NCBI GenBank assembly: GCA_025353905.1
Contig: JANXNW010000195.1
Coordinates: 1-40,866 of the forward strand
DNA from: Hymenobacter sp.
Lineage (GTDB): Bacteria > Bacteroidota > Bacteroidia > Cytophagales > Hymenobacteraceae
DNA length: 40,866 bases
Direction: 5' to 3'
The notes below the pieces were generated by a model. It did no database searches and was not told where the DNA came from. It saw nothing but the letters and a program-made list of their open reading frames with translations. Shown here one piece after another: positions 1 through 40,866 of this stretch (the first letter of the stretch is position 1; the number at the start of each line of letters is the position of its first letter). Made by a program: the position numbers and the translations under genes.

Positions 1-72
1 GGAGGTTCGCGGAGTGTAATGTCCCCGCTCTGCGAACCTCCGCGTTTTTCCTCCGCGAACCTCTGCGGGAAC
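1..72. repeat. CTCTGCG-type inverted repeat at the left edge
   Basis: Bases 1-14 (GGAGGTTCGCGGAG) pair with bases 29-42 (CTCTGCGAACCTCC) with one mismatch, and a third copy of the same word lies at 50-69. The element may continue beyond the window. A related CTCTGCG-rich stretch sits at the other end of the window (40669-40710). No coding potential is seen here. Confidence 0.6.
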
Positions 73-106
73 TGTCCCCTCCAAGCCGATTGCGTAAGTC
101 CTAAAG

Positions 107-1966
107 CTAATCACTAATCACTAAACCCTCGGCTTGCCGCTGGTTGAGGCGCCAGTAGAGGCTGCCGGTCTGGGCCAGCAGCTCGGTGTGGGTGCCGCGC
201 TGCACGATGCGGCCGGCTTCGAGCACGATAATCTGGTCGGCGTGGCGCACGGTGCTCAGCCGGTGGGCGATGACGAGCGAGGTGCGCGAGGCCATCAGGC
301 GGGTGAGGGCTTCCTGCACGAGCTGCTCGCTTTCGGTGTCGAGGGCCGAGGTGGCTTCGTCGAGGATGAGCAGGGGCGGGTTGCGCAGCACGGCCCGCGC
401 GATGCTCAGCCGCTGCCGCTGCCCGCCCGAGAGTCGCGAGCCGCGGTCGCCGATGCTCGTCTGGTAACCCAGCGGCGAAGCCATAATAAAGTCGTGCGCG
501 TTGGCCGTTTTGGCGGCCGCGATTACTTCTTCTTCCGTGGCTTCGGTGTTGAATTTTATGTTGTTGAATATCGTGTCGTTAAACAAAATACTCTCCTGCG
601 TGACGATGCCCATTTGCGCCCGCACCGAGTGCAGGGTGCAGGCGCGCAGGTCGTGCCCATCGAAGAGTACCTGGCCCGCGCTGGGGTCGTAGAAGCGGGG
701 CAGCAGGTCGGCCAGGGTGCTTTTGCCGCCGCCGCTGGGCCCGACGAGCGCCACCATCTGGCCCGGCTCAATCACCAGGTTGATGCCTTGCAGCACGGCC
801 ACTTCGCCGTATTGAAAGCTGACGTCGCGCAGCTCGACCCGCCCTTGCAAGGGCGGCAGCACCCGCGCGCCGGGCTGCTCGCGGATGCGCAGCTCGGTGT
901 CGATAACGCCCAGCACCCGCCCGCCCGCCACCAGCCCGCGCTGAATGTTGCTGAACGCGCCCGACAGGTTTTTGGCGGGTGTCAGAATCTGCGAAAACAG
1001 GATGATGTAGCCCACGAACGTGGAGCCGTTCAGAGTAGACGTGCCGCTCAGCACCAGCGAGCCGCCGTAGTAGAGCAGCCCGGCCACGACGGTGACGCCC
1101 GCGAACTCCGAAAACGGCGAGGCTAGGTCGCGGGTGTTGTCGATGCGCTGCGTGGTGCGGGCGTAGAGGTTGTTGTAGAAATCGAACTTGCCCAGCACGT
1201 AGGGCCGGGCGTTGAAGGCTTTCACCACGCGCATCCCGCCCAACGTTTCTTCGATGACCGACAGCATCTGGCCCAGCGTAGTCTGGCTGATGGTGGCGTG
1301 CCGCCGCAGCCGCTTCGACACGCTGGCGATGATGCCGCCCGAAACGGGCAGCAGCACGAGCGAAAACCAGGTGAGCTGGGCCGACATCGAGAACAGGAGC
1401 ACGAAAATGCCGACGATGTTGAGCGGCTCCTTGAAAACGGCGGTGAGCGTATTGACCACCGAAATCTCGACTTCCTGCACGTCGTTGGTGAGGCGCGAAA
1501 TCAGGTCGCCCTTGCGCTCGTTCGAGAAGTAGCCCAGCTCCAATTCAGTAATACGCCCAAACAGCGCCTCGCGCACGTTGCGCACCACCCGCGCCCGCAC
1601 CCGCGCCAGCAGCCGCCCGCCGAGGTAGCGAAACACATTACTCAAAAACACCGACCCGATGAGCAGTACGCACACGAAGCTCAGCGTGCCCTGCTTGCCG
1701 TGGCGGGCCAGCGTCTGGTCGAAGTAAAAATTGAACAGCGCCTTGATGTAGCCCAGCGACACGGCAAAAGCCGGCACGCTGGCCGGACCTGCCCCAGCTG
1801 CCCCAACGTGCGCGTCGGTGGTGCCAAAGAGCACGTTGAGCAGCGGAATAACCAGCGTGAAGTTGGCGATGCCAAACACGATGCCCAGCGTGGCATAGAC
1901 CGCGTAGAGCGGCACAAAGTCGGCGTAGGGCCGCGAGAAGGCCAGCAAGCGCAGGTAAGTCTTCAT
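107..1966 (-). CDS. ABC exporter, MsbA-like permease/ATPase fusion
   Basis: A 619-residue half-transporter that should work as a homodimer in the inner membrane, pumping lipids, lipid A-linked sugars or drugs outward; the substrate cannot be read from the sequence. About the first 345 residues form a six-helix ABC type 1 membrane domain. The nucleotide-binding domain follows, with Walker A GPSGGGKS near residues 409-416, the signature LSGGQ near 512-516, Walker B LLILDEATSA near 532-541 and the H-loop histidine in IAHR near 566-569. Length is normal for MsbA-type exporters. The ATG lies directly against a repeat array that fills the upstream gap. The last five residues (LVISD) and the stop are encoded by a repeated word, TTAGTGATTAGTGATTAG. 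Lipid export is an inference; a multidrug exporter is equally possible. Confidence 0.92.
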   Translation of the reverse strand: MKTYLRLLAFSRPYADFVPLYAVYATLGIVFGIANFTLVIPLLNVLFGTTDAHVGAAGAGPASVPAFAVSLGYIKALFNFYFDQTLARHGKQGTLSFVCVLLIGSVFLSNVFRYLGGRLLARVRARVVRNVREALFGRITELELGYFSNERKGDLISRLTNDVQEVEISVVNTLTAVFKEPLNIVGIFVLLFSMSAQLTWFSLVLLPVSGGIIASVSKRLRRHATISQTTLGQMLSVIEETLGGMRVVKAFNARPYVLGKFDFYNNLYARTTQRIDNTRDLASPFSEFAGVTVVAGLLYYGGSLVLSGTSTLNGSTFVGYIILFSQILTPAKNLSGAFSNIQRGLVAGGRVLGVIDTELRIREQPGARVLPPLQGRVELRDVSFQYGEVAVLQGINLVIEPGQMVALVGPSGGGKSTLADLLPRFYDPSAGQVLFDGHDLRACTLHSVRAQMGIVTQESILFNDTIFNNIKFNTEATEEEVIAAAKTANAHDFIMASPLGYQTSIGDRGSRLSGGQRQRLSIARAVLRNPPLLILDEATSALDTESEQLVQEALTRLMASRTSLVIAHRLSTVRHADQIIVLEAGRIVQRGTHTELLAQTGSLYWRLNQRQAEGLVISD

Positions 1967-2254
1967 TAATCGCAGATTTTGCAGAATGCTCGTCGGGCGT
2001 TGGAAGCTCGTCGGACGTTGGCTTTAATCGCAGATTTTGCCGAGGCTCGTTCCGTGTTGGAAGCTCGTCGAACGTTGGATTTAATCGCAGATTTTGCCGA
2101 GGCTCGTTCCGTGTTGGAAGCTCGTCGAACGTTGGATTTGGACCTCGACTGAATGACGGTTCTGCTTTCGGGTCTAATTGTCCGGCCGACGTCCAAATCC
2201 AACGTTCGACGAGCTTCCAACATCAAACGAGCCTCTGCAAAATCTGCGATTAAA
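1966..2254. repeat. 57-bp tandem repeats plus an inverted copy filling an intergenic gap
   Basis: Three direct units start with TTAATCGCAGATTTTGC at 1966 (58 bp, diverged), 2024 and 2081 (57 bp, identical to each other). A fourth copy lies inverted at 2191-2254, separated by a 54-bp spacer. The array occupies the whole gap between two minus-strand genes: its inner edge supplies the first base pair of the ABC exporter start codon, and its outer edge supplies the TAA stop of the outer-membrane protein gene. No promoter is obvious inside it. Confidence 0.9.
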
Positions 2255-4160
2255 GCTCGTGCAGTCGCTGGGCGATGTTCCAGCGCAGGGCCAGCGAGGG
2301 GAAAACCTCGGTGCCCGACACGGTGCCGTAGTAGGTAGGCTGGTCGAGCTGCTGGCGGCGCACGACGAGGCTCGCATCGAGAAACACGTTCAGGCGGGGC
2401 TGGTAGGTGGCGGTCAGGTCGAGGTGCAGCACCCGGCTTTTGTTGCCCTGGCCGGTGCGGTTGTCGTAGAGCTGCGGGGCGGTGGAGTAGGGAAAAAGCG
2501 GGTTGCCGCCCTGATTGACGATGCTACCGTCCGGGGCCACCGGGTCGAGGCCCTGCACCCAGTAGAACGCCTTGCCCACCAGGTTCAGGCGCGGGGCGGG
2601 CTGGTAGCTGAGAATGGCCAGCACTTCGGTGAAGTTGGCCCCCAGCGGGTGGGCCAGCGGCTGCTGGTAGTTGGTGTAGCTGCGGTAGAGGGCGTAGGGG
2701 GCCACGGCCTGGTAGGTGTAGGGCCGCACGTAGTTGGTTTCGACCTGCAAATCGAGGTTGCGCACCCCGCCTACGTCGAGCAGCTTGGCCCCGAGCTGTA
2801 AGCCCTGCTTGTTGCCATACCAGCCGGTGGCCTGCAAGATGTCCTGAATGCGAAACTCATTGATAATGAGCTGACCATAGACCTGCGCCCGGTGGGCGAT
2901 GTTCCAGCGGAAATCGGCCCCGAGCAGGGCCTTGTCGGCCGAGCCAACCTGCTGCTCGATGGCTTTGTAGAAGATAATCGGGTTCAGGTACTGCAATTCC
3001 AGCCCCCGCCCCGGCCCGCCCTGCATGATGGACTCGAACACGCCGAGGTTGAACGTCGGTGTAATATCGAAGCTGAGGTGGTGAAGGGCCAGGTATTTTT
3101 TGGGGTAGAGCTGGTCGGCGTTTTTCTTCTGGGCAATCAGCTCGGCGAAAATCGTCTGGTAGTTGAATTTCCAGACCCGCACGTTGAGCTTGAGGAAGAA
3201 ATACGGGTTGCTGTAGTCGGAGAGGATGAGCGAGCGGTAGCCGTTACCGATGGTGTTGCGGTCGTGGGCGAGCTGCACGAAAATATGCTTGGTGGCGGCG
3301 TAGGTGAGGCCCCCGCGCACGTTGAAAAAGTCGTAGGAGCTGCCGCCCTGCGTCTTGTAGTATTTCCAGTAGCCCTCGTGGGCCACCACTGTGTCGCGCA
3401 CGGTGCGCTGCTGCACCCAGCCCGGCACGGCTATTTGGTTGTCCGTCCAGGTGCCATAAAAGCCCAGGCGCTGGTCCACCAGTCCCTCGAACGCGATGCC
3501 GCGGGTATTGACGTAGCGCAGGCCCGGCAAGGCCCCGTCGCCGCGGTCGGCCCCCACTTGCAGCAGGGCCACGGGGCTGATGCGGAAGGCCAGCCCGTCG
3601 CTCTTAACTGAATAAAAATCGGTCTGCTTGCGAAAAAAAGCCTTCAGCAGCGGCTGGCGGCTTTGATTGAGGCTGTCGCCGGTGGGCGAAAACAGCCAGT
3701 TGTCCTTGACCAGATACTCGGCGTTGAAGCGGTCCACGGGGCTGAGCGCGCCGCCATCGCCGAGTATTTGTTCGCCGAGGTGGGCCGCCGCCGCGCGCGG
3801 GTAGGGCCGGACGCTGGGGTGCGGCAGCCGCGCCGAATCGGTGCCGTACTTAATGGCGTAGCGGTCGAGCAGCCGGTACGTGTTCGGGTCGAGCGGCACG
3901 AAAAGCGGAGCCTGATAAACGGCCGAAGCCGGAGCCGCGCCGAGCCGCTCGGACGGACGTCGCACGGGGCGCACGGCCAGCACCGGCTTGGTCGGGGCCA
4001 GTCGGTTAGCAGTCGAGTCGGCGGACAGCTTATCGTTGAAAATGTACCAGTTAGCGCCCGAAGTGGGCGTGGCGGCCGGAATCGCGGCCGGAGTCGTCGG
4101 CGTTTGGGCCGCGAGCGGGCCGGCCAGCGCGAGCGTCAAAAAGAGGAGGGAGTAGTTCAT
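2250..4160 (-). CDS. Outer-membrane protein, RemB/Wzi capsule-assembly-like
   Basis: A 636-residue protein with a clear Sec signal peptide starting MNYSLLFLTLALAG and a probable cleavage after LAAQ. The rest is rich in alternating aromatic strands, as in outer-membrane beta barrels, and contains stretches such as GLELQYLNPIIFYKAIEQQ and LLGADFRWNIAHRAQVYGQ that resemble the Bacteroidota capsule-assembly Wzi / gliding-motility RemB family. RemB in Flavobacterium is linked to surface gliding, and Wzi to attaching capsule to the outer membrane; which applies here is unknown. The reading frame stays open 62 codons further upstream, but that part crosses REP-like repeats and lacks signal-peptide character, so the start at 4160 is preferred. 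The TAA stop is part of the inverted 57-bp repeat. Confidence 0.65.
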   Translation of the reverse strand: MNYSLLFLTLALAGPLAAQTPTTPAAIPAATPTSGANWYIFNDKLSADSTANRLAPTKPVLAVRPVRRPSERLGAAPASAVYQAPLFVPLDPNTYRLLDRYAIKYGTDSARLPHPSVRPYPRAAAAHLGEQILGDGGALSPVDRFNAEYLVKDNWLFSPTGDSLNQSRQPLLKAFFRKQTDFYSVKSDGLAFRISPVALLQVGADRGDGALPGLRYVNTRGIAFEGLVDQRLGFYGTWTDNQIAVPGWVQQRTVRDTVVAHEGYWKYYKTQGGSSYDFFNVRGGLTYAATKHIFVQLAHDRNTIGNGYRSLILSDYSNPYFFLKLNVRVWKFNYQTIFAELIAQKKNADQLYPKKYLALHHLSFDITPTFNLGVFESIMQGGPGRGLELQYLNPIIFYKAIEQQVGSADKALLGADFRWNIAHRAQVYGQLIINEFRIQDILQATGWYGNKQGLQLGAKLLDVGGVRNLDLQVETNYVRPYTYQAVAPYALYRSYTNYQQPLAHPLGANFTEVLAILSYQPAPRLNLVGKAFYWVQGLDPVAPDGSIVNQGGNPLFPYSTAPQLYDNRTGQGNKSRVLHLDLTATYQPRLNVFLDASLVVRRQQLDQPTYYGTVSGTEVFPSLALRWNIAQRLHEL

Positions 4161-4207
4161 CAACCGGAAAGCGACCCGAACGCGGGCAGGCCCGGCAAAA
4201 TTACGTC

Positions 4208-4350
4208 GGGCACAAGTGGGACGCAGCCTTCGCTGCGTCGGGCGCACGGGGCGGCCGTTGGGCACAAGTAGAACGCAGTCTTTGCTGCGTTGCGCGCGGA
4301 CTGGCCGCCTCGTCCCGCGCGTAACGCAGCAAAGGCTGCGTTCCACCTAC
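4208..4350. repeat. REP cluster, family A (three hairpins, GTAG-type heads)
   Basis: Three REP-like hairpins lie between divergent genes. One at 4216-4239 (+) has head GTGG, stem GACGCAGC, loop CTTC and stem GCTGCGTC. One at 4268-4291 (+) has head GTAG, stem AACGCAGT, loop CTTT and stem GCTGCGTT. One at 4323-4350 (-) reads AACGCAGC, CTTT, GCTGCGTT with GTGG directly before the stem and GTAG four bases further out. The second and third face each other. The first two also lie in a roughly 52-bp direct repeat that starts GGGCACAAGT at 4208 and 4260. Confidence 0.85.
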
Positions 4351-4363
4351 GACCTTCGCGGCC

Positions 4364-5311
4364 GTGCTTCAGCTGCTGCCTTTCTCTGCCCTCGACCTGG
4401 CCCGCTGGGATGCCTGCGTGGCGGCCAGCCCCGGTGCGCCGCCCGGCTCGCAGGCGTGGTGGCTGCAAGCCACGGCCAGCCGCTGGAATGCCGTGGTCGA
4501 AGTTGGACCGGCCGGCGAGTACTGCTCGCTGCTGCCGCTGCCCACCCGCTGGCGGCCAGCGGGCCGGGTTGTGTACCAGCCGCACTTCACCCAGCAGCTG
4601 GGCTTGGTGCTGACCGCAGCCAGCCAGCACCGCGAGCTGGCCCCGTACCTGGCCCTGGCGGCGCGGCACTGCGCCGGCTTCTACCAGCAGCTCGCGCCCG
4701 AAGCCTCGCCGCTGCCCGCGCTGCCGCCCGGCTTCATGGCCACCGAGCGCCGCACCTATCACCTCGATTTGAGCCCGCCGGTGGAGGTCCTGCGCCGGGC
4801 ATATGCCGCCGACCACCGCCGCCGCCTGCGCCGCAACGACGAACTGCCCGCGCCGCTGGTCGTGGCCGAAAGCGAGGATTTGGAGGAGTTGATTCAGCTT
4901 CTCCTGACTTATCGCGGGGCGGCGCACACCGGACTGCGGCTGCGTCACTACGACGCGCTGCGGCGGCTCTACGCCGCGGCCCAGGCGCGCGGGCTGGCCG
5001 AGCTGCGGCAGGTGCGCTGCCCGGCCACGGGCGCGCTGCTGGCCGGGGCTTTGTTCGTGCGGCACCGGGGCGGGCTGGTTTACTTGTTCGCGGCGGCTTC
5101 GCCCGAGGGAAGGACAGCTTCCGCGCCGCTGCTGATGCTCGACGAGGCCATCGGCCGCCACGCCGGGCAGCCGGGCCTCGTGCTCGACTTTGAGGGGGGC
5201 AGTCAGCCGGTCATTGGGCGTTTCTTCGCCAACTTCGGGGCGCGGCCCGTGGCCTACCCCGCGCTCAGCTTCACCCCAACGCCCTGGTTTTTAAGATGGA
5301 TGCGCCCTTAG
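4364..5311 (+). CDS. FemAB/GNAT-like acyltransferase
   Basis: A 315-residue soluble protein that starts with GTG. The C-terminal half looks like the acyl-CoA N-acyltransferase fold of the FemAB / BioF2-like group: a basic YAADHRRRLRRND stretch, then GALLAGALFVRHRGGLVYLF, and the typical ending LDFEGGSQPVIGRFFANFGA, where a conserved DFEGS-type loop precedes a substrate-binding helix. Related proteins transfer acyl or aminoacyl groups in cell-envelope or exopolysaccharide synthesis; the substrate here is unknown. A REP hairpin ends 14 bases before the start codon. The 3' end overlaps the upp start by 16 bases, so the two genes are probably co-transcribed and translationally coupled. Confidence 0.7.
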   Translation: MLQLLPFSALDLARWDACVAASPGAPPGSQAWWLQATASRWNAVVEVGPAGEYCSLLPLPTRWRPAGRVVYQPHFTQQLGLVLTAASQHRELAPYLALAARHCAGFYQQLAPEASPLPALPPGFMATERRTYHLDLSPPVEVLRRAYAADHRRRLRRNDELPAPLVVAESEDLEELIQLLLTYRGAAHTGLRLRHYDALRRLYAAAQARGLAELRQVRCPATGALLAGALFVRHRGGLVYLFAAASPEGRTASAPLLMLDEAIGRHAGQPGLVLDFEGGSQPVIGRFFANFGARPVAYPALSFTPTPWFLRWMRP

Positions 5312-6000
5312 ACCCCGCTGCTCAACAACCAGCAATCAGCAATCAGCCACCCGAAACCCGCCTGCATGTGGTCTGCGCCGAGCCCAGCATCGCCAATCAT
5401 TTCCTGGCTGAGCTGCGCGACGTGAACGTGCAAAAGGACAGCCTGCGCTTCCGCCGCAACTTGCAGCGGCTGGGCGAAATCATCGCCTGCCGCATCTCCG
5501 CCCAGCTTTCGTACACGCCCCAGACCGTGCGCACCCCGCTCGGGGCGGCTGCCAGCCAGCTGCTGCGCGATTTTCCGGTGCTGGCCACCGTGCTGCGGGC
5601 CGGGCTGCCGTTTCACCAGGGCTTTCTCAATTATTTCGACCAGAGCCCCAGCGCCTTCGCCGCCGCCTACCGCATCGAGGGCACCGCCCAGGTGCAGGTG
5701 CAGCTGGATTACCTAAGCGCGCCGAGCCTCGACGAGCGCGTGCTCATCCTGGCCGACCCGATGCTGGCCACCGGCAGCAGCCTGGTGCAAACCTACCGGG
5801 CCATGCTCCGTTTCGGGATGCCGCGCCAGGTGCACATCGCCGCCGTCATCGCCTCGCCCGAGGGCCTGGCCTACGTGCAGCGCGAAATCCCGGAAGCCAC
5901 GCTTTGGGTTGCCGCCGTCGATGACCACCTCGACGCGCAAGCCTACATCGTGCCCGGCCTCGGCGACGCGGGGGACTTGGCGTTTGGCAGTAAGATTTAG
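5296..6000 (+). CDS. upp: Uracil phosphoribosyltransferase
   Basis: Converts uracil plus PRPP to UMP and pyrophosphate in pyrimidine salvage in the cytoplasm. The 234-residue protein shows the PRPP-binding loop LADPMLATGSSLV, the TVLRAGLPF segment that follows a conserved TPLG region, and the C-terminal uracil-binding signature YIVPGLGDAGDLAFG. It is about 25 residues longer than usual at the N-terminus; this extra part is low in complexity and encoded by a short tandem repeat (CAGCAAT words near 5327-5343). No better start is visible downstream, and the ATG lies inside the end of the preceding acyltransferase gene. Confidence 0.93.
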   Translation: MDAPLDPAAQQPAISNQPPETRLHVVCAEPSIANHFLAELRDVNVQKDSLRFRRNLQRLGEIIACRISAQLSYTPQTVRTPLGAAASQLLRDFPVLATVLRAGLPFHQGFLNYFDQSPSAFAAAYRIEGTAQVQVQLDYLSAPSLDERVLILADPMLATGSSLVQTYRAMLRFGMPRQVHIAAVIASPEGLAYVQREIPEATLWVAAVDDHLDAQAYIVPGLGDAGDLAFGSKI

Positions 6001-6002
6001 GG

Positions 6003-6112
6003 CTGTTGTTTTTTGTTGATTGTTCTTTGTTGGCGGTTTCTGCGGTCGTCGAAACAGGCTCACAACAACAAGCCAGCAGCAAAAAATAACAAACAATCAA
6101 CACCAAACAACC
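6003..6112. repeat. Imperfect AT-rich inverted repeat after upp
   Basis: A left arm at about 6003-6023 (TGTTGTTTTTTGTTGATTGTT) matches the reverse complement of a right arm at about 6092-6112 with a few mismatches; both contain TGTTGATTGTT or its complement. The left arm begins just after the upp stop and the right arm ends just before the next start codon, so the palindrome fills the gap. It is much more AT-rich than the flanking genes. It may act as a weak terminator. Confidence 0.5.
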
Positions 6113-6120
6113 AGACTCCC

Positions 6121-6567
6121 ATGCCCGAATACCTGCTCAAGCTGGCTTCCATTTACTTGCTCAGCACGTTCAAGTTCGTGGGCGGGCCGCTGCTGGGGCG
6201 GGGCATGGGCCTGAGCTTCTGGCCCACGCTGAGCCTGACGGTGGCGGGCATGATGACGAGCGTCGTGCTCATTTCGGGCGTGGGCCGGCGCTGGGTGCGC
6301 TACAAGCAGCAGCAGCGGCGCGCGCGGCAGGTGCCGGTTTTTTCGCCCCGCGCGCGACGCATCGTGCGGGTGTTTCAGCGCTTCGGCATGGCGGGCATCG
6401 CCTTTCTCACCCCGATACTGCTCACCCCGGTCGGCGGCACGGTCATCGCCACGCTGCTCGGCGTGCCGCGCGGGCGCATCCTGCTGCACATGCTCTGGAG
6501 CGCCCTGCTCTGGGGCAGCGTACTCACGCTGGCCAGCGAGCAGCTGGCGCGGCTGCTGCATCGGTGA
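6121..6567 (+). CDS. Small integral membrane protein, function unknown
   Basis: A 148-residue protein with three or four predicted membrane helices: YLLKLASIYLLSTF, then FWPTLSLTVAGMMTSVVLISG, a basic cytoplasmic loop (RRWVRYKQQQRRARQ), MAGIAFLTPILLTPVGGTVI and ILLHMLWSALLWGSVLTLA. The proline- and glycine-rich helix pair recalls small SNARE-associated/DedA or small multidrug-export proteins, but no diagnostic motif is present and I do not assign a function. It follows upp on the same strand at 120 bases, with an inverted repeat in between. The stop lies in the word GGTGAACTGGTGATTGAG, a repeat word that recurs in tandem, on the other strand, upstream of the BrkB-like gene. Confidence 0.75.
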   Translation: MPEYLLKLASIYLLSTFKFVGGPLLGRGMGLSFWPTLSLTVAGMMTSVVLISGVGRRWVRYKQQQRRARQVPVFSPRARRIVRVFQRFGMAGIAFLTPILLTPVGGTVIATLLGVPRGRILLHMLWSALLWGSVLTLASEQLARLLHR

Positions 6568-6724
6568 ACTGGTGATTGAGTGTTCGCTGAGAAAGAAATC
6601 AAAGATTTATGGGGACTTCTCCAAAAAAGAAAAGCCCCGACTGCTGGTCGAGGTCTTCTCAAATGTGCGCCTGGTACCTGTGGACGACTCAGCTCGCGGA
6701 AGCTGTCAAGTCTCATAAACAAAC

Positions 6725-7267
6725 CTATCTGGTCCGGCGCATACCCGGTGGGTCAAACATCATTCCATGATGGGTCAAGCGGTTGTGCGCGGCCTTGGCA
6801 TCGAGCGTTCCCGTGATGAGTCCGTGCACGGTAACGCGCGTGTCGGGATACTGCTTGCCCATTTCGTAGCTGCCATCCACGCCCACCTTGGCGACCTTCG
6901 CGTCCATTTCGGCGTTGGCTCCAAGCTTGCCCGTTCGGGTCAGCGTAGTATCCGCTCCGAAAAGCACGTCCATGTCTACGCTAAACTCATACCGGTCAGT
7001 GCCCACGGGGTAATGAGAAGAACCCATTAGGCCACGCGGAAAATTAAGCTGGCAGTTGCTCGGACCATCAACCCGAAACCAGAGCTTCGCGTCGTGCGTC
7101 AGCCGCTTGGTCTTTGGATCAATCCGGTACTGGACAGTTAGCAACAAATCAGGCACCCGAAATTTGTCGTCATACGTGGCCAGGCTGGGGATGCTGTGCG
7201 TGATTTTGTGCGTGTAGTATGGGTCGGCGGCTATCTCGTCGTACCAGGGGATAAGTTTGACAAACAT
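6725..7267 (-). CDS. Unrecognised 180-residue protein
   Basis: I do not recognise this protein. It has no signal peptide or membrane helix and looks like a mostly beta-stranded soluble domain, with stretches such as DLLLTVQYRIDPKTKRL, AKLWFRVDGPSNCQLNFP and RYEFSVDMDVLFGADTTLT. Its codon and base use look visibly less GC-rich than neighbours, a possible sign of recent acquisition. It lies 12 bases downstream of a lipoprotein gene on the same strand, so the two are likely one transcription unit and may act together at the envelope. The preceding 6568-6724 stretch on the plus strand shows no gene. Confidence 0.65.
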   Translation of the reverse strand: MFVKLIPWYDEIAADPYYTHKITHSIPSLATYDDKFRVPDLLLTVQYRIDPKTKRLTHDAKLWFRVDGPSNCQLNFPRGLMGSSHYPVGTDRYEFSVDMDVLFGADTTLTRTGKLGANAEMDAKVAKVGVDGSYEMGKQYPDTRVTVHGLITGTLDAKAAHNRLTHHGMMFDPPGMRRTR

Positions 7268-7279
7268 GTGAAGAGAGAA

Positions 7280-7780
7280 TTAATGGGGGGTGAGAGGAAT
7301 GTGTTCCAGTACTTTAAGTGAATCAATGCGGCGGTAAATATCGGCCATCCGAGCTGTCTCATTCGGATATCCTACTAAATGTCCATCAACCCCATCATGG
7401 AATGGCGTATCCCAAACGGAGTCACTAACGGCTGTTGAGCCGTTTGGCTGAACGGGGTTTTTAGCAGTGGCAGAGTCTCTCTTAGCTTGCTGCTTCGCTG
7501 ACCATTTTGCCATATCCAAGCGACGTAATTGTCGGGCAAGTGCAAGTTCGCGCTGAGTACGGGCGCTCCAGGGTTTTACGCTAAACGAGTCCAGGTAGCG
7601 CAAATCATAGTGAAGCGCACCGTCGTGCTCGGGAGAAAGGCGGGCACCGGGCGGGCGGGCGGGTACCTCCCCTGGGGTACCAGGCTTGGCTACCGGGGCG
7701 CGCGGGTCGCAGGCGCTTAGTCCGCTCAGCAGCAGGGCGGCAACTAGCGGCGCAGCAGGAAGGAAGAGCAGTTGTTTCAT
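7280..7780 (-). CDS. Unrecognised lipoprotein
   Basis: A 166-residue protein with a lipoprotein signal: MKQLLFLPAAPLVAALLLS followed by the lipobox LSAC, so the mature protein should start with a lipidated cysteine. The rest is charged, with a helical section (RELALARQLRRLDMAKWSAK) and no domain I recognise. An ATG 21 bases upstream (7801) is possible, but the start at 7780 gives a standard n-region. It heads a two-gene unit with the unknown 180-residue protein after it. Nothing is seen in the 137 bases that separate it from the DEAD-box helicase gene. Confidence 0.65.
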   Translation of the reverse strand: MKQLLFLPAAPLVAALLLSGLSACDPRAPVAKPGTPGEVPARPPGARLSPEHDGALHYDLRYLDSFSVKPWSARTQRELALARQLRRLDMAKWSAKQQAKRDSATAKNPVQPNGSTAVSDSVWDTPFHDGVDGHLVGYPNETARMADIYRRIDSLKVLEHIPLTPH

Positions 7781-7917
7781 GGCACGAAGGAAGGTGGACA
7801 AACGGACTCGTCAAAAGAATCCAACACCGAAAGCTACTGCTTTTTTTGGAATTACTCAGCTGGGCTCGGCTCTTGAGGTAAGCAGCTCAGCCAACGGGAG
7901 TCATCAGGTGTATATTC

Positions 7918-9360
7918 TCAGCTACTGCGCCGCCGGGGCCGGGCGTTGATGGCCTTTTGCGCCGGGGCCGACGCGCCTTTTTTGCCGGGGTTTTTCTTGG
8001 CTCCTTTCTGGCTCTTTTTGTGGTGGTTGCCCTCGGCAAACGCCTTACCAGTACGCTTATCAATCGTTACGCCGGGCTTTATCCACTCCTTTTTCTCGTG
8101 GAACGCGCCGGCGAAGTCCGGGTCCTGACGGCGGCGCTGCTCGTCGATGACGCGGGCGTGCTGCTGACTCTCGATGAAAGGAGTACTCGTGGTTTCGACC
8201 TCGTCGGGGATGGGCAGCAGCGGGATTTCCTGCTTGATTAGCTCCGAGATGCGCTCGATGTGCTGGCGCTCGGCGGGGTTGGCGAAGGTGATGGCCGCGC
8301 CCGTGTGCCGCGCCCGGCCCGTGCGCCCGATGCGGTGCACGTAGTCGTCGTAAATGAGCGGCACGTCGAAGTTTATCACGTGGCTCACCTGGGGCACGTC
8401 GATGCCGCGCGCGGCCACGTCGGTGGCCACGAGGTAGCGCACGTCGCCGGCCTTAAACGCGTCCATGCTGTTGAGACGCGCGTTTTGGCCCTTGTTGCCG
8501 TGAATCACGCGCACCTCGCCCACGGGCGCTTTGCGCTGCAGGAAGCGCGCCACCTGGTCGGCATTCTCCTTGGTGCGCGTGAAGAGCAGCACCCGCGTCA
8601 TCTGCTCGGCATCGCGGTGCAGCAAGTAATCCAGCAGGTTGATTTTGGTGGCCAGGTTCGGCACTTCATACAAGACCTGGCTCACCGTCTGGGCCGGTTG
8701 GGCGGGCGGCGTGACTTCGACCCGCACCGGAAACTCCAGAAACTCCTCGCTCAGCACCGTGACGCGCTCGGGCATGGTGGCCGAGAACAGCACGTTCTGG
8801 CGCTTGCGCGGAATGACTTCCAGGATGCGCCGAATCTGGGGCATAAACCCCATATCCATCATCTTGTCGGCCTCGTCGAGCACGAGCGTCGTCAGATTCT
8901 TGAAAACTAAATCGCCCTTCAAATAAATTTCGAGCAGCCGGCCGGGCGTGGCGATGAGAATATCGAGGCCGGCCTTAATCGTCTCAATCTGGGTTTTCGG
9001 CCCCAATCCGCCGTAGATGGCGTAGATGCGCAGGTCGGTGTGGGTGGCTAGGGCTTGCAGATGCTTTTCGAGCTGAATGGCCAGTTCGCGGGTCGGGGCC
9101 AGCACGAGCGCGCGCGGGTGCTCGCCCTGGGCGTACTTCACCTTCATGAGCAGCGGCAGGCCGAAGGCGGCCGTTTTGCCGGTGCCGGTCTGGGCGATGC
9201 CGAGCACGTCGTGGCCGGCCAGCAGCAGCGGAATCGTCTGCACCTGCACTGGCGTGGGCTCGGTGAAGCCAGCTTCGGCCACGGCCGTGAGCAATTGTTT
9301 GTTGAGCTTGAAATCGGCGAAGGTGGCGGCAGGGGCGGTAGGCGCGGTGGGGGTATCCAT
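7918..9360 (-). CDS. DEAD-box RNA helicase, RhlE-like
   Basis: An ATP-dependent RNA helicase of about 480 residues, probably active in ribosome assembly, mRNA decay or cold adaptation. Motifs appear in order: an F-x(15-17)-GF-x-PTPVQ Q-motif, Walker A AQTGTGKT, PTRELA, DEAD in LVLDEADKMMDMGF, SAT, then in the second RecA domain TRTKENAD, VATDVAARGIDVP and HRIGRTGR. The C-terminal tail is basic (KKSQKGAKKNPGKKGA), as usual for RNA binding. The start at 9360 (MDTPTAPTAPAATFADF) is chosen because the 24 upstream in-frame codons run through a GC-rich palindrome. Two such palindromes lie in its probable 5' leader and could affect expression. Confidence 0.93.
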   Translation of the reverse strand: MDTPTAPTAPAATFADFKLNKQLLTAVAEAGFTEPTPVQVQTIPLLLAGHDVLGIAQTGTGKTAAFGLPLLMKVKYAQGEHPRALVLAPTRELAIQLEKHLQALATHTDLRIYAIYGGLGPKTQIETIKAGLDILIATPGRLLEIYLKGDLVFKNLTTLVLDEADKMMDMGFMPQIRRILEVIPRKRQNVLFSATMPERVTVLSEEFLEFPVRVEVTPPAQPAQTVSQVLYEVPNLATKINLLDYLLHRDAEQMTRVLLFTRTKENADQVARFLQRKAPVGEVRVIHGNKGQNARLNSMDAFKAGDVRYLVATDVAARGIDVPQVSHVINFDVPLIYDDYVHRIGRTGRARHTGAAITFANPAERQHIERISELIKQEIPLLPIPDEVETTSTPFIESQQHARVIDEQRRRQDPDFAGAFHEKKEWIKPGVTIDKRTGKAFAEGNHHKKSQKGAKKNPGKKGASAPAQKAINARPRRRSS

Positions 9361-9384
9361 TCGGCAAAGGTCGGCACGGGCGGG

Positions 9385-9503
9385 CCGGGCGGGCGGCTTT
9401 TCGCCGCCCGCCCGGTTGGCGTTGTGCAGCATCCGTGAATGGGCACGTTGGCTACGCCCTCAGCAACGCCAAGCGGGCGGGCGGCGAAAAGCCGCCCGCC
9501 CGC
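9385..9503. repeat. Inverted pair of GC-rich 13-bp hairpins
   Basis: Hairpin 1 spans 9385-9415: arm CCGGGCGGGCGGC, five-base loop TTTTC, perfect return arm. Hairpin 2 spans 9473-9503: arm GCGGGCGGGCGGC, loop GAAAA, perfect return arm. They are inverted copies of each other and both are flanked by the word CAACGCCAA. The outermost pair is C:G in one copy and G:C in the other, so pairing is kept although the base differs. They lie between the helicase start and the tRNA-His promoter, with no T-run, so they do not look like ordinary terminators. Confidence 0.85.
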
Positions 9504-9524
9504 GCCAATCCACCGCAAAATTCC

Positions 9525-9554
9525 TTGCGCATTCCGCCGCCTTGCGTATCTTTG
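9525..9554 (+). promoter_or_regulatory. Bacteroidota-type promoter of tRNA-His
   Basis: TTG at 9525-9527, a 19-base spacer, then TATCTTTG at 9547-9554. This fits the known Bacteroidota housekeeping consensus (-33 TTG, -7 TAnnTTTG) exactly. Transcription should start a few bases later, about 10-14 bases before the tRNA 5' end. Confidence 0.85.
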
Positions 9555-9570
9555 TGCCACAAAAAAACAC

Positions 9571-9645
9571 GGTAGTTGTAGCTCAGCCGGTTAGAGCGTC
9601 GGATTGTGATTCCGAAGGCCGTGGGTTCGAGCCCCATCTTCTACC
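9571..9645 (+). tRNA. tRNA-His (GTG)
   Basis: The cloverleaf is clear: D arm GCTC/GAGC, anticodon stem TCGGA/TCCGA around loop TTGTGAT with anticodon GTG, variable loop AGGCC, and T arm GTGGG-TTCGAGC-CCCAT. An extra 5' G (the -1 position of tRNA-His) faces the discriminator C. The acceptor stem reads GTAGTTG against CTTCTAC, which leaves two adjacent U-U oppositions at pairs 5-68 and 6-67. CCA is not encoded. A promoter lies upstream and a terminator 18 bases downstream, so this is a single-gene unit. Confidence 0.93.
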
Positions 9646-9662
9646 CTTTAGCAACCCCCTGG

Positions 9663-9696
9663 AAAGTCCCCGGCCTCAGAACCGGGGACTTTTTTG
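9663..9696 (+). terminator. Rho-independent terminator after tRNA-His
   Basis: AAAGTCCCCGG at 9663-9673 pairs perfectly with CCGGGGACTTT at 9682-9692 around an eight-base loop, followed by a run of T. It should end the tRNA-His transcript before the PfkB-family gene. Confidence 0.9.
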
Positions 9697-9756
9697 TTTA
9701 TTTGACGGTTGCGGGCCTCACCGTCCCGTACCCAATCACCTCCTCACCCCTACGAA

Positions 9757-10686
9757 ATGAGCTTGCTCGTAATCGGCTCCGTCGCCTTCGACGCCCTGGA
9801 AACGCCCTTCGGCAAAACCGACAAAATCATCGGCGGCGCGGCCACTTACATCTCCCTGGCCGCTTCGTACTCGACGCGGCCCGTGAACCTGGTGGCCGTC
9901 GTGGGCGATGATTTTCCGCAGGCCGACATCCTGACGCTCGAAGAGCATGGCGTGGACACGACGGGGCTGCAAATCAAGCCCGGTGAAAAGTCGTTTTTCT
10001 GGTCCGGCAAGTATTCGCAGGACCTTAACTCGCGCGAAACCATCACGACCGAGCTCAACGTGCTCGGCTCCTTCGACCCGGTTATCCCGACCTCGTACCT
10101 CGATTGCAAGTACTTGATGCTGGGCAACCTGGCCCCGCAGGTGCAGCGCCTCGTCATTCAGCGCCTCGTGAACCGGCCTAAGCTCATCGTGCTCGACACG
10201 ATGAATTTCTGGATGGACTCGGCCGCCGCCGACCTGCTGCACGTCGTGGAAATGATTGACGTGCTTAGCATCAACGACGAGGAAGCGCGGCAGCTTTCGG
10301 GCGAGTATTCGCTGGTGAAAGCGGCCCGCAAAATCCTGACTCTGGGGCCGAAGTTTTTGATTATCAAGAAGGGCGAGCACGGCGCGCTGCTCTTCCACAA
10401 AAACAAGGTTTTCTTCTGCCCGGCCCTGCCGCTGGAAGAAGTGTTCGACCCGACCGGCGCGGGCGACACGTTTGCCGGGGGCTTCATCGGCCACATTGCC
10501 GCCACTGACGACTGCTCGTTCGAAAACCTGAAGCGGGCCGTGGTGCGCGGCTCGGCAATGGCTTCGTTCTGCGTCGAGAAGTTCGGACCGGAGCGCCTGC
10601 TCAACCTCACCGACGAAGAAATCGAAGCCCGCGAGGCGCAGTTCGCCGAGCTGGTGCGCGTGGTGCCGGCCGCCGTCGTGGCCTAG
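9757..10686 (+). CDS. PfkB-family sugar/nucleoside kinase
   Basis: A 309-residue kinase of the ribokinase/PfkB superfamily, expected to phosphorylate a sugar or nucleoside with ATP in the cytoplasm. The N-terminal part MSLLVIGSVAFDALETPFG and GGAATYISLAAS forms the substrate-side signature, while DPTGAGDTFAGGFIGHIA near the C-terminus is the PfkB signature 2 that carries the catalytic aspartate (GAGD). The conserved IIKKGEHGALL strand precedes it. The family cannot be narrowed to ribokinase, fructokinase or adenosine kinase from motifs alone. An upstream in-frame start is possible but would run back towards the tRNA-His terminator. Confidence 0.9.
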   Translation: MSLLVIGSVAFDALETPFGKTDKIIGGAATYISLAASYSTRPVNLVAVVGDDFPQADILTLEEHGVDTTGLQIKPGEKSFFWSGKYSQDLNSRETITTELNVLGSFDPVIPTSYLDCKYLMLGNLAPQVQRLVIQRLVNRPKLIVLDTMNFWMDSAAADLLHVVEMIDVLSINDEEARQLSGEYSLVKAARKILTLGPKFLIIKKGEHGALLFHKNKVFFCPALPLEEVFDPTGAGDTFAGGFIGHIAATDDCSFENLKRAVVRGSAMASFCVEKFGPERLLNLTDEEIEAREAQFAELVRVVPAAVVA

Positions 10687-10724
10687 CGCGGGTTATCGGC
10701 CCAAATCTGCTGCCTTCTTTTGCC

Positions 10725-11669
10725 GTGAGCCAGCGCCAACCGCCTGCGTTCGTTTTGCCCGCGCCTGCTGTCGTGGGCCGACTTACAACCGCCGTCGTGG
10801 GCCGGCTCGCGCCTACGCCGAGCGGCCGGCTGCACTTGGGCAATGCCGTGAATTTCGTGCTGACTTGGCTGCTCGTGCGGCGGGCGGGCGGGCGGCTGCA
10901 CCTGCGCATCGACGACCTCGACCGCGCCCGCCTGCGCCGCGCTTACCTGGACGATATTTTTCGGGTGATTGACTGGCTGGGCATCGACTACGACGCCGGC
11001 CCGAATGGCCCCGACGACTTCTTGCGGCATTACTCGCAGCTGTTGCATCTGCCGGCCTACAACGCCGTGTTGCGCCGGCTGGCCCAGCGGCCGGGGCTGG
11101 TGCTGGCCAGTTGCCGCTCGCGCCACGCGGCCGATACCGAGGCCGCCAGCACCGTCGTCGCGCTCGATACGCCCGGTGCGGGCTGGTGGGTGCGGGTGCC
11201 GCCGGCTACCGTAGTGAGTTGGGCCGACGGCTGGCCGGCCGCGCTGCCGCCGGTAGCGCTCGGCCGGGAAATGCCCAAGTTCAGCCTGCGCCGCAAAGAC
11301 GCGGTGGCCGCCTACCAGCTGGCATCCGTCGTGGACGACCTGCGCCTGGGCACCACACTCGTCGTGCGCGGCCACGACCTACGGCCCAGCACGGCGGCGC
11401 AGCTCTGGCTCGCCGCGCAGCTCCCCGAAACGAGCGGCTTTCGGGCGGGGCGGGTTGAATTTTTGCATCATCCGCTGCTGCTCGACGCGGCCGGCGGCAA
11501 GCTGGCCAAGTCGGCGGGCGCCGGGCCGGCTGCGGCCAGTGTGCTCGGGCTGGTGGGCGGGCCGGCGTCGGTGTACCGGGCCGTGGCGGGGCTGCTGGGG
11601 CTGCCGTCCGAAGCGGGGGCGTCGCTGTTCGCGCTGCAAGCGGCGTTTGCCGATTGGCACGTCGGGTAG
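10725..11669 (+). CDS. Glutamyl-Q tRNA(Asp) synthetase-like protein
   Basis: A 314-residue class I aminoacyl-tRNA synthetase catalytic core without an anticodon-binding domain, as in GluQ-RS, which attaches glutamate to queuosine in tRNA-Asp. The HIGH-type motif is PTPSGRLHLGN near residue 30, followed by LRIDDLDRARLRRAYLDDI and WLGIDYDAGP as in the GluRS family, PKFSLRRKDAVAAYQLA in the middle and a KMSKS-like GKLAKSAGA near the end. The four-cysteine zinc site of Escherichia coli GluQ-RS is not evident. The start is taken as GTG; an internal repeat (VVGRLTTAVVGRLAP) makes the first 25 residues doubtful. The stop TAG lies directly before a 69-bp inverted-repeat arm. Confidence 0.78.
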   Translation: MSQRQPPAFVLPAPAVVGRLTTAVVGRLAPTPSGRLHLGNAVNFVLTWLLVRRAGGRLHLRIDDLDRARLRRAYLDDIFRVIDWLGIDYDAGPNGPDDFLRHYSQLLHLPAYNAVLRRLAQRPGLVLASCRSRHAADTEAASTVVALDTPGAGWWVRVPPATVVSWADGWPAALPPVALGREMPKFSLRRKDAVAAYQLASVVDDLRLGTTLVVRGHDLRPSTAAQLWLAAQLPETSGFRAGRVEFLHHPLLLDAAGGKLAKSAGAGPAAASVLGLVGGPASVYRAVAGLLGLPSEAGASLFALQAAFADWHVG

Positions 11670-11857
11670 CTGGGTAAGGGCTCTTGAGTTTACCAAGACA
11701 TGAGATGTTAGACATGAGACATGAGACTGTGGGGAGTGAGATAGGATATTTTCGGCGAGGAAAGTCTCCTGTCTAACGTCCCCTGTTTCACTTCCCACAG
11801 TCTCATGTCTCATGTCTAACATCTCATGTCTTGGTAAACTCAAGAGCCCTTACCCAG
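11670..11857. repeat. Long inverted repeat, 69-bp arms, between convergent genes
   Basis: Bases 11670-11738 are the reverse complement of 11789-11857 with one mismatch in 69; the loop is 50 bases. The arm starts CTGGGTAAGGGCTC and contains tandem GACATGAGA words. The left arm begins on the base after the stop codon of the GluQ-RS-like gene, and the right arm contains the TAA stop of the endonuclease V gene. It could act as a bidirectional terminator or form a very stable RNA hairpin on both transcripts. Confidence 0.95.
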
Positions 11858-12584
11858 GCAGTTCGCCCGGCGCGGCGGTTGGGGCGGGGCCGGCGCGCAC
11901 CTCGGCCTTGAGCTGTTCGGCCCAGTGGTCGGCCAGGCGGGTGGGCTCGGGTAGCTTGTAGCCGCGCAGGCAGGCCAGGGTCAGGTGCCGGGCGCTGGCC
12001 TGGTCGCAGCGGTGGCCGGCACTCACGAACAGCGGTTGCACCCGCGCTTTCGAGCGCAGCACCTCGCCCAGCAGTTCGCCGGTGCGGGCATCGGTGAGCG
12101 GGGAAAGGTCGCCGGGCATCGGGCCAGGCTCCACAAACGTGCCCGTGAGCCGCTGCTTGGCCACGCTGAAGCTGGGCACGTCGAGCAGTACGCCGAGGTG
12201 GGCGGCAATGCCCAGCCGGCGCGGGTGGGCCACGCCATGGCCGTCGACCATGAGCACGTCGGGGCGCTGGGCGAGCTGCCCGAACGCCCGCATCACATTG
12301 GGCGCTTCGCGGAACGAGAGGTAGCCCGGCACGTAGGGCATCGTGACGAGCCCGTAGCTGTACGCTTTTTCCACCAGCTCCAGCGACGGAAAGCGCAGCA
12401 CCACGACGACCGACAAAATAGTGTCGGGGGTGGGGAACGACGAGTCGCAGCCGCCGATGAAGCGCGGCGGGGCGGCCAGCGGCTCGGTGGGCAGCAGGCG
12501 TTGGTGCAGCTCCCGCTGCTGCTCGCTCAGGGCGCGCACCAGGGCGGGGTCGGGCGGCGGGCCGGGGGGGCGGTAGTAGGCCAT
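11850..12584 (-). CDS. nfi: Endonuclease V (deoxyinosine 3'-endonuclease)
   Basis: A 244-residue nuclease that starts repair of deaminated adenine (inosine) by nicking one base 3' to the lesion; related enzymes also cut inosine in RNA. Catalytic positions match Thermotoga EndoV in spacing: D47 in GGCDSSF, wedge tyrosine Y84 in PYVPGYLSFRE, E93, D114 in DGHGVAHPRRLG, H120 and K143. The glycine/cysteine just before D47 and the serines after it differ slightly from the usual ADV. The frame stays open far upstream antisense to the dehydrogenase gene, but the family's N-terminus fits the start at 12584. The TAA stop is part of the long inverted repeat shared with the convergent neighbour. Confidence 0.95.
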   Translation of the reverse strand: MAYYRPPGPPPDPALVRALSEQQRELHQRLLPTEPLAAPPRFIGGCDSSFPTPDTILSVVVVLRFPSLELVEKAYSYGLVTMPYVPGYLSFREAPNVMRAFGQLAQRPDVLMVDGHGVAHPRRLGIAAHLGVLLDVPSFSVAKQRLTGTFVEPGPMPGDLSPLTDARTGELLGEVLRSKARVQPLFVSAGHRCDQASARHLTLACLRGYKLPEPTRLADHWAEQLKAEVRAGPAPTAAPGELPG

Positions 12585-12773
12585 GCGGAGGAAACGGAAA
12601 AAGCAGCGGCGGGGAGTGTTTGTTGGGCAAGCGACAACGCGAGGTGCGTAAGTTCGTACTGGCGGGTCGGCGCGCGTTTCGCCGCTGATGGCTGAATCGT
12701 AAATCGGGCCGGGGCGGTTGCCTCGCGTTGCCATTAGCCCAACCGCTTTTAAACCCTTAACGCTTACCTGACC

Positions 12774-13817
12774 ATGACCAAAGCCTATGCTGCCCCGGCC
12801 GCCCACGCGCCGCTGGCCCCGTTCGAGCTGACGCGCCGCGCGCCCGGCCCGCACGACGTGCGAATCGAGATTATGTACTGCGGCGTCTGTCACTCCGACC
12901 TGCATCAGGTGCGCGACGAGTGGGGCGGCTCGATTTTCCCGATGGTGCCGGGTCACGAAATCGTGGGTCGCGTGTCGGCCGTGGGTGCCGAGGTGAGCCA
13001 GTTTCGGGTGGGCGAGCTGGCCGGCGTGGGCTGCATGGTAGACTCGTGCCGCACCTGCCCCAGCTGCCAGGACGGCCTGGAGCAATACTGCGAAACGACC
13101 GGCTTCGTGGGCACCTACAACGCCCGCGAAATCGGCACCGGACAGCCCACGTACGGCGGCTATTCGCAGCAAATCGTGGTTGATGAAAAGTATACCCTGC
13201 GCGTGAGCGACAAGCTCGACCCGGCCCGCGTCGCGCCCTTGCTCTGTGCGGGCATCACCACCTGGTCGCCGCTGCGCGAGTGGAAAGTAGGCGCGGGGCA
13301 CCGCGTGGGCGTAATGGGCCTGGGCGGACTGGGCCACATGGGCGTCAAGCTGGCCGTCGCCCTGGGTGCCGAAGTAACCGTGCTCAGCACTTCGCCCGGC
13401 AAGGAAGCCGATGCCAAGGCCCTGGGTGCCCACAAGTTCGTGGTGACCAAGGACGCGGAGCAGCTCAAGGCGGTGAACGGCTATTTCGACTTTATTCTCA
13501 ATACCGTTTCGGCTCCGCTCGACCTGGCCAGCTACCTGAACCTGCTGCGCCGCGACGGCACGATGATACTGCTCGGCGTACCGCCCGAAGCGCCTCAGGT
13601 CCACGCTTTCAACCTGATTGGTCGCCGTCGCCGCATTGCCGGCTCGCTCATCGGCGGCATCGCCGAAACGCAGGAAATGCTCGACTTCTGTGCCGAGCAT
13701 AACATCATGTCCGACATCGAGCTGATTAATGTGCAGGACATCGACGCGGCCTACGAGCGAATGCTGAAGGGCGACGTGAAGTACCGTTTCGTGATTGACG
13801 TGGCCTCGCTGGGGTAG
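12774..13817 (+). CDS. Zinc-dependent NAD(P) alcohol dehydrogenase (CAD/YahK type)
   Basis: A 347-residue medium-chain dehydrogenase that interconverts alcohols and aldehydes with NADP(H). The catalytic zinc site shows C36 in CGVCHSDLH and H61-E62 in PGHE; the structural zinc site has C92, C95, C98 and C106. The Rossmann fold carries GLGGLGHMG. The order and the motifs CGVCHSD and ATKFVVT-like HKFVVTKD place it with cinnamyl-alcohol or YahK-type aldehyde reductases rather than class III enzymes. The stop TAG is also the TAG of the GTAG head of the first REP hairpin in a downstream cluster, so the REP begins inside the gene's last codons. Confidence 0.92.
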   Translation: MTKAYAAPAAHAPLAPFELTRRAPGPHDVRIEIMYCGVCHSDLHQVRDEWGGSIFPMVPGHEIVGRVSAVGAEVSQFRVGELAGVGCMVDSCRTCPSCQDGLEQYCETTGFVGTYNAREIGTGQPTYGGYSQQIVVDEKYTLRVSDKLDPARVAPLLCAGITTWSPLREWKVGAGHRVGVMGLGGLGHMGVKLAVALGAEVTVLSTSPGKEADAKALGAHKFVVTKDAEQLKAVNGYFDFILNTVSAPLDLASYLNLLRRDGTMILLGVPPEAPQVHAFNLIGRRRRIAGSLIGGIAETQEMLDFCAEHNIMSDIELINVQDIDAAYERMLKGDVKYRFVIDVASLG

Positions 13818-13931
13818 CGCGCAGCCTTCGCTGCGTCAAGCAATGCAGGACGCAGCGAAGGCTGCGTCAAGCCAAGTAGGACGCATTTGCTGCGTCAAGC
13901 AATGCAGGACGCAGCGAAGGCTGCGTCCTAC
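13814..13931. repeat. REP cluster, family A (four hairpins)
   Basis: Four hairpins of the GACGCAGC family fill the gap between two convergent genes. One at 13814-13837 (+) has a GTAG head whose TAG is the dehydrogenase stop. A second at 13849-13868 has loop GAAG (minus orientation). A third at 13876-13896 (+) has a GTAG head and a shortened left stem. A fourth at 13908-13931 (-) has a GTAG head that directly abuts the TAG stop of the M28 peptidase gene. The 39 bases at 13830-13868 and 13889-13927 are identical, so the pair has been duplicated with a 59-bp period. Confidence 0.92.
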
Positions 13932-16301
13932 CTAAAACCGAAAGTCGCGCTGCACCTGGGTGGTGGAGCTGTTGTAGCCAGGCGAGGGGACGAAAGTGGC
14001 CGGCAGTGGCGACAGCCCCGCCCCGGTAGGCAGCCCAAGACTGCGGCTGGTGAGCGTCATCGTCAGCGGGCCGCCCGCGGCGGGCAGCGTCAGAGCCAGG
14101 ACCTCGCCGGCGGGGCGGGGCGCAAAAAATACCAGGTTCAGGTCCGCATTGGCGGGGCGGCGGCCATCCGCGCCGGTTTTGGTGTCGGCCGGAGTGAGGG
14201 GTGCGGGCTGGCCGCTCAGGCTCAGGGCCAGCGGGTGGGGGCCGCTTAGGGTCAGGGTGAGGCTATTGACGGCGGGCCGGCTGCCGCGCAGCAGCAGGCG
14301 CAGGTAGCGCTGGCCCCGGGCGAGGCTGTCGGTGAGCACCGTAGCTTCGGGCGCGGGCAGGGGCAGCAACGGGGCGCTTTGGTGCAGGGCCGAGCCGTTG
14401 AACGGGGCCAGGGCCGGCACCGAGTCGTAGCGCGGGGCGGTGAGGATGCGGGCCGTCCAGGCATCGGGGCGCGGGGCGGCGCTCACCCAGTCGGCGCAGT
14501 GGCGGCTGGCGTTGAGCACGTAAAACAAGTGCGTTTGCTGGGGTTGGTCGGCGGTGGGCTGGCGGCTGAGGTGGCCCCAGACCAGGGCCCCGGCCATCCC
14601 CAAAAAAGCCAGGATGGGCAGCGCCAGGCTGGTTTCGGGGCGTTGGCTGGGGCCGGTAGGCACCCGCACGACCAACCCGAGCAGCGGCAGCAGCAGGCCC
14701 AGCAGCACGGTCAGCAGCAGGCTGGCAGACAGGGACAAGCTGCTCAGGCCAAACGTTGTCAGCAGCAAGGAGATGACCGGGGCCAGCAGCGCCACGGCGG
14801 GTAGCAGCAAGCCGCTGGTCGGGCCTAGTTCGCCCGCGTGGCCAACAGACGCGCGGACCACCAGCCCGCTCGCCCGGCGCAGCCGCAGCAGCCAGGCCAG
14901 CGTGGCGGCCAGCAGCGGCCAGGCCAGCAAAAACGCCGCCGAGCTGGCCTGCCACTGCAGCAGCCCCAGCAGCGCGGCACTCATCACCAGTGCCCCGCCC
15001 ACCAGCGCGTCGGGCCGCGCGCGGCGGCCCACCCAGCCGTAAAACCCCGTGAACGTGCCCATACTCAGTGCCAGCAAAGCCACCTGGTAGGCCGCCGCGT
15101 TGTACGACTCGCGGTCGTAAAACGCGCCGTACTGCGGATAGGCCCAGGCCACGGCGCTCAGCAGGCCCCAGCCCAGGGCCAGCACCAGCAGCAGCGCCCC
15201 GAGCCAGGCCCCCATGCCGCCCAGCAGGCCGGTCCAGCTCAGGCGGCCGCGCTGCCGGGCCAGGGCCAGCGTGAGCAGCAATAGGCTGAGGGTGAAGCCG
15301 GTAATCGGCAGCCCCCAGGTGGCGGGGTAGCGCACGAGCCAGCCGCCGAGCGGGTTGAAAAAAGTGGAGTCGGGCGCTTTGGTCTGAGCCAGCGAGATGG
15401 TGCCGAAGTGCCGCGTCAGGGCCAGCAGATACGCGCCGTGGTGCTGCACCGTAGCCGGGTCGAGGTGGGCGGGCGTGTCGGCCGGGCTGTGGTAGTAGGG
15501 GTAGCCGCCCACGAAAGCGAAGTTGAGCCCCGTGAGCCCGGCCTGGCGCAAGGGCGTGAAATCGGTGTCGTTGGGCAGGTGCCGGTAAGCTTCGTAAAAC
15601 AAGGACGAGGCCAACGGCGAGGGCGCGGCCTGGGCCAGCTGCTCAATCACCCAGCCGTTGCGCCCGCTCACCTCGAACATGAGCACTGGCCCCCGGTTGC
15701 CGCGCCCCTCGAAGTTGAGCACCACGCCCACCTCGCGCCGCAGGCGGGCCGTGTCGGCGGCGTAGGCCCTCGCTCCGAGCAGGCCCGCTTCCTCGCCATC
15801 GGTGAAGAGCCAGATAACGTCGTGGGCGAGCGGCGGCCCCGCCTTCAGCGCCCGGATGGTTTCGAGCATCGCCGCCACGCCGGCCCCGTCGTCGCCCGCG
15901 CCGGGCGCGTGGGGCTGCGAGTCGTAGTGAGCCAGCACGAGCACGGCTGGGCCGCCGGGCGCGCGGCCGGGCAGCCGGGCCAGCACGTTCTGCACCCGCC
16001 CCGCCTGAATGAATTGCCCGAAGCCGCCCACGCCCACGGCTTCCTGCACCCGCACCTCGGCCAGGCCCAGCGCCCGCAGCCGGCGCAGCAGGTACTCGCG
16101 CACGGCCACGTTGGCCGGCGTACCGATGGAATGCGGCTCGCGGGCGATGATGGCCACGTCGGCCAGCGCCCGGCCGGCCGCAAACTCGGTGGCCGGGGCC
16201 GTCACCGGCAGCGGCGCGGGCGGGCGCATCAGCCCGATGGCCAGCCCGGCAAACAGCCCCAGCCCGAGCAGCGGCAACCAACGAAAAAACACGGATGTCA
16301 T
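13932..16301 (-). CDS. Membrane-anchored M28-family zinc aminopeptidase
   Basis: A 789-residue protein with an N-terminal membrane anchor (WLPLLGLGLFAGLAIGLM), an M28 peptidase domain in the periplasm, and a C-terminal half with about eight membrane helices, then a final soluble part. Zinc and catalytic residues fit the family: H125 in LAHYDSQP, D137 in AGDDGAG, E170-E171 in FTDGEEAG, E198 in NFEGRGNRG and H271 in YYHSPADT. This architecture resembles ER aminopeptidase/Fxna-like proteins; in bacteria the substrate is likely short peptides in the periplasm, which is an inference. The start at 16301 gives a good signal anchor; the frame is open 14 codons further. The TAG stop lies directly against a REP head. 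Confidence 0.9.
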   Translation of the reverse strand: MTSVFFRWLPLLGLGLFAGLAIGLMRPPAPLPVTAPATEFAAGRALADVAIIAREPHSIGTPANVAVREYLLRRLRALGLAEVRVQEAVGVGGFGQFIQAGRVQNVLARLPGRAPGGPAVLVLAHYDSQPHAPGAGDDGAGVAAMLETIRALKAGPPLAHDVIWLFTDGEEAGLLGARAYAADTARLRREVGVVLNFEGRGNRGPVLMFEVSGRNGWVIEQLAQAAPSPLASSLFYEAYRHLPNDTDFTPLRQAGLTGLNFAFVGGYPYYHSPADTPAHLDPATVQHHGAYLLALTRHFGTISLAQTKAPDSTFFNPLGGWLVRYPATWGLPITGFTLSLLLLTLALARQRGRLSWTGLLGGMGAWLGALLLVLALGWGLLSAVAWAYPQYGAFYDRESYNAAAYQVALLALSMGTFTGFYGWVGRRARPDALVGGALVMSAALLGLLQWQASSAAFLLAWPLLAATLAWLLRLRRASGLVVRASVGHAGELGPTSGLLLPAVALLAPVISLLLTTFGLSSLSLSASLLLTVLLGLLLPLLGLVVRVPTGPSQRPETSLALPILAFLGMAGALVWGHLSRQPTADQPQQTHLFYVLNASRHCADWVSAAPRPDAWTARILTAPRYDSVPALAPFNGSALHQSAPLLPLPAPEATVLTDSLARGQRYLRLLLRGSRPAVNSLTLTLSGPHPLALSLSGQPAPLTPADTKTGADGRRPANADLNLVFFAPRPAGEVLALTLPAAGGPLTMTLTSRSLGLPTGAGLSPLPATFVPSPGYNSSTTQVQRDFRF

Positions 16302-16344
16302 GGTGTGGCCAGCTGGGATAAGCCCGACCTTACCGCAAAGCAAC

Positions 16345-16613
16345 GCATGATTAGCGGTTAATGGTTAGTGGTTAATGATTAATACTGTTCGGATACTAAT
16401 CATTAACTATGAAAACTGGGACTTATGCAAAGCGTTTGTCATTGCGAGCATGTTGCGCATCGAGCAAGGGACGAAGCAATCGCACCTGTTCAGTCCATTG
16501 TTCAGCTCGTCGCTCGGCCTGTCGGACGCGCTCAACAGGTGCGGTTGCTTCGTCCCTTGCTCGATGCGCAACATGCTCGCAATGACAAACGCTTTGCATA
16601 AGGCTCATAATCA
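16345..16613. repeat. Composite inverted repeat with 69-bp arms (TCATTGCGAGCA family)
   Basis: Bases 16422-16490 are the reverse complement of 16534-16602 with one mismatch in 69, around a 43-base loop. The arm contains TCATTGCGAGCA and GACGAAGCAATCG. Outside it lie AT-rich words of the GGTTAGTGGTTAATGATTA type (16354-16382) and their rough inverse (16607-16626). The element fills the 312-base gap between two minus-strand genes and no promoter is evident inside. A related, partly deleted copy lies at 36917-37037. Confidence 0.95.
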
Positions 16614-17435
16614 CTAACCACTAACCACGGCTGGCCAGGGCACCAGGGTGCGCCGCACCGAGTCCCAGAGGGTTTGCTGGTTGAGGTAGTGCAGGAAAAC
16701 GCGGGCGGTGGTTTCGACGTCTTTCTGGCAGTAGGCGACGATGCGGGCCAGGTCGCGCTCAACCCAGTAGGTATGGCCGACCTGCGAGCCGTCGAGGTCG
16801 TCTTTGGGCGACGGAATGCCGAAAAGGCCGGCCAGCAGCGCGAGCGAAATCGTGCTTTTGTAGTCGCCGAAATTCCAGAGCTCCATCGTGTCGAGCAGGT
16901 GGGGCAGGTCCCAGGGCTTGTGGCCGGCCACGTCGAGCAGGGGCGGAATGGGCTGCCCGCAAATCAGCATTCGGCGGCCCAGGTAGGCGTAGTCGAAGCC
17001 GCGGCCGTTGTGGGCGCAGAGGTAGTGGCCGAGCTGGCGCGGGTCGTCGTGCTGCCGAGCGTTGGTGGCGCGCCGCAGCTTGGTGCCGTAGGGCCTCGCC
17101 TCGCCCAGCGCCCGCCCGAAGCCGCGCAGCACCTCGCACTCGTCGTCGCCGGCAAACGACTTGATGCGAAACTCCAGCGTTTCGTCGGCCAGCTCGTAAA
17201 ACTTACCCACCGACACACACACCACCTTGCCAAACTCGGCGTGCAGGCCACCCTTCTCAAACAGGTCGGCCGGGGTGCGGCCCTGGGCCAGGTGGCTGGC
17301 GTAGCGGCTGTCGCAAAACTTATCCCACAGTGGGCGGTGCGGGTCGGGCAGCTCGTCGTGGGTGGCGTGGCCGGGCACGGTCTCGATGTCCACGAAAAAA
17401 ATGCGGGTCAGGTCAATCTGGGCAATGATATCCAT
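16614..17435 (-). CDS. Predicted 3'-5' exonuclease, DNA polymerase B type
   Basis: A 273-residue DEDD-type exonuclease that looks like the proofreading domain of family B polymerases standing alone (DNA_pol_B_exo2-like). The ExoI motif is FFVDIETVPG with D16 and E18; ExoII-like HNGRGFDYAYLGRR follows in the middle; and ExoIII is IVAYCQKDVETTARVFL. It should trim single-stranded DNA or RNA 3' ends in the cytoplasm. The final residues (AVVSG) and the stop are encoded by the repeated word GTGGTTAGTGGTTAGTGATT, so the original C-terminus may have been replaced. It is divergent from the AraC-type regulator. Confidence 0.88.
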   Translation of the reverse strand: MDIIAQIDLTRIFFVDIETVPGHATHDELPDPHRPLWDKFCDSRYASHLAQGRTPADLFEKGGLHAEFGKVVCVSVGKFYELADETLEFRIKSFAGDDECEVLRGFGRALGEARPYGTKLRRATNARQHDDPRQLGHYLCAHNGRGFDYAYLGRRMLICGQPIPPLLDVAGHKPWDLPHLLDTMELWNFGDYKSTISLALLAGLFGIPSPKDDLDGSQVGHTYWVERDLARIVAYCQKDVETTARVFLHYLNQQTLWDSVRRTLVPWPAVVSG

Positions 17436-17495
17436 GCGGTGGCGGGTGAGTGTCCAAAGCTAAGCAGAAAGGGATAGCGGTGCGAAATTCAACTC

Positions 17496-17612
17496 GCAGT
17501 TGTAAGGGGATTGGGAGTTGGGGGTCGTTGTCATGCTCATCTGGCGTCCGCGCAGCGAAGCATGACAACAATCCCCAACCTGGAACCCAACTCCCAATAC
17601 CTTTACGACTGC
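17496..17612. repeat. Inverted repeat in a divergent promoter region
   Basis: The left side from 17496 (GCAGTTGTAAGGGGATTGGG) is repeated inverted on the right up to 17612, and the inner part contains TTGTCATGCT ... AGCATGACAA around a 19-base loop (17541-17559 region). The right arm carries about 13 extra bases, so the palindrome is asymmetric. It lies between the exonuclease start (17435) and the AraC-type start (17643), where both genes need promoters, so it may influence both. Confidence 0.8.
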
Positions 17613-17642
17613 GGGCCAAAGCTCGCGCCACATTCGCCCTCA

Positions 17643-18947
17643 ATGCTCTTTCAGTTCGGTGCTCGTAGCTCGCTACTGCTGCCCTTCGTGGGGCCGGGCG
17701 TGGCGCTGACGCTGTTTTTGCTTTTTCGGGCCATTCGCGTCGGCTCGCGACCAGACTTGCTGCTGGCGCTGCTCGTGGCCTGGCCCACGGTGGCCGTGGC
17801 CCAGTGGATGCTGGGCTACGCCGGCTGGTACGATTCGCACGACGCGCATTCGACCGTGATGTTCTACATGCCTTGGCAGCTGAACCTGGCCCTGGGGCCG
17901 CTCTGGTACCTGTATTTTCGGGCACTTACCAACCAGGAGTTCCGGTTTCGGCCGCGGGCCGGGTTGCACCTGCTGCCGGCGGCCCTGGAGCTGGCCTTGT
18001 TCGCGGGCGTGGCCCTGCTCGATTTGGGTTGGCGGCGCGGGCTGCACCACGAAGCATTGCCCGACTTTTTTGGCACCAAAGGGGCTGCCGCCACCGGGCG
18101 CGACGCGTGGTTCGAGCCGGTGAAGTACCTGGGCTATGCACTCTTGCTGGGCTACGGGCTGGCCACGCTGCGCGCCTACCGCCGCTACCGCCGCTACCTG
18201 GACGACAATTTCTCCCAGACCGAGCGCCTGCGCTTCGCCGGCTTGCGCCAGCTGCTGGTGCTTCTGCTGTTGGTGCTGGTGTTGAGCCTGGCCTATTCGG
18301 CGGCCGAGGAAGTGGCCGGCGGCTTTAGCTACGACACGTCGTGGTACGCGTTTGCGCTGCGCGGACTGTTGATTTACGCCCTGGCCGTGGTCGGTTTGCA
18401 AGCCAACTACGCCGCCGCTACGTCGCCCTTGCGCTTCGAGGCGGCGGAGGTTGTGGTGCCCGCGCCGGTTGAAGCAGGTTTCGCCGCCGCCGCGGGAGGA
18501 TTGGTTGCTCTGACAACTGCGGCGCTGGCCGCCCAACCTCCAGCAGATGCCTTGGCCGCCCATGAAGCTACCCTGGCCCCGGCCGGGTCGCCCACCGCCC
18601 TACCCCCGGAGCTGTTCCCCTGGCGCGACAAGCTGCTCACGCTCATGGACGCGGAAAAACCCTGGCTCGAACCCGAACTGACCCTGAGCGAGCTGGCCCA
18701 GCGCCTGCGCACCAACGCCGGCCTGCTGAGCCGCGTCATCAATGCCGGCTGCGGCCAGAATTTCAACGACTTCGTGAACACCTACCGCGTGGCCGAAGCC
18801 CGCCGCAAGCTCGCCGACCCGCGCCTGGCCCACTACTCGCTGGTCGGCGTGGCCCTGGAAAGTGGCTTCAACTCGAAATCCACCTTCAACCGGGTGTTCA
18901 AGAAGTTGACGGGTCAGGTACCGGGTGAGGTAGGGCGGGGAGTTTAG
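17643..18947 (+). CDS. Membrane-bound AraC-family transcription regulator
   Basis: A 434-residue regulator with about seven membrane helices in the first 270 residues (for example LLLPFVGPGVALTLFLLF, PWQLNLALGPLWYLYF, LLVLLLLVLVLSLAY and ALRGLLIYALAVVGL) and a C-terminal double helix-turn-helix of AraC type. The DNA-binding part includes LTLSELAQRLRTNAGLLSR and the signature VALESGFNSKSTFNRVFKK. This 7TM-AraC layout is common in Bacteroidota, where a membrane sensor directly controls DNA. The ligand and target are unknown. A GTG at 17511 would add 44 residues but runs through an inverted repeat, so ATG 17643 is used. The TAG stop overlaps the arm of a hairpin shared with the convergent gene. 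Confidence 0.9.
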   Translation: MLFQFGARSSLLLPFVGPGVALTLFLLFRAIRVGSRPDLLLALLVAWPTVAVAQWMLGYAGWYDSHDAHSTVMFYMPWQLNLALGPLWYLYFRALTNQEFRFRPRAGLHLLPAALELALFAGVALLDLGWRRGLHHEALPDFFGTKGAAATGRDAWFEPVKYLGYALLLGYGLATLRAYRRYRRYLDDNFSQTERLRFAGLRQLLVLLLLVLVLSLAYSAAEEVAGGFSYDTSWYAFALRGLLIYALAVVGLQANYAAATSPLRFEAAEVVVPAPVEAGFAAAAGGLVALTTAALAAQPPADALAAHEATLAPAGSPTALPPELFPWRDKLLTLMDAEKPWLEPELTLSELAQRLRTNAGLLSRVINAGCGQNFNDFVNTYRVAEARRKLADPRLAHYSLVGVALESGFNSKSTFNRVFKKLTGQVPGEVGRGV

Positions 18948-19009
18948 GGTTTTTGGGGTGTGAGGGTAGGAGTTACAATTTGTACCTACCCTCACACCCT
19001 AAAAACCCT
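18946..19009. terminator. Bidirectional hairpin between convergent genes
   Basis: Bases 18946-18970 (AGGGTTTTTGGGGTGTGAGG plus GTAGG) pair with 18985-19009 with one mismatch in 25 and a 14-base loop. The first arm includes the AG of the AraC-type stop TAG, and the opposite strand's TGA stop of the FG-GAP gene overlaps the second arm. It fits a bidirectional terminator although the T-run is inside the arm. Confidence 0.85.
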
Positions 19010-22000
19010 CACTTGACTACCAGCTTGGTTGTCTGCTGCCCGGCCCGCACCACGTACACGCCCGGCGCGAGGCCGCTCGTATCGAGCGTGGCCGCCGGGG
19101 CGGACGAGCGCACACAGCGGCCCAGCGCGTCGTACACGCGCAGTGTCGCATCAGAGGCCGCGCCCAGCACTTGCACCGGGCCGGTAGCTGGGTTCGGATA
19201 CAGCACCAGCCCGGCCACCGCGCCCGCGCCGCCCGCCACGAAGCGCACGGCCGAGTACGTGATGGCTCCGTCCGCGTCGGTCTGGGCTAGGCGGTAGTAG
19301 GCGGCGGCGCCGTTGGCATCAGCAAAAGCATAGCGCTGGCCGATGCTGCTCGTGCCCGCGCCGCGCACGAAGCCCAGGCGCTGGAAGCGGGTGCCATCGG
19401 CCGAGCGCTCCACGCCGAAGCCGGCGTTATCGATTTCGCTGGCCGTAGCCCAGTTTAGCTGCACCATGGCCGCGTTGGTGCGCCGCGCCTCAAAGCTGAC
19501 CAGCTGCACGGGCAGCGGCAGGGCGTTGAGCGTAGTCAGCTGTTGGGCCGTCACGTAGTGCCAGGGGCCGTAGCGGGCCGTGCCGCCCACGCCGCCCGTG
19601 CCGTTGGGCAGACTGGTGGTACCGGCCGTAAGGGGCGAAGCGGTGGCAAATTCGAGCCGGGCGCGCACGCGCGAAGTGGGGCCGGCTTTGCGCACGAGCA
19701 CTTTCAGCTCGGTGCCGCCCACGGGCAGGTCGGCCCAGGGGCCGCGCCCGCTGAATTGCACCGAGTTAGTCAGCGGCGCGCCGCTGAAGGCCGTGCCGTT
19801 GGCGGCTACCTCCCACACCAGGCGGGCGCGCGTGCGGCCCTGCGCCGAGCGGGTGCTCAGGCCCAGGCCAAACTCGGCGGCTCGGCGGTTGGCGGCCCCG
19901 AGCAGCGTCGTCAGGTCGGTTTCGAAAAGGCGGGGGCGGCCGCCGGGGCGGGCATCGCCCTGGTTACCGCGGTAGACGTAGGCCGCACCAAGGCGGTTAT
20001 TCGTGCCTCTGGCCCCCACCAGCGCGTCGGCGTAGCCGTCGCCGTTCACGTCGCCCGCCCCAGCCACCCGAATGCCAAACTCGTCAGACGCCGCCAGCGC
20101 CGCCGGGTCGAAGAGCGGAGAGGGAGTGGTGGCCAGGCCCCCGCTACCACCCAGGTAGAAGTAAGCAGCGCCGCGCACATCGGCCGCCCTCCTGGCCCCA
20201 ACCACTACATCGGCGTAGCCATCGCCGTTTACGTCGCCCAGCCCGGCCACGGCCGCGCCAAACTCGCCGCCGGCCCCGTTGTCCGGGTTGCTCAGGCGGA
20301 CGGCGGGCGTGGTGGGCAGGCCGGCGGCGCTACCCAGATAAACGAAAGCCGCGCCCCGGCTCCCATCCGTTCCGTTAGCCCCGATGAGCACATCGGCAAA
20401 GCCGTCGCCATTCACGTCGCCGGCCCCGGCTACGCTCAGGCCAAACTGGTCGCTGCCCGTGGGGGCCGGGTGGGCGAACGTGGTGGCGGGCGTGGTGGGC
20501 AGGCCGGTGGCACTGCCCAGAAACAGGTAGGCCGCGCCCTGGTTGGTGTTAGCCCCAACCGCCCCCACGAGCACATCGGCGAAGCCATCGCCGTTCACGT
20601 CGCCCGCGCCATTCAGGCTGATGCCGAAAAAGGTGGTGCCCGGCACCGGGCTGGGCAGCGTGGCGGTGGGCGTGGTGGGCAGGCCGGCGGCGCTGCCCAG
20701 ATAAAAGAAAACCGTGCTCCGAAAGGTGGTTCCGACGACGATATCGGCGTAGCCGTCGCTGTTTACATCGCCTGCGCCGGCCACGCTGCCCCCAAACCGC
20801 CCGTCAAGCAGGCCGTCCGGGCTGGGCAGCGTGGCGGCGGGCGCGGTACGCAGGCCGGCGGCGCTGCCTAGGTAGAGGTACACCGTACCGCGGCCCTGGC
20901 TGGTTTGGTCGGCCCCGATGAGCACGTCGCCGAAGCCGTCGCCGTTCACATCGCCGGCCCCGGCTACGCTGCTACCAAAGTTGTCGCCGCTGGCTCCGGT
21001 GGGGCTGGTCAGGCTCAGGGTGGGCGCTGCTGGCAGGCCGGTGGCGCTGCCCAGGTAGAGGTAAGCCGTGGCGGCTCCCGGAGCACTGACGAGCACATCG
21101 GCGAAGCCGTCACCATTCACGTCACCCGTTCCGGCCAGGCTCAGGCCGAAATCTCCGCTGGGTGTCGTCGTGGGGCTATTCAGCCGTTGCGAAGTGCTCG
21201 ACGCAACCCGCAGCGTACCGGGGCTGCCCAGGTAGAGGTAGGCTGCGCCACGCAGGTTATTGATGCCGTAGGCCCCGACGAGCACGTCGGCGAAGCCGTC
21301 GCCGTTCACGTCGCTGGCCCCGGCTACGCTGTAGCCAAACTGGCCGCCCGTCGGGCCGGGGTTGGCCAGCACCTGATAAGTACCCGCGCTGCTGCCCACG
21401 GCCGTGCCCAGGCCGGTGGCGCTGCCCAGGTAGAGGTAGGCCGCGCCCTGAAACCCATTCGTACCTCTGGCCCCGATGAGCACGTCGGCGTAGCCGTCGC
21501 CGTTGGTGTCGCCGGCCTGGGTCACGCTGCCGCCAAACAGGTCGCCCCTGGTGGCGGCGGGGTCGGTCAGGGTGGAAGCGGGCGTGGTGGTCAGGCCCGC
21601 CGCGCTGCCCAGGTAGAGGTAGGCCGCGCCCTGGCTGGTGGTTCCTTGTGCGCCCACCATCACATCTCCGTAGCCGTCGCCGTTCACGTCGCCCGCTCCG
21701 GCCAGGCCCCAGCCAAAATTGTCCTCGGGCACGTTGGCCGGGTCGGTCAGGGTGGTGGCGGGGGTAGAGCTCAGGCCGGCCGCGCTGCCCAGAAACACGT
21801 AGGCCGCGCCCCGGTCGTCGTTGGTGCCGTCGGCCGACACCACCACGTCGGCGTAGCCGTCGCCGTTCACGTCGCCGGCCGTGCCCAGGTTGAGGCCGAA
21901 GCGGGCATCGGCCGCGTTGAGCGGAGAGGTCAGCGTGGTGGTGGGCGTGGTGCTCAAGCCAGTGGCGGTGCCCAGGTAGAAATAGGCCACTCCCCGCTGG

Positions 22001-23391
22001 CCATTCGTAGCATAGGCTCCCACGAGCACATCCCCAAATCCGTCACCGTTCACGTCGCCCGCTCCGCCCAGGCTCAGGCCGAAAAAGCTATTGGCCGTAT
22101 TAGCCGGGTCGGACAGGCTCACGGTGGGCGTGGTGCTCAAGCCGGACGCGCTACCCAGGTAGAGGTAGGCCGTGCCCCGGTTGGAGTTGGCCCCGTAGGC
22201 CCCGGTGAGCACGTCGCCGAAGCCGTCGCCGTTCACGTCGCCGGCCCCGGCCACGTTGAAGCTGAAAGAAACCTGGCCCGCTACCGGACTAGGCAGCGTC
22301 GCGGCGGGCGTGGTGCGCAGGCCGGCGGCGCTGCCCAGGTAGAGGTAGGCTACGCCCTGAAAGCTGCTGGCCCCAATCGCCCCGATGAGCACGTCGCCGA
22401 AACCATCGCCGTTTACGTCGCCCACGCCGGCCACGCTCCAGCCAAAACGGTCGCCGTCCTTGTTGGTCGGGTCGGTCAGGGTGGTGGCGGGCGTGGTGGC
22501 CAGCGGGTCCACGGTGAGCGGGTAGCGGGCCCCAGTGTCGTCCACGACCAAGGCCAGGCTGCGGCTGCGGGCCCCGATTCTGTTTTTGCCCAGCGCCAGG
22601 CGGGCGGGCAGGGCGCGGCCGGTAGCATCCCAGGCGCGCAGGTCGGCGTAGCGCAGCACGGTTTGGCCGGCGGCATCTTCCAGGCGCACGGCTTGCGCGC
22701 CTTCGGCTACGGGGCGCAGGTTGGTTTCGAGGGCCAGCTCGACGCGCACCGGACCGGCCGGGCCACCGGGCCGTCGGGCCAGGTAATAGTTCTGGCGCAG
22801 CCCGGCGGGCGTGTTTACGAACTCCGTGGCGAAAGCTGCCCCGTGCTGGTACCGAACGCTGGTATCAGTAGTGGCGGCCAGCGTGGGCGCGGCCACGGGC
22901 CGAAACGCCACCCGCCCGCCCCGCCCGATGCCCCGCAGTCGGAAACCCACCTGCCAGGCCGGCCGGTTAGTCGTTGAGGGCGGGGGCAGGGGCGGGGCGG
23001 AGCGCGCCCCCTGTTTTGGCTGGTTGGCAGCTGGGGCAGCTGTGAGCGTACAGGCGGCTGGCAGCAGCCGCACACCCAGGCGCTGGGCGGTATTGGTGGC
23101 CAGGCGCGGCGCGGTTGAGGCCAGATGTTCAGCCCCCAAAAAATAGGAGCGGCGGCGAACGTCGGCCCAAACCGGGGCCAGCCCGCGGGCCGATGTGTCG
23201 GCCGGCACGGGCGGAGCCACCCGCGTCGGAGCCAGTCGGGGCCAGGCGGCAGTCCGTAGCGCGATGGGCTGATGGGGGAGGGCCGGGTTGGCGGTGGTCA
23301 CGCGGGAGATGGGCGGCGGGCCGGTTGGCCGCAGGGCGCGGCCGGTCAGCAGCGCCAGCAGCAGCAAGGAGGAACAGAGCCAGTATTTCAT
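19009..23391 (-). CDS. Giant secreted FG-GAP repeat protein with T9SS sorting domain
   Basis: A 1460-residue exported protein. It starts with a signal peptide (MKYWLCSSLLLLALLTG), has an N-terminal region of about 300 residues, then 14 consecutive FG-GAP/integrin-alpha-type repeats of about 60 residues, encoded at roughly 19960-22500. Each has an F-G pair, then the calcium-loop type GDVNGDGFGDVLIGA and an AAYLYLGSAAGL strand. A fibronectin-like segment (NWATASEIDNAGFGVERS) and a T9SS type A C-terminal domain follow (LVLYPNPATGPVQVLG ... LAPGVYVVRAGQQTTKLVVK region). Fourteen blades fit two seven-bladed propellers, as in integrin alpha. It is probably a surface adhesin or glycan-binding protein; calcium binding is inferred from DxNxDG loops. 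Confidence 0.92.
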   Translation of the reverse strand: MKYWLCSSLLLLALLTGRALRPTGPPPISRVTTANPALPHQPIALRTAAWPRLAPTRVAPPVPADTSARGLAPVWADVRRRSYFLGAEHLASTAPRLATNTAQRLGVRLLPAACTLTAAPAANQPKQGARSAPPLPPPSTTNRPAWQVGFRLRGIGRGGRVAFRPVAAPTLAATTDTSVRYQHGAAFATEFVNTPAGLRQNYYLARRPGGPAGPVRVELALETNLRPVAEGAQAVRLEDAAGQTVLRYADLRAWDATGRALPARLALGKNRIGARSRSLALVVDDTGARYPLTVDPLATTPATTLTDPTNKDGDRFGWSVAGVGDVNGDGFGDVLIGAIGASSFQGVAYLYLGSAAGLRTTPAATLPSPVAGQVSFSFNVAGAGDVNGDGFGDVLTGAYGANSNRGTAYLYLGSASGLSTTPTVSLSDPANTANSFFGLSLGGAGDVNGDGFGDVLVGAYATNGQRGVAYFYLGTATGLSTTPTTTLTSPLNAADARFGLNLGTAGDVNGDGYADVVVSADGTNDDRGAAYVFLGSAAGLSSTPATTLTDPANVPEDNFGWGLAGAGDVNGDGYGDVMVGAQGTTSQGAAYLYLGSAAGLTTTPASTLTDPAATRGDLFGGSVTQAGDTNGDGYADVLIGARGTNGFQGAAYLYLGSATGLGTAVGSSAGTYQVLANPGPTGGQFGYSVAGASDVNGDGFADVLVGAYGINNLRGAAYLYLGSPGTLRVASSTSQRLNSPTTTPSGDFGLSLAGTGDVNGDGFADVLVSAPGAATAYLYLGSATGLPAAPTLSLTSPTGASGDNFGSSVAGAGDVNGDGFGDVLIGADQTSQGRGTVYLYLGSAAGLRTAPAATLPSPDGLLDGRFGGSVAGAGDVNSDGYADIVVGTTFRSTVFFYLGSAAGLPTTPTATLPSPVPGTTFFGISLNGAGDVNGDGFADVLVGAVGANTNQGAAYLFLGSATGLPTTPATTFAHPAPTGSDQFGLSVAGAGDVNGDGFADVLIGANGTDGSRGAAFVYLGSAAGLPTTPAVRLSNPDNGAGGEFGAAVAGLGDVNGDGYADVVVGARRAADVRGAAYFYLGGSGGLATTPSPLFDPAALAASDEFGIRVAGAGDVNGDGYADALVGARGTNNRLGAAYVYRGNQGDARPGGRPRLFETDLTTLLGAANRRAAEFGLGLSTRSAQGRTRARLVWEVAANGTAFSGAPLTNSVQFSGRGPWADLPVGGTELKVLVRKAGPTSRVRARLEFATASPLTAGTTSLPNGTGGVGGTARYGPWHYVTAQQLTTLNALPLPVQLVSFEARRTNAAMVQLNWATASEIDNAGFGVERSADGTRFQRLGFVRGAGTSSIGQRYAFADANGAAAYYRLAQTDADGAITYSAVRFVAGGAGAVAGLVLYPNPATGPVQVLGAASDATLRVYDALGRCVRSSAPAATLDTSGLAPGVYVVRAGQQTTKLVVK

Positions 23392-23684
23392 GAGGAAAAG
23401 GAGATGTGGTGGACCAACGTACTCGGTGGGTTCATTGAATACGTAAAGCTCTGACAGCGCGCATATTTTCGCAAGTATGGCTCCGTTTTGCAGTTGCTTT
23501 TTTGCCATCTTTAGCCCAGAGCGGCCTAACGCAGCCCTGAACAGGGCATCCGGCAGCCTGAACCGACTCCCGCTATGTCCCAATCCATACTTTGGGACGA
23601 CCCAAACCAGCATTTGGAGCGCCGGACGCAGCGGGGTGGGGGACCTTTGTCACCTCGTTTCACCCTTTCAAACCCCCAATTCCC
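23392..23684. other. Divergent intergenic region, no gene seen
   Basis: The 293 bases between the FG-GAP gene and the divergent lipoprotein gene hold no convincing gene. Two small hairpins are visible: CCCTG-AA-CAGGG at 23535-23546 and GTCCCAA...TTGGGAC at 23577-23598. A near-consensus -7 box, GACCTTTG (one mismatch to TAnnTTTG), at 23642-23649 could serve the lipoprotein gene. It must also contain the promoter of the FG-GAP gene, which I cannot place. Confidence 0.5.
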
Positions 23685-24050
23685 ATGCGGACCTATCTCA
23701 TCGTCACCCTGCTGACCTGCCTCGCCCTGCTGGGGTCCTGTGGCGTAACTTCTGACCTGCGTATCGAAACGGGCAAGCAGTTCGTGCTGGGCGGCTCGCA
23801 GCGCGGGGCTTTCCGAGTAGCGGCCCGCAACAGCGGCTCGGTGCCGGTGAGCGTGGCCGAGCGGCGGCCCGATGGCACTATCGAGGAGCGTGGCCGTCTC
23901 GAACCCGGTGGCCGCGCCGAGCTGGCTTTCGGAGCCGGCTCGGCGGCGCTCGTCCGCAACCTGGGCGAGCGCGATGCCGAGCTGCACTGCGAAATCAAAG
24001 GCGATGCGTCGTTTGGCATGGGTATGGGCTACGAGGTGCTGAAGAAATAG
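23685..24050 (+). CDS. Small lipoprotein, function unknown
   Basis: A 121-residue protein with signal peptide MRTYLIVTLLTCLALLGSC; the lipobox LGSC predicts a lipidated mature N-terminus. The mature part of about 100 residues is rich in beta strands and arginine (FRVAARNSGSVPVSVAERR, AELAFGAGSAALVRNL) and ends with GMGYEVLKK. It is not a family I can name. It is transcribed away from the FG-GAP gene and is followed by nearly 300 non-coding bases. A candidate promoter box (GACCTTTG) lies 35 bases upstream. Confidence 0.75.
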   Translation: MRTYLIVTLLTCLALLGSCGVTSDLRIETGKQFVLGGSQRGAFRVAARNSGSVPVSVAERRPDGTIEERGRLEPGGRAELAFGAGSAALVRNLGERDAELHCEIKGDASFGMGMGYEVLKK

Positions 24051-24364
24051 CCGACGCGGTCCGTAACGTTTCGGCCCGGTGCCGGTAAGGAAGGGTGCGG
24101 AGCTGAGCGGTTGGCCGCCGCCGGCCCGGCGGCTACGTGGGCACCGGTTGCTGTTGCTCCAGCAGTGCCTTTTCACCCCATCCCTTTCCCCCCAACGCTG
24201 CTGCGCATGGGTCTTGCTAGGGCGAAGGACTGGTGGTTACGGGACGGCCGTCCGCTATTGGACGGTGCCGGCAGCCACTCGCCGCCGCTCCTTGCCACCG
24301 GGCGAAAGGCCCTGAATCGGGGTGCCCCGCCCGCTATTTTTGCCCCATGCTCTTCCCCAGCGCC
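24051..24364. other. Intergenic region upstream of the histidine kinase
   Basis: About 300 bases with no convincing gene. They hold a GC-rich hairpin GCCGCCG-GCC-CGGCGGC at 24117-24133, a small hairpin CCGTCC-GCTATT-GGACGG at 24248-24265, and the promoter box listed separately. Open frames that cross it lack family similarity and are treated as accidental. Confidence 0.5.
24335..24342 (+). promoter_or_regulatory. -7 box of the histidine kinase operon
   Basis: TATTTTTG matches the Bacteroidota -7 consensus TAnnTTTG exactly. No clear TTG stands at the -33 position. Only four bases separate it from the first possible ATG (24347), so transcription would start almost at that ATG; the next ATG at 24365 would have a leader of roughly 20 bases. 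Confidence 0.55.
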
Positions 24365-25612
24365 ATGAGAAACACCTTCACCCTGCCTGCGCCGACCGCC
24401 CCGCCGCTGGGCCGGGCAGCGGGTTCCGGCGCGGCCACGGGCTCGCGTTTGCTCGGTGCCGCCGAGGTGCCGCTGCTGCCGCGCATCACGGCGGCCGGAC
24501 TGCTTTTCTGGGGGCTGTATTACGTGGCGTTTGGGGTGTTCTACGCCGGCTCCATTGCCTATGCCGCGCAGGATTACCAGCCCAACTCCTTTCTTCACTA
24601 CCTCTGGCGGGTGCTGCTCATCGACTACCCGCTAAAAGCGCTGTGGACGCTGTCGGTGTGGTGGCTGCTGTTTCGGGGCCCGCTCCGGCGGGTGCGGCTG
24701 CCGTTGCGGCTGCTGAGCCACGCCGGGCTGGGGCCGCTGTGGGTGCTGGCCTGGTTTAGCAGCTACTACGCGGTGCTGGGCTGGCTGGGCCAGGGCGGCA
24801 TTAACGGCTCGGGCCGCATTTGGGACGTGTACATTTCGGCCCTGTTTTACGGCCTGCAATTCGGAGTGCTGCACGCCATTGGCTTCGGCCAACTGCTGCG
24901 GCAGCGCAGCGACCTGGAGCACGCCCTGCGCGAACGGGCCCACCACGGCGAGCTGGCGGTGCTGAAGGCCCAAATCAACCCGCATTTTCTCTTCAACACC
25001 CTCAATTCCATCAGCGCCTCCGTGCCGCCGGAGCTGGAGCGCACCCGCGAGCTGATTGCCCAACTGGCGCACACGTTCCGGTTTGCCCTGGCCGCCTCGC
25101 GCCACGAAATGCTGCCGCTGGGCGACGAGCTGGCGTTTCTCCGGGACTACCTGGCGCTGGAGCAGGCCCGTTTTGGTGCCCGCCTGCAAATCAAGTTTGT
25201 GGTCGATGACGGCCTGCTGGCCCAACTCTTGCCGCCCATGCTGGTGCAGCCGTTGGTGGAAAACGCCGTGCGCCACGGCATCGCCCCAAAAGTGGCGGGC
25301 GGCTGCCTCACGGTGACGGCCGTGCCCGACGGCCCGGCCGCCCTGCGCGTCACCGTGGCCGACACGGGCGTGGGCAGCCCCTGCCCGGCGGCGCTCTTGG
25401 TCGGGGCGGGTGGCCTGGGCCTGCGCAACACCCACGCGCGCTTGCTGGCGCTGGGCAGCCCGGGGTTGGAAATCAGCGCCAACGAACCGGATGGCCTGCG
25501 GGTGAGCTGGCGGCTGCCCCTGCGGCCGGCACCGGCGGGGCTTTCCGCGCCGCAACCGGGTAACCAACCGAGCCACCAACCGGGTAACCAACTGAAATCG
25601 GCGCGACCATGA
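24365..25612 (+). CDS. LytS/YehU-type sensor histidine kinase
   Basis: A membrane sensor kinase of about 415 residues. The N-terminal half has four membrane helices (for example AAGLLFWGLYYVAFGVFYAG and PLWVLAWFSSYYAVLGWLG). The kinase part has the His_kinase motif AQINPHFLFNTLN, with the phospho-accepting histidine near residue 207, then MLVQPLVENAVRHGI (N-box), VTVADTGVG and GGLGLRNTHARL (G-boxes). It should phosphorylate the next gene's product, whose ATG overlaps its stop (ATGA). The C-terminus ends in a repetitive QPGNQPSHQPGNQ encoded by a 16-base direct repeat (25553-25568 and 25577-25592). ATG 24347 is an alternative start. Confidence 0.9.
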   Translation: MRNTFTLPAPTAPPLGRAAGSGAATGSRLLGAAEVPLLPRITAAGLLFWGLYYVAFGVFYAGSIAYAAQDYQPNSFLHYLWRVLLIDYPLKALWTLSVWWLLFRGPLRRVRLPLRLLSHAGLGPLWVLAWFSSYYAVLGWLGQGGINGSGRIWDVYISALFYGLQFGVLHAIGFGQLLRQRSDLEHALRERAHHGELAVLKAQINPHFLFNTLNSISASVPPELERTRELIAQLAHTFRFALAASRHEMLPLGDELAFLRDYLALEQARFGARLQIKFVVDDGLLAQLLPPMLVQPLVENAVRHGIAPKVAGGCLTVTAVPDGPAALRVTVADTGVGSPCPAALLVGAGGLGLRNTHARLLALGSPGLEISANEPDGLRVSWRLPLRPAPAGLSAPQPGNQPSHQPGNQLKSARP

Positions 25613-26355
25613 CGACCCTTATCATCGACGACGAAGCCCCGGCCCGCCTGATTGTGCGGCAATACCTGGCTGATTTTCCGCAGCTGCGGGTGCTGGCCGA
25701 GTGCGCGGACGGCGCGACGGCGCTGGCTGCCATCCGCCAGTACCGGCCCGACCTAGTATTTCTCGATATTCAGATGCCCGGCCTCACGGGGTTTGAGGTG
25801 TTGGCGCAGCTCACGGAGCTGCCCCGCGTCATTTTCTCCACGGCCCATCAGCAGTTCGCCCTGGATGCTTTCGCGGCCGGTGCCGTCGACTACTTGCTCA
25901 AACCCTACGACCGGGCGCGGTTCCGGCAAGCGGTGGAGCGGGTCCTGAGCCAACCTGCGGCGGTCGATGGGGCCCTGGAACGCCTGCTGCAGCGCCTGGA
26001 CGAAACCAGCGCAGTGGCGCCCGCGGCGTATCCGCGGCAGTTGTTCGTGCCCCACGGCGGGCGGCTGGTAGCGGTGGCCGTCGCCGACATCCGGTTTGTG
26101 GAGGCTGCCGGCGACTACGCCACGCTGCACACCGCCAACGGTCAGTTTTTCAGTAATCTGGGCCTGGGGCAGCTCGGGCAACGCCTCGACCCGCAGCGGT
26201 TTCTGCGCATTCACCGCTCGGTGCTGGTGGCCCTGGATGCCGTGTGCGACCTGGAGCGCGACGGCAGCGGGGGCTACTACGCGACGCTGGCCGGCGGCCG
26301 GGTGGTGCGCGTGAGCCGGGGCTACGCCGATGCGGTGCGGCCCTTGCTGGGCTGA
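25609..26355 (+). CDS. LytTR-family response regulator
   Basis: A 248-residue regulator: a receiver domain with the acidic pair D7-D8, phospho-acceptor D53 in FLDIQMPG, the conserved ST in FSTAHQ and the lysine in LLKPYD; then a LytTR DNA-binding domain from about residue 140 (FVEAAGDYATLHTANGQFF ... FLRIHRSVLVAL). It is the partner of the kinase with which it overlaps by four bases. LytTR regulators bind paired direct repeats upstream of a small number of target genes; the outer-membrane receptor 56 bases downstream is a plausible target or simply the third gene of the operon. Confidence 0.93.
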   Translation: MTTLIIDDEAPARLIVRQYLADFPQLRVLAECADGATALAAIRQYRPDLVFLDIQMPGLTGFEVLAQLTELPRVIFSTAHQQFALDAFAAGAVDYLLKPYDRARFRQAVERVLSQPAAVDGALERLLQRLDETSAVAPAAYPRQLFVPHGGRLVAVAVADIRFVEAAGDYATLHTANGQFFSNLGLGQLGQRLDPQRFLRIHRSVLVALDAVCDLERDGSGGYYATLAGGRVVRVSRGYADAVRPLLG

Positions 26356-26411
26356 GCCGGGCAGCGACGCAAGTAAGACACCTTTTTTTGCCACTCTTTC
26401 CTGATGCAGTT

Positions 26412-28988
26412 ATGACTTTCCATTGCTTCCGCTACGGCTGGCTGCTGGCCGCATTCGCCCTGAGCCGCCCCGCCCTAGCCCAAACGCCGACGGTGCTGCC
26501 CGGCGCTCCCGCCGCCCCGGCCCCGACCGGCTCCGTGACGGGCGTGGTGCTCGACTCGCTTACCCGCCAGCCGGTGGCCTACGCCACGGTGGTGCTGCTG
26601 CCGGCCGAGGCGAAGGCCGATGCCAAGCCTATTACCGGCGTGGCGGCCGACGACCAGGGACATTTTACGATGACCAAGCTCGCGGCGGGCAATTTCCGCT
26701 TGCGGGCCTCGTACGTGGGCTACGGTAGCCGGACGCGGGCCGTGACCGTGACGACCGGGGCCACCGATGCGGGCCGACTGCTGCTGCCGGCTATGGCCAC
26801 CGCCCTGGCCGAAGCCGTGGTGGTGGGCCAGAAACCGGTGGTGGAAGTCAAGCCCGACCGGCTCGTGTATAACGCCGACCAGGACGCGGGCAACGCCGGG
26901 GGCACGGCCCAGGACGTGCTGCGCAAAACCCCGCTGCTGGCCGTCGATGGCGAAGGCAACGTAAAGATGCGCGGCTCGGCTAATTTTAAGGTGCTCATCA
27001 ACGACAAGCCCTCGCCCCGGCTGGCCTCCAACCTGGCCGAAGCGCTCAAGAGCATTCCGGCCGAGCAGATTCTACGCGTGGAAGTCATCACGACACCGCC
27101 CGCCAAGTACGACGGCGAGGGCACGGCCGGCATCATTAACATCGTGCTCAAGAAAGGCACCAACCAGGGCCTGAACGGCAGCGTGAGCGTGAGCAGCGGC
27201 AACCGCAACTCGAACCTGAACACGAGCTTCAACTTCCGCCAGGGCAAGGTCAATTTCACGTCGTCGGCGGGCGGCGGGGCCTGGTACAACCCCGGCCAGA
27301 TTCTGGCCGAGCGCCGCACGTTTAACGAGCTAGGGCAGCTGCGCAATACGCTGACCCAGGACGCGGGCGTGACCAACCGCGGTGGCTGGGGCTACGCCAA
27401 CGTGGGCGTGGACTACGACCCGAAAGAGCACCACGCGCTCTCACTCGCGCTGGGGGCCGACGGCTACGGCGGCGAAAGCCTCAACGGCCTGCGCAACCGG
27501 CTCACCGCCTTCGACGGCAGCGCGAACCAGCTCTTTTTCCGCGACCAGCGCAGCGTCTTCAATGGCGTCAATCTCAACGCGACGGGCACCTACACGCGCA
27601 CTTTCGCCGGGGTGGCTCGCAAGGAGTGGACCGTGCTGAGCCAGTACGCCCACAACGACGGGCTGTTCGGCTACGATTTTGCCCAATACAATGGCCTCGA
27701 CAGCCCGCTCGTAGCGGCGCTGGCCAACTCGCGCGAGCGCAGCCGGGGCCGGACGCCCGGCTCGGAACTCACGCTGCAAACCGACCTCACCCAGCCTTTC
27801 GGCGAGAAGCGGACGCTGGAAATGGGCCTGAAAGGCATATTCCGGCGCACCAGCTCCGTCGCGTCAGTGGACGGCACCTCGGCCGTGGGCGGCGAGTTGG
27901 GTACGCTCACGGGCCGGGGCACGGACTTCGCCTACGCCCAGGACGTACAGTCGGCCTACGGCACGTACTCGTTTCCGGTGGGCAAAAAGGTGTCGGCCAG
28001 CCTCGGCTCACGGCTGGAGCGCACCGGCATTGCGGCTGATTTCCGGACCACCAACACGCCTTTCCCAGACCGCGCCTACCTGACGTGGCTGCCCAACGGT
28101 AGCGCGCAGTACAAAATCAGCGAAGCGAGCAGCCTGCGCCTAGCCTATTCGCGGCGCATCACCCGGCCGTTCATTGATTTTCTGAATCCGTTCGTGGACC
28201 GCTCCAACCCGCTCAACATCACCTTCGGCAACCCCGACCTCGACCCCGAGCTAACCCACTCGGCGGAGCTGAGCTACAACACGGCCATCAAAACGAGTAC
28301 GCTCAACGCCGGCCTCTCGGTGCGCTACACCGGCAACGCGATTGAGAGCATTCGCTTCAGTACCACCGACCCGGCGGCGCCGCTGCCGGCCGGCGTGCTC
28401 CCCGACCCGGCCGTGACCATCCAGACCTTTGGCAACGTGGCGGCCAACACGTTCTACCAGCTCAATATTTCCGGCTCGGTCAAATTCAACCCGAGCTGGA
28501 GCCTGAGCGGCGGTCCCGACGTGCAGTACGTCGTGCGGCGCTCGTCGGCGCTGGGCACTACCCGCCAGGGCTTCACCGCCAACCTGAACCTGAACACGAG
28601 CTACAAGCTCAAGAAAGGCTGGACCGTGCAGGGCTTCGTGTATTCGGGCCTGCGCACGATTGAGGTGCAAGGCTTCGGCGGGGCCAACCTCTACTATCAG
28701 ATGGGGGCGAAGAAAACCTTCTGGCAGGAAAAAGCCGACCTCACCCTCAATTTCAGCTCGCCTTTCAATCAGTTCTGGCCCTACACCAGCACCACTAACG
28801 CCCTGCGAACCGAGCCGGGCCAGCGTGCCACGCCGCTCTTCGACGAGACGTACACCTACCGCGCTTTCATGCAGGGCTTCCGGTTTAATTTCAGCTACCG
28901 ATTCGGCCAGAGTGGCCCCGGCAAGCAGCGCAAAGGCGTCAGCAACGACGACCAGAAAAGCGGCGCCAGCAAACAAGGCGGGGGTTGA
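26412..28988 (+). CDS. Outer-membrane beta-barrel receptor, TonB-dependent type
   Basis: An 858-residue outer-membrane protein. A signal peptide (WLLAAFALSRPALAQ) leads into a CarboxypepD_reg-like domain (GSVTGVVLDSLTRQPVAYAT ... YVGYGSRTRAV), a plug-like domain (AQDVLRKTPLLAVDGEGNV, IPAEQILRVEVITTPPAKYD, AGIINIVLKKG) and a barrel of the OMP_b-brl_3 type that ends in aromatic strands. Such proteins import or bind siderophores, peptides or glycans; the substrate cannot be read. It follows the two-component pair on the same strand. The stop TGA is the first triplet of an inverted-repeat arm shared with the convergent T9SS gene. A basic tail (GKQRKGVSNDDQKSG) after the last strand is unusual for a barrel. 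Confidence 0.88.
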   Translation: MTFHCFRYGWLLAAFALSRPALAQTPTVLPGAPAAPAPTGSVTGVVLDSLTRQPVAYATVVLLPAEAKADAKPITGVAADDQGHFTMTKLAAGNFRLRASYVGYGSRTRAVTVTTGATDAGRLLLPAMATALAEAVVVGQKPVVEVKPDRLVYNADQDAGNAGGTAQDVLRKTPLLAVDGEGNVKMRGSANFKVLINDKPSPRLASNLAEALKSIPAEQILRVEVITTPPAKYDGEGTAGIINIVLKKGTNQGLNGSVSVSSGNRNSNLNTSFNFRQGKVNFTSSAGGGAWYNPGQILAERRTFNELGQLRNTLTQDAGVTNRGGWGYANVGVDYDPKEHHALSLALGADGYGGESLNGLRNRLTAFDGSANQLFFRDQRSVFNGVNLNATGTYTRTFAGVARKEWTVLSQYAHNDGLFGYDFAQYNGLDSPLVAALANSRERSRGRTPGSELTLQTDLTQPFGEKRTLEMGLKGIFRRTSSVASVDGTSAVGGELGTLTGRGTDFAYAQDVQSAYGTYSFPVGKKVSASLGSRLERTGIAADFRTTNTPFPDRAYLTWLPNGSAQYKISEASSLRLAYSRRITRPFIDFLNPFVDRSNPLNITFGNPDLDPELTHSAELSYNTAIKTSTLNAGLSVRYTGNAIESIRFSTTDPAAPLPAGVLPDPAVTIQTFGNVAANTFYQLNISGSVKFNPSWSLSGGPDVQYVVRRSSALGTTRQGFTANLNLNTSYKLKKGWTVQGFVYSGLRTIEVQGFGGANLYYQMGAKKTFWQEKADLTLNFSSPFNQFWPYTSTTNALRTEPGQRATPLFDETYTYRAFMQGFRFNFSYRFGQSGPGKQRKGVSNDDQKSGASKQGGG

Positions 28989-29087
28989 GTTTACTAGGAC
29001 ATGAGAATTTGGGAAGTGAGATGTGAAACTATCGTCTAGTAAATTCTCATATCTCACTTCCCAAATTCTCATGTCTCACTAAACTTA
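28986..29087. repeat. Inverted repeat carrying both stop codons of convergent genes
   Basis: TGAGTTTACTAGGACATGAG at 28986 and following is matched by the reverse complement of the sequence ending at 29087, which reads TAAGTTTAGTGAGACATGAG. About 38 of 43 positions match, with a core of GACATGAGAATTTGGGAAGT identical in both arms. The TGA of the receptor gene and the TAA of the T9SS gene lie at the same position of the two arms. The GACATGAGA word is shared with the 11670-11857 repeat. Confidence 0.9.
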
Positions 29088-31214
29088 CTCCTTCAACACG
29101 CGCCGGTGTTGTACCTGGCCATTGAGCGACACTTCCAGCAGGTACACGCCCGGAGCGAGCTGGCTTGTGCCGGGCAGCTCAACTTGCGAGCCGCCGGCTG
29201 GCAGGCTCAGCGCCTGGCTAAACACGCGCCGGCCCAGCGCGTCGGTGAGGGTGAGGCGGGTGGCCGTTTCGGGCTGAGGCAGCTGCACGAGCAGGCGCAG
29301 GCCGCCCGTGCCGAACGGGTTAGGAGCCGCGTCGAGGCTCAAACCCCCGCTGGCTCCGCTGCCCTCGAAGCTCACGCTGCGCACCGGCGAGAAGGTGGCT
29401 TTGCCGTCCAGGTCCATTTGCCGCAGGCGGTAGTAGCGCAGGCCGGTTTTGCCGGGCTCCGTGTCGCGGAAGCTATAGCTGCGCGGGGTGCTGCTGTTGG
29501 CCGAAGCCGCCGCCACGAAGCCCAGCTTGCGGAAGCTCGTGCCCTCAGCGCTGGTCTGCACCTCGAAGCCGGCGTTGTCGGTTTCGGAAGCCGTGCGCCA
29601 GCTCAGCAGCGCGTCCGCGCCCTGGCGCGTGGCCTCAAACGCGGTCAGGCTCACCGGCAGCGGGGCCGCGAGCCGGCCCAGCGTCCAGAAGCCGGACAGG
29701 TTGGCGATACCGGTTTTAGTGACTACGTTGGGCGCAGCGGTGGTGGGGCTTTGGTCGGCCCAGGGGCCGGCCACGCTGTTCGCGGCGCGAAACAGGCGCA
29801 GGTCGGCGGGTGCGAGGCCGTTCAGCTCGTGGTTGAAGTAGGCAAAATCCAGCTGCATGTTCAAACCCGTGCTCACAGTGGGTTGTAACTGAAAATAGCG
29901 CAGGATGCCGGGGCCGCTGCCCACGTTGGTCGGGGCCGTGCCCGTGATGCGCGTGATGTCGGTCGAGCCGGGACTGACCGAGCCAGTGGCCGGAGTTAGG
30001 CGCAGGCCCAGGCCCTGGGCATCGTCGGCAGTGCCCGCCGTGAGCGGACGGCGTGCCCCCACCTTGCCCAGCACATAGCCGGTTTCGGTTTCGGCGAGCG
30101 TGGCCGTACCTGAGCCCTGCGGGTTGGCCGGGTTGAGCAAGCCAATGGTATTGTCGGTCCCTCCAGAGCTGAGTATGCCGCTACGCATGGTCAGGCTGCG
30201 CCAGACGACGAGGCTGTTGCGCAGGGTTGTGGTAGCCGTGGTTGCCACATTGGTCGGGTTGGTGTCCACTTCCATTTCCCACACGTCGTTCAGGCTTAGT
30301 ATCGCATGCGACACGTTGCCCAGAATGCGCAGCTTACTGCCACCAGTAGCCGAGGTGAACAGGAAAAACGAACCAAAGGTGAAATAGGTGGCCCTCGCCA
30401 GCCTCAGCCCGTCGCGGTTGAGCCCCAGCCTCAGGTCGCCCCATAAATCCAGCCCGCCGCTGGTGTAGGTTAGTTTTCCCGGAGCTTCTTCCAAGATTAG
30501 GGTTTTTACCGAAGCCACCTCCGGCCCGCTGTCGTGAATCGGATATCTCGGGGCCGTATTGCCGATAATCGCGTCGATGTACTGGTTCGGTACGCAACCA
30601 TTATTCCAGTTGGCCGGGTCGAACCAGTCAGTATTCTTCACTCCGGTCCAGTTGGCGACCGTGTTTACGGGGACATTGTAAGTTGGCGGCAGCACATCGG
30701 CATTGCCGGTCGCATCGCTCAGAGCCGTAATGGTGAAAGCGGCATCGGCAAAGAGCGTCGGCGTGAGCACCACCGTGGCGGGCTGGTTGGATAGGGTGAA
30801 GGTGCTGATGCCATCGGAGTAGCTTACCGTGAATGGCGCCGCCCCGACAAAAGAAAACGTGACCGTGGCTGGCGAGCCGGCGCAGTTGTTCACGCTGCTC
30901 GTAATCATGGCCGTGGGCGGCGCGGCTACCGTGAAAGCAGTTGTGTAGTTAGTCGCGTTGCCGTCGTTATCGACAAACCGGTCGCCGTTGCCGCCACCCA
31001 GGTTCGCGCCCAGGTTCACGCCCCTGCTCAGCACGTAAGAGGTAGGGCCGACCTTCACATAGCTCTCAAAAAAGCCCGTCGCGGCCCGCGCCCGTCCCGG
31101 GGACAGGCCCAGCAGCAACAACGCCAGCAGCAGCAAGAACCAGCCGAACCCCGTGCTGGCCGGCTGCTGATTAGTGCGGCCGTGGTCGAAATCAAAAGTT
31201 GGTATGTTTTGCAT
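29085..31214 (-). CDS. Secreted multidomain protein with T9SS sorting domain
   Basis: A 709-residue exported protein. The start MQNIPTFDFDHGRTNQQP precedes a late hydrophobic segment (FGWFLLLLALLLLGLSPG), so the signal peptide is long; a start closer to the hydrophobic part is possible but has no ATG. Mature parts include an Ig-like PKD/SprB-type domain (CAGSPATVTFSFVGAAPFTV), the motif NTDWFDPANWNNGCVP common in Bacteroidota surface proteins, a beta-helix-like stretch, a fibronectin-like segment (SWRTASETDNAGFEVQTS) and a T9SS C-terminal domain (APNPFGTGGLRLLVQLPQ ... LAPGVYLLEVSLNG). It should be exported by T9SS and anchored or released at the surface. The role is unknown. Confidence 0.88.
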   Translation of the reverse strand: MQNIPTFDFDHGRTNQQPASTGFGWFLLLLALLLLGLSPGRARAATGFFESYVKVGPTSYVLSRGVNLGANLGGGNGDRFVDNDGNATNYTTAFTVAAPPTAMITSSVNNCAGSPATVTFSFVGAAPFTVSYSDGISTFTLSNQPATVVLTPTLFADAAFTITALSDATGNADVLPPTYNVPVNTVANWTGVKNTDWFDPANWNNGCVPNQYIDAIIGNTAPRYPIHDSGPEVASVKTLILEEAPGKLTYTSGGLDLWGDLRLGLNRDGLRLARATYFTFGSFFLFTSATGGSKLRILGNVSHAILSLNDVWEMEVDTNPTNVATTATTTLRNSLVVWRSLTMRSGILSSGGTDNTIGLLNPANPQGSGTATLAETETGYVLGKVGARRPLTAGTADDAQGLGLRLTPATGSVSPGSTDITRITGTAPTNVGSGPGILRYFQLQPTVSTGLNMQLDFAYFNHELNGLAPADLRLFRAANSVAGPWADQSPTTAAPNVVTKTGIANLSGFWTLGRLAAPLPVSLTAFEATRQGADALLSWRTASETDNAGFEVQTSAEGTSFRKLGFVAAASANSSTPRSYSFRDTEPGKTGLRYYRLRQMDLDGKATFSPVRSVSFEGSGASGGLSLDAAPNPFGTGGLRLLVQLPQPETATRLTLTDALGRRVFSQALSLPAGGSQVELPGTSQLAPGVYLLEVSLNGQVQHRRVLKE

Positions 31215-31442
31215 AGTAGCTGGACAGTGAAGAGTGGAAAGAAGAGTAGCAAACTTCTTGACGCGGCGGTGGCATGGGTAAGGCAGCCGAAGCCGAGGCT
31301 TTCTTGAGAGGAGATAAAAATCGGTGTAGTTCTAACCAAAACCGACTCTACGCTCCGTGAAGCAAATATCGCTTAAAGCAAAATCAAATTTTCAGACCTT
31401 AAAACCCCCTGACCGTTATTATCGGGGTTATTGCCAACGCGA
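31215..31442. other. Intergenic region upstream of the T9SS gene
   Basis: No gene is seen. It is more AT-rich than the flanks and should contain the minus-strand promoter of the T9SS gene. A GAAGTTTG box on the minus strand (near 31246-31253) is one base from the TAnnTTTG consensus. Confidence 0.4.
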
Positions 31443-31477
31443 AAAGGCCGGCCCCTGTTGCGCAGGGGCCGGCCTTT
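31443..31477 (-). terminator. Terminator of clpC
   Basis: A perfect 15-bp stem (AAAGGCCGGCCCCTG at 31443-31457 with CAGGGGCCGGCCTTT at 31463-31477) and a five-base loop, about 30 bases after the clpC stop. On the minus strand it is followed by TTTT. Confidence 0.85.
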
Positions 31478-31507
31478 ACCGTCATTTACCTTATTCCGGG
31501 GTAGCGC

Positions 31508-34129
31508 TTACTTCGCTTCGCCCGTTTCCGGCTCTGGTTTCTCAGCCGGGCGCTCGTCGCTGGCCAGGTTCATGGCCTCGCCGCTCTTGCTCACGGCAAA
31601 CGTCAACTCCTCCTTGCCCTCCTCGAAGTCGGCCGTGATGGTGTCGCCGTGCAGCAGCTGGGCCTTGAGAATCTCCTCGGCAATCGGGTCTTCGATGTAC
31701 TTCTGGATGGCCCGGTTCAGGGGCCGCGCCCCAAACTTGGGGTCGTAGCCCTTCTCAGCCACGAAGTCCTTGGCCGCGTCCGTCAGCTCGACGCGGTAGC
31801 CGAGCGTCTGAATGCGGGCGAGCAGCTTGCCCAGGCTGATGTCGATAATCTTGTGAATGTCGGGCTTGCTGAGCGAGTTGAACACGATAACATCGTCCAA
31901 GCGGTTCAGGAACTCCGGCGAGAACGTCTTTTTAAGCGCGTTGGTGATGGTGCTCTTCGTCAACTCGTCCTGGTTGTCCTGCCGCGCCTTGGTGCCGAAG
32001 CCGATGCCCGCGCCAAAGTCCTGCAAGTCGCGCGCCCCGATGTTCGAGGTCATGATGATGATGGTGTTGCGAAAGTCCACCTTGCGCCCCAGCCCGTCGG
32101 TCAGAATGCCGTCGTCGAGCACTTGCAGCAGCAGGTTATACACGTCGGGGTGAGCTTTCTCAATCTCATCGAGCAGAATCACTGAGTACGGCTTGCGGCG
32201 GATTTTCTCGGTCAGCTGCCCGCCCTCTTCGTAGCCCACGTAGCCGGGAGGCGCGCCGACGAGGCGCGAGACCGAGAATTTCTCCATGTACTCGCTCATA
32301 TCGACCCGCACGAGTGCGTCCTCCTTATCGAACAAATACGTGGCCAGCACCTTGGCCAGCTCCGTCTTGCCCACGCCCGTCGGGCCGAGGAACACGAACG
32401 AGCCAATCGGCTTCTTGGGGTCTTTCAAGCCCACGCGGGTGCGCTGAATGGCTTTCACGAGCTGCCCGATGGCCTTATCCTGCCCGATGACTTTGCCTTG
32501 CAGCTCCTCGTTCATGTTGAGCAGCTTCTGGCTTTCGTTCTGGGCCACGCGCGCCACCGGGATGCCGGTCATCATGGCGATTACCTCGGCCACGTTTTCC
32601 TCCTTCACCGTGTAGCGCTTCTTCTTGGTTTCGTCCTCCCAGCTTTTCTTGGCGGTTTCGAGCTGTTCGAGCAGCTTTTTCTCCGTGTCGCGCAGCTTGG
32701 CGGCTTCCTCGTACTTCTGGCTCTTGACGACGCGGTTCTTCTCGGTCTTGATGTTCTCGATGCTCTCTTCGAGCTTCAAGATATCCTCCGGCACCACGAT
32801 ATTATTGATGTGGACCCGCGCGCCGGCCTCGTCCAAAATATCGATGGCTTTATCGGGCAGGAAGCGGTCGCTCATGTAGCGGTCGCTCAGCTTGACGCAC
32901 TGCTCGATGGCCTTGTCGGTATAGACAACGTGGTGGTGGTCCTGATACTTGTCCTTGATATTGTGCAGAATCTCGATGGTTTCCTCCGGCGTGGTAGGGT
33001 CCACCATCACCATCTGGAAGCGGCGAGCGAGCGCGCCGTCCTTTTCGATGTACTGGCGGTATTCATCGAGCGTCGTCGCGCCGATGCACTGAATCTCACC
33101 CCGCGCCAGGGCCGGCTTGAACATGTTGCTCGCATCCAGCGAACCCGAAGCGCCGCCCGCGCCCACGATGGTGTGCAGCTCGTCGATGAAGAGAATCACG
33201 TCGGGCGACTTTTCCAGCTCGTTCATCACGGCTTTCATGCGCTCCTCGAACTGCCCGCGGTACTTGGTGCCGGCCACGAGCGAAGCCAAATCCAGCGTTA
33301 CCACGCGCTTATTGAAGAGCACCCGCGACACTTTTTTCTGAATAATGCGCAAAGCGAGGCCCTCGGCGATGGCCGTTTTGCCCACGCCCGGCTCCCCGAT
33401 GAGAATCGGGTTGTTCTTTTTGCGGCGGCTCAGTACCTGGGCCACGCGCTCGATTTCTTTCTCACGGCCCACGATGGGGTCGAGCTTGTCGTCTTCGGCG
33501 AGCTTGGTCAGGTCGCGGCCGAAGTTGTCGAGCACCGGGGTGCGCGACTTCTGGCCCGCGTTTTTGGCACCGCCGGGGTTGCCGCCCTGGGCGCGGCCGG
33601 GGCCGCCACCCTGGCCCTGCCCGAAGAGGCGGTCGTCGTCGTCATCGGTGTCGGGGCCGGCTTTCGGGCCGCTCGGGGCGGTGGTGCCCGCCGTGCCGTG
33701 GTAATCGAGCGAGTCGCGGACGGTTTCGTAGTTCACGCTGAATTTGGAAAGAATTTGGGAAGAAATGTTGTCCTCGTCGCGCAGAATCGAGAGGAGCAGG
33801 TGTTCGGTACCGATGATTTCCGACTTGAAAATCTTGGCTTCGAGGTAGGTGATTTTCAGCACCTTCTCGGTTTGTTTGGTCAGCGGTATCGAGCCGGTGA
33901 TGCTCGTGCCCGGCTGGGCCGTGTTGCGGGTGGCCTGTTCGAGGGCGAATTTTAGTTCGTCCGTCGCCACGCCGAGCTTTTTGAGCAGCGCCAGGGCCGT
34001 GCCCTCGCCTTCGCGAATCATGCCCAGCAGCAGGTGTTCGGTGCCGATGTAGTCGTGGCCCAGGCGGATGGCTTCCTCCCGACTCAGCGAGATAACCTCC
34101 TTGACGCGGTTTGAAAATTTAGCTTCCAT
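31508..34129 (-). CDS. clpC: ATP-dependent Clp protease ATP-binding subunit ClpC
   Basis: An 873-residue AAA+ unfoldase that feeds proteins to ClpP in the cytoplasm. Two N-domain repeats come first ([19 protein letters not shown] and [15 protein letters not shown]), then a low-complexity linker with DDDDD and glycines, AAA domain 1 with [13 protein letters not shown] and [13 protein letters not shown], a coiled middle domain (UVR-like, [18 protein letters not shown]), and AAA domain 2 with [12 protein letters not shown] and [15 protein letters not shown]. The AGIGFG loop fits the ClpP-docking IGF/IGL motif. The linker between the N-domain and AAA1 (about residues 155-190) is longer and more glycine-rich than in Bacillus ClpC. 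No clp adaptor gene is nearby. Confidence 0.96.
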
Positions 34130-34273
34130 GCAAGCAAGATATAAATAAGCCGCAGATAATAGCCCAACCCGAAAAGAGTAAAGGGACGACCAACCTGATA
34201 GCGTTACGCAAATACGAGAAAAGAGGGAATATATTTCAAAAAACAGCCGCTTACCGGTGAAGGTTCGGGCAGT
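34130..34273. promoter_or_regulatory. clpC upstream region
   Basis: AT-rich sequence that should hold the minus-strand clpC promoter. On the minus strand a TTTTTTG and a TATTTG are 22 bases apart (roughly 34211-34246), similar to but not a full match with TTG-N19-TAnnTTTG. No known heat-shock operator (for example CIRCE) is seen. Confidence 0.3.
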
Positions 34274-34369
34274 GTAGCACCAAGCCCTAGCTTGGTGAAC
34301 CCAGCTGTAGGCCGGTCAGGAGTTAATAGTGAATTGCCCCGAATAGGTACCAAGCTAGGGCTTAGCTAC
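34274..34369. repeat. REP pair, family B (GTAG-CACCAAGC)
   Basis: At 34274-34297 (+) a GTAG head is followed by CACCAAGC, loop CCTA and GCTTGGTG, a perfect 8-4-8 hairpin. At 34350-34369 (-) a GTAG head (CTAC at 34366-34369 on the plus strand) precedes CTAAGC, CCTA, GCTTGG, a 6-4-6 hairpin with one G-T pair. The two face each other (GTAG> ... <CTAC). The stem sequence is unrelated to the GACGCAGC family, but head and geometry are the same. Confidence 0.8.
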
Positions 34370-34387
34370 GCTGACTTTTAGTTGGTG

Positions 34388-35020
34388 TTACAAAAACCTG
34401 CCCGCCGCCGGCCCTTGCATAAATAACAAATCCAGTACGCTCAGGCCGGGAACAAACGCGGGGCCAAAAAGCTGCCGGTATGGCCGTTGCGACGGACTGT
34501 CAGGCCGCGCCGCCGTCGTGCCGGTTTTGGCCGTCAGTCGGTCCCGCCGGTCGAGCAGCGCGGTGCTCGCCGTCGGCTGGGCGGGCGCGTGGTACTCGCT
34601 CGTCAGCTCCAGCGGCAGCGGCCAGCGCAGACAGCGCAGCAACAGGCGCAGCAGGTCGAGGTTCAGGTCCCAGAGGCGGGCCGGCCGGCGGGCGTAGATA
34701 TCCGTCAGATAATCGGCATAATAGCTGAAATAGGGCGACCCGCCATAGGCCGTTTGCAGGGTGCGCAGGTGGCGGTGCCGCCAGTTTTGGCGGTAGTCGA
34801 TTTCGATGGCGCTCGTAGCGATTTTGGTGGCGCTGGCCCCATCGAGCACCGGCACGGTGAGCACCTGCGGCCCCTGGGCCGTGAGGATGAAGGCGCGGTT
34901 GCGCAGCGTCTGCTTGCGGTAATGCTCGTGGGCGTCGAGGCGGAGCGCATCGGTGGCCAGCAGTTGCTGAAAGTAGCCAATACCGGGCAGATAGTGAAGT
35001 TCGGTGAGGATAACGGACAC
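34388..35020 (-). CDS. WbqC-like family protein
   Basis: A 210-residue cytoplasmic protein of the WbqC-like family, whose members lie in O-antigen and polysaccharide loci and are thought to help make or modify sugar-nucleotide-linked residues; the biochemical role is not established. Typical features are the N-terminal TELHYLPGIGYFQQLLATD, the RNRAFILTAQGPQVLTVPVL stretch and the middle NWRHRHLRTLQTAYGGSPYF. No neighbouring glycosyltransferases are present. It is divergent from the secreted protein gene at only 53 bases, where the repeat GGTAAGGGCCG occurs twice. Confidence 0.85.
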   Translation of the reverse strand: MSVILTELHYLPGIGYFQQLLATDALRLDAHEHYRKQTLRNRAFILTAQGPQVLTVPVLDGASATKIATSAIEIDYRQNWRHRHLRTLQTAYGGSPYFSYYADYLTDIYARRPARLWDLNLDLLRLLLRCLRWPLPLELTSEYHAPAQPTASTALLDRRDRLTAKTGTTAARPDSPSQRPYRQLFGPAFVPGLSVLDLLFMQGPAAGRFL

Positions 35021-35061
35021 GGCCGCAAGGTAAGGGCCGGGTAAGGGCCGGGTGGGGGCCG

Positions 35062-35069
35062 TACTTTTG
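35062..35069 (+). promoter_or_regulatory. -7 box four bases before an ATG
   Basis: TACTTTTG fits TAnnTTTG exactly and ends four bases before the ATG at 35074. Transcription would start at or one to three bases before the start codon, so the mRNA would be almost leaderless. Confidence 0.6.
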
Positions 35070-35073
35070 GGCT

Positions 35074-35991
35074 ATGCGTGTGACACCTGGCTTAATTATT
35101 TTGGGGAGTTTTGGACTGTTCGCCGAGCAAGCCCATCAGCCCGCTGCCAGTCTGCCCCGGCCACTGGTGGAAGTGGCCCGGTTTCGGGCGCTCGACCAGC
35201 GCCAGCCTACCGGCGAGCTGGAGCTGAGCGTGACCGTGCCCACCCGGGGCCTGCTGTATCGGCAGCGGCTGCGGCGGGTGTATCAGGCGTCGGCCACGCT
35301 GGAGCTGAGCCTGGTGCGAGCCGCTGACAGCCAGCCCGTGTGGCGCGAAACCGTGGCCCTACGTCCGCCCGTGCTCACCGACACGGCCCAGGCTGTCAAA
35401 AACCCGTTCACCGTGCTGCGGCGGGTGCTCGTGCCCGTCGGCTCGTACACGCTGCGGACTTCCCTGCGCGACAACGTGCGCCCCGCCACCGGGCAGCCCG
35501 CGGTAGCAGAGCAGCCCCTGACGGTGAGTGTCGCCGCCGGCCCGGCTTTCAGCGACGTGCTGCTGCTGGCCCAGCCCGCCGCCCGCGTCAATACCGCTGG
35601 AGCTGACAATGTGCGCGGTGGCTACCAGCTGGCCCGCGCCCCCGCTGGCCTTTACGCCCGAGGGGCTAATGCTGTGTTTTTTTATGCCGAGCTAACCGGC
35701 CTGCCCCCCAACCGGCCCGTGCGCCTGCGCTACCGCTTACTCAGCGGCGCGGCCGGGCCGACCGGCAGCCCGGCTGCCGTGGAAGCCACGCTCACGCCGC
35801 CGGCCGGCCGGCCCACGCCCGTGGTGGGCCAGTTGCTGTTAGGCGCGCTGCTCGCCGGCCCCTTCACGCTTGTACTCGAAGCGCGCGACGCAGCCACTAA
35901 CAAGCTGCTGGCCAGCCAGCACCAGACTGGCTCGCGCAACCCGACCGACTACATCCAGGCCGGGGACGCTGCGCCCGCCGCGCGCCCATGA
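35074..35991 (+). CDS. Secreted protein, function unknown, GWxTD-like N-terminal region
   Basis: A 305-residue protein with a weak N-terminal signal peptide (LIILGSFGLFAEQA). Its body has beta-sandwich-like repeats (GELELSVTVPTRGLLY, FSDVLLLAQPAARVN, VFFYAELTGLPPNRPVRLRY, GPFTLVLEARDAATNKLLAS). The FSDVLLA...NAVFFYAEL pattern recalls the N-terminal part of GWxTD-domain proteins of Bacteroidota, but the GWxTD domain itself is missing, so I keep the function open. Its stop overlaps the start of the acyltransferase gene (ATGA), which suggests translation coupling and an envelope role. Confidence 0.7.
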   Translation: MRVTPGLIILGSFGLFAEQAHQPAASLPRPLVEVARFRALDQRQPTGELELSVTVPTRGLLYRQRLRRVYQASATLELSLVRAADSQPVWRETVALRPPVLTDTAQAVKNPFTVLRRVLVPVGSYTLRTSLRDNVRPATGQPAVAEQPLTVSVAAGPAFSDVLLLAQPAARVNTAGADNVRGGYQLARAPAGLYARGANAVFFYAELTGLPPNRPVRLRYRLLSGAAGPTGSPAAVEATLTPPAGRPTPVVGQLLLGALLAGPFTLVLEARDAATNKLLASQHQTGSRNPTDYIQAGDAAPAARP

Positions 35992-36905
35992 GCCAGGAGT
36001 TGGCTGGCGGAACCGGCGCGGCCGCAACGTGGGCCGAGCGCTTGCTCACGGCCGGGCTGCGGGCGCTGGCCCAGTTGCCGCTGCCGCTGCTCTATGGCTT
36101 GGCTGGAGTGCTTTATGTGGGGCTGGCCCACGTGGGGCGCTACCGGCAGACGGTGGTTTCCGATAACCTGCGCCACGCCTTCCCCGACCAAACAGCCGCC
36201 CAGCGGCGGCACCTGGCGCGCCGCTTCTACTGGCACCTGGCCCAGCTCACGGTCGAAACGCTCAAGCTACTGACACTGAGTGCTGAGGAGCTACGCGAGC
36301 GGGTGCGCTTCACCAACCCCGAGCTGCTGGGCGACTACCTGGCTCGGGGCCGCACGGTGCTCGGAGTCGGCTCGCACCTCAGCAACTGGGAATGGGTGCT
36401 GGCGGGCACGGCAGCGCGGTTTCCGGGCCAGGTGGCGGGAGTCTATAAGCCGCTCAGCAGCCGGTTTTTCGAGGCATTCGTGCGGCGGCTGCGCACCCGC
36501 CAGGGGGCCGAAGTGGTGCCCATGCTGGGTACGCTGCGGTATCTGGTGGCCCACCGGGGGCAGGGCCGCGTCGTGTGCCTGGTGTCGGACCAGGCCGCCG
36601 GCCCCGACGACCGCCCGTACTGGACCGATTTTTTGCATCGCCCGGCCGGCTTCTACACCAGCGTGGACCGCCTCCGGCCCCAGTTCGATGCCGTCGTGCT
36701 CTACGCCCGCGCCCGCCGCGTTGGGCGCGGCTATTACGAGCTCACGCTGTGCGAGCTAACGCCCGACCCCGAAGCTGCCGCCGATGCGGAAGCCGCCCGC
36801 TACCCACTCACCGCTGCCTTCGTGCGTCAGCTCGAAGCCGACATCCGGGCCGCGCCCGACGAGTACTTGTGGACCCATCGGCGCTGGAAACACGCGCGAG
36901 TTTAG
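35988..36905 (+). CDS. Lipid A acyltransferase-like (LpxL/HtrB family)
   Basis: A 305-residue lysophospholipid or lipid A acyltransferase at the inner membrane. A hydrophobic N-terminal helix (LPLLYGLAGVLYVGLAHVG) precedes the catalytic HxxxxE motif in GSHLSNWEW, then YKPLSSRFFEAFVRRLRTRQG, and a conserved SDQAAGPDD stretch. It probably adds the late acyl chains to lipid A. It overlaps the preceding gene by four bases. The last codon and stop lie in GTTTAGTGATTAA, a repeat word also seen at the ends of two other genes. Confidence 0.88.
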   Translation: MSQELAGGTGAAATWAERLLTAGLRALAQLPLPLLYGLAGVLYVGLAHVGRYRQTVVSDNLRHAFPDQTAAQRRHLARRFYWHLAQLTVETLKLLTLSAEELRERVRFTNPELLGDYLARGRTVLGVGSHLSNWEWVLAGTAARFPGQVAGVYKPLSSRFFEAFVRRLRTRQGAEVVPMLGTLRYLVAHRGQGRVVCLVSDQAAGPDDRPYWTDFLHRPAGFYTSVDRLRPQFDAVVLYARARRVGRGYYELTLCELTPDPEAAADAEAARYPLTAAFVRQLEADIRAAPDEYLWTHRRWKHARV

Positions 36906-36916
36906 TGATTAATTTT

Positions 36917-37037
36917 GGTCATTGCGAGCAAAGCGAAGCAATCGCATCTGCACGGCCCGCTGTTCAGTCCGTTCGACGTGCTCAACAAGGACGATTGCTT
37001 CGTTCCTTGCTCGATGCGCAACATGCTCGCAATGACC
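36917..37037. repeat. TCATTGCGAGCA-family inverted repeat, left arm shortened
   Basis: GGTCATTGCGAGCA at 36917-36930 and GCGAAGCAATCG at 36933-36944 match the reverse complement of 37024-37037 and 36992-37002. The right arm has about 20 extra bases (37004-37023). The missing part in the left arm is bounded by GAGCA repeats, which suggests a slippage deletion. The loop word TGTTCAGTCC is shared with the element at 16422-16602. Confidence 0.85.
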
Positions 37038-37055
37038 GAAATCGACCATTAACCA

Positions 37056-37688
37056 TTAAAGAAACTGCTCGATATCGCCTAGCCCGGCGCGCACCAGCTC
37101 GAAGTCGTCATTGGTGCAGTCGATGATGGTGCTCGGCGTGTTGCCTCCAAAGCCGCCGTCGATGACGAGGTCCACGAGGGCGCGGTATTTCTCGAAAATC
37201 AGGTCGGGGTCGGTCACGTATTCTTCGAGCGTTTCCTCGCTTTCGCGCACCGACGTGCTCACGATGGGCGTCCCGAACTCCTGCACGATTTGGCGCACAA
37301 TCTGATTGTCGGGCACCCGGATGCCGACCGTATTACGCTTCACGCCGCCGTAGCGCGGGGCCTTCGGGCTGGCCTCGAAGATGAACGTGAACGGCCCTGG
37401 CAGCGCTTTGCGGATGACTTTATAGACCGGCGTGGTGATGCCGTGGGCGTAGTCGGCGATGTGCGAGAGGTCGTGGCAGATGAAGCTCAGGTTGGCTTTG
37501 TCGGGCTTCAACCCCTTGATGCGGCAGAGCTTTTCGACGGCTTTCGCATTGTTGATATCGCAGCCAATGCCGTAAACCGTATCGGTGGGGTAGATAATCA
37601 ACCCGCCTTTGCGCAGCACTTCGACGACTTGCAGGATGCGGTTTTGAGGCGGGTTTTCGGGGTGAATGCGGAGCAGGGTGGCGGCCAT
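37056..37688 (-). CDS. Sua5/YciO/YrdC-family L-threonylcarbamoyladenylate synthase-like
   Basis: A 210-residue protein of the YrdC fold. The family makes threonylcarbamoyl-AMP from threonine, bicarbonate and ATP for the t6A modification of tRNA position 37. Motifs are LIIYPTDTVYGIGCDI, RIKGLKPDKANLSFICHDL, the KALPGPFTFIFEAS stretch and VGIRVPDNQIV, then TPIVSTSVRESEE. This form is closer to YciO than to TsaC, so it may not be the main t6A enzyme. The TAA stop is followed by the word TGGTTAATGGT of a repeat. Confidence 0.88.
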   Translation of the reverse strand: MAATLLRIHPENPPQNRILQVVEVLRKGGLIIYPTDTVYGIGCDINNAKAVEKLCRIKGLKPDKANLSFICHDLSHIADYAHGITTPVYKVIRKALPGPFTFIFEASPKAPRYGGVKRNTVGIRVPDNQIVRQIVQEFGTPIVSTSVRESEETLEEYVTDPDLIFEKYRALVDLVIDGGFGGNTPSTIIDCTNDDFELVRAGLGDIEQFL

Positions 37689-37881
37689 TGAGCGACGTGC
37701 GGAGTGAGACGGAAGTGGACAAGCGGGCCGGCGCGGCAGCCCGTCCGGGCGGGCAAGGTACTACGGCGGCCGGTTTTAGAAAGGTGCCGCGCCGGTTTTT
37801 AAATAAGCTCGGCCACGGTTTGGGTGAAGAGGAGGGCGGGGGCCGGAGCAATCAGAAAATAGTTTGAGCCAGGCAGCGGCG

Positions 37882-37889
37882 TAATTTTG
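37882..37889 (+). promoter_or_regulatory. -7 box of mltG
   Basis: TAATTTTG fits TAnnTTTG exactly and lies 31 bases before the GTG start. A TTG at 37864-37866 is only 15 bases upstream, shorter than the usual spacer, so the -33 part is uncertain. Confidence 0.6.
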
Positions 37890-37920
37890 GCCCCAACCCA
37901 TTCGCCTATCCGCCGAGCCT

Positions 37921-39009
37921 GTGTCTGAGCCTGTCAAAAAGTCCACCCTGGAAGAGCGCCGCGCGCTGTCTACCCGCCGCCGCAACCGCTACGCCACCGT
38001 GGCCGTGGTGCTGGGCCTGGGCCTGGTCTGCTTCTCGTATTATTTCTACCAGATTTTTTTCACCGCCAACATCGACACCAAGAGCCGCCCGACCTACGTG
38101 TACGTGCGCCGGGGCTACAACTGGCAGCGAGCGCTGAAAGAAGTCGAGAACACCGATGCCGTCATCGACCGGCTTTCGCTCTTTTTCGTGGGCCGGCTCA
38201 TGGGCTACGACAAGCCGGGGGCCGTGAAGCCCGGCCGCTACGAGCTGCCCGACCAGGGCAGCAACCGCGACCTCATTAACCTGCTCAAGTCGGGCCGGCA
38301 GTCGCCGCTGCGGCTCACCTTCACCAACGTGCGCCTGCGCCGCGAACTGGCCCTCAAGCTCAGTAAGCAAATCGACGCCCGCCCCCGGCAGATAGATTCG
38401 CTGCTCAGCTCGCCTGATTACACCCGCAGCCTGGGCTTCGACACGACGACCGTGCTGGCCATGTTCATCCCCAACACCTACGAGCTGTACTGGAACACGA
38501 CGCCGCAGAACCTGATGCAGCGCATGAAAACCGAGTACGAAAAATTCTGGACGCCCGCCCGCGACGAAGCCAGGCAGTCGCGCGGCCTCACGCGGCTGCA
38601 AGTCAGCACCTTGGCCAGCATCGTGGAGGCCGAGCAGCAGCAGCACGCCGACGAGCGCCCCCGCATCGCGGGCGTGTACCTGAACCGCCTCAAACGCGGC
38701 ATGAAGCTGCAAGCCGACCCCACGGTGGTGTACGCCAACGGCGATTTCGGCATCAAGCGCGTGCTGAACGTGCATTTGCGCAAAGACTCGCCCTACAACA
38801 CGTACCTATACGCCGGCCTGCCGCCCGGCCCCATCAACCTGCCCAGCATCGCCAGCCTCAACGCCGTGCTCCACCCCGAAGAAAACAGCTATTTGTTTTT
38901 CTGCGCCAAAGAAGATTTCAGCGGCTACCACGCTTTTGCCGCCAACGAGCAGCAGCACCTGGTGAACGCGCGGCGCTATCAGGCGGCGCTGAACCGGAAT
39001 GGGATGTAG
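37921..39009 (+). CDS. mltG: Endolytic murein transglycosylase MltG
   Basis: A 362-residue inner-membrane protein that cuts newly made glycan strands and so ends peptidoglycan polymerisation. One N-terminal membrane helix (ATVAVVLGLGLVCFSYYFY), a LysM-like subdomain around residues 55-130 and the YceG catalytic domain are visible. The catalytic glutamate is E236 in LASIVEAE, followed by RPRIAGVYLNRLKRGMKLQA and the conserved YNTYLYAGLPPGPI and FCAKEDFSGYHAFA. GTG start. The stop TAG is part of the GTAG head of a REP element. Confidence 0.94.
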   Translation: MSEPVKKSTLEERRALSTRRRNRYATVAVVLGLGLVCFSYYFYQIFFTANIDTKSRPTYVYVRRGYNWQRALKEVENTDAVIDRLSLFFVGRLMGYDKPGAVKPGRYELPDQGSNRDLINLLKSGRQSPLRLTFTNVRLRRELALKLSKQIDARPRQIDSLLSSPDYTRSLGFDTTTVLAMFIPNTYELYWNTTPQNLMQRMKTEYEKFWTPARDEARQSRGLTRLQVSTLASIVEAEQQQHADERPRIAGVYLNRLKRGMKLQADPTVVYANGDFGIKRVLNVHLRKDSPYNTYLYAGLPPGPINLPSIASLNAVLHPEENSYLFFCAKEDFSGYHAFAANEQQHLVNARRYQAALNRNGM

Positions 39010-39097
39010 AACGCAGCCTTTGCTGCGTTAATCGTCCGCGCAATTTGTATTTGCTTTAATGCCGTTCAACGATGACGCAGCGAAGGCTGCGTCCTAC
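39006..39097. repeat. REP pair, family A, across mltG stop and thioesterase start
   Basis: At 39006-39029 (+) GTAG, AACGCAGC, CTTT, GCTGCGTT; at 39074-39097 (-) GTAG, GACGCAGC, CTTC, GCTGCGTC. The first head's TAG is the mltG stop. The second hairpin is inside the first codons of the thioesterase frame. The 44-base spacer holds a TATTTG box and the ATG at 39059. Confidence 0.9.
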
Positions 39098-39589
39098 GCC
39101 ATGTACCAGGCCGACATTCAAATCCGCGTGCGCTACGCCGAAACCGACCAGATGGGCTACGTCTATCACGGCAACTACGCGGCCTATTTTGAGGTGGCGC
39201 GCACGGAGGCGTTCCGGCAGCTCGGCATTCGGTATAAAACGCTGGAGGCTGAGGGCGTGGGCATGCCGGTGGGCGAGCTGCAAACCCGCTTCCGCCGCCC
39301 GGCGCGCTACGACGACCTGCTCACTATCCGGGTGATGCTGCGCGAGGTGCCGGAAGGCTCGCGGGTGAAATTCGAGTACGAAATTCGCAACGAGGCCGAC
39401 GAGCTGCTCACCGAAGGCTACACGCTGATGGTGTTTGTGAGCACCGCCACCGGCCGGCCGGTGCCGATTCCGGGCAGCGTCCGTGAGCGGCTCGCGCCGT
39501 ACTTCGCCGCCGATGAAGACGGCAGTCCGCTAGGTCTGGTGTTGGCCGCCCCACCCGATGCGCCCGCCCCGGCGGCGTTTGGGAAGTAG
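39059..39589 (+). CDS. Acyl-CoA thioesterase, YbgC/4HBT family
   Basis: A 176-residue hotdog-fold thioesterase. The conserved core starts at MYQADIQIRVRYAETDQMGYVYHGNY, with the catalytic-type aspartate in ETDQMG, and the family's HGNYAAYFEVARTEAFRQL. The first 14 residues (MPFNDDAAKAASYA) come before the hotdog fold and are largely encoded by a REP hairpin. The internal ATG at 39101 gives the family's normal length and may be the real start; a TATTTG box before 39059 supports the longer form. Related proteins act on acyl-ACP or hydroxyacyl-CoA near the Tol-Pal system or in lipid metabolism; no tol genes are nearby. Confidence 0.9.
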   Translation: MPFNDDAAKAASYAMYQADIQIRVRYAETDQMGYVYHGNYAAYFEVARTEAFRQLGIRYKTLEAEGVGMPVGELQTRFRRPARYDDLLTIRVMLREVPEGSRVKFEYEIRNEADELLTEGYTLMVFVSTATGRPVPIPGSVRERLAPYFAADEDGSPLGLVLAAPPDAPAPAAFGK

Positions 39590-39681
39590 ATTTAGGAGTT
39601 GATGCTTCTGGTTGTCTGCCATCGCGAGGAGAAACGACAGGCTCACCGCCTCACCAATTCACCAGTTCACCAGTTCACCGA
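39590..39681. repeat. Short tandem repeat before the BrkB-family gene
   Basis: TTCACCAG repeats at about 39653-39680 as the word TCACCAATTCACCAGTTCAC and its continuations end at the start codon. The reverse-complement word GGTGAACTGGTGA also appears at the stop of the gene ending at 6567. The stretch around 39621-39650 (CATCGCGAGGAGAAACGACA) looks like a fragment of the TCATTGCGAG repeat family. Confidence 0.6.
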
Positions 39682-40647
39682 ATGCTCGCCCCGCCTGCCC
39701 GTCGTCGCCCCACGTTGCCCGATGTGCGCCGCCACCGCGCCTACCGCCTGCTCATGGCCTGGGGCAAGCGGGCGCACCTGCGCCAGGGCCGCGTCTCGCT
39801 CTACGACCTCGGTGAGCGCATTCTGCACGAGCTGCGGCGCGACTCGCTTGAAAAGCGCGCCGCTTACATGGCCTTCAACCTGACGCTGGCCCTGTTTCCG
39901 ACCATTATTTTCCTGTTCACGCTCATTCCCTATATCCCGGTGCCGAACCTGGACGTGGACATCCTGCAATTTCTGTCCGACATCATGCCCCACGAGCTGT
40001 ATGCGGCCACGGCGGGCACCATTGAGGACATCGTGCGAATTCCGCACGGCGGCTTGCTTTCGTTCGGCTTCGGGGCGGCGCTCGTGCTCAGCTCCAACGG
40101 GGTGATGGCTTTGCTCGACGCGTTTGAGAAGAAATATCCCTGGTTTAAGCACCGCGGCTATCTGCACAAGCGCGCCATTGCCACGGTGCTCACCTTCGTG
40201 CTGGCGCTGCTGCTGGTGCTGGCCATCGCGGGTATATTTTTCGGGACGTTCATCATCGATTGGCTCATATTCAACGAGATATTACCCGAGAGCGCGTCGG
40301 CCTTTATGGTGCTCACCCTGCGTTACGGCTCGCTCATCGGGCTGTTTTTGCTCACGACCTGCGTTATTTTCTACTTCGTGCCGCCGGTGCACAACAAGTG
40401 GTCGTTTTTTTCGGGCGGGGCGCTCGTGGCTACGCTGCTCATCTTCCTGGTCTCGTTTCTGTTCACGCTCTACGTGCGCGTGTTCGACTCCTACAACCAC
40501 TTTTACGGCTCCATCGGCGCGCTCGTGGGCTTCATGGTCTGGCTCGAATTCGTGTGCATGACGCTTATCATCGGCTTCGAGGTGAACGTGAGCCTCGATG
40601 CCGTAGCTGGCCGGCTGGGCGGCGTGAATGAGCAATTGAGTGAATAA
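39682..40647 (+). CDS. YihY/BrkB-family membrane protein
   Basis: A 321-residue inner-membrane protein with about six helices (for example AYMAFNLTLALFPTIIFLF, LSFGFGAALVLSSNGVMALLDA, TVLTFVLALLLVLAIAGIFFG, YGSLIGLFLLTTCVIFYFVPP, GALVATLLIFLVSFLFTLYV and SIGALVGFMVWLEFVCMTLI). The YNHFYGSIGALVGFMVWLE motif is typical of the YihY/BrkB family, once linked to serum resistance in Bordetella and wrongly to ribonuclease BN; its real role is uncertain. The N-terminal 40 residues are basic and cytoplasmic. Confidence 0.93.
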   Translation: MLAPPARRRPTLPDVRRHRAYRLLMAWGKRAHLRQGRVSLYDLGERILHELRRDSLEKRAAYMAFNLTLALFPTIIFLFTLIPYIPVPNLDVDILQFLSDIMPHELYAATAGTIEDIVRIPHGGLLSFGFGAALVLSSNGVMALLDAFEKKYPWFKHRGYLHKRAIATVLTFVLALLLVLAIAGIFFGTFIIDWLIFNEILPESASAFMVLTLRYGSLIGLFLLTTCVIFYFVPPVHNKWSFFSGGALVATLLIFLVSFLFTLYVRVFDSYNHFYGSIGALVGFMVWLEFVCMTLIIGFEVNVSLDAVAGRLGGVNEQLSE

Positions 40648-40668
40648 GTGAGTCGTCCTTCGGCCTCT

Positions 40669-40710
40669 GCGCTCCTCTGCGGACAACCTCTGCGCCCTCT
40701 GCGTGAACTT
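40669..40710. repeat. CTCTGCG-type repeat at the right side
   Basis: Four copies of CTCTGCG occur within about 40 bases (CCTCTGCGCTCCTCTGCGG then CCTCTGCGCCCTCTGCGTG). The same word appears at the left edge of the window. It lies in the gap between the BrkB-family gene and tRNA-Ser. Confidence 0.7.
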
Positions 40711-40736
40711 CCCGACGAGCCTTGTAAAAAAACTCT

Positions 40737-40766
40737 TTCAGTATCTATTCCCCCGCCGTACTTTTG
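40737..40766 (+). promoter_or_regulatory. Promoter of tRNA-Ser
   Basis: TACTTTTG at 40759-40766 matches the -7 consensus; the -33 position holds TTC instead of TTG. The tRNA 5' end follows 19 bases later. Confidence 0.7.
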
Positions 40767-40785
40767 CAGTCCCAAAAAGCCTTAC

Positions 40786-40866
40786 AGAGAGGTGGCAGAG
40801 TGGTCGAATGCGACGGTTTCGAAAACCGTTATACCGGCAACGGTATCGGGGGTTCGAATCCCCCCT
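40786..40866 (+). tRNA. tRNA-Ser (CGA), 3' end cut by the window
   Basis: The 5' acceptor strand AGAGAGG, D arm, anticodon stem ACGGT/ACCGT with loop TTCGAAA (anticodon CGA at 40820-40822), a long variable arm (ATACCG-GCAA-CGGTAT) and the T arm GGGGG-TTCGAAT-CCCCC are present. The acceptor 3' strand and discriminator are beyond the window. The long variable arm is specific to class II tRNAs such as tRNA-Ser. Confidence 0.93.

What the first reader, a model, noticed from the sequence alone, without database searches (positions are those of the whole stretch)
13814..13934. REP heads provide or touch the stop codons of their host genes
The TAG of GTAG is the stop of the alcohol dehydrogenase gene (13815-13817) and of mltG (39007-39009). 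The M28 peptidase TAG stop (13932-13934, minus) directly abuts a GTAG head at 13928-13931. Three of three gene-end copies therefore sit at a stop codon to the base. A head that contains TAG would let an element insert at gene ends without destroying the protein, or end a frame it has invaded.
Basis: seen in the sequence. Interest (0 to 1): 0.7.

Follow-up and report, generated by a model that had tools for sequence, protein, structure and literature searches.

The report
Repeat ends double as stop codons
In some Hymenobacter genomes small hairpin repeats are joined so tightly to genes that the TAG at the edge of the repeat is the gene's own stop codon, a habit already noted in print for such repeats but measured and found strong here.

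Summary
The repeats are GTAG-headed REP elements, mostly paired head-out as in REPINs, in a Hymenobacter MAG. The head's TAG is the stop for 20 of 29 outermost GTAG heads facing a gene's 3' end here, 9 of 14 in H. terrenus and 5 of 24 in a third Hymenobacter. GTGG heads, which cannot stop a frame, give 0 of 17. A called frame that runs into a GTAG head meets the TAG in 34 of 35 cases, against one third expected. Among 16 stop-sharing gene ends with orthologues, protein length is unchanged in 10, one residue shorter in 3, and 3 to 17 shorter in 3. Heads thus usually take over at or within one codon of the native stop. The native spacer is gone too: in the home genome paired convergent REPINs fill the gap (median residue -4 nt, n=9, against 108.5, n=62). 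That GTAG REP termini often supply TAG stops is in print (Di Nocera 2013, PMC3733652), so this is a strong new instance of a known pattern. How REPIN ends come to lie exactly on stops is unsolved.

The parts
12774..13817 (+). zinc-type alcohol dehydrogenase gene whose stop is the REP head
   Evidence: same length as 14 of 29 orthologues, the others -1 (6), +1 (8), +2 (1)
13814..13837 (+). REP copy, head GTAG 13814-13817, TAG 13815-13817 = stop
13814..13931 (.). array of REP units filling the whole gap between the two convergent genes
   Evidence: folds far better than shuffles, DNA z -10.4
13908..13931 (-). REP copy, head GTAG at 13931-13928, abutting a stop
13932..16277 (-). M28 peptidase gene, own TAG stop 13934-13932 touching the head
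   Evidence: C-terminus at the same place as in the 5 orthologues found
37921..39009 (+). MltG/YceG gene whose stop is the REP head
   Evidence: one residue shorter than 26 of 29 orthologues, two shorter than 3
39006..39029 (+). REP copy, head GTAG 39006-39009, TAG 39007-39009 = stop
39006..39097 (.). REPIN-type pair (two REPs head-out, 92 bp) occupying nearly all of the gap between mltG and the thioesterase gene
   Evidence: RNA fold of 38990-39110 z -5.9
39074..39097 (-). REP copy whose head lies 3 nt from the next start codon
39101..39589 (+). 4HBT/YbgC-like thioesterase gene; start conserved in relatives (the ORF list's ATG at 39059 lies inside the REPIN)
4216..4346 (.). three further REP copies (two GTGG, one GTAG) facing gene starts

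Best explanation
These are REPIN-type repeats: pairs of GTAG-headed REP hairpins pointing outward, probably mobilised by a RAYT transposase. In this lineage many of their outer ends have become joined directly to the coding ends of neighbouring genes, in place of the old intergenic spacer. At a gene's 3' end the joint can come as close as the last codon, because the first four bases of the element (GTAG) complete that codon with G and then supply an in-frame TAG. Copies in another frame, or with a GTGG head, cannot do this; they are lost or stay behind the native stop. Shown: sharing of the stop, its frame dependence, the GTGG contrast, mostly unchanged protein lengths, and gaps with little besides REPIN. 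Inferred: selection as the filter, and replacement or trimming of the spacer (by RAYT-made breaks or another deletion process) as the way the ends met.
For: Stop shared by 20 of 29, 9 of 14 and 5 of 24 outermost GTAG heads in three genomes, plus one ATAG and three GTAA heads; GTGG 0 of 17; frame 34 of 35. Length unchanged in 10 of 16 gene ends and -1 in 3. In several exact cases the nearest orthologue has another last codon or stop (AAC TAA against GGG TAG; ACC TGA against ACG TAG; CAG TGA against CAG TAG), as expected if the element brought G and TAG. Residual spacer <=12 nt in 11 of 16 paired convergent REPINs against 8 of 97 REP-free convergent gaps. Relatives have 38-285 nt (28 with both genes) and 42-147 nt (5) at two of three tested convergent loci and 57-509 nt (27) at mltG-thioesterase. 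5' sides can be tight too: 15 of 37 outermost heads facing a start in the home genome lie within 13 nt of it. H. terrenus (G025) has a RAYT-like gene with this REP on both sides; its closest homologue among 101 genus genomes is in the third REP-bearing genome (67%; next best 52%).
Against: No empty and filled pair close enough to align the spacer; loss is inferred from relatives mostly at 70-91% protein identity. At locus L081 relatives' spacers run from 7 to 555 nt, so one relative has almost none without this REP. In H. terrenus alone the convergent spacer test is not significant (3 pairs, p=0.33). Half or more of the paired co-directional REPINs still have >12 nt of other spacer (14 of 42 at <=12). 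G000 has no close copy of the cognate RAYT (best 44%), perhaps because the MAG is 82% complete. No headless hairpins were seen next to stops, which random trimming should sometimes give.
Confidence: 0.6

Rival explanations
1. Plain insertion plus selection: REPINs land anywhere near gene ends, and only copies behind the stop, or in the frame where the head's TAG ends the gene, survive. No special joining process is involved.
For: Frame rule 34 of 35 and GTGG 0 of 17; three truncations of 3 to 17 residues; G082, with 19 of 24 heads behind the stop.
Against: Ten of 16 are exact to the orthologue's length, and 29 of 43 heads in two genomes are on the stop although spacers near 100 nt offer many harmless sites. 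Does not explain REPINs abutting both neighbours.
Confidence: 0.2
2. Microhomology: a native TAG (or GTAG) stop recombines with the GTAG head, deleting the spacer between them and keeping one TAG.
For: Would preserve protein length exactly; 19-25% of REP-free gene ends are GTAG; two ATAG-headed copies at stops (era of H. terrenus; L090 minus gene).
Against: The nearest orthologue ends in TAG in only 4 of the 10 exact cases, close to the background of 136 of 355, and in TAA or TGA in the rest; ATAG and GTAA variants are also changes that leave residue or stop intact.
Confidence: 0.1
3. Targeted insertion: the RAYT prefers a site at stop codons.
For: Spike at one base position; REPs at the same gene end in two genomes (LOG gene: 17 residues early in G000, native stop in H. 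terrenus).
Against: No strong motif before GTAG heads facing starts (best: A at -2 in 26 of 55, C at -1 in 22 of 55) or at stops beyond codon bias; orthologues' native stops are of all three kinds; one-sided targeting does not remove the spacer on the other side.
Confidence: 0.08
4. Gene-calling artefact: a TAG in an open frame is counted as a gene end in a GC-rich genome.
For: Home-made caller; a few low-score genes among the shared stops.
Against: 29 of 32 scanned genes match Pfam families; many orthologues end at the same residue; strong genes alone give 16 of 25.
Confidence: 0.02

Closest known systems
GTAG-superfamily REPs (Di Nocera et al. 2013, PMC3733652; passages and section 15 read)
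   Same: GTAG tag at the end of a short palindrome, mostly intergenic, near 3' ends; the paper states that GTAG termini often provide the TAG stop to flanking ORFs and that most convergent REPs in two species lie <20 bp from both ORFs.
   Different: In the parts read there is no rate for stop sharing, no GTGG control for it and no orthologue test of stop sharing. The passage on phyla (cut at its start in my view) names Bacteroidetes for CGTC repeats, not for GTAG; this GTAG family is in Hymenobacter.
REPINs and RAYTs (Bertels and Rainey 2011, PMC3116915; Nunvar 2010, PMC2817692; passages read of both)
   Same: Two REPs in inverted orientation as a unit; RAYT gene flanked by cognate REPs.
   Different: Inner segments here vary widely apart from short recurring motifs; sharing of stops by dispersed copies is not in the passages read, although Nunvar notes REPs right behind rayt stop codons.
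E. coli K-12 REP/BIME
   Same: GTAG head and hairpin; the mutT stop is a head TAG.
   Different: 1 of 14 outermost GTAG heads facing a 3' end shares the stop in 400 kb (1 of 30 with inner heads); most lie further off, and only 4 of the 14 are within 60 nt.

Membership tests
GTAG REP element | GTAG (or GTGG) at the 5' foot of a short palindrome | tested here: met
   59 GTAG and 33 GTGG of 97 copies
GTAG REP element | many dispersed copies in one genome | tested here: met
   89 copies at <=3 mismatches
GTAG REP element | mainly outside genes | tested here: met
   of 81 outermost GTAG and GTGG heads in the home genome 79 lie outside called genes or overlap them only by the shared stop; 2 overlap a call further, one through a false start
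REPIN | two REPs inverted, moving as one unit | tested here: inconclusive
   35 head-out pairs in G000, 9 of 58-66 and 17 of 78-83 bp; movement not observed
RAYT-associated repeat | a RAYT gene flanked by the same REP | tested here: met
   H. terrenus C91 RAYT-like gene has this REP on both sides; NCBIfam REP_Tyr_transpos 75.6 bits, just under the cut-off of 80. Not found in G000
RAYT-associated repeat | mobilised by the RAYT | not testable with these tools
   no transposition data
intrinsic terminator | hairpin followed by a T run | tested here: not met
   none found at 13600-14100; other copies not scanned

The most novel reading that the evidence does not exclude
REPINs in this lineage do not merely insert beside genes: an active joining process, perhaps RAYT cleavage and strand transfer, replaces whole intergenic spacers, welding hairpin ends to stop codons and nearly to start codons and so rewriting gene boundaries across the genome.
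Probability: 0.25. Interest if true: 0.7.

Novelty: new member of a known kind. Interest (0 to 1): 0.42.

Why it matters
It turns a one-line remark in the literature into a measured effect with controls, and shows that a repeat supplies the working end of some three dozen genes in three genomes, conserved ones included (era, polyprenyl synthetase, gcvH, mltG). It exposes an open question about REP biology, how element ends meet stop codons and why the spacer disappears, that close Hymenobacter strains could answer directly. E. coli REPs nearer than 16 nt to a stop are reported to lower translation (statement in PMC12306157 citing earlier work; passage read), so hairpins that start right behind the stop may tune these genes; that is inference.

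Tried and rejected
Erosion of the spacer into the element: headless hairpins next to stops would be expected; of 78 hairpins facing a stop within 60 nt none had a head other than GTAG, GTGG or GTAA (its stem pattern misses the one ATAG copy). TAG-to-TAG microhomology: nearest orthologue TAG in 4 of 10 exact cases, so not favoured. Native spacer kept inside the REPIN: rejected provisionally because 26 of 35 pairs fall in two length classes and inner motifs recur (by eye). Intrinsic terminator: none at the ADH-M28 array. Flanking target motif: nothing strong; the GC-rich flank of G082 heads away from stops is an extension of its element. The C241 RAYT of G000 carries its own, different inverted repeat and is not the cognate one. 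Literature: Hymenobacter with 'repetitive extragenic palindrom' gave 0 papers; a broader search listed nothing closer in its 10 of 182 rows. A first comparison with the thioesterase used a wrong frame and was redone. A first E. coli count mixed in inner heads and was repeated for outermost heads. Left out of the 16-gene length tally: L140 (orthologue 55% identical), L145, L150, L166 and the other G082 genes (compared only with other REP-bearing copies or not at all), and stop-sharing genes without an orthologue among the loci held. Left out of the spacer test: unpaired clusters and those at contig ends. Copies with 4 mismatches were counted only in contigs fetched for better copies.
Full report
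WHAT WAS CLAIMED AND WHAT IS THERE. The coordinates hold. The TAG of the GTAG at 13814-13817 is the stop of a zinc-type alcohol dehydrogenase gene, and the TAG of the GTAG at 39006-39009 is the stop of mltG/yceG. The minus-strand head at 13931-13928 abuts the separate TAG stop of an M28 peptidase gene (13934-13932). Families are from Pfam. Two copies provide the stop and one touches it.

WHAT THE REPEAT IS. The unit is GTAGGACGCAGCCTTTGCTGCGTC, a GTAG head on an 8-bp hairpin. The home genome is a 4.14-Mb, 435-contig, 82% complete assembly. It has 89 copies at up to 3 mismatches. In the fetched contigs I counted 97 at up to 4 mismatches: 59 GTAG, 33 GTGG and 5 other heads. There are 35 head-out pairs, 9 of them 58-66 bp and 17 of them 78-83 bp long, which is REPIN anatomy. 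The two window arrays fold far better than shuffles. Of 101 genomes of the genus, three have exact matches to the pattern searched; diverged relatives of the repeat in the other 98 are not excluded. A scan of the named genome collection for the 24-mer found only Hymenobacter terrenus (15 stretches) and one Hymenobacter MAG, which contig lengths identify with G025 and G082; that collection may leave out the home genome.

A COGNATE TRANSPOSASE. In H. terrenus a RAYT-like gene has copies of this REP on both sides. It scores 75.6 bits on the NCBIfam RAYT model, just under the cut-off of 80. Its closest homologue among the 101 genomes is in G082 (67%); the others found at E<=1e-30 are at 52% or less, and G000's best is 44%. 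Two other RAYTs in G000 pass the NCBIfam cut-off, but the one on C241 is flanked by a different repeat.

HOW OFTEN THE HEAD IS THE STOP. I called genes with a codon-usage script and measured the offset between the head's TAG and the stop for the outermost heads of each cluster. GTAG heads facing a gene 3' end share the stop in 20 of 29 cases in G000, 9 of 14 in H. terrenus and 5 of 24 in G082. With strong gene calls only, it is 16 of 25, 7 of 11 and 4 of 22. Four more outermost heads, one ATAG and three GTAA, share a stop as well. In G000 and H. terrenus together the other 14 GTAG heads lie at -3 (5), -4 (2), -6 (2) and one each at -8, -13, -15, -19 and -24. GTGG heads share the stop in 0 of 17 (14 of them in G000; Fisher p=5e-5 over three genomes, 1e-5 in G000, not significant in the other two alone). 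When a called frame is open into a GTAG head it meets the TAG in 34 of 35 cases against 1 in 3 expected (p=1e-15). In G082 heads away from the stop carry several conserved bases before GTAG, so GTAG is often not terminal there, which fits its lower rate.

E. COLI AS A YARDSTICK. In 400 kb of E. coli K-12, 1 of 30 GTAG heads facing a 3' end shares the stop (mutT). Counting outermost heads only, as above, it is 1 of 14 (p=2e-4 against 20 of 29). But only 4 of those 14 lie within 60 nt of the stop, and 1 of 4 is too few to compare (p=0.13). E. coli heads are thus mostly further from the gene; whether close ones behave differently is open.

WHAT HAPPENED TO THE PROTEINS. Orthologues came from genus members and from comparing the three REP-bearing genomes. 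For 16 stop-sharing gene ends the length change against the nearest orthologues is zero in ten: alcohol dehydrogenase (14 of 29 orthologues equal, the rest -1 to +2), L065 plus gene (8 of 28 equal, among them the closest six; 19 are one longer), polyprenyl synthetase (29 of 29), L090 minus gene (5 of 5), era (22 of 29), and five H. terrenus genes (L129 against several relatives; L127, L130, L131 and L136 against a single G082 orthologue each). It is one residue in three: mltG, the L081 plus gene (0 to 3 by relative), and a GTAA-headed H. terrenus gene. It is larger in three: 4-13 residues of a variable acidic tail (28 of 29 orthologues longer), 3 residues (one orthologue, itself ended by another GTAG repeat), and 17 residues in a LOG-family protein (30 of 30 longer). 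The LOG gene of H. terrenus has its own REP exactly at the native stop. In several exact cases the nearest orthologue has a different last base or stop, such as AAC TAA, ACC TGA or CAG TGA, so the G and TAG most likely came with the element. The nearest orthologue ends in TAG in 4 of the 10.

THE SPACER. In G000 the non-REPIN residue of the gap at paired convergent REPINs has a median of -4 nt (9 REPINs) against 108.5 nt for REP-free convergent gaps (62); p=9e-4. The same test gives p=0.33 in H. terrenus (3 pairs) and 0.005 in G082 (4). Co-directional gaps are shorter too (medians 54, 40 and 23.5 nt against 139, 197 and 118; p=7e-5, 0.006 and 0.011). Across three genomes 11 of 16 paired convergent REPINs leave <=12 nt against 8 of 97 REP-free gaps; for co-directional pairs it is 14 of 42 against 27 of 353. 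Two GTGG-only convergent REPINs leave 199 and 469 nt. Relatives have 38-285 nt at the L065 locus (28 with both genes), 42-147 at L090 (5), 7-555 at L081 (8) and 57-509 between mltG and the thioesterase gene (27), where G000 has 91 nt, nearly all REPIN; at ADH-M28 five relatives have 642-1178 nt, perhaps with other genes, against 114. In G000 15 of 37 outermost heads facing a 5' end lie within 13 nt of the start codon (5 of 16 and 7 of 21 in the other two). Divergent gaps keep more room (no residue <=12 nt in 11 paired cases), as expected where promoters are needed.

INTERPRETATION. The head's TAG is used as a stop, and the frame rule points to selection. Selection alone does not explain why most heads in two genomes are exactly on the stop when a spacer of about 100 nt offers many harmless sites, nor why little else of the spacer is left. 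I favour joining of REPIN ends to coding ends with loss of the spacer, followed by selection; the chemistry is unproven. RAYTs are reported to cut single strands 5' and 3' of a REP, and for one RAYT (Marinomonas) GTAG was shown to guide the choice of site, while attempts with two others failed (PMC8266576, passages read), so RAYT-made adjacent deletions are a possible source. This is inference.

PRIOR ART. Di Nocera et al. 2013 (PMC3733652; [quoted passage not shown] The core observation is thus known. What I did not find in the passages read, or in the listings of searches, is a rate with a GTGG control, an orthologue test of stop sharing, or this family in Hymenobacter. I did not read those papers in full or their supplements.

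Noticed in passing
L129 REP at 5089 and L090 REP at 3101: The same LOG/lysine-decarboxylase-family gene carries a stop-sharing REP in two genomes at different places: 17 residues early in G000, at the native stop in H. terrenus.
   Followed up: partly
L302 (era of H. terrenus): A degenerate ATAG-headed REP copy lies at the stop of era, whose G000 orthologue also ends in a REP head.
   Followed up: partly
L139 and L067 13087: Related GTAG hairpins with different stems (GGCGAAGCC..., GGCGGAGCC...) also share stops, so further REP subfamilies may behave alike.
   Followed up: no
L141-L166 (G082): In G082 the element often extends beyond GTAG, and several pairs hold an inner CGAGCGCAGCGAG motif; a diverged REPIN type at some gene ends shared with H. 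terrenus.
   Followed up: partly
L063 4317-4418: Four GTGG-headed REP units in 26-nt tandem repeat.
   Followed up: no
L060 1138-1915 (G000 C241): A RAYT gene flanked by its own different inverted repeat (GTAACACCAAGCTCCAGCTTGGTG).
   Followed up: no
window 39059-39100: The ATG at 39059 given by plain ORF listing lies inside the REPIN; the conserved thioesterase start is 39101.
   Followed up: yes
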